From Verrucomicrobiales bacterium (GTDB taxonomy: Bacteria > Verrucomicrobiota > Verrucomicrobiia > Verrucomicrobiales > DEV007), in contig JARGPH010000003.1 of assembly GCA_029213065.1 (NCBI GenBank), positions 61,414 to 104,579 of the forward strand: DNA of 43,166 nucleotides. Direction: 5' to 3'. A program made the position numbers and the translations under genes. Under the pieces are notes generated by a model. The model searched no databases, was not told the DNA's origin, and was given only the letters and a program-made list of their open reading frames with translations. This document shows, piece after piece, positions 1 to 43,166 of the stretch (the first letter of the stretch is position 1; the number at the start of each line of letters is the position of its first letter).

Positions 1-1118
1 TGGTCCAGATGATGGTGCAGAATTCGCTTCGGGATCGCAGCATGCTCGAAGAAGGGCTGTCCCTGATTTATCGTGAGCAACTGGGCCTGACCGCAGAACG
101 ATTTTCGCTCACCCAAAATGAGGCGGATCCTGAAGTCCTTCTCAGTCATCTCACTCGAGTGTTCGGTGCGGCTGCTTCGGTGGCGATCAGCAGGAGCGAT
201 CAGATTCTCTTGACGAAGCACGTCGACAAAGACAGTGAAAATGCGGTGGTTCACACGATTCAGGAAGGCGCCTACCGGGGCTGGACCGTCAGTCTGAAGG
301 TGTCCGGCGATGTCCTCGTTCACTCTGATGAACAACGGCGGGAAATCTGGTGGCACGCCTTCTGGGTTCTCAGTGGTGTCCTCCTCGTTGCCGGTGCCGC
401 CTGGCTGACGGTGCATCGGCGGCTTCGGATCGACGAGATCCGATCGGATATGCTCACGACGATTTCCCACGAAATCAAAACGCCGGTGGCAGCGATGAAG
501 GTGCTCATGGAATCGCTCGAGGATGGCACCGTTTCCGGGGAATCCCGTTCGGATTACTACGAGCTGCTTCACCGCGAGAATGACCGCATCGGAGAACTTG
601 CGGATCACTTTCTTCTTCACAGTCGATTGGAAAAGGGACAGCTGCCGGTTCGTTTTGAGCCGGTCGATCTAACCACGCTCGTTGGAGGTGAGGTGAAGCT
701 GATCCGGCCCCAGCTGAACGCAGTTTCGGGCGAGTTGTCATTTGAGGACGTTTCCTCAATAATCGTTCAAACCGATCCCGCAGCCTTGAAAATAGTGTTG
801 AGCAACCTGCTCGAAAACGCGGTCAAGTATGGCGGGCGGCCTCCGATTCTCACCGTGAAGCTTGCCACGAGAGATCGGCATGCAGAAATTTCAATCTCCG
901 ATCAGGGTGAGGGGATTCCACGGTCAGAGCGTCGTGCTGTCTTTCGGCGTTTCTACCGAGGCGATGTCCAGCTCACGGGAGGGCAGAGAGGCGTCGGTCT
1001 TGGCCTGCCGATCTGCCGCCATCTCGTCAGGCTTCTGAAAGGGGAGATTCGCATCTCGAGTGGACCGGAGGGAAGGGGAACTGTTTTTCTGGTCCGGATA
1101 CCGATCTCGTCATCATGA
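1..1118 (+). CDS. Two-component sensor histidine kinase (5' end cut by window)
   Basis: This is a membrane sensor kinase that autophosphorylates on His and passes the phosphate to the adjacent regulator. The frame is open to the left edge, so the ATG at 9 is probably internal and the N-terminus is missing. Numbering from that ATG, a periplasmic-like segment is followed by a membrane helix around residues 115-135, then the HisKA H-box SHEIKTP with the phospho-accepting His near residue 154. The HATPase_c domain follows, with N-box LLENAVKYG, G1 DQGEGIP and G2 GVGLGLPI. The stop overlaps the start of the response regulator by 4 bases (ATGA), which indicates translational coupling. The signal sensed cannot be inferred, because the sensory part is only partly present. 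The kinase identity is secure. Confidence 0.95.
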   Translation, partial: VQMMVQNSLRDRSMLEEGLSLIYREQLGLTAERFSLTQNEADPEVLLSHLTRVFGAAASVAISRSDQILLTKHVDKDSENAVVHTIQEGAYRGWTVSLKVSGDVLVHSDEQRREIWWHAFWVLSGVLLVAGAAWLTVHRRLRIDEIRSDMLTTISHEIKTPVAAMKVLMESLEDGTVSGESRSDYYELLHRENDRIGELADHFLLHSRLEKGQLPVRFEPVDLTTLVGGEVKLIRPQLNAVSGELSFEDVSSIIVQTDPAALKIVLSNLLENAVKYGGRPPILTVKLATRDRHAEISISDQGEGIPRSERRAVFRRFYRGDVQLTGGQRGVGLGLPICRHLVRLLKGEIRISSGPEGRGTVFLVRIPISSS

Positions 1119-1807
1119 AAACACCGCATACCGTTTTGATTGTCGAAGACGATTCCACCCTGCGCCGGGTCGTATCGGATAACTTTGTGACCCGGGGATA
1201 TTCTGTCGTCGGAGTGGAGGACGGAAATCGTGCCATCGAAGAGGCGATGGCGCGGCGCTTCGATTTGATCATTCTCGATGTCATGCTGCCGCTCGCGAAC
1301 GGCTATGAAGTGTGTCGCTACCTTCGGCAGGAGGGGATCAAAACGCCCGTTATTTTTCTCACCGCAAAAGGTGAAGAGTCCGATATTCTGCTCGGGCTTG
1401 GGTTGGGAGGTGATGACTACCTCACGAAACCATTCAGCATTCGTGTCCTTCTCGCGCGAGCGGAGGCGATCCTGCGGCGGTCACATGAAAGCGGTGAAGA
1501 AGGGGGCGCTGAGTGCGATTTTGCCTTCGGGCGTTTTAGATTGGATATCGGGGCCCGCAAATTGAGAGATGAAACCGGAACACCGGTGAAATTGTCACCA
1601 CGTGAGTATGATCTTCTTGAATTCTTTCTGAAGCATCGCGGTGAAGCCTTGAGACGTGACCGGATTATGGATCAGGTGTGGGGTTACGGGGCACAGGTGA
1701 CCCTCCGCAGTGTTGATCGCTTTGTAACTTCTTTGCGCCGAATTCTCGAAGATCATCCCGGTGAGTTTATCGAGACGGTGAGGGAGTTTGGCTATCGTTT
1801 TCGATAA
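1115..1807 (+). CDS. OmpR/PhoB-family response regulator
   Basis: This is a DNA-binding regulator of 230 residues, the usual length for the OmpR family. The receiver domain shows the acidic pair in VEDD (D12/D13), the phospho-acceptor D55 in LDVMLP, the switch Thr in FLTAK and the Lys in LTKPF. The C-terminal winged helix (about residues 130-230) has the typical recognition segment SVDRFVTSLRRIL and the ending ETVREFGYRFR. It starts inside the last codons of the upstream kinase gene, so the two form one transcript and a cognate pair. Target genes are unknown. A short gap of about 130 bases precedes the next gene, which seems to have its own promoter. Confidence 0.96.
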   Translation: MKTPHTVLIVEDDSTLRRVVSDNFVTRGYSVVGVEDGNRAIEEAMARRFDLIILDVMLPLANGYEVCRYLRQEGIKTPVIFLTAKGEESDILLGLGLGGDDYLTKPFSIRVLLARAEAILRRSHESGEEGGAECDFAFGRFRLDIGARKLRDETGTPVKLSPREYDLLEFFLKHRGEALRRDRIMDQVWGYGAQVTLRSVDRFVTSLRRILEDHPGEFIETVREFGYRFR

Positions 1808-1875
1808 GAGTTCTCCTTTCGGGGGATTGCGCATCAAATGTGCTGAAAATGGGGGACTTTGGCGTGTATTTCCGC

Positions 1876-1904
1876 TTGCCTGATGCAGGTTTTTACCCTT
1901 TACT
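1876..1904 (+). promoter_or_regulatory. Candidate promoter of the H1-like gene
   Basis: A TTGCCT hexamer, a 17-base spacer and a TTTACT hexamer (4 of 6 matches each to the sigma-70 consensus) lie about 32 bases before the ATG at 1936. This is a prediction by eye. It fits a separately transcribed, highly expressed small gene. Confidence 0.3.
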
Positions 1905-1935
1905 TTCGCCCCTCGCATCAAGCGGAGCCAGTATT

Positions 1936-2262
1936 ATGGGTAAACAGCACAATAAAGTCGAAAAACGCGCACGCCGTAAAAGTTATGTAAAGCGCCAAAG
2001 GGAAGCTGTGAAGGCTAATATCGCTTTGGCTAAGAAGTCCGGTACTAAGAAAAAGGCTGCCCCTAAAAAGGAAGAGCCCGCTCCTGAAGAAGAAGCTGAT
2101 GCAGCAGTAGCAGCTGAAGAGGCACCTGCCAAAAAGGCACCTGCGAAAAAAGCAGCGGCTAAGAAAAAGACCGCTACCAAAAAAGCTGCCGCTAAAAAGA
2201 AGGCCGCTACTAAAAAGACAGCTGAGAAAAAGGCTGACGAAGAAAAGACCGAAGAAGGCTGA
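1936..2262 (+). CDS. Histone H1-like Lys/Ala-rich DNA-binding protein
   Basis: This is probably a nucleoid-associated protein that binds DNA through a disordered basic tail, like chlamydial Hc1/Hc2 or AlgP-type proteins. I chose the ATG at 1936 (108 residues) rather than the ATG at 1840. A GGAG ribosome-binding site lies 8 bases upstream at 1924-1927, and the protein then begins with a compact basic segment (GKQHNKVEKRARRKSYVKRQ). After a KKAAPKK stretch comes an acidic linker (about residues 45-65: EEPAPEEEADAAVAAEE), then repeated KKAAAKK/KKAP units, then a short mixed acidic tail. The gene is followed at once by a strong terminator, so it is monocistronic on its 3' side. The basic-acidic-basic charge pattern is unusual for this class. 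The DNA-binding role is inferred from composition only. Confidence 0.85.
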   Translation: MGKQHNKVEKRARRKSYVKRQREAVKANIALAKKSGTKKKAAPKKEEPAPEEEADAAVAAEEAPAKKAPAKKAAAKKKTATKKAAAKKKAATKKTAEKKADEEKTEEG

Positions 2263-2299
2263 GGTCTTTCAACGGGGAATTAATTCCCCAACCACTGAG

Positions 2300-2339
2300 A
2301 TGACGGCACGCCGATTCGGGTGTGACCGTCATTTTTTTT
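2300..2339 (+). terminator. Rho-independent terminator after the H1-like gene
   Basis: ATGACGG (2300-2306) pairs with CCGTCAT (2326-2332). Inside, CAC/GTG and CCG/CGG pairs extend the stem around an ATT loop, and a run of T follows. A GGGGAATTAATTCCCC palindrome lies just upstream at about 2273-2288. Confidence 0.85.
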
Positions 2340-2340
2340 G

Positions 2341-2540
2341 CCCGGACCTGAAAGCTCAGCTTTCACTTGTTTGTTTCAGTTTTAGCTCAATCTTGTGTAA
2401 GTGATTCGTTATGAACTCCGTAATCTTTAATTCCAAATACACAGTTGCCCTGATGCCAGTCCATCAGGTTGAGCTGTTTCGTATCGGGATAGTGAGCAGG
2501 GGATAGCGATAGCGTTTTAGTAAACAGTCATTTTTTTTTT
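2341..2540 (+). other. Gene-free leader or candidate small RNA region
   Basis: No coding frame is convincing here. Three small inverted repeats are visible: GAAAGC/GCTTTC at 2350-2364, CTGATG/CATCAG at 2450-2467, and CTGTTT (2474-2479) with AAACAG (2522-2527). The last is followed by ten T at 2531-2540. The stretch could be the 3' part of a small RNA or a long leader for the MFS gene. It matches no RNA family I recognise. Confidence 0.3.
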
Positions 2541-2546
2541 CGCGAA

Positions 2547-2579
2547 CCCTGCAAGCCAACCGGCTCTGCGGGGTTTTTT
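2547..2579 (+). terminator. Intrinsic terminator directly before the MFS start codon
   Basis: CCCTGC pairs with GCGGGG and AGCC pairs with GGCT around an AACC loop (2547-2573), followed by six T (2574-2579). The T run ends 6 bases before the ATG at 2586. It either ends an upstream short transcript or attenuates the transporter gene. Confidence 0.6.
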
Positions 2580-2585
2580 GTATCC

Positions 2586-3785
2586 ATGAAACCCGAATCG
2601 ATACCTCAAACCAGAGAGACGCTTCTCGAGCAGTTGCGTGCCCTTCCGCGCGTCGTCTGGGTTTTGTTTGCGGGGCTCTTCATCCACCGCTTCGGAACCT
2701 TCGTGATTCCCTTTTTGACCCTCTTTCTCAAAGATACAGGGTACAAAACCAGTGAGATTGCCTGGGTTTTTGCGGCTCTCGCGTTCGGCGGAGTCGGGGC
2801 GATGATCCTCGGCGGGCGCCTCAGCGATCTCATCGGAAGGAAAAACACTATGGCGGTCTCGCTCTTCGGAGGCGCCGTTTCGATGCTCATGATGTGGCAG
2901 GCGGACAGCTTCCCGGCTTACCTTCTTTCCGGGTTCCTCGTCGGTATCACCCACGGGATGTATCACCCCGCCTCCAACTCACTGCTTATCGATGTGGTTC
3001 CCGAATCGCGTCGGGTCACGGCCTTCGCAGTGGTGCGGTGGGCCGTGAACCTCGGGTTTGCCTGCGGCATGGCGACGGGTGGGTTTCTCGCGGAAAAGAG
3101 CTACAGCATCCTCTTTGTCGGGGATGCGATCACTTCGGCGTGCTTCGCGGTGATTGCGTTGCTGTGGCTGCCTCACGGGGTGAAAACGTCGAAAGCAAAG
3201 AGCCGCTGGTCGGAGGCGATCAAAGATATGCTCGGGAACCGGGCCTTTCTCACTTTCTTTTTTGCGAACCTTTTCGCGGTGGTGACCTTTTTCCAGTGGG
3301 GCAGCAGTGTGGCGCGGCTCATCACCGATCTGGGATATGAGAAGACGGTTTACGGCTGGCTCATGGCGGCGAACGGAGTTGCCATTGCCCTTTTCGAAAT
3401 ACCGATCAGTCAGGTCGCGCAGCGTCGCAGTCCCAATCGCGTTATTGCTCTCGGATTCCTCCTCTGTGGCGTGGGAATCTGGTTGAACGGGTTTGCCCTC
3501 ACCTGGGTGGGCATAGCGATCGCGATGGTGGCGTTCACGCTCGGCGAGATGATCAGCATGCCCGTCTCGGGGGCGTATGTCGCCTCGCTTTCACCGACTC
3601 TGATGCGGGGGCGATACAGCGCTGCGGTCGGATTGACGTGGAACCTCGGGCAGGCTGTCGCTCCGGGGCTAGGCCTTCTCCTTTATGAAAGCTACACCGA
3701 ATCGGTCTGGTGGGGCTGTCTCGCGATTGGATGTATCGCTGCGCTGCTGATGCATTTTTCGGTTCCGAAACCGGCGAGAGAGTAG
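2586..3785 (+). CDS. Major facilitator superfamily transporter
   Basis: This is an inner-membrane secondary transporter of 399 residues, with about 12 predicted helices and a short cytoplasmic N-terminus. The loop between helices 2 and 3 carries the MFS signature GGRLSDLIGRK (residues 76-86). The overall pattern resembles the MdtH/YceL-type drug/H+ antiporter branch, but the substrate cannot be read from sequence. No Shine-Dalgarno motif is present. An intrinsic terminator hairpin occupies the place where the leader should be, so expression may be attenuated or start very close to the ATG. A coiled-coil membrane protein gene follows after about 46 bases and may be co-transcribed. Confidence 0.93.
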   Translation: MKPESIPQTRETLLEQLRALPRVVWVLFAGLFIHRFGTFVIPFLTLFLKDTGYKTSEIAWVFAALAFGGVGAMILGGRLSDLIGRKNTMAVSLFGGAVSMLMMWQADSFPAYLLSGFLVGITHGMYHPASNSLLIDVVPESRRVTAFAVVRWAVNLGFACGMATGGFLAEKSYSILFVGDAITSACFAVIALLWLPHGVKTSKAKSRWSEAIKDMLGNRAFLTFFFANLFAVVTFFQWGSSVARLITDLGYEKTVYGWLMAANGVAIALFEIPISQVAQRRSPNRVIALGFLLCGVGIWLNGFALTWVGIAIAMVAFTLGEMISMPVSGAYVASLSPTLMRGRYSAAVGLTWNLGQAVAPGLGLLLYESYTESVWWGCLAIGCIAALLMHFSVPKPARE

Positions 3786-3831
3786 GCTACTGCATTCTTG
3801 CATGGGGGCGCTCCGGTGCGTATCCTACGGC

Positions 3832-5181
3832 ATGTCCACGCTTGAACCAGAGCAGAACTGGCGCCGCCGCGCAGCCTCAGTCGCCCGCCGTTTTAACGCG
3901 GGGTGGTGGATGGATCGTTTTAATATTCTACTCGTATCGAGCTGTCTCGCTCTTTCCGTGCTCGTTATCACTTGGCGCACGTTCGGGCAGTTGCCGGTTT
4001 CGTGGGAGCGGGCCTTGCTCGTTCTCGGAGCGGTTCTTGTTGTTCTCGCGATTGCGGCCTGGACCCTGAGCCGGCGCCGCTACATCACGAGCGAGGTGGC
4101 TCTGGTGCGACTGGATGACCGGCTCGAGTTGCGGAATCAGCTCACCTCTGCGGCCGAAAACCGGGCACCCTGGCCCGCCTTCACGAAGGCAGGTCCTGAG
4201 ATGCGGGAGAAGATGGGACTCCGCTGGAATCCTGTCGCGACGCTCTTGCCGGGTTTCTTTGCTCTCCTGATTTTGTTTGCTGCGTGGGTGGCTCCTTTGC
4301 CGGCCTCGGTACCGAAGGAGCCGGAAATAGTAGCCGAACCGGGAGCCTGGGAGCAGATGGAGGAGTGGCTCGCAAAACTCGAAGAGGAAGAAGTCATCGA
4401 TGAAGACGGCATCGAAGAGCTGGAAGGCAAAATCGAAGAGCTTCGCGATCAGCCCGAAGATGAGTGGTTCAGCCACGCGAGTCTCGAGGCGACAGACAGC
4501 CTTCAAGAGAGCATCGGCAAAGAGATTCAGGAAATGGCCTCGGATATGGCAACGCTGGAACGGGACATTGCAGCACTGGAAACGTTTGCTTCGGCCCTTT
4601 CGGAGGATGCAAAGAAGAAGCTTCTCGAAGAGTTCGACAAAGCGCTGGAGTCACTCGAAGCCAACGGGATGAAGCCGAACGAGGAATTGCTCAAGCAGCT
4701 TAAGAGCCTTGACCCGTCACAGCTCGGGCAGAAATCAATGAGCCAGCTCAGCAAGGAGCAGTTGGAGTCTCTTCAGCAGCAACTCGGCAAGAGTTCGCAG
4801 GCGCTGGGTTCGATGGAAGGCTTGCCGAAAATGGGGGACGATCCTTCGATTCAGGGGCTTTCGGAAGAGGAGCAACTCGCGCTCGGAATGGCACCGGGTT
4901 CCGGTGGTATCAACCGGGGCCGGGCGGATGCACCGCTTTACTTTGGCGACAAAGAGGATCTCAACACTTCCAATGTCGAAAAGGTCGAGAATCTCGACTT
5001 GTCCCGCGCCTCACTCGGCGAAACGCTCGGACTCGGCGAGACGGAGCACGATATCGACAAGAATGTAACCGGCAACACCACGGGAGGCGCTATTTCCTCG
5101 GCCGGTCGAGGTGGGGAAGCTGTTTCCCGTGAGAATCTACTGCCTGACGAGCAGGCGCTTCTGAGACGCTATTTTAAGTAG
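3832..5181 (+). CDS. Membrane protein with long coiled coil (DUF4175-like), unknown function
   Basis: I do not recognise a named function. From the ATG at 3832 the protein has a basic N-terminus and two membrane helices (roughly residues 30-75). An RRRYITSEVALVRLDDRLELR segment follows, then a third helix (about 135-155) and a long Glu/Lys/Leu-rich coiled coil (about 170-330). A low-complexity Gly/Ser stretch and a conserved-looking tail LLPDEQALLRRYFK close the protein. Similar three-helix plus coiled-coil proteins in Planctomycetota and Verrucomicrobiota sit near MoxR/BatA-type genes, but none of those genes is next to this one. An alternative start at 3802 would add 10 residues. No signal peptide is seen. 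Confidence 0.8.
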   Translation: MSTLEPEQNWRRRAASVARRFNAGWWMDRFNILLVSSCLALSVLVITWRTFGQLPVSWERALLVLGAVLVVLAIAAWTLSRRRYITSEVALVRLDDRLELRNQLTSAAENRAPWPAFTKAGPEMREKMGLRWNPVATLLPGFFALLILFAAWVAPLPASVPKEPEIVAEPGAWEQMEEWLAKLEEEEVIDEDGIEELEGKIEELRDQPEDEWFSHASLEATDSLQESIGKEIQEMASDMATLERDIAALETFASALSEDAKKKLLEEFDKALESLEANGMKPNEELLKQLKSLDPSQLGQKSMSQLSKEQLESLQQQLGKSSQALGSMEGLPKMGDDPSIQGLSEEEQLALGMAPGSGGINRGRADAPLYFGDKEDLNTSNVEKVENLDLSRASLGETLGLGETEHDIDKNVTGNTTGGAISSAGRGGEAVSRENLLPDEQALLRRYFK

Positions 5182-5209
5182 CCCCGGTTTAGGCGCTAAT
5201 TGCGGATTC

Positions 5210-5247
5210 GACCCTGTTAGGTCGGCCATCTAACCCTGTTGGGTTTG
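5210..5247. repeat. Paired ACCCTGTTGGGT-type palindromes, copy 1
   Basis: GACCCTGTTAGGTC (5210-5223) and AACCCTGTTGGGTT (5232-5245) are two short hairpin-forming palindromes with starts 22 bases apart. The same pair with the same spacing occurs at 29976-30012. Confidence 0.6.
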
Positions 5248-5265
5248 ATGAAATGAAGCGGCAGC

Positions 5266-5340
5266 CGGATGAGCTGCGATGCGGAATGAGTTTCAATCTG
5301 CTAGCATGGAGGAGTAGCGGAAGGAGAATTCCTTCCGGGC
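5266..5340. repeat. Family B dispersed repeat, copy 1
   Basis: This block begins CGGATGAG, contains GAGTTTCAATCTGCTA and GGAGGAG, and ends in a perfect 8-bp hairpin CGGAAGGA (5318-5325) / TCCTTCCG (5330-5337). The same order of words recurs at 34967-35032. It lies between the convergent genes ending at 5181 and 5348, so the hairpin may act as a terminator for both. Confidence 0.7.
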
Positions 5341-5347
5341 AGGCGTC

Positions 5348-5884
5348 CTAAAACTTGTTCTTCCACATCATCGATTCGACGGGGAGAGGGGTGCGGTCGT
5401 TGTATTTGGCGGAATCTTTGGTGCTGTAGGGATTCAAAACCTCTCCCTGCGTCAGGAAGTAAATGAGCTGGCCGACAGGCATGCCTTCGTAGACACGGAC
5501 GGGCTGTTTCACCGAGATTTCGAGGGTCCAGTAGTTGCAGAATCCCACGTCGCCTTTTCCGGCGGTGGCGTGGATGTCCATGCCGAGGCGTCCGACGCTG
5601 GATTTTCCTTCGAGAAAAGGAACCGCAGTGTGGCTCTCGGTGTATTCCACGGTTGACCCGAGGTAGTTGATTTGCGGCTCGAGAACGAAGCCCTCCTCGG
5701 GGATTTCGAAATGCTCGATTTCGTTGTGCTCTCTCGCATCGAGGACACGGTTTTTGTAAGTCGCGAGGTGCTTGCTGAGATGGACATCGTAGCTGTTCGT
5801 CCCGAGGCAGGCGCGATCATACGGTTCGATAACGATTTCGCCCCGCTCCATGGAGGCGAGGATTTCGGAGTCAGCAAGGATCAT
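5348..5884 (-). CDS. dcd: dCTP deaminase
   Basis: This enzyme deaminates dCTP to dUTP in pyrimidine deoxynucleotide synthesis, in the cytoplasm, as a trimer of dUTPase-like beta folds. The length of 178 residues is typical. Visible motifs are the substrate-binding GKSSVGRLG (residues 93-101), the HATAGKGDVGF segment, the catalytic Glu in TLEIS (E122) and EGMPVGQLIYF (residues 133-143). The C-terminal tail with YNDRTPLP closes the active site. The TAG wording also occurs in bifunctional dCTP deaminase/dUTPases, so direct dUMP formation is possible but not shown. The gene is divergent from cmk across a 126-base intergenic region, which puts two pyrimidine nucleotide genes side by side. Confidence 0.95.
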   Translation of the reverse strand: MILADSEILASMERGEIVIEPYDRACLGTNSYDVHLSKHLATYKNRVLDAREHNEIEHFEIPEEGFVLEPQINYLGSTVEYTESHTAVPFLEGKSSVGRLGMDIHATAGKGDVGFCNYWTLEISVKQPVRVYEGMPVGQLIYFLTQGEVLNPYSTKDSAKYNDRTPLPVESMMWKNKF

Positions 5885-6010
5885 AGTTCACCGATAGTGA
5901 GGTAGCTGTCCCTGAGCAAGGGATTTCTGAGCGATTCAAAGGGGGATGTCTGATTTTTTCCGGCAAAACTCTTTGCCTCATGACAGGTCAGACGGCACCG
6001 TGCCCGCAAT

Positions 6011-6617
6011 ATGAGCAGCAACGCACCTATGATCATTGCCATCGACGGCCCCGCCGCGTCAGGGAAAAGTACCGTCGCAAAACGAATCGCCTCCGAACTT
6101 GAGGCTGTTTTCGTGAATTCGGGTGCGATGTACCGGGCCTTCACCTGGTGGGTTCTCGAAAATGAGGTCGATCCGGCTGATCCGGGTGCTGTGGTTGCGC
6201 TGCTCGCTAAAACCAAATTGGAGTCCGGTCAAAATGATCGCGTCGGCACCGTCTCCATCGATGGGAAATTGATGAGCCGTGCTGAACTCAGCGAAGAGCG
6301 TGTTAACTCAAACGTCTCTTCTGTGGCTTCTGTTCCAGAGGTTCGAGCGCGCCTCGTAGCTGAACAGCGGGCTTACGCTGAGCAAAACAGCGTTGTCATG
6401 GAAGGACGCGATATAGGGTCGGTCGTGTTTCCAGAGACTCCCTACAAGTTTTACATCGATGCCTCTCCCGAAGTTCGTGAGCAACGCCGGCGCGCCGCGG
6501 GCGTCACCTCTCGTTATTCCGGACGATGCCACTGTCGTCGACAGCTCCTACATGGGCGTTGATGAAGTCGTCGCAGCTGTGTTGACTGCGATTCGTGAAA
6601 AGCAGGCCGGGGATTGA
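6011..6617 (+). pseudogene. cmk: Cytidylate kinase, disrupted by an internal deletion and frameshift
   Basis: Cytidylate kinase makes CDP/dCDP from CMP/dCMP and is normally conserved. The first part is clearly CMP kinase: P-loop GPAASGKST, then NSGAMYRA, then VVMEGRDIGSVVFP and FYIDASPEVREQRRRAAG. That frame then runs into an unrelated tail and stops at 6560-6562. The missing end continues in another frame from about 6498: RASPLVIPDDA, VVDSSYMGVDEVV and a helical tail ending at the TGA at 6615-6617. RASPL matches the motif that normally follows the LID region, so about 25-30 codons of the arginine-rich lid are gone and the frame is shifted near 6488-6503. The cause is a real lesion or an assembly error. 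A functional product from either fragment is unlikely. Confidence 0.85.
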
Positions 6618-6677
6618 TTTCAGCAAGCGGATAGGCAGAGAATACGGGGTACAATCCCATGTTACGTCACGGGCATG

Positions 6678-6698
6678 CGCGCTGTCACCTCCAGCGCG
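6678..6698. terminator. Hairpin between convergent cmk and the DUF1501 gene
   Basis: CGCGCTG (6678-6684) pairs perfectly with CAGCGCG (6692-6698) around a 7-base loop. No clear T run follows on either strand, so a terminator role is only suggested by its position between two 3' ends. Confidence 0.35.
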
Positions 6699-6762
6699 TC
6701 GCCACAATTCGCCGCAAAATTCTCTCTACTTTCTACTCCCTTCTTTCTCCTCCAAACTCTCC

Positions 6763-8046
6763 TCAAGAAAACAACTTCGCGATCGGCTTGCCACCATCGG
6801 TAATCGGCACAGGGCGTTTCCCTTCGGTGAGCTCGTATGAGGGATCGATGCCGAGGGTCGCGTGGATCGTGGCATGGAAATCTGCCAGTGGAACGGCGTC
6901 TTCGACGATCTTTTTGCTTAGTTCGTCGGTGACTCCGTAGGCACCCTGGTGATTCAGGCCACCGCCTGCGAGGACGAGGCTGAAGCAGCTTCCCTGATGA
7001 CCGCGGCCTCCGCGACCGTCGTATCCGGCGGGACGGCCAAACTCGGTTCCGATGGCGATGAGCGTTTTGTCGAGCATGCCTTTTTTCTTGAGATCTCTCA
7101 TCAAAGCGGACATCGCGGTATCGAGCTCCTCGATGAGCAAGTGCTGATTCTGCTGGCCTTCGTTGTGGGTGTCCCAGCCGCTGCCGTTCATGAAATTGAG
7201 GTTGTGTGAGACCTCGATGAAACGCACCCCGGATTCAACGAGTCTGCGGGCAAGAAGGCAACGCTGACCGAACTCACCTCCGTAGTCGTTGCGAAGGTCA
7301 GCGGATTCTCCGGAAAGGTCGAAGTGTTTCATGAAGTCAGGTCCGGCGAGGCGAAGCGCCTCTTCCTGAGCATCCCGGTAGCGGGAGACGACGGAGCCTT
7401 CGGCGGATCGATCCATAAGCGGGTCGAGAAGGGCACGACGTTTCGCAGCGCGGTCACTCGAAACGTTGTCAGGACGGGTGAAGCCGGCAGGGCCGCTTTC
7501 TGTGTCCGTCAGGTAGACAAAGTTTCCTTTTGTTCCGAGAAACCCGGGGCCCCGGCTCACGTTGGGATAGCCGATCAGCATGTAGGCGGGAACGTCGGGG
7601 TTCACCGCTCCTTTTTGTGAGGCGATAATGGATCCAATCGAAGGGTAGGTGATACTCCCTGAGGTGGGACGTCCGGTGTGAACGAGATTCGTCGCGATGC
7701 CGTGTTCGTCGATTGCTTTGTGGTTTACAGTTCGCACCGCAGTGAGTTCCTCCGCGAGGGCGCCCAATTTTGGAAGGTGCTCACAGAATTCAACGCCGGG
7801 AACCGCTGTCTCGATTTTGTCATATTCGGAACCGGATTTCTTCGGACTCGCTTTGGAGTCGCCTTTGCGTTTCGGGTCAAAGGTATCGATCTGTGCCATG
7901 CCACCACCGAGCCAAATGAAGATGCAATGCTCGGCCTTGCCCTTCGGCATGTGAACCGTATTTGAGGCGTTGACCAGTCCGGAAGACATCGCGGCACCGG
8001 CTCCGAGGAGGGACGTTTGCTTGAGAAAATTACGACGGGATTTCAT
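6763..8046 (-). CDS. DUF1501 Tat-exported protein (alkaline phosphatase/sulfatase-like fold)
   Basis: This is an exported protein of 427 residues starting with a twin-arginine signal ([19 protein letters not shown]). The body is the DUF1501 family, distantly related to the alkaline phosphatase clan: [19 protein letters not shown] near residue 40, the GSIIASQKG region and a C-terminal [20 protein letters not shown] segment. The biochemical activity of the family is not established. Its genes almost always follow a PSCyt1/DUF1549/DUF1553 gene, as here, with the partner 130 bases upstream on the same strand. The gap holds short direct repeats. The pair is thought to work in the periplasm on complex substrates, which is inference from context in PVC genomes. 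Confidence 0.92.
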
Positions 8047-8071
8047 GATTGAGGGGGGGGCGCTTCGCGCC

Positions 8072-8095
8072 GTTAAAGGTTACGGGGTTAAAGGT
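8072..8095. repeat. Short direct repeat GTTAAAGGT in the DUF1549-DUF1501 gap
   Basis: GTTAAAGGT occurs at 8072-8080 and 8087-8095 (15-base period). It lies next to a GGCGC/GCGCC hairpin at about 8059-8071, upstream of the DUF1501 start on the reverse strand. Confidence 0.4.
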
Positions 8096-8176
8096 AGGGG
8101 TGCTGTTAGGCGTTCGGGATAGGTGATCGTTTTGAAAAATTCTTTATACTGACTACTCTCTTCTTTCTCCTTTTGA

Positions 8177-11100
8177 CTACGGCGTATAAATCCATTCCGG
8201 CGCATTGAGCATTGCCCACAATACGTCTTCCATTCGGTTGCGCCAATCTTCGCGCAGCGCATTGGTGTGAGGATCGCCGGCGCGGACCGCGATTTCTTTG
8301 ACGACGGCGAGTTCGTTTGCTCCGGGGTCGAGGTGGTTCGACCAGCTCACGTAGCGTTCGCGTTCACGCTTCTCCGCAGCGGGTTGTTTACGGTCGGCTT
8401 CGGGAATGACTCTGTCTTCGTAGCCTGAGGAAAGGTAGCTGACATACTTTTCTTTCTCCGCCTGCGTCGGCTTCCGGGTGAGGAGGCGCAGGTAGAGGCG
8501 ATCAACGAGCGTTTCGACGGGTTGCTCTTCCATCACCAGGGCGGTCGTTCCGTGATCATCACTCAGGCGGGTGAGCCAGACGCCCATGGTTCCGTTCGCG
8601 AGGATCGCCGGTTGGAGAACGTTTTCGTCGGTGCTTCTGACACTGATAGGATCCTGACGGGCTCCTCTCCAGCCAAAGGTTTCCATGATGCTGGCTACAG
8701 CGGTGATTTTTGGAAGGGAAAGGCTGGGGCGGTCGCGCTCATTGGAGGTCGAGGCGAGCATCCAGGCACGATCAGGTTTTCCGAGGGTGATTGAATGCGT
8801 GAGCGGTCTCGCGCTGTCGACATCGAGGGACAATTCGCCAACATCGAAGCGTTTTCCGGTGGCACTGAAGAGTGAATCCACAATTTGTTCGGCCTGCAAA
8901 CGACGTGGTGCCGGCGCGATGTAGAGCGGGCTCGCGTCTTTCAGGGACGGGTCAGTGGTGCGCTGGTAGGCGTGTGAATTGAAGATGATCTTCGCGAGGG
9001 CTTTGGTGTCGTAGCCGGAGGCAACGAGTTCACGTCCGAGCCATTTCAAAAGGGCCGGGTGGGAGGCACTTCCATTTTCCCAGTCGTGAACCGTCGCGAT
9101 GATGCCGCGCCCCATGAGCCGCTGCCAGATGCGGTTCGCCATTACTTCCGCGAAGCGCTCGTTCTCAGGAGCGGTGATGTGCGCGGCGAGAACGTCCCGC
9201 TGACTCTCCGGGTTCTGTGCCAATGCGAGAGCGTTTTCGGAACTGACAAACTGCTCAAAGGGCCACGCCGGCTCAACCGTCGTTCCCGGTTTTAAGGTCA
9301 CTTTGATGAGTGGTTTGCGTTCGCGTTCCTCCAGTTTTTCCATGGGGACACTGCTCGACATGGGGAGTTTGATGGGGTCCTCCTTCAGCATCGCCGCAAT
9401 CTCGAAGAGGTCCTGCTGCATCCACTCGTGTCCGGGGGCGTCGTGGCAGCGGGCGCACTTCATCTCGACTCCGAGAAAGGCCGCGCTCACGATGATTCCT
9501 TTGGCCGCCATGGGGACATCATTACCGGAAGCGGTTCCAAATCCACGAGGTCCGCCGAGCCGGTCGCTGCCTTCCATGCGAATGAGCTCGGTCACGAAAA
9601 GATCGAGGGGCTTGTTGTCGATTAGAGATTCTTCAATCCACCAGCGGAATGGGCCGGTGTTGTTGAGGGTCGGATTGATGATGTTGGGATTCTCCGCGAG
9701 AACATCCTGCCAGTAACCCATCCAGTTGTCGGCCCAGCGGTTGTCTTTGAGAAAACGATCAATCGCGAGGGCGCGTCGCTCCGCTTCAGGTTCGCTGAGG
9801 AATTGGTCGATTTCGGCTTCTGTCGGAGGCACTCCCACGGTGTCGAGAGCGAGTCTTCTCAGAAAGGTGAGATCGCCGGCAAGTGGCGTCGGCTCAAAGT
9901 TCTCAACATCAAACTGAGGCCAGTTCGCGCCTTCTTCGACCCACTTTTCGAGGAGAGCAATTTCCTCATTCGAGAGCGGATCGCCTTTCGGTGGCATGAT
10001 GTCATCTTCGGCGTCGTGATGAATGCGCCAGATCAGTGAACTCTCTCCGACGTCGCCGGGAGTGATCGCGGGGCCATCGCTTTTGCCTCCTTCGAGAGCC
10101 GCTTCGAGTGTGTCGAGCCGCAGGCCTCCTTTAATCTTGCTGCCTTTGTGACAGCTGTAGCATTTTGCCTCAAGGAGCGGTTGGACTTCGTCAAAATAGC
10201 TTACCCCTCCCGCAGCGGTTGGTTTTGAAGCCGCCGCTACCGTGGCGATCTGGGCTCCAATAAAGTGGTCGACCTCGTTGTTGGAAGGAAGTCCCTGGGG
10301 AAGCTCGGGCACCTCAATGGGCTCTTTCGAAGCAAGCCACTTTTCAGCGGCCTCACGGCGCATCGACCAGAATGCTTTGTGTTCGCTTCGCTTTTCCTCA
10401 CGGCGTCGGGCATTTTCCTGATCGAGCCATGCCTGCTGTTCTGATTCGTAAGCGGCCCAGCCTTCATCGTTGTACGCGGTTTTCTCTTTGCCCGGGGTGA
10501 GTAGCTCCCAGTATTCGCTGCCCTCCGGGGAGATCGCGGCGACCGTTTCACCGAACTCGGGGCGGCGGCCGCCTCCTCCGATGAGCGATTCGAGAATCAT
10601 GAAATGCTCACCACCTTTGCTTTCAAATTCGACCCACTTTTCATTGTTCCCCGGAGGCGCGAAGCGGAAGTCCGGCCCGAGATCGAGGTAGTTATCCTGA
10701 TGCGTGAGCGGGTTGTTGTCCCCGCCGATTCGGGAAGCAGGTGTGCTGATGACTTCCTCGCCGTCAATAAAGAGACGGGACATTCCACGGCCACGGAGAA
10801 GCAATCGATGCTTGCCTTTGGGCAAGGTCACCATCGCAGCGGCACGGAAATGAGAGGGATTGGAGCGTGCGTCGCGAACGCCTGTGCCAACGTATTTTTG
10901 AGGCCAGTCAAAGAATCCGAAATCAGTCGCTGCGTAGGTTTCTGTCACTTCAGGATAGTGCGGCCATGATCTTTCGTCGGGCACTCCCTCTTCACTGATC
11001 TGAACGAGAATTTTGCCGGGTTTCAGCATTTCACGGGTCAGTGGCGGGGGCGGTGGGATAAAGGTGAACCGGCTGAGAAGCTCTTCCTCGCTCAGGGCAC

Positions 11101-11818
11101 TCCGGTATATGCGGACGTTGTCGAGGGAGCCGTTGAATGTCTGTGAGCCACTGCGCTGGTAACCTGTGCCAATGACGAGGTCGGAATCGTCCGCGACCGG
11201 TCCGAGTTTGGTTTTCCCTCCCATGTCCCAGGTTCCTTTGGTACTCCGACCATCGATGTAGGCGCGAAGGCTGTTTTCCTCCCCAAAGGTGTAAGTGACC
11301 GCGATGTGATGCCATTCTCCGCTCGGAAGCGTCATCGAGCTCCACCAGCGATGCCAATCACGAGGGGGCGCGTCGGCTGAGTCGTTACCAACGCCTTCGC
11401 TGGCGAAGAGAAATCCGATCCGGGTGCCGGACTCGTCGGCCTTGAGGCGCAGCGCGTAGTTCTGGCTCGTGCCTCCGTCGTGGCGGCCTTTTCCAATCAG
11501 GTAGGGCATGTGGCCGCTCCCGATTTTGTCGACCTTGACCCAGGCTTCCATCGTAATCGAATCGCCCACGGCGAAATTCAGATCGTCGCTGCTTTTGACA
11601 ATGATGGCGTCCTTGGCGCTCGCAAACTGGCGAGCGGTGTTGTCTTTTGAATGCTCAGGATACTCCGGCTCACGCGGTCCTTTATCCTCGGTGTCATCAA
11701 ACAAATATTCGATCACCGGGGTATCGGCATTGGCACAGAGGCTGCTTCCCATAAGAAGAACCACGAGACTGAATGCCTTAAGGGGATTGAGTCGAAAAAG
11801 TCGAGTATTCGCGAACAT
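8177..11818 (-). CDS. LamG / PSCyt1-DUF1549-DUF1553 exported cytochrome-like protein
   Basis: This is a large exported protein of 1213 residues. A signal peptide (about residues 1-31) is followed by a LamG/concanavalin-like domain (about 45-255) and a PA14-like region with RLFIDGEEV (about 270-430). A linker leads to the planctomycete cytochrome domain PSCyt1 with heme motif CYSCH (C553, C556, H557). DUF1549 follows with a second heme-like motif CARCH (C788-H792), and then DUF1553 to the end. The family is exclusive to PVC-type bacteria, and its role in periplasmic degradation is inferred. The LamG and PA14-like parts suggest carbohydrate binding. A good ribosome-binding site AAGGTG lies 5 bases before the ATG, and a hairpin overlaps its surroundings. 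The DUF1501 partner lies downstream. Confidence 0.93.
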   Translation of the reverse strand: MFANTRLFRLNPLKAFSLVVLLMGSSLCANADTPVIEYLFDDTEDKGPREPEYPEHSKDNTARQFASAKDAIIVKSSDDLNFAVGDSITMEAWVKVDKIGSGHMPYLIGKGRHDGGTSQNYALRLKADESGTRIGFLFASEGVGNDSADAPPRDWHRWWSSMTLPSGEWHHIAVTYTFGEENSLRAYIDGRSTKGTWDMGGKTKLGPVADDSDLVIGTGYQRSGSQTFNGSLDNVRIYRSALSEEELLSRFTFIPPPPPLTREMLKPGKILVQISEEGVPDERSWPHYPEVTETYAATDFGFFDWPQKYVGTGVRDARSNPSHFRAAAMVTLPKGKHRLLLRGRGMSRLFIDGEEVISTPASRIGGDNNPLTHQDNYLDLGPDFRFAPPGNNEKWVEFESKGGEHFMILESLIGGGGRRPEFGETVAAISPEGSEYWELLTPGKEKTAYNDEGWAAYESEQQAWLDQENARRREEKRSEHKAFWSMRREAAEKWLASKEPIEVPELPQGLPSNNEVDHFIGAQIATVAAASKPTAAGGVSYFDEVQPLLEAKCYSCHKGSKIKGGLRLDTLEAALEGGKSDGPAITPGDVGESSLIWRIHHDAEDDIMPPKGDPLSNEEIALLEKWVEEGANWPQFDVENFEPTPLAGDLTFLRRLALDTVGVPPTEAEIDQFLSEPEAERRALAIDRFLKDNRWADNWMGYWQDVLAENPNIINPTLNNTGPFRWWIEESLIDNKPLDLFVTELIRMEGSDRLGGPRGFGTASGNDVPMAAKGIIVSAAFLGVEMKCARCHDAPGHEWMQQDLFEIAAMLKEDPIKLPMSSSVPMEKLEERERKPLIKVTLKPGTTVEPAWPFEQFVSSENALALAQNPESQRDVLAAHITAPENERFAEVMANRIWQRLMGRGIIATVHDWENGSASHPALLKWLGRELVASGYDTKALAKIIFNSHAYQRTTDPSLKDASPLYIAPAPRRLQAEQIVDSLFSATGKRFDVGELSLDVDSARPLTHSITLGKPDRAWMLASTSNERDRPSLSLPKITAVASIMETFGWRGARQDPISVRSTDENVLQPAILANGTMGVWLTRLSDDHGTTALVMEEQPVETLVDRLYLRLLTRKPTQAEKEKYVSYLSSGYEDRVIPEADRKQPAAEKRERERYVSWSNHLDPGANELAVVKEIAVRAGDPHTNALREDWRNRMEDVLWAMLNAPEWIYTP

Positions 11819-11823
11819 GTAAA

Positions 11824-11861
11824 CACCTTATGAAAAGGTGGTGCTTTTTGCACCCTTTTCA
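11824..11861 (-). promoter_or_regulatory. Structured 5' leader over the PSCyt gene ribosome-binding site
   Basis: Read on the reverse strand, TGAAAAGG pairs with CCTTTTCA (11861-11854 with 11838-11831) and encloses GTGC/GCAC with an AAAAA loop. Alternatively, CACCTT (11840-11835) can pair with the Shine-Dalgarno AAGGTG (11829-11824). The two pairings share bases and exclude each other, which would permit on/off control of translation. Confidence 0.4.
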
Positions 11862-11869
11862 GGGTACCA

Positions 11870-12105
11870 CTTTCGGGGGGCCTTATCTGCGTATCCTCTG
11901 GAAACCGGGAAATGCGCGTAGGTGCCGGGAGAAGCCTATCCGATCCGTGTGAATCTGGTTTTATCTGTGGGAGCGAAGCGAATCTGTGCTTGGGATTTTT
12001 ATTTTGCGCAGATAGAGCACGGATTTTAGAGGATCCACACAGAAGATTTTTTCGGGGAAAATCTGTTTTTTCAAGATCCGACAACGCCAATGATTCGGCT
12101 TCCTG
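11870..12105. other. Gene-free region with degenerate ATCCGTG/ATCTGTG words
   Basis: No ORF is credible. Between about 11939 and 12075 the words ATCCGTGTGAATCTG, TTATCTGTGG, GAATCTGTG, CGCAGATAGAGCACGGAT and GGATCCACACAGA recur on both strands with spacings near 11-15 bases. This is a degenerate interspersed-repeat texture that I have seen in genomes of several phyla. Confidence 0.4.
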
Positions 12106-13374
12106 CTACTTCTTAATCGATTCCCGAATCTCTGCCAGCCTCGCACGAGCGGTCTCCGATTCCTCCGTTGCGGTCTCTACGAGAATTTCTTTCGGTAAAT
12201 TCCGGCAATCCCAAAGCGCGTCACCTTTTCGATGCAGGCGCCACTCGCCGTCAAAAACGCAGTCGTCCCCGCCGTAGGCTGCGGTGACAAAGTTCCGGGC
12301 CGGCGATTTGGACTCGCCGCGCAGTTGTCGTGCACACGAAACGCCGTCGATGGTCGCGGGATCAGGAGCCGGAACATTCGCGAGTTCACAAATCGTCGGG
12401 TAGAAATCAGCAATATCGACGAGGTCATCGAACACGGCTGCCTCAGTCATCCCCGGCCCGCGAATGAGCGCGGGGAGGTGGATCCCGCCTTCGACGAGAT
12501 AATGCTTTCCGCCGGTCACAGTGCCGTGGTCAGTCGAGCGTGGCTTTTTCGAATCAGTCCCGTTGTCGCCGATGAAAATGACCCAGGTGTTTTCTGTCAG
12601 TTCAAGTTCGTCAAGGGCGTCGAAGAGCTCCCCGATCTTTTTGTCCATGTAGTGAATCATCGAGGCGAGTGAGCCCTCCTCTCTTCCCGCTGCGCGGTCG
12701 TCAGGTGTCGCAATAATAGGCCAGTGGGGGAGCATCATGTTGTGATGAATGTAGAAAGGCTGGCCGGTTTTGGCGCCGATCTTCATTTCGTTAATGACAT
12801 ACTCGCCGAGCACGTCGGGCCCGAATCGATCGCTGATGTCATCGAGAATTTTTCCGTCCTTGTTGAAACAGGGATCAATGTAGCGGGTCGTTTTGGCACC
12901 GTTTCTCCAGATCTGCCAGACGCACCACGAATCAAATCCGCCGCTGCGAATGTGATGCGGGTGATGTTCGAGTGCCGCGAGCTGCCATTTTCCGGTCGTC
13001 GCGGTGCGGTAGCCGGCTTTTCGAAACGACTCCGGCAGTGTCTTCAGTTTTGAAAAGTCGACTGATTGCTTCGTTCCCTGGTGAACCGGCAGGACGCTTC
13101 GGTAACCGTGGTTGATGACATACTTTCCCGTGTAAAGGCTCATCCGCGAAGGAGTGCAAACCGCACTTCCGTAGAAACGTGTCAGGCGGGTTGATTGCCC
13201 GGCAAAGGCATCGAGGCGCGGGGTTTCGAAATCGGTTCCTCCGTAGCTGCCGAGGGCTTCGTAACCGAGATCGTCGGCGATAATCAGGAGCACGTTCGGG
13301 CGGCTGTCGGCGGAGGCATCGGTTGCCACCAGCGAACAGAGAAGAAAAATGGAAAACAGCAATACTCGCTTCAT
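12106..13374 (-). CDS. Formylglycine-dependent sulfatase, exported
   Basis: This protein hydrolyses sulfate esters, probably of a glycan, in the periplasm or outside the cell. I chose the ATG at 13374 because it opens a clean signal peptide (MKRVLLFSIFLLCSLVATDASA). The longer frame from 13482 adds residues without a signal. Mature protein: metal ligands in ADDLGY (D34/D35), the modification motif CTPSR (C73-R77) whose Cys becomes formylglycine, GYRTATTGKWQL and the metal-binding IFIGDNGTDS region. At 422 residues it is short for the family but seems complete. It is divergent from the TIM-barrel gene with 58 bases between starts. Activation requires a formylglycine-generating enzyme, which is not in this window. 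Confidence 0.93.
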   Translation of the reverse strand: MKRVLLFSIFLLCSLVATDASADSRPNVLLIIADDLGYEALGSYGGTDFETPRLDAFAGQSTRLTRFYGSAVCTPSRMSLYTGKYVINHGYRSVLPVHQGTKQSVDFSKLKTLPESFRKAGYRTATTGKWQLAALEHHPHHIRSGGFDSWCVWQIWRNGAKTTRYIDPCFNKDGKILDDISDRFGPDVLGEYVINEMKIGAKTGQPFYIHHNMMLPHWPIIATPDDRAAGREEGSLASMIHYMDKKIGELFDALDELELTENTWVIFIGDNGTDSKKPRSTDHGTVTGGKHYLVEGGIHLPALIRGPGMTEAAVFDDLVDIADFYPTICELANVPAPDPATIDGVSCARQLRGESKSPARNFVTAAYGGDDCVFDGEWRLHRKGDALWDCRNLPKEILVETATEESETARARLAEIRESIKK

Positions 13375-13432
13375 CGTAATCAGGTAGGGCATTGAAGTTG
13401 CCAGAATCGACCTCTCTCTGCAAGATGTTGTC

Positions 13433-14380
13433 ATGACAGTTTCACGGAGAGGTTTTTTGAACGCGGGTTTGATGGCGGGCACGGTGGGCGTGGGCGGTGG
13501 CTCATTGCTGGCCGCCGGGAAAAGTACGTGCGGCCTCGCGATTGGAACCTATGGATTGCAATCGATGCCGCTGCCCGATGCGATTCGGCTCGTGGGGAAA
13601 ACCGGCTTCGATGCCATCGAAATTACGGTGTTTTCGGGAATGACAGGGGATCCCGCCAGCGCACTGATTTCTGACGAGAGTCGGAAGGCTGTTCGTGCAG
13701 CACTTGATGAAACCGGGCTTCGTCTCTGCGCCTTGATGGCTGATCTGAGACCGGAGGCGGACGATACGAAGCACTATGCTCAGCTTCCAAAGTTGAATCA
13801 ATACATTCAGCTGGCGCGGGAGCTGTGTCCTGAAAATCCACCGCTGATCCAAACCGTTCTCGGCGGAAAAGTGTGGGAGAATTCGAAAGAGTTGTTCCGC
13901 GATCGCATCGCGAACTGGAACCAGGTCCTCGCCGATCAAAAGGGATACCTTTCGATTAAACCCCATCGAGGCAGTGCTATGTCAACGCCGGAGAATGCGG
14001 TGTGGTTATTGAAGCAATTGGGGAATCCGAGACGCATCAAAATGGTTTATGATTACAGTCACTACGCGCTGCGGGAATCCGAACTGACGATTGCAGATAC
14101 CGTCGAAACCGCTCTTCCGATCACGAATTACGTTGCGGTGAAGGATGCGGAAGCGGTGGGGGATAAGGTCCGCTTTGCTCTCCCCGGCGAAACCGATACC
14201 TGGGATCAGAGCGAAGTTCTCAAGCGGTTTTACGGCGGTGGTTATCGCGGTGATTTCTGCTGCGAGGTGAGCAGCCAGATCTGGCGGAACAATCCTGACT
14301 ACGATCCTGTCAAAGCCACTCAAACCTGCTATGAGAATATGGCGAAGGCTTTTGAGAAAGCGGGCATTGAGAGAGCGTGA
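13433..14380 (+). CDS. Tat-exported sugar phosphate isomerase/epimerase-like TIM barrel
   Basis: The protein has 315 residues with a Tat signal (MTVSRRGFLNAGLMAGTVG) and an AP-endonuclease-2/xylose-isomerase-like TIM barrel. Segments such as LAIGTYGLQSMPLPDAIRLV, GFDAIEITV, IKPHRGSAM, KMVYDYSHY and YVAVKDAE carry the His/Glu/Asp side chains expected for a metal site. Family members isomerise or epimerise sugars and inositols. The exported form is common in Planctomycetota and Verrucomicrobiota, and its substrate is unknown. The divergent sulfatase gene beside it suggests both act on the same carbohydrate. Confidence 0.88.
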   Translation: MTVSRRGFLNAGLMAGTVGVGGGSLLAAGKSTCGLAIGTYGLQSMPLPDAIRLVGKTGFDAIEITVFSGMTGDPASALISDESRKAVRAALDETGLRLCALMADLRPEADDTKHYAQLPKLNQYIQLARELCPENPPLIQTVLGGKVWENSKELFRDRIANWNQVLADQKGYLSIKPHRGSAMSTPENAVWLLKQLGNPRRIKMVYDYSHYALRESELTIADTVETALPITNYVAVKDAEAVGDKVRFALPGETDTWDQSEVLKRFYGGGYRGDFCCEVSSQIWRNNPDYDPVKATQTCYENMAKAFEKAGIERA

Positions 14381-14408
14381 CTTTAAAACTGACGCGGAGG
14401 TGGCGAGT

Positions 14409-15437
14409 CTACCGGGCTGCTAGTTCCGGCAGGAGGATCGAGTGGCTCAATCTCGCATTGCCCCGAAGATCACGGACCCGGACTTCGATTCGCGTGTTCG
14501 CTCCGGCCCATTGGATTTTGATCTCTCCGAAATTTTCGCGGTGGTAGGTATTGGTCGAAATTCTGAAACGATTTTTCGTTGGGGTGCCTCGCGGGTGCGC
14601 CTGATTGAAACTGCTCGAGGTGAAGTCGTAGATCGGGTAGGGCGTGTCTTCGGTCGTGCGCGAAAACTCGGCCCAGTGCCGGTCGCCACTGAGAAGAATG
14701 ACCCCGTTCGCCTTTGTCTTTGTAATGAGATCGAACAGCTTCTGTCGCTCCAGGGGGAGGTTCGCCCAGGTCTCCTGTCCTGCCGCCTCGGGAACGATCT
14801 GGATACCGGAACCGATCAGGCGGATCTCGGCGGGCTTTTTCAGCTCGGTTTCGAGCCACTTCCATTGAGCCTCGCCCAGCATCGTGAGCTCGGGATTATT
14901 GTCAGGATAGTAGGAGCCGCCGAGTCGTTTTCCGCCTTTCTTGAGAGGGCTTCGGAAATAGCGGGTGTCGAGGAGGATGACCTGCACGCGCTGACCCTCA
15001 GGGCCGAAGATCTCCGAGCCGTAGACACCTTCCCGTTTGCGGCGAGCCGAATCCTGAGGATCTTTCCAGAAATCGAGGAACTCTTTCTGCGCCTCTTTTC
15101 GCTTCGGGTAGTCAGCGCCGCCGTCGTTGATTCCGTAGTCGTGATCGTCCCAGGTCGCGAGAATCGTGGCGGTTTCCCTGAGCTTTTTGAAACCGGGATT
15201 GGCTCCGAGAGTGTTGTATTTCTCCCGCATCAACTCCATGTCATCGGTGTCGGCGTAGATGTTATCGCCGAGGAAAAGAAAAACCTCCGGCTTCTCAGTG
15301 AGGATCGTGTCAAAGATCGGGATGGGATTATCCTGCTTGATGCATGAGCCAAAAATGATTTTCGAAACGGGCGTATCTGTCTGTGCCGCAGCCGCCCCCG
15401 TGAAAACCAGAAAAAGAGTGCAAATGAGTCGTCGCAT
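14409..15437 (-). CDS. PhoD-like alkaline phosphatase/phosphodiesterase, exported
   Basis: This is an exported metallophosphatase of about 342 residues from the ATG at 15437, the start of the signal peptide MRRLICTLFLVFTGAAAA. The upstream in-frame ATGs would precede it with non-signal sequence. Diagnostic segments are IIFGSC near residue 30, FLGDNIYAD near 57 and WDDHDYG near 98, which build the metal centre of the PhoD family. Further on are VILLDTRYFRSP and ILLSGDRHWAEFS. It probably releases phosphate from phosphodiesters or phosphomonoesters in the periplasm. Its gene converges with the TIM-barrel gene, with 28 bases between the stops. No Pho-box-like repeat was recognised upstream. Confidence 0.92.
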   Translation of the reverse strand: MRRLICTLFLVFTGAAAAQTDTPVSKIIFGSCIKQDNPIPIFDTILTEKPEVFLFLGDNIYADTDDMELMREKYNTLGANPGFKKLRETATILATWDDHDYGINDGGADYPKRKEAQKEFLDFWKDPQDSARRKREGVYGSEIFGPEGQRVQVILLDTRYFRSPLKKGGKRLGGSYYPDNNPELTMLGEAQWKWLETELKKPAEIRLIGSGIQIVPEAAGQETWANLPLERQKLFDLITKTKANGVILLSGDRHWAEFSRTTEDTPYPIYDFTSSSFNQAHPRGTPTKNRFRISTNTYHRENFGEIKIQWAGANTRIEVRVRDLRGNARLSHSILLPELAAR

Positions 15438-15529
15438 GAGCCAGATCTTAGCATAAGCGCGTCGTAGAGGAATCTTTACAAATGCCGTCATCACGCGTCC
15501 GTTTGAGCCGGATTTCAATTACCTGAAAA

Positions 15530-16093
15530 ATGACACGACTTTTCCTGATTTGCCTCTCCCTGTTTTCCCACTGTTCGGCTTCGGCTGATCAGTTCGTTCT
15601 TTTCGACGTGACCTTTGAACTCACGAAAAAGGAAGCCGATGAGAAAAAATCCCACTTCTTTGTCACGAAGGAAATGCTGAGTAAAGAGACTCCGAAAGAC
15701 TGGACTGCACCGGTCGATTACCGCAACGGGACAATTCACCTGCGGCTCGAAGTGCTGGAGAAACCTGCCGGGAAACGGCCTGCAACCTGGAGCGTTTGTT
15801 ACATTCCCAACAAGGGCCAAAAGAACGGCTACGGATGCACGAGCACGCCGAAATACACCGAAGAGGGCGTTTACGAAAAGGACGTCAAAATGACGGAATT
15901 CTGGAATCACGATTCCATCATCTGGACGGAGGGAATTGATCACATGTCGCTCGTGCTCAAAGGCGACGGCGGAGGAAAAGACCACGCCCATCTCAAGCTC
16001 GATCCCGAACACTACTTTCCCACAAAAGTGCGGATGACCCTCGTGCAGGTTTCCAGAGGGGCGACGTATGATCCGGCTTTAATGCCTGAGTAG
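15530..16093 (+). CDS. Secreted protein of unknown function
   Basis: The protein has 187 residues with a signal peptide (MTRLFLICLSLFSHCSASA). I recognise no domain. The mature part looks like a beta-rich fold with Trp/Tyr-rich segments (ATWSVCYIPNKGQKNGYGCT, MTEFWNHDSIIW) and ends VRMTLVQVSRGATYDPALMPE. Two Cys (in SVCYI and YGCTS) could form a disulfide. It is divergent from the PhoD-like gene and converges with the next gene, with only 11 bases between stops. Its place among exported hydrolases suggests a binding or accessory role, but nothing in the sequence proves that. Confidence 0.8.
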   Translation: MTRLFLICLSLFSHCSASADQFVLFDVTFELTKKEADEKKSHFFVTKEMLSKETPKDWTAPVDYRNGTIHLRLEVLEKPAGKRPATWSVCYIPNKGQKNGYGCTSTPKYTEEGVYEKDVKMTEFWNHDSIIWTEGIDHMSLVLKGDGGGKDHAHLKLDPEHYFPTKVRMTLVQVSRGATYDPALMPE

Positions 16094-16104
16094 GCAATCC
16101 TTGA

Positions 16105-16620
16105 CTAGTCTTCGACGACCTTGGTCAGGGCGGTTGAGCCACCGCTTTTGTGTGATGACACCACTCCTGTGTTTTCGTCGGTGAACCTGATTGTCGAATC
16201 ACCATATTGAGAAGTGAGCAGAATCGCCCCGTCCTTTTGCCTATTCCAAGTGCCCCATTTATCCCAGGAGGTGTGTTTTGCTGTCCCGTCTCCTTTTAGC
16301 ATGAGCTCGCCGCCGCTTCCCCAGCGCCAGCGCGTGTCCTCCGGAGGCTTGTTCGCTTCATGCTCGGCCCCTCTGGATGATATTAAATTATTCACTGCGA
16401 GCGCATCTTGAAGCCGGCCAGCCTTCGTGAATTGATCTCTCAAATCAACAAGCGCGGTATCGAGTTTTCGTTCGAGGGGCTTGAGGACCCGCTCCTTTTC
16501 TCTCTCATAGCTGTCAAGAAGGACCTGGAGTCGCTGGGGGACTTCCACTTCTTCACTGTGAGCCGGAATACCGGAGAAGAACAGGAGGGCGGCGGTTGTC
16601 GCGAGAGCAGCTACATTCAT
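16105..16620 (-). CDS. Secreted protein with helical segment and small beta domain, unknown
   Basis: I chose the ATG at 16620 because it opens the signal peptide (MNVAALATTAALLFFSGIPAHS). The next 50 residues form an amphipathic helix (LLDSYEREKERVLKPLERKLDTALVDLRDQF, then GRLQDALAVNNLI). That segment type recurs in many exported PVC-group proteins of unknown role. The C-terminal part has WRWGSGGELMLKGDGTAKH, GTWNRQKDGAILLTS and IRFTDENTG, resembling small beta-barrel lipocalin/calycin-like modules. No catalytic motif is seen. The gene ends 11 bases from the convergent secreted protein gene. Confidence 0.8.
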   Translation of the reverse strand: MNVAALATTAALLFFSGIPAHSEEVEVPQRLQVLLDSYEREKERVLKPLERKLDTALVDLRDQFTKAGRLQDALAVNNLISSRGAEHEANKPPEDTRWRWGSGGELMLKGDGTAKHTSWDKWGTWNRQKDGAILLTSQYGDSTIRFTDENTGVVSSHKSGGSTALTKVVED

Positions 16621-16699
16621 GGATTGATCGTAGGAGGTATCCGACGACTTTGGCAATCACAATTCCCGGAAGCAATGGTGTGTGTGGAGGAATGGCATT

Positions 16700-17845
16700 T
16701 CAGTTTTTCAGCGCCTTCAAGGGGACGACGATCAGCTCAACGTCCTCCTTGGCGTTGTGATGAACGATGTGGAGCGCGCCATCATGTTCGTGGGCGTAGG
16801 GGTAGGCCCATTGAGGGTTGTGGTCCCGGCCGCTGAAGCGCGCTGCCGGAGGATCGTTCGGGCGCAACAGCCAAACCCGGTTGAAGGTCATTCCGTCCGG
16901 CTGTCCCACGAGGAGACAGAGGCGGGAGCGTCCTGATTTGCTTTTCACAGGAGGAACATTGTGTATCAGGTAGGGGCGACCGTCGCTGAGTCGTCCCGCG
17001 TAGGGCTTAGCGGGAATCATCGAGATGTTCGCAACTTTGGGGCCCTGCCAGGTTTTCCCCGCATCAGTGGAGGTCGAAACCATCGGCGCCCTCATCGATC
17101 CATTGCGGGAGATCGCGAGAAGTTCATTTCCCTTTGTGATCACTGTGGTTTCTCCAAAGCCCTTGAAACCCTCTCCCTTCGGCAGGAGGATGACCTCCCA
17201 CTGGAGCAGATTGTCATCGTTCGCAATTGCGACGGCGGGGAACTTGCCGGTTTTTCCACCGAGTCCTCCCATGATCCACTGACCGTTTTCCATCTGCTGC
17301 GGTTCGTCCATGGGCCAGAAGGTGGCTTTGTCCTTTGTGACGATACCGAGGTCCGTCCATGCCGTTCCGCCGGCCTCCAGTTTGAATGCCTTCGTCGGCC
17401 CGTTGAAGGGGCCCAGCTTCGCGAAAAAGTAGAGCGTTCCCTTATGGTCAAGGTAGCTGCCGTGGCTGTGAAAGGTCTCGCCTTCGGTCTGCGGGGCGAG
17501 GGATGGCCTCGGGGTCCAGGTTTGGGCCTTGTCCGTTGAAATAGTTTCTCTGACAAACTCGGTCCCCTGATTTTCGACAACACCGTCCGGATTCGCCGCC
17601 CAGCTCGCCCGCCAGGTGTCGTTGAAATGGGTCACGGCTGCTCCGATCGCAAAGGTCATCGGTTTCTCTGCGGTATGTATTTGCTGATACCTCACCAGAG
17701 ATGGGTCGATTAACTCGATCTGGTCGGCGGCGGGAAAGGGTTCAGGAGCCGTCCAGAGAGTGATGGGGGCTTTGTCTTCGGCGGCTGCGATGCCGAGGAG
17801 AGATGCAGCGGCTAGGATTCCGGATAGTGGAGTTCGAAAGTTCAT
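16700..17845 (-). CDS. Sialidase-like (BNR/Asp-box) six-bladed propeller, exported
   Basis: The protein has 381 residues with a signal peptide (MNFRTPLSGILAAASLLGIAAA). Two Asp-box motifs are visible, STDKAQTWTPRP and STDAGKTWQGPK, typical of exo-alpha-sialidase/neuraminidase-fold propellers. In Verrucomicrobia and Planctomycetes this fold cleaves terminal acidic sugars or works as a lyase or binding protein. The catalytic Tyr/Glu/Arg triad could not be assigned by eye, so the activity is uncertain. The gene follows the same orientation as the small secreted protein at 16105-16620 (79 bases downstream), and a gene-free GC-rich block separates it from the DUF1592 gene. Confidence 0.87.
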   Translation of the reverse strand: MNFRTPLSGILAAASLLGIAAAEDKAPITLWTAPEPFPAADQIELIDPSLVRYQQIHTAEKPMTFAIGAAVTHFNDTWRASWAANPDGVVENQGTEFVRETISTDKAQTWTPRPSLAPQTEGETFHSHGSYLDHKGTLYFFAKLGPFNGPTKAFKLEAGGTAWTDLGIVTKDKATFWPMDEPQQMENGQWIMGGLGGKTGKFPAVAIANDDNLLQWEVILLPKGEGFKGFGETTVITKGNELLAISRNGSMRAPMVSTSTDAGKTWQGPKVANISMIPAKPYAGRLSDGRPYLIHNVPPVKSKSGRSRLCLLVGQPDGMTFNRVWLLRPNDPPAARFSGRDHNPQWAYPYAHEHDGALHIVHHNAKEDVELIVVPLKALKN

Positions 17846-18140
17846 TGGGTTTCGAAGTTACTACTTTTCATGTCGTGGCAGGAAACTTTTTCACCGGACC
17901 TGTGCCACTTGCGAGGGTGTTTCGAGGGGGATGGCGTTTTCTCGCGAATTCTGCCCGGGCCTGTAGCCGAGTCCCGCGGGCCCGGACGGATCGCCTTGCG
18001 ATGCTCGAATGTTCGGAGAGCGAGGTCGCGGCCCTCACCTACAGAATGAGCGCGAGCGTCTTCCGAAAGCACCCGTAAATCGGTTATTCGAGAGGGTTGA
18101 ATCATTGACCAGACCCTGTTGAGTTGGGGGCTACAACCGG
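17846..18140. other. Gene-free GC-rich block between divergent genes
   Basis: No credible gene. It contains GTGGCA/TGCCAC arms (17875-17880 and 17903-17908), a CCGGGCC/GGCCCGG hairpin (17955-17961 and 17979-17985) and one GACCCTGTTGAGTT word at 18112-18125 like the paired palindromes elsewhere. Promoters for the divergent sialidase-like and DUF1592 genes must lie here, but none is obvious. Confidence 0.4.
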
Positions 18141-20030
18141 ATGACATATTTTAGAAAAATTAGACCTGCCTTGCTGGTGGCGATAACGGCTGCTTTGGGC
18201 CTGTTACAACCCGTCTCGGGACAAGACGACGATCCGGAATTCGCCGCGCTTCAAGCCGATGCGCAGAAGTCATTCAAGGAAGGGGTCGGGCCGTTTGTGA
18301 AGAAATATTGCACGCAGTGCCACGGAAGTAAGAGAAAGAAATCAGGACTCAATTTCGATGCGGCCCTCAAGAATCCGGGCAACCCTGTTTATCGCAAGCA
18401 CTGGAAGCAGGCCGTCGCGAGTGTGAAGGCTTTCGACATGCCGCCCGACGATGAGGATGCGATTCCCACCGACGGGGAGCGTGAGCAATTTCTCGAGTGG
18501 ATAGCCAAGATTAAATTTCTGAGCACGAAAGATCCCGGCCCCTTTGTGATTCGTCGTCTCACCAAGGTGGAGTATGGGAATACCCTCGAAGATCTTTTCG
18601 GGGTGGACCCGAAGCTAACGGCTGATTTGCCGGATGAAGTGTTTGGTCAGGGCTATTTGAATAATCTCTCATCGCTTCAGTCCGAGTTGTTTCTCGAGAT
18701 CGCCAGTGAAGTGGTCGCTCAGCCGGAAGTGCAGAAAATGTTGAGCCGGGAAAAGCCGGCAAAGGGCGCTGATCTCCGTGAGGAGGCGAAAAAGTTTGCC
18801 CGCTCGCTGGCGCGGAAAAGTTTCCGCCGTCCCGTGTCGGATGCGGATGTCGAGGTCCTCCTGCAGGTCTTTGACCTCGCACGGAAGAACGAACTCGATT
18901 ATCCAGGCGCGTTGGGGCTCATGACAAAAGCGGTTCTGGTTTCGCCGCAGTTTCTTTTCATCACCCCGGCGAAGGAAGTGGCTTCGGACAAGAAGATCGT
19001 TCCGCTCGATGACTTTCAGTTGGCGTCGCGTCTCTCCTATTTGATGTGGTCGACGGTTCCGGATCCTGAACTCATGAAGCTCGCGGAGAGCGGAAAACTC
19101 CACGAGCCCGCCGTGCTGAAATCACAGGTGCAGCGCATGATAGCCGATCCTCGTTCGCGGGCGCTCTTTGACGGCTTCGGGGCGCAATGGCTCGGGTTGA
19201 ACGAACTGGAAACGAAGACTTTCGATCCTGACAAGTTTCCTCAAATGACGAGTGAGATGCGGGCTGCGATGTATGACGAGGCGCGATTGTTTTTCGAAAG
19301 CATCATGCGCGAGAACAAGAGCGTCGTCAGTTTCATCGAGAGCGATTACACCTTTCTCAACGGAACCCTCGCGGCTCTCTACGGAATGGAAAAAGAAGTC
19401 TCCGGTTCGGAGATGCGACGGGTTTCATTGAAGGACCGTAATCGTGGCGGAGTTCTCGGAATGCCGGCGATTCTCGCAGCGACGTCTTTTCCCAATCGCA
19501 CCAGTCCCGTGATTCGCGGGGTCTGGGTCCTCGAACAGATCCTCGGGGAAGAGGTGCCGCCCGCTCCGGCGAACGTGCCTCCTCTGGAAAAGCAGGATCA
19601 GAAAACGGTCGCAAACATGACGCTTCGTCAACGCACCGAGTTGCACCTTTCCAATCCCACCTGCGCGAATTGTCACAAGGTTCTCGATCCGATCGGCTTT
19701 GGATTGGAGAATTTCGACGCGATCGGACGCTGGCGGGATCAGGATGATACCGGTGGTGCGATCGACGCGGCGGGTGAACTTCCAGGCGGCAAAACATTTG
19801 AGACGCCGCGAGAGCTGAAAGCAATCATCGCTGAGCGGGAAAGTGAGCTCGCCCGCAACCTCACTGAGAAATTGCTCGCCTACGCCTTGTGCCGCCCGCT
19901 CGAAGGGTATGACGAGATCGTGGTGGATCACTTGATGGAAACGATCGCCAAAGACGACTATCGTATGCAGACGGTGATCAGTGAAATCGTTACGAGTTAT
20001 CCGTTCACACAACGCCGCATTAAAAACTGA
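18141..20030 (+). CDS. DUF1587/DUF1595/DUF1592/DUF1588/DUF1585 exported cytochrome-like protein
   Basis: This is a PVC-type multi-domain protein of 629 residues. After a signal peptide (about residues 1-27) comes a heme motif CTQCH (C57, C60, H61). DUF1587 follows ([19 protein letters not shown], about 138-156), then DUF1595 ([19 protein letters not shown]), DUF1592 ([21 protein letters not shown]) and DUF1588 ([15 protein letters not shown] and [19 protein letters not shown]). DUF1585 closes the protein. It is shorter than many relatives, with little inserted between DUF1587 and DUF1595. The function is not established; electron transfer during periplasmic oxidation of a substrate is inferred from the heme motifs. 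The DUF1552 partner starts 14 bases downstream, so they are one operon. Confidence 0.93.
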
Positions 20031-20044
20031 GCTCCTTTTGTCCT

Positions 20045-21424
20045 ATGATCAAAAACACTCTTATTGATAGACGCACCTGCCTCAAGGCCGCCGGTGCGAG
20101 CCTCGCTCTTCCGCTCATGGAAACGATGGGCTGGGCCGAAACGGCGAAGGGCAAAGAGGTCAAGCCGCCGGTGCGTCTCGGGTTTATGTACATGCCGCAC
20201 GGGGTCTTGCAGAGTGAATTCTGGCCGACGACACCGGAGGGTTTCCTGAACTCACCGCCTCCTGCGCTCGAATCACTCCGTCCCGTTCTCGACCAATGTC
20301 TCATGATGAAAGGGATCTCGGGCGTTCCGATTTCTCCTTTCAATGGCGCACCTCATGCCCTCGAATTGTCAACCTGGCTCACCGCGATTCTGCCCGATGC
20401 GCCGACGCGGAACCGGGTCAATATCGCGATCTCTGCCGATCAGATCATGGCCAACTACGTCGGAGGTCTCACTTCGCTGCCGTCGCTCGAGCTGGCGACG
20501 ATGCCGCAGACGCACAAGGAGAATCAGGAGGGATTGCACGAAGCCTACTACTCGCATTGCAGTTACCGCTCACCGACGCAGGCGGTTCCGGCGGAGACGA
20601 ATCCGCGCAGTGTTCTCAATCGCCTTTTCGGCAAGTCCGACAAGCCCGGTGAGATCGTTCCTCCCGATCCGCTTGATCGCAAGATGCTCGATTTGGTCAT
20701 CGGCGGGGCTCGAGATCTTCGCAAAACGCTTCCGCAAAATGATCAACACAAACTCGACGAATACCTCGACAGCGTCCGCGCCGTCGAGCGCCGTATCGCA
20801 TCGATAGAAATGCGTCAGAAAGAGGCCGCTCTTGAAAAAGCGGGCGTTCGTTCGAGCAAGCGTCATGCCGCTGATTCTCCACCCATCGAGATCAAGATTC
20901 CCGATGGGGACAAGCGCAGCGAATACATGCAGGTGATGTGTGATCTCAACGTCCTCGCTTTCCAAACCGACACAACTCGCGTCAGCACCTACATCGGTTC
21001 GACTCCGAACGGCGTTTCCTATCCCGAGCTCGGCTTTACTGACGCGCACCATTCGCAAACGCATCACAATCACAAGGATGAGGAGAAGATGCGGAAAGTC
21101 GCGGCGATCACGAAGTTCAACATCGATCAGTATGCCTACATGGTGAACAAGATGAGCCAACTCCGCGAAGGCGATGGGACGCTGCTCGATAACTGCATCA
21201 TGATGTGGGGATCCGGTCTCGAAGATGGGGCGAAACACTCCCGCGAAAACCTGCCGTTCATCATCGCAGGCAAAGGCGGCGGCTCGATCAACACGGGGCG
21301 TTTCCTTGATAAGACGAAAGGCAATCAGGGCGATTTGTTGATGACCTTGTTAGCGTGCGCCGGAGTGCCCATCGACAGGCCAATCGGGATTGGGACGAAG
21401 GAGATGAGTGAGATGAAGGGGTGA
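20045..21424 (+). CDS. DUF1552 Tat-exported protein
   Basis: The protein has 459 residues with a twin-arginine signal ([19 protein letters not shown], about 8-26). The DUF1552 body shows [38 protein letters not shown] and a His-rich region [17 protein letters not shown] (around residues 334-350). [33 protein letters not shown] lies near the end. The family is partnered with DUF1592-type genes, exactly as DUF1501 is with DUF1549/DUF1553, and has a similar alkaline-phosphatase-like core. The activity is unknown. The His-rich loop suggests metal binding. The gene ends just before a tandem repeat and a family A repeat. Confidence 0.93.
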
Positions 21425-21439
21425 GGGGCAAGTTCTTTG

Positions 21440-21495
21440 TTCTTGGTTCTTGGTTCTTGGTTCTTGGTTCTTGGTTCTTGGTTCTTGGTTCTTGG
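21440..21495. repeat. Perfect 8 x 7-bp tandem repeat (TTCTTGG)n
   Basis: Eight uninterrupted copies of TTCTTGG (CCAAGAA on the other strand) begin 16 bases after the DUF1552 stop. The perfect identity points to recent slippage expansion. It is not coding in a credible frame. Confidence 0.97.
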
Positions 21496-21511
21496 ACATT
21501 TTGACTGAGAG

Positions 21512-21652
21512 CTGCGGGTAGAAATGCTCACGCAGTTTCTCTATAGAGGGAGGGTGTAGAGGAATTCGTGAGGATTTCCATTGCGCCGGACCTGCTCGCT
21601 GATTGCGGGTAAGCTTTGCGGCGGAATGAGGATCATTCCTGGTTTGGGGGGG
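21512..21652. repeat. Family A palindromic repeat, copy 1
   Basis: Left arm GAAATGCTCACGCAGTTTCT starts at 21521. The right arm, near TAGAGGAATTCGTGAGGAT (21557-21575), is its imperfect reverse complement. A diverged second left arm (GCGGGTAAGCTTTGCGG, then AATG and CATTCCT) lies at 21605-21640, about 102 bases downstream. The architecture matches 32896-33058. Confidence 0.75.
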
Positions 21653-21725
21653 CGCTCACGGGGTGGCGAAGGTTAGCGGAATCGTGATTTCGTCCACTTT
21701 TCGTTCGGGAGGCGTAGTCCTTTGC

Positions 21726-22610
21726 ATGAAATCCCCATTTCCCGGCTTCGCCACGACGATTGCGACACTGACTGCCGGCTTTTCCGCCTCAAGTCTCCTT
21801 GCTGAAGAAGCGCAAACGCCGTGGGCGTGGCGCGGTCAAACCATCGCTGAGTTTGACGAAGGAGCTCACAAGGGGCCCGACTGGACGATCGTCAATGATG
21901 GTGTCATGGGTGGACTCTCGAAGGGGAAGGTAGCGATCTCTGACGAGGGGATCATGAAGTTTTCAGGAACTCTTTCGCTTGAGAACAACGGAGGATTTTC
22001 GCTTGTTGAGAGTGACGCCATCGATCGCAACCTGAGCAATGATCTCGGAATTCTACTTCTCGTGAAGGGGGACGGGCGGCAGTATCAGCTGCGTCTCGAA
22101 TCCGATGCCACCTTTCGAGAGAGGCCGGTCTCGTTTTCCGGAACCTTTCAAACCGAGGCGGGGCAATGGGAGCAGATTAAAATTCCGTTCTCCGGGTTCA
22201 AGGGTGGATGGCGTGGACGGGATCTTCCGGATAAAGTCTTGAATCCGGCTGTGATTGGCCGGGTCGGAATCCTTTTGGGCGACAAAAAGCCGGGTCCTTT
22301 CGAACTCGAGATCAATTGGATCCGCACCTACGGAAAGGGAAAAGGGGAGTTCACGAAGCGGGCGGACGAGTCTCCTGCCGAAAAAGCGGAACCGGACGCT
22401 CCTGATTCTCTCATCGAAACCGTGGTTGCGGACGGACGATTTACCACCTTGAAGGCCGCTCTCGATGCTGCCGGTCTCACAACATTTTTTCAATGGGATA
22501 ACCCGCTGACGGTGTTTGCTCCGACCGATGAAGCCTTTGCGAGCCTGCCCGAAGAGACTCTCAAGGACCTTCTCAAGCCGGAGAATAAAGAGCGTCTCGT
22601 TGCGATTTGA
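21726..22610 (+). CDS. CIA30-domain protein with prematurely ended fasciclin domain
   Basis: This is an exported protein of 294 residues from the ATG at 21726, which opens the signal peptide ([26 protein letters not shown]). The ATG at 21663 adds non-signal residues. Residues about 35-215 are a CIA30/NDUFAF1-like galactose-binding fold ([47 protein letters not shown]). From about residue 240 a FAS1 domain begins ([37 protein letters not shown]). It is cut at KERLVAI by TGA (22608-22610). In FAS1 domains this place is a Leu before SxHV, and the frame goes on with exactly that text. Truncation probably inactivates the FAS1 module, while the CIA30 module may still fold. Confidence 0.85.
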
Positions 22611-22808
22611 TCCCATCATGTTCACCCCGGGGCGATCAGTCTCGGCGAAGCGCTGAGCGACGGGAGTGCCAAAACGGTCGAAGGAAGCCCCCTCGTGGTA
22701 AGCTTTTCGGATGGTCGTGTCAGGGTTGGTGGTGGGGTCCTTCTCGATGCAGATATTGAATGCGCTGACGGTGTCGTCCATGTGATCGATACGGTACTCA
22801 TTCCGTAG
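22611..22808 (+). pseudogene. Remainder of the fasciclin (FAS1) domain after the in-frame TGA
   Basis: Reading on in the same frame, the 65 codons from 22611 give SHHVHPGAISLGEALSDG, then VEGSPLVVSFSDGRVRVGGG, then CADGVVHVIDTVLIP and a TAG at 22806-22808. This is the complete second half of a FAS1 domain, including the closing HVIDTVLIP motif. Only one codon is wrong, so the lesion is a point change (or a base-call error), not a frameshift. Confidence 0.85.
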
Positions 22809-23075
22809 CGGGGCGGTAAGATGGGATGACGATTCATCTCCTCAATGTCTGCCTGTTCCGGGAATCTGCGGGAAGGCGGAGCGGAGGTCAGGGAGTGGGG
22901 ATTGAAGCGAGCAGAGGTCCTCTCCAAATGGGGCGGTTCAATCTCCCCCTTCAGGATCAGAGATGTTGCTTGCGCGGGGAAAGCAGATCCCTTAGGTCTG
23001 AGATGATTCCCTTTCTGTATGATTGTCTTTCGGCGCCCGAATAAGTTCAATGCTTCTCTGGATGGCTTTATTAAG
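22809..23075. other. Gene-free leader before the MMPL exporter gene
   Basis: I see no gene here, apart from a possible extended start of the MMPL protein at 23019. It has G-rich runs and no recognised terminator or promoter. Confidence 0.35.
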
Positions 23076-25313
23076 ATGAAGTTTGAGCGCCTCGGGCGTT
23101 TGATTTTGTCCCACCGGAGGAAGGTGATCACGCTGGTTCTCCTCCTCAGCCTTGTCGCCATTGCCGGTGTTTTTCGCGTCGACTTCGACAGCAATCCGCG
23201 AAGTATTTTGCAGCAGAGCGACGAGGATTCGCAGAGGCTTGAAGAGTTCTTTTCTGATTTCGGCTCCGATGATGACGATGTCCTCGTGATCATTCACGGT
23301 GGTAATTTCTTTGAAGAAGAGTTCGGTTCCTCCCTTCAGCGTTTCAGCGAGAAAGCGCCGTTGATCGACGGTGTCAAAAGCGTCTACAGTGCCGTTGATT
23401 TGCCCTCTCCCGTCGAACCGGGGAGATTGATTCGCGATACGATACTCGATGGTTTGATATCGCCGGAAGAGACACGGGAGATGATCATTGAGCATCCTTT
23501 TGTGATTGGGAACTTGATGTCTCAAGACGAGAAAACCCTTCTGGTTTCGGCAAAGCTTGACTCGGGGCAGGCAGAGGTGGAGCGGAACGGGAAGGTCCTC
23601 AACGAACTGCGATCGCTTGCTTATGAGTGCTTTGAGGGGATGGATTTGGACATCAATTTGGCGGGGCATGTCCCGATCCGGGTGGAGAATCTGGTGGGTT
23701 TGAAAAGGGAGTTTGTCAGGACGATGGCGCTTGCTGCAGTTATCGCACTGGTGATTGCGTGGTGTTTGTTTCGCAGTTTTCTTCAGACCCTGGTTGTTTC
23801 ATCAGGAGCGGTGAGCTCTGTTCTCTGGACCCTCGGGATGATGGGATGGTTCGGATTGAAAATCGACAGTATCAGCACACCGCTGCCGACTCTTTTGTTC
23901 GTCATCGCCTTCGGCAGTTCGGTGCATTTGCTCATCGATATTATTCGCTCGCGAAAAGAGGGCGCGCCTGCAATCGAAGCATCGACGCTGGCTTTTCGAC
24001 ACCTCGGACTTCCCTGTTTACTCACCTCGCTGACGACGGTGATCGGATTCGGTTCTCTGATTCTCGCGCAAACTGAAAGTGTGCAGCGGTTCGGAATCGC
24101 GAGTGCGGTCGGGGCGATCCTCGGGCTGATCGCGAACCTTTTAATCATCCCGCTTCTTGCCAGCTATCTGCGGGTGGAGAAGGGGAGCAGTGATCGGGAG
24201 ATCGGTGGCGAATCCGGACATCGGCTCGCCCGAATCGGAGCGTTCATCCTCGCCCGGTCGAAGGGGATCGTTATTCTCGGTTTGGTCCTCTCAGGGGTGT
24301 TGGTCTATTTTGCTAGTAAGCTGGAAGCCGACATTTTCTGGACGGAGACGCTTCCGAAAGACAGCGAGACGACGCGAGCGATGGAACGCAGTGACGAAGT
24401 TTTTGGCGGCGCTCTCAAAGGGTATGTCGTCATCGAGTGGGACGAGTCGATCGCGGTCGACTCCGTCGAGTTGAGCGAAGTGCTTGCTGAAGTGCATGAG
24501 CTGGTCGATGCGCAGCCGCTCTTGTCGAATCCACTTTCGGCGGTCACGATGGTGGAAGCGGGGATGAGCCGGACTCTGGCGGAGGCTGGTCCCCGATACA
24601 TTCGTCCTGAGTTGAGACGCGCCTCGATTTCGATGAATGTTCCCGATGTCGGTGCGGCGACGATGGAACCGGTTTTCGATGCTCTGCTCAGTCAGCTGGG
24701 TGAGCTGTCCTCCCGTCGGCCGGGGTTTTTATTCCGCGTTGAGGGCTCGGTCGTGGTCGCTTCTCAAAACATAACCTTGATTATTGAGGATCTTATCAGA
24801 AGTCTATCCTTCGCGTCGGTCGCTGTTTTTCTGGTGCTTCTCTTCGGGCTCCGCTCTCCCATTTTGGCGTTGGTTAGTATCCTCCCCAATGCGTTTCCTT
24901 TGCTGCTGAACGCGGGGATGCTCAGCCTCTTCGGGATGCCGCTTCAGATCACAAGTGTCCTCACCTTTAGTATCTGTCTGGGTATCGCGGTCGACGACAC
25001 CGTCCACTTTCTGATGCGTTATTTGCGTGAGCGAAGGGAAGGTGCCTCGATCAAAGAGGCGATTCTCAATGCGTTTGAACGCGTCGGGGCGGCTCTATTG
25101 GTGACCACTTTGATCATCGGAGGAGGATTCGCCGCTGCCATGGCCAGTGAAATGCCTGCGCTCGTCCTCTTCGGGGCGCTTTCATGTTCGGCGCTCTTCT
25201 CCGCGCTGATCGGTGATCTTATTCTCCTGCCGGCCCTGCTGAAAGTGGTCGAGTCCCGCTTCAGTGCTTCTGAGGCAAAATTACCTGCTTCCGATACCGG
25301 AGCTAATGCGTAA
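23076..25313 (+). CDS. MMPL/RND-superfamily exporter
   Basis: This is an inner-membrane proton-driven exporter of about 745 residues with duplicated halves: helix 1 (about 15-35), a periplasmic domain, helices 2-6 and the same arrangement again. Visible RND features are the N-terminal DSNPRSIL and, in the second half, GIAVDDTVHFLMRYLRERR, matching the HAE3/MMPL type that moves lipids or hydrophobic molecules. The first half has FGSSVHLLIDIIRSRKEG at the equivalent place. I prefer the ATG at 23076 because the protein then opens with MKFERLGRLILSHRRKVI, but the ATG at 23019 is possible. The lipocalin-like gene follows 38 bases downstream, so they are likely co-transcribed. Confidence 0.92.
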   Translation: MKFERLGRLILSHRRKVITLVLLLSLVAIAGVFRVDFDSNPRSILQQSDEDSQRLEEFFSDFGSDDDDVLVIIHGGNFFEEEFGSSLQRFSEKAPLIDGVKSVYSAVDLPSPVEPGRLIRDTILDGLISPEETREMIIEHPFVIGNLMSQDEKTLLVSAKLDSGQAEVERNGKVLNELRSLAYECFEGMDLDINLAGHVPIRVENLVGLKREFVRTMALAAVIALVIAWCLFRSFLQTLVVSSGAVSSVLWTLGMMGWFGLKIDSISTPLPTLLFVIAFGSSVHLLIDIIRSRKEGAPAIEASTLAFRHLGLPCLLTSLTTVIGFGSLILAQTESVQRFGIASAVGAILGLIANLLIIPLLASYLRVEKGSSDREIGGESGHRLARIGAFILARSKGIVILGLVLSGVLVYFASKLEADIFWTETLPKDSETTRAMERSDEVFGGALKGYVVIEWDESIAVDSVELSEVLAEVHELVDAQPLLSNPLSAVTMVEAGMSRTLAEAGPRYIRPELRRASISMNVPDVGAATMEPVFDALLSQLGELSSRRPGFLFRVEGSVVVASQNITLIIEDLIRSLSFASVAVFLVLLFGLRSPILALVSILPNAFPLLLNAGMLSLFGMPLQITSVLTFSICLGIAVDDTVHFLMRYLRERREGASIKEAILNAFERVGAALLVTTLIIGGGFAAAMASEMPALVLFGALSCSALFSALIGDLILLPALLKVVESRFSASEAKLPASDTGANA

Positions 25314-25351
25314 TCTTCAAGTGTGAACCCCTTATTGATAACGCTTTTCTC

Positions 25352-26479
25352 ATGAACCGGATGGGACGATGTTTATTTTCGCTGCTGCTTTCCTGGGGGC
25401 TCTTTGGATCCGGCTTTGTCCACGCTGATGAAAGCGGTGGGAGCTGGAATGTTCCGAGGGTGGGGCATAATCTTCAGTTTCCCCGCGACCATGGCAGCCA
25501 TCCGGATTTCAAGATCGAGTGGTGGTATCTGACAGGACATCTGTTTTCCGGTGAAAAACGCTTTGGGTTTCAGGCGACGTTTTTCCGGCTGGGGCAGGAA
25601 CCGACGGACATTCCGGAAGGGGAACTTTTCGGGGGCGAGCAGATTTACATGGCTCACATGGGGTTGAGTGCGCCGGGATCGGGCGCTTTTCTTCACGAAG
25701 TTCGGCTCAACCGCGGGGGGTGGGATGCCGGTGGTAAATTGGAGGACCTCGATGTTTTCAACGGAAACTGGTCGCTCAAAAGAGGTCCTGATGGAGTGAT
25801 GCAGCTTGAAGGATCGATTCACTCGGAGGCGACTTTTTCCCTCGCGCTTAGGCCGGCAAAGGACCATGTCATCTTCGGCGAGGAGGGGATCTCAAGAAAA
25901 GGGCCTGCAGGCACGGCGGCGAGTTACTACATTACCTTTCCGAGGTTGAAAACGGAGGGCGAACTCTCCTTGAGTGGCGAACGCTATGCGGTCACTGGAG
26001 AAGCGTGGATGGATCATGAAATATCGAGCAGTCAGCTGGATCGCAATCAGATCGGATGGGACTGGACCTGCATTCAGTTTTTCGACGGACGTGAGATCAT
26101 GGGATACGTATTGAGAACGGAATCGGGTGAGCCGTCGGAGTATTCCAAGCTTGTGTGGATCAGTGAGGCCGGAAAATTGACTCATCAGAATTTGAAGAGT
26201 TATACCTGGAAGCACGAAGGTGAGTGGAAGAGCAGAGAAACGGGTGCGATCTACCCGGTCAGCCCCCGTATTGAAACAATCGATCCCCGCGATGGAAAAC
26301 GACGCAAGTTTCAGCTCGTCCCTGTGATGGAGGATCAGGAAATAGCGGGGGGACCCGGTGGCGTCAGCTATTGGGAGGGCGCGTGTGATGTCATTGACGA
26401 AGCGAGCGGGAAGCCGGTGGGGCGTGCCTATCTCGAAATGACGGGGTATGCCGAAAGCATTGCTGATAAGCTGCAGTAG
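25352..26479 (+). CDS. CrtC/AttH-type lipocalin-like protein, exported
   Basis: The protein has 375 residues with a signal peptide (about 1-25). The body is the CrtC/AttH (Lipocalin_9) fold: FPRDHGSHPDFKIEWWYLTGHL, FGFQATFFRL, YMAHMGLSAP, GEAWMDHEISSSQL and IGWDWTCIQFFDGREIMGYVLR. Relatives include carotenoid 1,2-hydratase and the AttH component encoded with ABC exporters. Here the partner is an MMPL/RND exporter directly upstream, so handling of a lipid or carotenoid-like molecule is a reasonable guess. WMDHE and WDW carry the acidic residues considered catalytic in hydratases, but hydratase activity is not shown. A strong hairpin follows the stop. Confidence 0.9.
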   Translation: MNRMGRCLFSLLLSWGLFGSGFVHADESGGSWNVPRVGHNLQFPRDHGSHPDFKIEWWYLTGHLFSGEKRFGFQATFFRLGQEPTDIPEGELFGGEQIYMAHMGLSAPGSGAFLHEVRLNRGGWDAGGKLEDLDVFNGNWSLKRGPDGVMQLEGSIHSEATFSLALRPAKDHVIFGEEGISRKGPAGTAASYYITFPRLKTEGELSLSGERYAVTGEAWMDHEISSSQLDRNQIGWDWTCIQFFDGREIMGYVLRTESGEPSEYSKLVWISEAGKLTHQNLKSYTWKHEGEWKSRETGAIYPVSPRIETIDPRDGKRRKFQLVPVMEDQEIAGGPGGVSYWEGACDVIDEASGKPVGRAYLEMTGYAESIADKLQ

Positions 26480-26497
26480 CGGCGGGCTTTGAAAGCA

Positions 26498-26533
26498 ATA
26501 AAGCCCCCGCAGATGAATCTGCGAGGGCTTTAT
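26498..26533. terminator. Strong bidirectional terminator hairpin
   Basis: A 16-bp stem with one mismatch runs from ATAAAGCCC (26498-26506) through CGCAGA to a TGAA loop and back to GGGCTTTAT (26525-26533). T-rich and A-rich flanks lie on both sides. It separates the lipocalin gene (+) from a reverse-strand small ORF, so it may end transcription in both directions. Confidence 0.75.
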
Positions 26534-26600
26534 CTTCATGCAATGTCATCCCACTGCCACTGCATGTATTACGGTCAGCTCTCGGTCTGCCTGTCGTAAA

Positions 26601-26879
26601 TTAACCTCCTTGAGTTGGGGAAGAGTGCTTTCGATCAGTTTTCCGATCTTCGGCAGGTTTTATCGATTCAAGCACTGTGGAAGTGTTGGTCGATTTGTTC
26701 TTTGGACAGGCTCGCCAGAATGCGGAGCCAGCTCCGCTCTCCCAGCTGTTCGCGTCCCAGTAGTGGGGCGCAGCGGGAAGTGGGGAGCTTTTAATTTCGG
26801 AATTTGTCTCATGCTCTCCTCCAAAAGAAGAGATCTGAAGCAATGGGAATCCGATGGTTAAAAGTAAAGTTAATCTCAT
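26601..26879 (-). CDS. Possible small exported protein, unknown
   Basis: The frame encodes 92 residues and opens with a plausible signal peptide (MRLTLLLTIGFPLLQISSFG), followed by a Ser/Pro/Thr-rich tail containing HYWDANSWESGAGSAFW. No domain is recognised and there is no Shine-Dalgarno motif. Support comes from position: a TTGACA-type promoter lies about 40 bases upstream (26919-26946), and a bidirectional terminator sits 70 bases past the stop. The low-complexity C-terminus argues against. It could be a decayed remnant or a leader transcript instead. Confidence 0.35.
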   Translation of the reverse strand: MRLTLLLTIGFPLLQISSFGGEHETNSEIKSSPLPAAPHYWDANSWESGAGSAFWRACPKNKSTNTSTVLESIKPAEDRKTDRKHSSPTQGG

Positions 26880-26918
26880 AGATTTTCAGCAATCTGCGTG
26901 AAAACAAAGAAGACTTAA

Positions 26919-26946
26919 ACTTTATCAAAATTATAGTAATTGTCAA
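26919..26946 (-). promoter_or_regulatory. Candidate promoter for the small reverse-strand ORF
   Basis: On the reverse strand TTGACA (26946-26941) is followed by a 16-base spacer and TAAAGT (26924-26919), in an AT-rich island (26900-26975) that contrasts with the GC-rich surroundings. TATAAT also occurs at 26953-26948. Confidence 0.35.
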
Positions 26947-26987
26947 TATTATATGACGAGTTTGTAATCTAATTCTGAGAATCTGGA

Positions 26988-28682
26988 TCAAACCCGGAAG
27001 AGGGCTCCCAGTTTCCGGCCGAGAATGAGACCGGCTCCGACGATGGTGACGGCGAGAAAGACCATCGCCCAGACACCGAGAGCGGAGGCCAGATTGGGGC
27101 CTGTCCCCAGGGAGGAAATGAGGGCGTAGATGGCCTTGGTGATGGGAAAATGCTGCTGTTGCTCAGCGAGAATGAGCGAATCCGAGACTTCGAGCATCGC
27201 GAAGGAAAAGGCGAGGAGTCCGCCTGCAATGAGGTTGGCGGTGATGAGTGGGAGAGTGACCTTGCCGAGGGCCTTGATGGGATGGCTGCCGAGGTTCTGC
27301 GCGGCCTCTTCGAGACTGACGCTGGTTTGCTGGAATCCGGCGGCGGCGGATCTCACGACATAGGGAAGCCGTCGGATCGAGTAGGCAATCACGAGGATGA
27401 CGATGGGGTTTTCCCCGAGGATGAGGAAGTCGAAGGGCTGTCCTTCACGGGTCATCGCGAGATAGCCAAAGGCGAGGACAAGCCCGGGGACGGCGAGGGG
27501 AAGCATCGCCATGGCATCGAGAAACTGACGGCCGGGTAGCTTCGTGCGAACGACGACGTAGGCGACCGCGATTCCTAAAACAAGATCCAGCCCCGTCGCG
27601 AGCGATGCGTATTTGAGAGAGTTACCGATCGAATTGAGCGTGAGGGGATGGCCGAGCGCGTCGGTGTAATGTTGTCCGGTCAGGGCGGTCGGGAGAATCG
27701 TTTGATACCAGTCATTGGAAAGTGACAGCAAAATGACGCCGATGTGCGGGAGCACCGCGATACCGGTGACGAGGGAGAAGGCTCCGATGCAGATCGTGGC
27801 GGCGAGCGGGGAGGCTTTCTGTAAGACGCGACCGGTTGAGGCTCGACCTGAACTCGCCATGTTCTCGCGTCCGAAGAGGGCTTTCCCGATGAGATAAAAA
27901 AGAACTGTCGCGACTAGCATGACAACCACCAGCGCATAGGGGAACGGGTTCCCGCTGAGATCTTTGATTCCTTCGAAAATCTGAACACTGGTGACGCGAC
28001 TGAAGTCAAAAATAAGCGGAACCCCCAGTTCGGTGAAGGACCAGATGAAAATGATCGTCGCTCCGGCAAACATGCCCGGCATGATGAGCGGGAAGGTGAC
28101 GCGGAAGAGTCGGCGAATCCCGTGGCAGCCGAGGTTCTCGGCGGCTTCGTCCATCGCCGGGTCGAGGTTCGCGAGCGCGGCGGAGATATTCAGGTAGGCA
28201 ATGGGATAGAGGTGCAGCGCGTTCATGATGACGACGCCAAAGAGCCTCCCTTCGCCGAGCCAGTCGAAGGGCGCGTCTGCCTGCATGAGGCCGAGATCGA
28301 TGAGGAATGAATTGAGAACCCCCGCCTGACCCAGAAACTGACGGACTCCGAGGGCACCGACGAAGGGGGGAAGGATCAGGGGAACGAGAATGAGAGAGTT
28401 GAGAATGCTTTTCCCGGGGAACTGCCAGCGGTTGCTCAGGAGCGCGAGCGGCAAAGCAATCACGAGCGCGAGAATCGTCGTGAAGAGCCCCATGTAGAAC
28501 GAGTTGATCAGCCCCTCAACGTAAATGGGGTTTTGAAAAAGTTCGACGAGGTATTCGATCGTGAACTTTCCATTGGCTCCGACGAAGGCCTCCTTCACGG
28601 TGTGCGCAATCGGGTAGGCGAAAAAGAGCGCAAAGAAAACTGCGGTGATGCCGTAAATGAGAATGGAAAGGCGACGGCTCAT
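26988..28682 (-). CDS. Fe3+-type ABC transporter permease (two fused BPD_transp_1 domains)
   Basis: This is an inner-membrane permease of 564 residues made of two homologous permease halves in one chain, as in FbpB/SfuB iron(III) importers. Each half carries the cytoplasmic EAA loop that docks the ATPase: EAAENLGCHGIRRLFRVTFPL (about 180-200) and EEAAQNLGSHPIKALGKVTLPL (about 455-476). About 12 membrane helices are expected. The start overlaps the binding-protein stop by 4 bases (ATGA), so it is the last gene of the ATPase, binding protein, permease operon. Iron is the usual substrate. Thiamine, phosphonate or other small anions use related systems. Confidence 0.93.
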   Translation of the reverse strand: MSRRLSILIYGITAVFFALFFAYPIAHTVKEAFVGANGKFTIEYLVELFQNPIYVEGLINSFYMGLFTTILALVIALPLALLSNRWQFPGKSILNSLILVPLILPPFVGALGVRQFLGQAGVLNSFLIDLGLMQADAPFDWLGEGRLFGVVIMNALHLYPIAYLNISAALANLDPAMDEAAENLGCHGIRRLFRVTFPLIMPGMFAGATIIFIWSFTELGVPLIFDFSRVTSVQIFEGIKDLSGNPFPYALVVVMLVATVLFYLIGKALFGRENMASSGRASTGRVLQKASPLAATICIGAFSLVTGIAVLPHIGVILLSLSNDWYQTILPTALTGQHYTDALGHPLTLNSIGNSLKYASLATGLDLVLGIAVAYVVVRTKLPGRQFLDAMAMLPLAVPGLVLAFGYLAMTREGQPFDFLILGENPIVILVIAYSIRRLPYVVRSAAAGFQQTSVSLEEAAQNLGSHPIKALGKVTLPLITANLIAGGLLAFSFAMLEVSDSLILAEQQQHFPITKAIYALISSLGTGPNLASALGVWAMVFLAVTIVGAGLILGRKLGALFRV

Positions 28683-30391
28683 TCAGGTTTTACAGCGGTC
28701 AGCTCTATAGCGCCCCACTTTGCAGTGATGGCCTCGTAGTGGGTTCGAAAGTGTTCTGAGAGTTCGCGTGCGAGGATGATCTCTTTGATTTTGTCTTTTT
28801 CGTTGAGAACCTCCGCGATGCGCGTGGTTGTTTCCGCGTAGCTGATCAGAGAGATATCCTCGAATTCACGAACTCCCGCCTCCGGCATTCCTGCGTCGAT
28901 AAGGGTTTTCCATGCTTCCTGCTGTTCCTCGTGCGGGTCGATGCAGGCCGCCTTGATAGCGAAGCGCAGGGAGGCAAAGAGTGATCCGGTCCAATCTGCA
29001 TGGTAGGTGAAGCCTTTGCTGATCTCGTAGGGATTCACCTCGGGATCGGTCATGAATTCGCGATTTGAATCCGTGTAGAAATCCTTGCGGATCGGAGGGC
29101 GTCTCAGGGCGAATCGTGTCGGTCCGTCAGGGCTCCCGGCTTGATAGTTCCAGAGTTTCTGCCCGTCGGGGGAGAGCACAAATTCGATAAAGCGGTGAGC
29201 CAGTTCAGGGTTGGGCGCTCCCCGAAGCATCCCGATAGGATCAGCTCCGATCGAGGTCCCGCCGACGGGCATTAAAAACTGAACTCTCGAATCCCTGCCG
29301 TCGTCCCGCCGGTAAAGTTCGTTGAAGGTGCGCCCGTAGAAGTCGATGCACATTCCGGCAGCGGCATCGCCCATCGCGACGTCGCGGGGGACTTTCGCGG
29401 CGGAGTCAGTGAAATAGCGGCTGTTCGCGCTGATCTTGAGAATGAGTCGCATCGCATCATCCCAACCGGTTGCGATCGCCGCTGCTTCGGAGGTGCCTCC
29501 TCCGGTGAGTCGTTTTTGGATCTTCTCTTGAATGAGCATTTCAAAGGCCTTCGTGGTCGACCCGGACTTTGTCGGGTCCGCGAGTGCGACCTGACCGAAG
29601 AGCCTTGGATTTTCCAGATCTGACCAGCTTGTGAACGGCTCGTCGATGCCGAGACGGTCAAGAACATCGGTGTTGTAGCAAATCCCAAACGCGGAAAGCA
29701 CCGTGCCGACCCAGCGGAAGTCATCGTCGCGGAACGGTTCACCGCTGACGGTCGCGGGCATGATCTCGTCGGAAAACCAATCGGGCTTCTCTCTCGCGAG
29801 CGCTCCCGGTCCGTATTGGCCCTCGGGAGAGGCGGCGACGAGATTGCCAATTGAGGCCTGTTTGCTGAAATCATAAGCACCTCCTCCGAAAAAGAGATCG
29901 ATTCCGACGCCGATGTTCGAGGTTAGAAAAAGCTTTCGCGCTGCGAGTGCTATCTGTTCCTCATTCTCACGATCCAACCCTGTCAGGTCATCGACGATAC
30001 CCTGTTGGGTTCCCTTTCCGGCAGGGCCCGGATCGAGTTTCCCATTCCCGAAGGCTTCCCGTGCTGTGAGCAAAAAGGGGAGTTTGGTTCTCTTTTTCCA
30101 AAGCGTTTCAAAGCGCGTCGCGAATTCGGAGCGGAGAAAGCGTGCGATCTCGGAGGTGCCGCCGGGTTGTCTCCAGTCGACGAAGACGTCGCGCTGGTGG
30201 TTCTGTTTCATGTGGGCAACGAATCCTTTCGCGAACTCCGATTGAATCGATTCGTTGTGCGGCGTGATGATGACGAGCCGCTCTGATTTTGCTTTTGTCA
30301 GGTCAGCGCTTTCGTCAGTGGGACGAAAGGCAAACGGTGCGATGAGGACGCCCGCAAGCAACAGAAGAACGATGGAGAGTCTCAGTAGCAC
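28679..30391 (-). CDS. ABC transporter substrate-binding protein, membrane-anchored, Fe3+ type
   Basis: This periplasmic binding protein has 570 residues, well above the 330-360 typical for FbpA-type proteins. The N-terminus is a hydrophobic anchor (MLLRLSIVLLLLAGVLIAPFAF) without a lipobox Cys. Family segments include RLVIITPHNESIQSEFAKGF, VDWRQPGGTSEIARFL, FGICYNTDVLDRLGI, VALADPTKSGSTTKAFEML and ELAHRFIEFVLSPDGQKLW. Extra length lies around residues 90-170 and at the C-terminus. The paired ACCCTGTTGGGT palindromes fall inside the extra N-terminal part (about residues 128-139), so that part may be an inserted stretch. The gene is 5 bases after the ATPase gene and overlaps the permease gene. 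Confidence 0.9.
   Translation of the reverse strand: MLLRLSIVLLLLAGVLIAPFAFRPTDESADLTKAKSERLVIITPHNESIQSEFAKGFVAHMKQNHQRDVFVDWRQPGGTSEIARFLRSEFATRFETLWKKRTKLPFLLTAREAFGNGKLDPGPAGKGTQQGIVDDLTGLDRENEEQIALAARKLFLTSNIGVGIDLFFGGGAYDFSKQASIGNLVAASPEGQYGPGALAREKPDWFSDEIMPATVSGEPFRDDDFRWVGTVLSAFGICYNTDVLDRLGIDEPFTSWSDLENPRLFGQVALADPTKSGSTTKAFEMLIQEKIQKRLTGGGTSEAAAIATGWDDAMRLILKISANSRYFTDSAAKVPRDVAMGDAAAGMCIDFYGRTFNELYRRDDGRDSRVQFLMPVGGTSIGADPIGMLRGAPNPELAHRFIEFVLSPDGQKLWNYQAGSPDGPTRFALRRPPIRKDFYTDSNREFMTDPEVNPYEISKGFTYHADWTGSLFASLRFAIKAACIDPHEEQQEAWKTLIDAGMPEAGVREFEDISLISYAETTTRIAEVLNEKDKIKEIILARELSEHFRTHYEAITAKWGAIELTAVKPE
29976..30012. repeat. Paired ACCCTGTTGGGT-type palindromes, copy 2 (inside a CDS)
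   Basis: AACCCTGTCAGGTC (29976-29989) and TACCCTGTTGGGTT (29998-30011) have the same 22-base spacing and nearly the same words as 5210-5245. This copy lies inside the binding-protein gene, where it encodes GTQQGIVDDLTGL in reverse. Confidence 0.5.
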
Positions 30392-30396
30392 GGTGG

Positions 30397-31476
30397 TCAG
30401 GGGGCGGGAAGAATAACAACATCTTCGGGACTGGCGGTGACGTAAAACGGCTCGTTTTTCTCGCGAATGACCCGTCGGGGATTCAGTTCCGAGATGTGAA
30501 TGAGCTGGCTGAGCCCTTCAGCCATGAGCGAATACTGCGCTGTCTCACCGAGATAGATTGATTCCTTTAAATAGCCTTTGAGGGCATTCTGGACCGGTTT
30601 TTCGGCATGAATCGAAAGGCACTCCGGTCGGATCGAGAGGACGACTTTTTCATTCTGCTCCGGAGACCATTCGGGATCTGCGCATTCGCCCGCGATGTCT
30701 CCCAGTGCCGTCGAAACGTAGATATGATCGTCTGATTTGAACTCGATCGTGCCGGGAATCAGATTGGTTTCGCCGACAAAGCCAGCGACGAGCGTGCTTC
30801 GCGGCTGGCGGTATACTTCCTCCGGTGTCCCCACCTGGATGATTTTGCCTTCGTCCAATATCGCCATGCGATCGGCCATCGAGAGCGCCTCCTTCTGATC
30901 GTGGGTCACGTAGATCGCGGTGAGTCCGAAGTCTTTGCAAATGCGCCGGATCTCGGATCGCATTTCGATGCGAAGTTTGGCGTCGAGATTGGAGAGCGGC
31001 TCATCGAGCATGAGACAGCGGGGGCGGACGACGAGGGCGCGGGCGAGAGCAACGCGCTGCTGCTGACCGCCGGAGAGTTCATTGATCTTCCGGTTTCCCA
31101 GTCCCTCCATTTTTACCATTGCGAGAGCGCCTTCGACGCGGCGTTTGATCTCCGGTTTTCGGACGCGGCGTTCCTCGAGACCGAAGGCGACGTTTTTGAA
31201 GACATTCAAATGGGGCCAGAGGGCGTAGCTCTGGAACATCATCGCCGTCTCACGTTTGTGGGGAGGAACCTTGGTGACATCCTGTCGGTCGAAGGTGATT
31301 TCTCCTTCTTCGGGAATGTGAAAGCCCGCAATCGAACGCAGCAAGGTTGTTTTGCCGCAACCGGAGGGGCCAAGTAGGAAAAAGAGTTCGCCGGACTCGA
31401 TATTGAGATCGAGATGATCGAGGGCGACGACGTCGCCAAAGCGCTTCACGAGGCCGCGGATGCGAATAGATACCAT
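30397..31476 (-). CDS. ABC transporter ATP-binding protein (Fe3+/polyamine type)
   Basis: This is the cytoplasmic ATPase of the importer, 359 residues. Walker A is GPSGCGKTT (36-44), the Q-loop is AMMFQSYALWP, the signature is ELSGGQQQRVALARAL (about 133-148), Walker B is RCLMLDEPLSNLDA, and the H-loop is YVTHDQKEAL. A C-terminal TOBE_2 region (about 240-359) is typical of FbpC/PotA-like ATPases and can bind a regulatory ligand. It is the first gene of the operon, 5 bases before the binding protein, and is divergent from the Nramp-like gene. No Fur-like operator was recognised in the shared intergenic region. Confidence 0.95.
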   Translation of the reverse strand: MVSIRIRGLVKRFGDVVALDHLDLNIESGELFFLLGPSGCGKTTLLRSIAGFHIPEEGEITFDRQDVTKVPPHKRETAMMFQSYALWPHLNVFKNVAFGLEERRVRKPEIKRRVEGALAMVKMEGLGNRKINELSGGQQQRVALARALVVRPRCLMLDEPLSNLDAKLRIEMRSEIRRICKDFGLTAIYVTHDQKEALSMADRMAILDEGKIIQVGTPEEVYRQPRSTLVAGFVGETNLIPGTIEFKSDDHIYVSTALGDIAGECADPEWSPEQNEKVVLSIRPECLSIHAEKPVQNALKGYLKESIYLGETAQYSLMAEGLSQLIHISELNPRRVIREKNEPFYVTASPEDVVILPAP

Positions 31477-31603
31477 GATGTGTGTCTCTGGATTTAGCGA
31501 AATCTATGCCGGGGAACAAGGAAAACCGAATGAAAGATTTGTAGCTGTCTTCTGAATAGTGGTGCTCTCCTATCACGTCATCAGTGTTGAAAAAGCCTCG
31601 AAT

Positions 31604-32881
31604 ATGTTCAGCTCTTCTGCTTCGATGCTCACTGTGAAGAAGTTACTGCAATCAATCGGGCCGGCTATTGTCGTAGCGGCTGTCGTGTTAGGACCCGGAA
31701 GTATCCTAACGAGCTCGAAAGTGGGTGCTGGATACGGCTTTATCGGCGTTCCCGTTGTTGTCGCCGCCGCGATTCTGATGATTGCGATGGTGGCCCTCGC
31801 TGCACGCGTCGGTGTCAGCTACGAAAACAGTGTCTGTGATGAGCTGGCTTCCCGGTTGGGGCGTCCCGTTGCTTTTCTCATCGGAATTATTCTGTTCGTT
31901 CTCGTCGCGCTGTTTCAGTCGAGCAACAATATCGCGGTGGTCGCGGGTTTGATGCCTTTGATAGAAGTAATCACCGGCGGTGATACCATCTCTGTGAATA
32001 CTCAGGTCGGGCTGCTGATCGCTTTTAATGCCTTTGTTATCGCGAGTCTCTATCTGATGCGGAATTTGTATCAGTCGGTTGAAAAACTCATGAAAATTCT
32101 CATCGGGGTGATGGTCGTCGCCTTTTTGATGAACTTTGTAGCGGCCTACCTTACTGCGAGAGATTTTGAGCCGGTCGCCTCCTCAGGAACCGGGGATCTC
32201 TTTGCGCTTCTCGGAATGATCGGAACAACCTTTTCGGTCGGTGGGGCTTTTTATCAGGCCTATCTGGTGAAGGAAAAGGGCTGGGGAATTGGCGATGCGA
32301 AGCGGGGGCTGGTGGACTCGGTTGTGAGCATTTCGGTTCTCGGGCTGGTTACGGTGATCATTCTCCTCACGGCGGCACGGACATTCTACGGGCGCCCTGA
32401 TCCGGTTGAACTTGCCGGGGTGGGAGATGTGGCCCGGCAACTGGAGCCGCTTTTCGGGACCTGGGCGGTGGTCATTTTCAGCCTCGGAATTATTGCGGGG
32501 GCCTTCAGTTCCTTTCTCGTGAATTCGATGATTGGTGGAACCGTGATGTCTGACTCGCTTGGAAAAGGGAGTCGGCTTTCGGACGGTTGGCCGATTCACA
32601 TGACGGCGGTGGCGCTTCTTGTTGGAATGTTAGTAGCGATTTTTTCGCTGACGAAAAGTGGAAGTACTGTGAGCCTGATTACCTTTGCGCAGGCCTTGAC
32701 TGTTTTGGGGATTCCAGCCCTCGCTGCCGCCTTGATCTATCTGGGAACCCGGAAAGAGCTCACCGGTGAGAGGCGCGTTCCGCGTTGGATTTTAGCGTTG
32801 GCTTCGGTTGGGTTTCTCGTTGCCTGCGGACTGGCCGTGAAAACAGCGTTGGCTGTATGGGGTAAGGTTTCAGGCGCATAG
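31604..32881 (+). CDS. Nramp-related membrane transporter lacking canonical metal-site motifs
   Basis: This is a membrane protein of about 425 residues, with 11 or so helices, of the Nramp/APC-like group: PAIVVAAVVLGPGSILTSSKVGAGYGF in helix 1, SNNIAVVAGL in helix 3 and FLVNSMIGGTVMSDSLG further on. Canonical Nramp proteins coordinate Mn2+/Fe2+ through DPGN in helix 1 and an MPH motif in helix 6. Here helix 1 reads GPGS, and the helix 6 equivalent reads GGAFYQAYLVKEKGW. It thus belongs to a divergent branch, and its ion cannot be assigned. The start is uncertain (31559, 31604 and 31625 are possible). It is divergent from the Fe3+-type ABC operon, which suggests shared control. Confidence 0.85.
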   Translation: MFSSSASMLTVKKLLQSIGPAIVVAAVVLGPGSILTSSKVGAGYGFIGVPVVVAAAILMIAMVALAARVGVSYENSVCDELASRLGRPVAFLIGIILFVLVALFQSSNNIAVVAGLMPLIEVITGGDTISVNTQVGLLIAFNAFVIASLYLMRNLYQSVEKLMKILIGVMVVAFLMNFVAAYLTARDFEPVASSGTGDLFALLGMIGTTFSVGGAFYQAYLVKEKGWGIGDAKRGLVDSVVSISVLGLVTVIILLTAARTFYGRPDPVELAGVGDVARQLEPLFGTWAVVIFSLGIIAGAFSSFLVNSMIGGTVMSDSLGKGSRLSDGWPIHMTAVALLVGMLVAIFSLTKSGSTVSLITFAQALTVLGIPALAAALIYLGTRKELTGERRVPRWILALASVGFLVACGLAVKTALAVWGKVSGA

Positions 32882-32895
32882 CATGCGTGTGAGCT

Positions 32896-33058
32896 GTGCG
32901 CTTGTGCGGATAGGCTTTGGGGAGAAATGCTCACGCAATTCCTCTGCGCTTTGGGGGAGTAGAGGAATCTGTGAAGATTTCTCAGGTAGCGAGAGTGCGC
33001 TTGTGCGGATAGGCTTTGGGGAGAAATGCTCACGCAATTCCTTTACGGTTTGGGGGAG
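32896..33058. repeat. Family A palindromic repeat, copies 2-3 in tandem
   Basis: A 48-bp segment (32896-32943) is repeated identically at 32995-33042, 99 bases downstream. Between them lies the right arm AGAGGAATCTGTGAAGATTT (32961-32980), the inverse of the left arm. The order is left, right, left, as at 21512-21652. It fills most of the gap between the Nramp-like and sulfatase genes. Confidence 0.9.
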
Positions 33059-33115
33059 GTGGCAGCACTTTATAACGCCTTTGCCGGAATCGTGGCGAGA
33101 TGCTAGGATTTCGGC

Positions 33116-34888
33116 ATGACGAGAGTTTTTGCCTGCCTTTTTGCCCTTGGGATTTCAATGTCGCTTCAGGCGGCTCCGAACGTTGTCGTCATACTCACGG
33201 ACGACCAGGGATGGGGGGATTTGAGCCTCACGGGAAACAAGAATCTGTCGACGCCGAACATCGATTCACTTGCGGCGGACGGGGCGAGTTTTGAGCATTT
33301 TTACGTATGCCCGGTTTGCTCGCCGACTCGTGCCGAGTTTCTCACGGGGCGTTATCATCAACGCGGCGGGGTCTATTCGACTTCAGCGGGCGGAGAGAGG
33401 CTCGATCTCGATGAAGTGACGATTGGGGATGTCTTCAAGAAGGCGGGATACAAAACGGCTGCTTTTGGGAAGTGGCACAACGGAATGCAATACCCCTATC
33501 ACCCGAACGGTCGAGGATTCGATGAATTCTACGGGTTTTGCTCGGGGCACTGGGGGGATTACTTCAGCCCGATGCTGGAGCACAATGGCAACATCGTCGA
33601 AGGCGAAGGGTTTGTGGTCGATGATTTCACGAGCAGGGCGATGAATTTTATCGAGGCGAATCAGGATAAACCGTTCTTCGTTTATCTGCCCTACAACACG
33701 CCGCATTCCCCGATGCAGGTGCCGGACGAGTTTTGGGATCGATTCAAGGACAAAGATCTCGTGATGCACCATCGAGAGCCGGAAAAGGAGAAAGATCTCC
33801 ACCTGCGCTGCGCCCTCGCGATGTGTGAGAACATTGATTGGAACGTGGGTCGTATCCTCGGGAAGCTCGATGAACTTAAGCTGCGTGACGATACCATCGT
33901 GATCTATTTTTGTGACAATGGTCCGAATGGGACCCGTTGGAACGGGGGAATGAAGGGCAAAAAAGGGTCCACCGACGAAGGGGGCGTTCGCAGTCCTATG
34001 GTGATTCGATGGCCAAATGGTATTGAGCCGCAGACAAAAGTGGAAGTGCTGGGGGCAGCTACGGATCTGCTTCCCACCCTGGCGGCGATGGCCGGCATTT
34101 CGCTGGGTGATCATCCCAAACCGCTCGACGGAGTGAACCTTTTTCCGGCTCTGCAGAAGCGCGCGGATCCCGAAAAGGAACGTGTCCTGCCTGATTCGCT
34201 GATGCAACGGACTGTCTTTTCGGCCTGGAAAACGAAGGCTTCAGTCCGCACGCCTGAGTTTAGGCTCGATGGAGGAGGGCAGCTCTTTCACATGCGGACT
34301 GATCCCGGGCAATATGAGAACGTTGCGAATAAGTTTCCAGAGGAACAGGCGCGGCTGGCAGAGCAGCTGGAGTCGTGGAGAGAGGCGATGGTCGAAGAGC
34401 TCGGCACCGACACCCGCCCGTTCGTGATTGCTCATCCGGGCCACGAGTTTACCCAGGTTCCTGCGAGGGACGGGATTGCCCACGGTGGGATCAAGCGCTC
34501 TAACAAATTTCCCAATGATTCGTTTTTCGGAAACTGGACTTCGCTGGATGATAAAATCATCTGGAATGTTGAAGTCGCCGAGAGCGGAGTCTTCGAAGTC
34601 AGTCTCTACTACAGCTGTGCAGAGAAGGATGCCGGTTCTGAGATTGAGCTGAGTTTCGGCGAGGATAAACTTGTCGGCACAATTGCAAAGGCGAACCCGT
34701 CCCCGCTGGTGGGGGCGGATGAGGATCGTTCCCGTCGTATCGAGAGTTATACGCAGAACTGGAAGCCAATGTCGCTCGGGCGGATCAAGCTTGAAAAAGG
34801 AACGGGCGAGCTGACTTTAAAGGCTCTCAAAATCGCCGGCGAAGAGGTCATGGATTTTCGCCTCCTTCTTCTCAAGCGGGTCGAGTAG
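33116..34888 (+). CDS. Arylsulfatase-type sulfatase with C-terminal beta domain, exported
   Basis: The protein has 590 residues with a signal peptide (MTRVFACLFALGISMSLQA). Metal ligands are in ILTDDQGWGD (D29/D30), and the formylglycine motif is CSPTR (C68-R72), a Cys-type site with Thr in the fourth position as often seen in PVC sulfatases. AAFGKWHNG, YNTPHSPM and IYFCDNGPNG complete the site. After residue about 440 a beta-sandwich-like tail follows (VAESGVFEVSLYYSCAEKD, ELTLKALKIAGEEVMDFRLL), probably a carbohydrate-binding accessory domain. The substrate is unknown. The gene is flanked by repeats on both sides. Confidence 0.94.
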   Translation: MTRVFACLFALGISMSLQAAPNVVVILTDDQGWGDLSLTGNKNLSTPNIDSLAADGASFEHFYVCPVCSPTRAEFLTGRYHQRGGVYSTSAGGERLDLDEVTIGDVFKKAGYKTAAFGKWHNGMQYPYHPNGRGFDEFYGFCSGHWGDYFSPMLEHNGNIVEGEGFVVDDFTSRAMNFIEANQDKPFFVYLPYNTPHSPMQVPDEFWDRFKDKDLVMHHREPEKEKDLHLRCALAMCENIDWNVGRILGKLDELKLRDDTIVIYFCDNGPNGTRWNGGMKGKKGSTDEGGVRSPMVIRWPNGIEPQTKVEVLGAATDLLPTLAAMAGISLGDHPKPLDGVNLFPALQKRADPEKERVLPDSLMQRTVFSAWKTKASVRTPEFRLDGGGQLFHMRTDPGQYENVANKFPEEQARLAEQLESWREAMVEELGTDTRPFVIAHPGHEFTQVPARDGIAHGGIKRSNKFPNDSFFGNWTSLDDKIIWNVEVAESGVFEVSLYYSCAEKDAGSEIELSFGEDKLVGTIAKANPSPLVGADEDRSRRIESYTQNWKPMSLGRIKLEKGTGELTLKALKIAGEEVMDFRLLLLKRVE

Positions 34889-34933
34889 GAGGTTGAGTTG
34901 GGGAAACGCCGAAGGTGACGCGAATTTGTCAGC

Positions 34934-35032
34934 TGAAGGAGATTTCCTTAAGGGCAGAGTTCCGGGCGGATGAGATTGCGCTGTGGATTGAGTTTCAATC
35001 CGCTACGAGGAGGTTGAAGGAATCCCTTCCGT
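34934..35032. repeat. Family B dispersed repeat, copy 2 with an extra partial unit
   Basis: A full unit at 34967-35032 (CGGATGAG, GAGTTTCAATCCGCTA, GGAGG, GAAGGAATCCCTTCCG) matches 5266-5340. It is preceded at 34934-34955 by a fragment (GAAGGAGATTTCCTTAAGGG) like the 3' hairpin of copy 1. It lies between the convergent genes ending at 34888 and 35035. Confidence 0.7.
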
Positions 35033-35034
35033 TC

Positions 35035-36642
35035 CTACGGTTGGAGGCCGAACTTCTGGAACATGATGGTGTCATGGCCATACATATCCTGATCAAAGCG
35101 GACCCGGCCATCGCTCATGATAGTCGATGTCCAGTAAACGAGGTAAACCGGCATCGAGCGGCTGAAGTCCTCCTTGCGGTTTGGAACGTTTACATCCTGC
35201 ATCGAGGCACGCACGGCGTTGATATCCCATCCTCCGTTGCGCTGGAGAAGGAGGTTCGCAAGTTCGTCCGGTCTCGCGACCCTGACGCAGCCATGGCTGA
35301 AGTCCCGGTCGGCACGCTCAAAGAGGCTGTGATCGGGGGTGTCATGCAGATAGACTGAGTTATCGTTCGGGAAAATGAACTTCACGAGTCCCAGTGAGTT
35401 GTCGGGCCCCGCGGACTGGCGGATGAGAAGACTGCCCGAGGCTGCCTTCTGCAGGTTGGCCGATGTGTTGGGCAGGACCTGGCTCTCTGATACTCCGTAG
35501 GAAGTAACGAGTTGATAGTTGTGGCTCGCCATGTAGCCGGCTGGATCGGAGAGGGCTTTCGGCACGATTTCTGTTTTCGCGATGGAGAGCGGCACGTTCC
35601 AGTAGGGGCGGAAAATGAGGTATTTGATATCGCCGTGGAAAACCGGAGTCTGGTGTTTCCCTTTAACCCCAACGATGACGGGCATCACGGTGATCTGGCG
35701 GCGCTTGTCGAACATGCGAAGGGCGCTTTCACCGATGTTCACCTCGATGTGTTCGGTCTGCTCGTAGGCACGTGGCATCCAGCGGAGACGATCGATGTTG
35801 ATAATGAGGGTGTTCACCCGTGATCTCGACGAAGTGTTGAGTTCGGCGAGAGTCATCTGGCCGAGGGCTCCGTCGGGCTCAATGCCGTGACGGAACTGGA
35901 ATGATTTGATCGCTTCGGCGGTTCGCTCATCGATCGTGCGATCTTTGTCACGCTTGCTGCCGATGCTCCCTCCGGGGAGGTCCCCCTCGGCCTGAAGACG
36001 TGATTTCAACAACTTCACCTCAGGGTAGGGGGAACCGGCTCCGGCGGGTTGTGCTGTTGCCGGAAGATTTCTCCAGCCACCAAGTGAGTCGATTTTTCGG
36101 TAGCGCTCGAGTGTTTTAATCATCTCTCCGTATCGCTGATCCTGTGGTGGAACTTTTTGCAGGAGAAAGCTCGCAAACTGCTGTGGGGCAACTCCCAGTG
36201 CGCTGTCGAGGAACTGGTAGGCGGTGACTTTGCGGGGAATGTCAGACCATTTCGGGTGAACTGAAGTGGGATCAACGAAGCCATAGGCGAGCGACTGGAT
36301 CGCGTAGAGCGCCAATTGTGTTGTGCCGACTTCAACGGCCGCACGCGCGGTCGGATCGGGGCTCGGGTTGCGCCACTGCTGATCCCATTCTGAGAGGCGA
36401 AAGAGTTCCGGAGAAAGGCCGTGCGCATCAAGTTCCTGAATAAAGGTGGCGAGGCCCCCAAGGCGCTGGCCGTCCCAGGCCGGAGCGTAATTCCTCGCCT
36501 GATACCAGGCAGCGATGCCACCGCCTGCCTCATTGGCTTTTGCGCGAATCTGCTGTTCGATGCCCTGGGAAAATCCCTGCTGAATCGAGAAACTCACCAA
36601 GAGAATGAGAATAACACTCAGTAGTTTGAAATCTAAACGCAT
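35035..36642 (-). CDS. L,D-transpeptidase (YcbB/LdtD-like)
   Basis: This periplasmic peptidoglycan cross-linking enzyme has 535 residues and an N-terminal signal/anchor (MRLDFKLLSVILILLVSFSI). A scaffold region follows (AAWYQARNYAPAWDG, QELDAHGLSPELFRL), then a peptidoglycan-binding domain (TAEAIKSFQFRHGIEPDGALGQMTLAELN, about 236-265). The YkuD catalytic domain carries SHGCVRV with nucleophile C452 and the upstream HDTPDHSLF. The arrangement is that of YcbB-type enzymes that form 3-3 cross-links. It stands alone: the gene converges with the sulfatase gene and is divergent from the small 37109 gene across 466 bases. Confidence 0.94.
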   Translation of the reverse strand: MRLDFKLLSVILILLVSFSIQQGFSQGIEQQIRAKANEAGGGIAAWYQARNYAPAWDGQRLGGLATFIQELDAHGLSPELFRLSEWDQQWRNPSPDPTARAAVEVGTTQLALYAIQSLAYGFVDPTSVHPKWSDIPRKVTAYQFLDSALGVAPQQFASFLLQKVPPQDQRYGEMIKTLERYRKIDSLGGWRNLPATAQPAGAGSPYPEVKLLKSRLQAEGDLPGGSIGSKRDKDRTIDERTAEAIKSFQFRHGIEPDGALGQMTLAELNTSSRSRVNTLIINIDRLRWMPRAYEQTEHIEVNIGESALRMFDKRRQITVMPVIVGVKGKHQTPVFHGDIKYLIFRPYWNVPLSIAKTEIVPKALSDPAGYMASHNYQLVTSYGVSESQVLPNTSANLQKAASGSLLIRQSAGPDNSLGLVKFIFPNDNSVYLHDTPDHSLFERADRDFSHGCVRVARPDELANLLLQRNGGWDINAVRASMQDVNVPNRKEDFSRSMPVYLVYWTSTIMSDGRVRFDQDMYGHDTIMFQKFGLQP

Positions 36643-37108
36643 AAGAATAAGTTAATGTTTGTTAAGTATCCGCATTTTTGCCGATTCTTCAAATATTCAA
36701 TGGGAAAGGAGTCACTGAAGTGGGGATTTTAGGCATTATTTCCCCTTCATCCCGAAGTGTGACAATGCTTTGACTCTCTTTGGTCACAAATATTCACTCT
36801 TTTTCGGTATTAATCCCGGTGGGGCGCTTCCTGTTTCGGGGACATGATGGGGGTAGTTACGACGAAAGTTTGGAATTCTTGCGTTCATTTCGCATTTCCT
36901 TTCATTTTTCGGCGGGATCCTCTGAGCCAACGCCGCGGTTCGACGGGTGAGCTCAGAGTAAACGGTCGGTGAAGGAGCGCGTCTTTTTGAGGGGAAGCGG
37001 GAGAGCGCTGTGCCTTTTCGCAGCAGGCAAAGCTTCCCATAGAATTACGGTTCGAAGACCTTATTTTGACAAATCTTTCGAGCGGGTAAACCTTAGCTGA
37101 GCAAACTT
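36643..37108. other. Gene-free 466-base intergenic region with hairpins
   Basis: No credible ORF. An 8-bp perfect stem CTCTGAGC (36920-36927) / GCTCAGAG (36951-36958) is followed by GGGAAGC (36992-36998) / GCTTCCC (37032-37038) enclosing a TGCC/GGCA stem. TTGACA at 37066-37071 with TAAACC 15 bases on (37087-37092) could be the promoter of the 37109 gene. No tRNA or RNA family was recognised. Confidence 0.45.
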
Positions 37109-37351
37109 ATGAGGGCAGATACCCGAATACTCACATCGGAGCTGGATAAAGCGCCGGAAGACTGGTCTATCCGGATTCGCTTGATTGAGTCGGCGGCACG
37201 GGACGGGCGTTTGGCCGAGGCAAAACGGCTTGTCCGCGAATCACCGGGAAGAGACCCGCTTCCGGGCGAGCTGCAGTCGCGGATTTACGAGCTGCTGACG
37301 ACTGCAGCTCATAACAATCCGGCGGGGGATCTGCCGAGTGCGGACGACTGA
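37109..37351 (+). CDS. Small TPR-like helical protein, unknown
   Basis: The protein has 80 residues, without a signal peptide. It resembles one to two tetratricopeptide-like helical hairpins: LDKAPEDWSIRIRLIESAARDGRLAEAKRLVRES, then LPGELQSRIYELLTTAA. The regular helix pattern and absence of low complexity make it a likely real gene, though no Shine-Dalgarno motif is clear. A TTGACA-type promoter lies about 40 bases upstream. It may be a protein-interaction adaptor, which is a guess. A family A repeat follows the stop. Confidence 0.65.
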   Translation: MRADTRILTSELDKAPEDWSIRIRLIESAARDGRLAEAKRLVRESPGRDPLPGELQSRIYELLTTAAHNNPAGDLPSADD

Positions 37352-37379
37352 GCGAAGCCGGGGGCGTGAGAATGCTTTG

Positions 37380-37486
37380 GTGCGCTGTGCACTGGTGCGG
37401 GCAGGCTTCGAGGAGGAATGCTCACGCAGTTTCTCTACGGCTGGCTACAGTGCGTGCGGAAGTAGAGGAATCCGTGAGGATCTCCC
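37380..37486. repeat. Family A palindromic repeat, copy 4
   Basis: The left arm (GAATGCTCACGCAGTTTCTC, starting near 37417) and right arm (TAGAGGAATCCGTGAGGAT, 37463-37481) are imperfect inverse copies around a variable centre. The upstream part GCGCTGTGCACTGGTGCGG resembles 32890-32910. It ends directly at the stop codon of the reverse-strand gene 37488-38042, between convergent genes. Confidence 0.85.
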
Positions 37487-37487
37487 G

Positions 37488-38042
37488 CTAAAGTAGACTC
37501 GGGGCCGGTCTTGGCGGGAACGGCTCGAAATCAGACGGAACGCCCGGGAAATTCTCTTCGCGGAATTTGTCCCAGGTCCGCCTTGTTTCTTCTGACATGG
37601 TTTCGGCCATGGCCTCCATGCAGTCGATACAAATCATGGCACTGTCGACCATATCGTCACCGTGACAGACACCGACGAGTCCAAACTCTTCGTTTCGTGC
37701 CTCGTCAATGGTGCGGGGACAGAGGGCGCATTCGTCAAAACCGGAAACGCCTTCGCGATAGTGTTTTTCCTGAAACTCGGCGAGCTGTCGTTTCGACTCT
37801 TCCGACGCTTCGTCAAGCATCGCGGTGAGGCAGGGCATGCAGAGCGCGTATTCAACGAGGACTTCGCCTTTTTTAAAGTTTTTCGAAATGCGATAGCCAT
37901 CCTCGAAGTCCGAGAGGGATTCTCCACAGCGGGTGCAGGACACAAAAGCGCGATCCTCGTAGAAGGAATGGAGCACTTCAGGAATCGGCTCGCGCCGTGG
38001 TTCCTGACTGTCGGGGGCTGGCTCTGGAGTGGGATCGCTCAT
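37488..38042 (-). CDS. Duplicated four-Cys (CxxC...CxxC) putative zinc-binding protein
   Basis: The protein has 184 residues, without a signal peptide, so it is cytoplasmic. Two copies of one module are visible. C36-x2-C39 ... C68-x2-C71 is followed by TAMLDEASEESKRQLAEFQEKHY. C105-x2-C108 ... C138-x2-C141 is followed by EAMAETMSEETRRTWDKFREENF. Each four-Cys set likely binds one Zn2+ in a treble-clef or ribbon-like fold, with a helix after it. I know no named family. It is the last gene of a probable reverse-strand operon (27 bases after the FG-GAP gene), although it is cytoplasmic and the others are exported. Confidence 0.82.
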   Translation of the reverse strand: MSDPTPEPAPDSQEPRREPIPEVLHSFYEDRAFVSCTRCGESLSDFEDGYRISKNFKKGEVLVEYALCMPCLTAMLDEASEESKRQLAEFQEKHYREGVSGFDECALCPRTIDEARNEEFGLVGVCHGDDMVDSAMICIDCMEAMAETMSEETRRTWDKFREENFPGVPSDFEPFPPRPAPSLL

Positions 38043-38069
38043 CCTTAATGCTCGTTTTAGTATCCAGAC

Positions 38070-39287
38070 TCAGGACGGGTTCGTCCAGCCTTCATTCCAA
38101 ATAATGTGCGTTCCGCTCTTGCCGGGAACAATGATATCCGGCCAGCCGTTCTCATCGAGATCGTGAACGCGGATCTGCAGTCCAACTCCGGGACCCATGC
38201 CGGATTCCGCGTTGGAAATATAGTTCTTCTTCCAGGAGTTGTTTTCTTTATTCCAGTCGTAGTAGTGAACCGTGATCGGATCCGATGCGCCGGAATCTTT
38301 ACCGGAGTGGGCGTAGTAGCGTTTCCCGGTGATCAGCTCAGGAGCTCCGTCACCGTCGATGTCCTCCCAGGCCATGGTGTGGCCCTGTGAGAATTTCTGG
38401 TCGATAAGATGCTGACGCCAGACGGTAGTGCCGTCGGCGCGCGGCTCGAGCTGTTCCTGCCAGTAAAGGCCATAGCTGTGACCGTCAGCCCAGATGATAT
38501 CGTTCCTTCCGTCTTCATTGAGGTCGACGATGAGGACGGGACAGCTTGCGTGAGGGAGGTCAAAATCCTTGCGCCATTTCCACGGGCCGGAAAAGGCACC
38601 TGCCTCAGGGCATTCATACCATCCCTGATTGAAAATGATGTCGTCTTTTCCATCGCCGTTGAGGTCCCCGAAGCCCATGCCGTGGCCGTTGCCGCTTTCA
38701 TTCATGACGTGCTTTTCGGTGGTGATTTTCCCATCTTCGCCGCGCTTGAATCGGAAGGCCTGCATTGGATTTGCCGGGTTCCAGTGGTTCTCGATCCACT
38801 CGGGGGATCCGTCACCGTCGAGGTCGTGGAGAAAGGTGGCTTCGTTGTGACCGGTTCCGGTGTCGACGAGCTGGTGCGTTTTCCAGAGCTCACCTTCTTT
38901 GTAATTTCCCGCTCCGGGATTTTCGAACCAGTTGACGATCGGCAGGGTGAATGCGCCCGCGACAATGTCGAGGTCACCGTCGCCGTCCATATCGTAAAGG
39001 TGCTCCGAATTGTTCTGCATGTAGTCAGCGCCAAAGGGGAGAATCTTGCGAACGGGGAGTGGCTTGAAGTCCGGTGCGGGATACCAGAATTCCCCGGCGG
39101 TGACGTCCAGTTTGCCGTCTCCGTTGATATCGCCGACCGCGACTCCTTCGTTATTGTCCTTGTGGAGCTGCTGGACACGCCATTTCAGCTGTGGGGGAGC
39201 GGCTTTCTTTTTGCTCTTTTGCTGGGCGGTGAGAGTTGCCGCTCCGATGAACAGGAGTGCGATGGAGAGTAGGTGGGGGACTTTCAT
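38070..39287 (-). CDS. FG-GAP/VCBS repeat beta-propeller protein, exported
   Basis: The protein has 405 residues with a signal peptide (MKVPHLLSIALLFIGAATLTAQ). Seven calcium-binding D-x-D/N-x-D-G type loops are visible (GDINGDGKLDV, DMDGDGDLDIV, DLDGDGSPEW, DLNGDGKDDII, DLNEDGRNDII, DIDGDGAPELI, DLDENGWPDII), consistent with a seven-bladed propeller. Such proteins in PVC bacteria are exported binding or lyase-like proteins of unknown substrate. The gene lies 36 bases downstream of the PVC-type heme protein gene and is probably co-transcribed with it. Confidence 0.9.
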   Translation of the reverse strand: MKVPHLLSIALLFIGAATLTAQQKSKKKAAPPQLKWRVQQLHKDNNEGVAVGDINGDGKLDVTAGEFWYPAPDFKPLPVRKILPFGADYMQNNSEHLYDMDGDGDLDIVAGAFTLPIVNWFENPGAGNYKEGELWKTHQLVDTGTGHNEATFLHDLDGDGSPEWIENHWNPANPMQAFRFKRGEDGKITTEKHVMNESGNGHGMGFGDLNGDGKDDIIFNQGWYECPEAGAFSGPWKWRKDFDLPHASCPVLIVDLNEDGRNDIIWADGHSYGLYWQEQLEPRADGTTVWRQHLIDQKFSQGHTMAWEDIDGDGAPELITGKRYYAHSGKDSGASDPITVHYYDWNKENNSWKKNYISNAESGMGPGVGLQIRVHDLDENGWPDIIVPGKSGTHIIWNEGWTNPS

Positions 39288-39323
39288 AAAGTGCTTTCGG
39301 TTAAAATGAGTTTTGAAAAGATG

Positions 39324-42300
39324 TTAGAACTCTTTGATGTCAACAAACTGAACCGTTCCGGCATCGTCGAGCGCTTCGACTTTGACGGTATCGAGTCCGT
39401 ATCCGTTGAGGCCGGAAATCGTGATTTTCTGCCTTCCCGGTTTTTTGACTTCGAGAGTGATCTCCGCCTCGGAGGCATCTCCGGGGAGTGCGATCTCTTT
39501 CTCGCCGTGGAGTAGAACGAGGTCTTTCAGTTTTCCGGAGATCTTCAGTCGGATCGGTCCGACCTTGCTGACATCAAGGAAGGTGCGGGCGACGCCGTAG
39601 CGATTGGCCCCGCGTCCCACCACTTTAGGCATTTCAGGAATGGGGACACCGCCGGTGACTTTCGCGTAGAAAGGCATCCACTGATAGGTTTTGATATCCT
39701 CCGTAAAAATGAGGTGACCGTAGTGGCCGATCGCGTCGCGGGTGCGGTCGTGGGGCATGAGGGCCTGCCATTGTCTCACAAAACGATTTGGCGGCGTTTT
39801 GAAGTCACCGTCTTTTCCGAGTTGGGCGAGAAAGGCGACTAGATCGACGAATTCATCTTCGCGCAGTTGAGCGGTGAGGCCGGGTGGCATCAGCGAAACG
39901 GGGCTGATGTTGTTGCTCGCGATGTCCGCTTTGGGAATGCGGTTTTCTTTTCCGGTGGCGTCGCGAACGACGAGCTCATTGGCGTCTTCACGGGCGATCG
40001 CCCCGGCGAAGGAGTCTCCGTTTTTCAGCGTTACCAGCGTGGTGTGATAGCCTTCTTTGATCTTCACGCTTGGCTGGAGGAGCGAGTCGATGAGGTAGTC
40101 AACAGGTGCGCTCGAGCCGATACTAACCATGTCGGGACCGATCACCCCGCCGGCTCCGCCGATGGCGTGACAGACGACGCATTGCAATGCCGCGCGCCGA
40201 TAGATCGTCTCACCGCGATGGGGATCACCCGATTTCGCAACTTCCTCCATCATCGCTTCCATCTCGGGAGCGGAGAGCGCCATTTTCATCGGTTTGAGAT
40301 CAGCCGCTGTTTGGAGTGCTTTGACAAGACCTTCCGGTTTGGTCGCTGCACTGCTGGCCTTCTGGACCCCTACGAGAGCGATGGGCTGGGGGAGTTTGGT
40401 GTTGGCGAGTGCTTTTGCGAGTGCTCCGGGGCCCTGTTTCGTTGCGAGGAACGCGGCGAAGATGCCGTGGGGATCTTTGCCGTTCGGTGCGTTTTGCAGC
40501 ACCTCAACCGCGAGCTTGGCGCCTTCGGCGGGGTGCATGCGGGTGCGGCCTCTCACTGCGAGAGATTTAATTAAGAAAGAACTCGCATCGGATTTGGCTT
40601 CACTTTCGAAGAGTTTTGCGGTTTCCGGTCCGCCGAGAGAGATGAGTCCGTCGAGCGCGGCTTCGGCTCGTTTCTGATTTTTTGCGGCGGCGAGAAAGGC
40701 GTTTTTCAATCCTTCACGAGCGGATTCCAGTTTCCAGAGGCCCGCGAGGGTTGCCGCTTCGGCGAAAATAACGTCGTTCTTCGAGGCAAGGAATTGTGTG
40801 AGCCGATTTTGGTCGCCGGTGGGTTGGATTTTTCGAATCCGGCCGGCTGAGGCCAAAGCCGCCAAAACGGCGTGTTGATGAGTGTGGGATGCTCCTTCCT
40901 TAAGAGCGTGGGCAAAAAGGGAGTTGAGATTTTCGGGTGTGCCGGTTTTTGAAATCCAGTCGGCGATGTCTCTCACCTCCTGATCGGAGGAAAGCTCTCC
41001 GCTCTCCAGCGCGCTGAGAATCTGATCAACAGCGACCGGCTTGTTGATCGCGCGAACTGCGAAGAGGAGTTGGCGGGTTGAGGCGAAAGGATTTTTTTCC
41101 TGTGCGCCCGTTACCCAGGTGTCGGAGTGTTCGCGGCAGATTGACCAGAGCGCGAAATCGAGGAACTCGTCGACCTCTACGCCATCGATCGCGTTCATCG
41201 CTGTGGTAACGGTCGACTTGGCATCGAGTTGAGCGAGGACGCTCACAGCCCAGAGGCGAACCTGTGGATGCGGGTCGGCAATCGCTTTGCTCGCAATCGC
41301 GAGGGCTTCGTCGTTGTCGGCGGCACGGTAGTAGATGGCGCGCAGAGCGGCGGCGCGGGCTTTGTGATTTTTGGAATCGAGCAGGGCTGTAGCGGCTTTT
41401 TCGTCAAATCGATTGAGGGTTTGTGAGGCCCAGATTTTACGGAGCGCGACGAGATCGGGATCGACATCGTCGGGAGCGGTGAGGTCTGCAACTGCAGGGA
41501 GAACCGCTTTGGGGTCGCGGTTTCTCATTTCGGTGAGAGCGAGCTGGCGGGTCAGCGCCTCGGGAGCGTTGAGTTTTGCGGCGAGTGCTTTTTCATCGAG
41601 CTTACTCAGGTCTTCGATCGGAAGGGTCTCCTCTCCATCGAAGGTGATACGCCAGATGCGGCCGTGGCTTTTGTCACGACGGGAGTCACGGAAATCGACC
41701 TCGCCGTGCTGAATGATAGGATTATACCAGTCCGCGACGTAGATGGCACCGTCAGGGCCCATTTTGATGTCGATGGGACGGAAGGCGCGGTGCTTCGATG
41801 AGATCAGGTCGGAAACCTGAGTGGAAGTGTAGGCACTGCCGTTGTCGGTCAGCTTGAAAAGATTGATCCGGCTTCCGCGAAAATCGGGAGCGGCGATGAC
41901 GCCTTTGAGGCTGTCGGGAACGTGGCGCCCGGTGAGAAATTCCGCTCCGCAGTGTTTCGGCTGCCCTGGATTGAGTCCGGTGAGAATCCGTGAGGCACCG
42001 GGCGAGGTGGCAAAGACAGAGCGGGGGAAGACGAAGTTAATGCCCTGGCTTCCCGCTCCGTCGGTGAGAAAACTCTGTCCCCATTCGTCAAAGGCGTGGC
42101 CCCAGGGGTTGATGAGTCCTTTCATGAAGACATCCGACCGCTGTGTCTCGGGACGATAGTGCCACATGCCGCCACCGAGGAGGCGGCGAATCCCGTAAGG
42201 CGTTTCGAGGTGGGTGTGAATGTAGATCGACTGGTTCATCCAGATCATCCCTTCGGGGCCCCATTTGAAAGTGTGAAGCAGATGGTGCGTGTCCTCGGTT

Positions 42301-42779
42301 CCAAAGCCTGACAAAACGACCTGACGCTCATCGGCGATATCGTCACCGTCGGTATCCTTGAGGAAAAGCACTTCGATCGAATTGGCGATGTAAGCTCCGC
42401 CGTCTCCGGGTAGAACCGCAGTGGGAATGTGGAGATTGGTGGCAAAGTCGGTGTGCTTGTCGGCGACGCCGTCTCCGTTGGTGTCTTCGAGAATGACGAC
42501 TTTGTCCTGCTCTTCCTGACCGGGTTTGATGTGCGGGTAGAGGGGGCTGCTGACGACCCAGAGACGCCCGCGCGAATCCCAGTTCATGTGAGTCGGGTTT
42601 GCCACCGCCGGCTCGTTCGCAAAGAGATTTACGTTGGCTCCCTCGATCAGTTTAAAAGATTCGAGCTGAGCGGATACGGCCGTGTCGGGAATATCCTTGA
42701 GGCCGTTTTGTGCGTGTGCCGGCAGTGTCGCGAAACTTGCGACGATGAGGGCTGAGGCAATGGATTGAAAAAGTTTCAT
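39324..42779 (-). CDS. PVC-type HEAT-repeat CxxCH heme protein (membrane-bound dehydrogenase-like)
   Basis: This is a large exported protein of 1151 residues. After a signal peptide (1-23) comes a PQQ/NHL-like six-bladed propeller related to soluble aldose dehydrogenases (about 35-390: LWVVSSPLYPHIKPG, VVILEDTNGDGVADKHTDF, KMGPDGAIYVADWYNPIIQH). HEAT-type helical repeats follow (about 400-840), then a cytochrome c domain with CVVCH (C867, C870, H871) and a C-terminal jelly-roll-like domain after about 1000. The family is found in Planctomycetota and Verrucomicrobiota and is thought to oxidise sugars in the periplasm, passing electrons to the heme. The substrate is not known. The SGNH hydrolase gene upstream on the same strand is its usual neighbour. 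Confidence 0.95.
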   Translation of the reverse strand: MKLFQSIASALIVASFATLPAHAQNGLKDIPDTAVSAQLESFKLIEGANVNLFANEPAVANPTHMNWDSRGRLWVVSSPLYPHIKPGQEEQDKVVILEDTNGDGVADKHTDFATNLHIPTAVLPGDGGAYIANSIEVLFLKDTDGDDIADERQVVLSGFGTEDTHHLLHTFKWGPEGMIWMNQSIYIHTHLETPYGIRRLLGGGMWHYRPETQRSDVFMKGLINPWGHAFDEWGQSFLTDGAGSQGINFVFPRSVFATSPGASRILTGLNPGQPKHCGAEFLTGRHVPDSLKGVIAAPDFRGSRINLFKLTDNGSAYTSTQVSDLISSKHRAFRPIDIKMGPDGAIYVADWYNPIIQHGEVDFRDSRRDKSHGRIWRITFDGEETLPIEDLSKLDEKALAAKLNAPEALTRQLALTEMRNRDPKAVLPAVADLTAPDDVDPDLVALRKIWASQTLNRFDEKAATALLDSKNHKARAAALRAIYYRAADNDEALAIASKAIADPHPQVRLWAVSVLAQLDAKSTVTTAMNAIDGVEVDEFLDFALWSICREHSDTWVTGAQEKNPFASTRQLLFAVRAINKPVAVDQILSALESGELSSDQEVRDIADWISKTGTPENLNSLFAHALKEGASHTHQHAVLAALASAGRIRKIQPTGDQNRLTQFLASKNDVIFAEAATLAGLWKLESAREGLKNAFLAAAKNQKRAEAALDGLISLGGPETAKLFESEAKSDASSFLIKSLAVRGRTRMHPAEGAKLAVEVLQNAPNGKDPHGIFAAFLATKQGPGALAKALANTKLPQPIALVGVQKASSAATKPEGLVKALQTAADLKPMKMALSAPEMEAMMEEVAKSGDPHRGETIYRRAALQCVVCHAIGGAGGVIGPDMVSIGSSAPVDYLIDSLLQPSVKIKEGYHTTLVTLKNGDSFAGAIAREDANELVVRDATGKENRIPKADIASNNISPVSLMPPGLTAQLREDEFVDLVAFLAQLGKDGDFKTPPNRFVRQWQALMPHDRTRDAIGHYGHLIFTEDIKTYQWMPFYAKVTGGVPIPEMPKVVGRGANRYGVARTFLDVSKVGPIRLKISGKLKDLVLLHGEKEIALPGDASEAEITLEVKKPGRQKITISGLNGYGLDTVKVEALDDAGTVQFVDIKEF

Positions 42780-42811
42780 ATCGAAAAATGGTTGGCGTGG
42801 TGGAGCGGTGC

Positions 42812-43166
42812 CTAGTTCTTAGGCTGGCCGGCGAAGAGAGCCTGGCGGGCGGCTTCGATTTTTTTGTCCTGTTCCGCGATGAGCGGGTCGAACATGGGGA
42901 TTTCTTTGGCGTTCTGGCCCTGCTCGTGTTTACGGAAGAGGAAGAGATAGGTTTCGTTGGCAGGTCTCCAGCGATGGAAAAAGAGCCGGTTCTTTTCAAT
43001 GATCGCCGCCATGAGTGGTGAATCAGCGCTATTTTGAGCGGCGGAAGTTTCGCCGTAGCCGAGTTCTTTGACGAGCTCACGCCCGAGGAGTTGGTAACCT
43101 GACTCGCTGTAGTGAACCCCGTTGTTGGTCAGGGCGGGGCTGGCGACTTCACCATTGAAGTCGTCA
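42812..43166 (-). CDS. SGNH/GDSL hydrolase, C-terminal part (5' end beyond window)
   Basis: The open frame enters from the right edge and ends at the TAG at 42814-42812. The visible 117 residues contain LTNNGVHYSESGYQLLGREL, which holds the catalytic His of the SGNH fold. After a linker comes KNRLFFHRWRPANETYLFLF and RKHEQGQNAKEIPMFDPLI, the conserved C-terminal extension of PVC-group SGNH hydrolases found beside HEAT/heme proteins. It would act as an esterase, probably on acetylated or acylated glycans. The gene precedes the heme protein gene by 32 bases in the same direction, so one operon is likely. The catalytic Ser region is outside the window. Confidence 0.9.
   Translation of the reverse strand, partial: DDFNGEVASPALTNNGVHYSESGYQLLGRELVKELGYGETSAAQNSADSPLMAAIIEKNRLFFHRWRPANETYLFLFRKHEQGQNAKEIPMFDPLIAEQDKKIEAARQALFAGQPKN

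Follow-up and report, generated by a model that had tools for sequence, protein, structure and literature searches.

A lid-deleted, frame-broken CMP kinase gene in a Verrucomicrobiales draft genome: local assembly error or very recent loss

Introduction

The closest described counterparts of the gene reported here are the CMP kinases (Cmk) of Yersinia pseudotuberculosis and Escherichia coli, which belong to the same family; the chain sequence that covers entry 2cmk matched the gene product (E 7.3e-25). According to excerpts from PMC3603445, Asp185 and Arg188, both in the lid of the Y. pseudotuberculosis enzyme, contact CDP in a model, equivalent contacts exist in E. coli Cmk, and substitution of the lid arginine (Arg188Ala) leaves the Yersinia enzyme with no activity. 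A mutagenesis primer quoted there is part of the basis for placing Arg188 as the last arginine of the RDxxDxxR motif (PMC3603445, in part). The same excerpts describe a requirement for cmk that differs among bacteria: inactivation is not lethal in E. coli, on conflicting data and with a growth defect and cold sensitivity; it is reported as non-lethal in Salmonella; the Y. pseudotuberculosis mutant is viable with a growth defect; and the gene is reported as essential in Bacillus subtilis and Streptococcus pneumoniae (PMC3603445).

The gene analyzed here lies in a Verrucomicrobiales draft genome (5.9 Mb, 80 contigs, 96.2% complete, 3.0% contaminated), within a 43,166-nt stretch of DNA (hereinafter referred to as the window) that forms part of a scaffold of 278,656 bases (C52). 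It corresponds to a short-lid Verrucomicrobia form of bacterial Cmk (TIGR00017, PF02224), to which 162 codons before and 38 codons after a junction in the lid can be aligned, and a divergent dcd-like neighbor accompanies it in the nearest relative as in the window. Unlike that form, the gene in the window lacks 50 nt of the lid, changes frame, and has lost RDxxDxxR; the counterparts of lid Asp185 and Arg188 of the Yersinia and E. coli enzymes are absent (PMC3603445, in part; PDB 2CMK). The gene is of a known kind, common in bacteria and serving to recycle CMP, and not a new gene type.

Results

Identity and layout of the cmk locus

The gene was identified as cmk, encoding (d)CMP kinase, in agreement with the preliminary description. 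The 183-aa ORF matched PF02224 with 167.5 bits (profile positions 1 to 150 of 211) and exceeded the curated cut-off of TIGR00017 (154.8 bits against 135.55), with only profile positions 3 to 156 of 217 covered. The features of the locus are listed in Table 1. The N-terminal frame was open from its ATG to the RRRA of the lid, after which an unrelated tail ran to a stop codon at 6560 to 6562. The C-terminal part, ASPLVIPDDATVVDSSYMGVDEVVAAVLTAIREKQAGD, was encoded in the +1 frame from ASPLVIPDD to GD (6501 to 6614; stop codon at 6615 to 6617), and cmk was thus without a single open frame across the whole domain. The DNA of the 3' part was 77% identical to the same part of the cmk of the nearest relative over 106 nt (E 2e-19) and is not a chance match. 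The dcd-like neighbor was 94% identical in the nearest relative, and the divergent arrangement was common to both.

Table 1. Features of the cmk locus (positions in the window).
Feature	Position	Strand	Basis
cmk 5' part: P-loop, NMP-binding domain, GRDIG, to lid RRRA	6011..6496	+	PF02224 and TIGR00017 matches
Deletion junction: 4 nt, against 54 nt in the nearest relative	6497..6500	+	Comparison with L003
cmk 3' part, ASPLVIPDD to stop, +1 frame	6501..6617	+	Translation; 77% nucleotide identity to L003
Out-of-frame tail of the truncated ORF	6497..6562	+	Whole ORF 6011-6562, 183 aa
dCTP deaminase-like gene (dcd), intact, divergent neighbor	5348..5884	-	PF22769, 117.9 bits

Size and position of the deletion

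The nearest relative was locus L003 of genome G022, with a protein identity of 89% over 164 residues, and comparison with it bore out a lid deletion accompanied by a frameshift. Between RRRA and ASPL, 18 codons (54 nt) were present in L003 and four nucleotides in the window. The net deletion is thus 50 nt, or 16.7 codons, and the frame changes by +1. The loss of 25 to 30 codons (70 to 95 bases) given in the preliminary description was therefore an overestimate, and the break, correctly placed in the lid, had its exact site moved to between 6496 and 6501. Codon 163, at the junction, encoded Ala in the window and Glu or Gln in all 27 relatives of the genus when compared by eye, so that the event was more than a simple excision, namely a deletion with an adjacent change.

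A GGC on both sides of the junction was deduced from the codons of relatives, and the junction can be read as a real microhomology deletion; no direct repeat flanking the junction was reported in a repeat search around it. The junction was GC-rich, as had been noted earlier: the GC content of the 40 bases from 6474 to 6513 was 0.75, and among 40-mers sampled at 10-base steps on scaffold C52, 99.4% had a lower value. This richness may in part be a product of the deletion itself. The junction sequence occurred once in the assembly.

Length of the lid and loss of the RDxxDxxR motif

The distance from GRDIG to RDxxDxxR was 40 residues in all 27 same-genus loci and in two loci from other families. 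In a set of 70 loci from genome contigs, which were partly common to the 27-locus set, it was 40 residues in 64 loci, 51 in two (both Acidobacteriaceae records), and 46 in one, with three loci giving no measure. Solved Cmk chains contained about 11 more residues in this stretch in the alignments. The lids of the Verrucomicrobia group are naturally shorter by about 11 residues, and the gap measured against a textbook Cmk looks larger than the real deletion because those residues were never in these genes.

RDxxDxxR occurred in none of the three forward frames of the window and was present in 69 of the 70 genome-contig loci, the exception (L075) being cut by a contig end. The 50-nt deletion removes the ligand-binding half of the lid in addition to shifting the frame. 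We take Arg188 to be the last arginine of the motif partly on the basis of the E. coli sequence. With the motif lost and the Arg188Ala enzyme of Yersinia inactive, the product is presumed inactive, and cmk as written in the window should not yield an active CMP kinase.

Comparison with relatives and signs of selection

The comparison with close relatives proposed in the preliminary description left the window alone with a broken lid: each of the 27 same-genus cmk loci fetched had one open frame through the lid and kept RDxxDxxR at identical spacing. Among the 32 other genomes of the genus, 27 exceeded the TIGR00017 cut-off, two (G002 and G017) contained fragments, and no TIGR00017 match was found in G003, G006, and G031, which were 53%, 86%, and 91% complete, respectively.

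Relative to L003, dN/dS was 0.035 for the 5' half (163 codons) and 0.049 for the 3' half (36 codons), both rough values because dS was about 2 and near saturation; for the neighboring dcd it was 0.036. None of the 59 genus-invariant residues at positions readable in the window was changed; in a leave-one-out count among the 27 relatives, 19 showed no change and eight showed one to seven. Outside the junction, both halves of cmk look constrained on these comparisons, like those of a working gene. A long-standing pseudogene was rejected on the same dN/dS values and invariant residues, with the proviso that a very young pseudogene would also be without a signal of relaxation. The rest of the gene shows no decay, from which we infer that the lesion is either very young or nonexistent in the organism.

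Assembly quality and frame scans

Scaffold C52 contained four runs of N (47, 10, 10, and 10), of which the first ended just before the start of the window and the second began just after its end. Ten further 10-N gaps were present in the 60 other stretches sampled, and we take such repeated gaps to reflect short-read scaffolding. A minus-strand gene at about 42813 to 43166 and beyond (about 104226 to 105261 in C52) was cut by the 10-N gap past the window end, and its frame changed across that gap.

For the codon-usage frame scan, the model was trained on 61 stretches from 61 of the 80 contigs (1,159,733 bases including Ns). It covered all contigs but C62 to C80 (19 of 80), most of them by the first 20 kb alone; eight short contigs were read as N. 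Ten of the 166 same-strand frame changes that the scan detected were flagged, cmk among them. Of the other nine flags, three coincided with N gaps and two (L168 and L183) were left aside; the remaining four, read by eye in translation, were taken to be false, being gene ends with overlap or low complexity. With L168 and L183 set apart and N gaps excepted, the 61-stretch sample yielded cmk as its one clear indel lesion. An earlier scan of C52 alone gave 18 same-strand frame changes; cmk was not among them, and only the change at the N gap near 104580 was without a start codon nearby. When C52 was compared with a 300-kb contig of a relative, 28 of 270 ORFs were matched and four were orthologue-like, which made the comparison of little use; its sole multi-frame flag was the dcd-cmk locus, where an ORF spanned dcd and the reverse of cmk.

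In the part of the assembly sampled, errors that break a frame seem to be uncommon. An error-rich assembly as a general state was not borne out by the 61-stretch scan, and the case for an artefact is thereby lowered but not removed.

Other kinases and the pyrimidine route

The genome encoded UMP kinase (pyrH) and CTP synthase (pyrG). No second cmk was found in this 96%-complete assembly, in which PF02224 and TIGR00017 each matched in one place and PF13189 in none. The second CMP/UMP kinase that the preliminary description named as one possible implication of a true lesion was accordingly not supported, and with pyrH and pyrG present a second kinase is not required.

PF00406, the adenylate kinase family, matched in three places. 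One of the products, an adenylate-kinase-like protein of 210 aa, scored 89.8 bits against UMP_CMP_kin_fam, far below the cut-off of 207.6, and 117.6 bits against the adenylate kinase model, below the cut-off of 168. Of 33 genus genomes, 28 had a close copy of its gene and 24 combined it with a cmk above the cut-off; a match was found in 29 genomes, and G022, which had only a remoter paralogue, was left out of the count. Being widespread in genomes that also have cmk, the gene cannot count as a replacement specific to the present genome, and the paralogue was ruled out as a substitute for cmk on that distribution.

Nucleoside diphosphate kinase (ndk; PF00334) gave no match in this 96%-complete genome (G000). 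The profile matched in 28 of 33 genus genomes and was absent from G000, G001 (93% complete), G003, G008, and G022, so that the nearest relative (63% complete) was also without it. The gene directly upstream of ndk was common to 10 of 12 genus genomes inspected. This usual neighbor was not found in the present genome either, an empty result that is uninformative without a genome known to match. With the neighbor also absent, a missing stretch of assembly fits better than a loss of ndk alone, and the data suggest such a gap.

Discussion

The lesion in cmk may have arisen as a local error at a GC-rich junction in a draft scaffold that contains gaps; in an alternative form of this reading, the consensus captured a minority variant. 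Either way, the living lineage would keep an intact cmk. We give a local assembly or consensus error about an even chance and slightly favor it over a true recent loss. It is consistent with the intact lids and identical motif spacing of all 27 genus loci, with dN/dS values like those of dcd, and with the absence of change at the 59 invariant positions. The alanine at codon 163, which marks no plain excision, points the same way, as do the four N gaps of C52, three of them exactly 10 N, and the extreme GC content at the junction. Against it, no further clear frame lesion was found outside N gaps in the 61 stretches (L168 and L183 left aside), a GGC microhomology is possible, the deletion may itself account for some of the GC richness, and the absence of decay would equally fit a young real deletion. 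Moreover, an intact cmk was not present in every genome of the genus (none in three, fragments in two), and loss of cmk is viable in some bacteria, as far as the excerpts from PMC3603445 go.

A true and very recent 50-nt loss-of-function deletion in the cmk of this lineage or strain falls a little short of an even chance in our estimation. The possible GGC microhomology, set against the codons of the genus, and the lack, outside N gaps, of a second clear frame lesion in the sample (again with L168 and L183 left aside) argue for it, and so do the presence of pyrH and pyrG and the three genus genomes without cmk, all of them incomplete. Since cmk is essential in some bacteria and dispensable at the cost of a growth defect in others, a real loss would still need no second kinase (PMC3603445, in part). 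The deletion would, however, have to be very young, given the unchanged invariant residues and a dN/dS typical of a working gene; all 27 same-genus loci fetched are intact, and the scaffold is a draft with gaps, GC-rich at the junction. If the deletion is true, the cell would be impaired in recycling CMP and dCMP, with CTP still made de novo through PyrH and PyrG, and the organism would offer a natural cmk-deficient bacterium for studying the cost of lost CMP recycling. When a conserved gene has its frame broken in a draft genome, the reads should be consulted before any metabolic loss is concluded. It is improbable, in our view, that a free-living lineage has just lost its CMP kinase, before any decay, and is also truly without ndk, which would leave it with neither of the usual steps from CMP to CTP.

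That another kinase took over CMP phosphorylation and left cmk free to decay is very unlikely: the three PF00406 places and the score of the 210-aa protein against UMP_CMP_kin_fam speak for it, but that protein scores higher against the adenylate kinase model and misses both cut-offs, its gene has close copies across the genus, mostly in genomes that also have a cmk over the cut-off, and PF13189 has no match in the genome. Programmed +1 frameshifting that joins the two frames into a lidless enzyme working in another way is scarcely credible. Open frames do flank the junction, and conserved residues persist downstream of it, but the arrangement occurs in none of the 27 genus loci and the shift site lacks the stop codon that RF2-type shifts have. 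The fused product would still be without RDxxDxxR, and the Arg188Ala enzyme of Yersinia is inactive (PMC3603445, in part).

In three Verrucomicrobia records among the loci compared (L053, L059, and L088), the cmk frame ran on into about 200 further residues, which we take to resemble a PlsC-type acyltransferase. Fusions of cmk with an acyltransferase gene may thus occur in these records.
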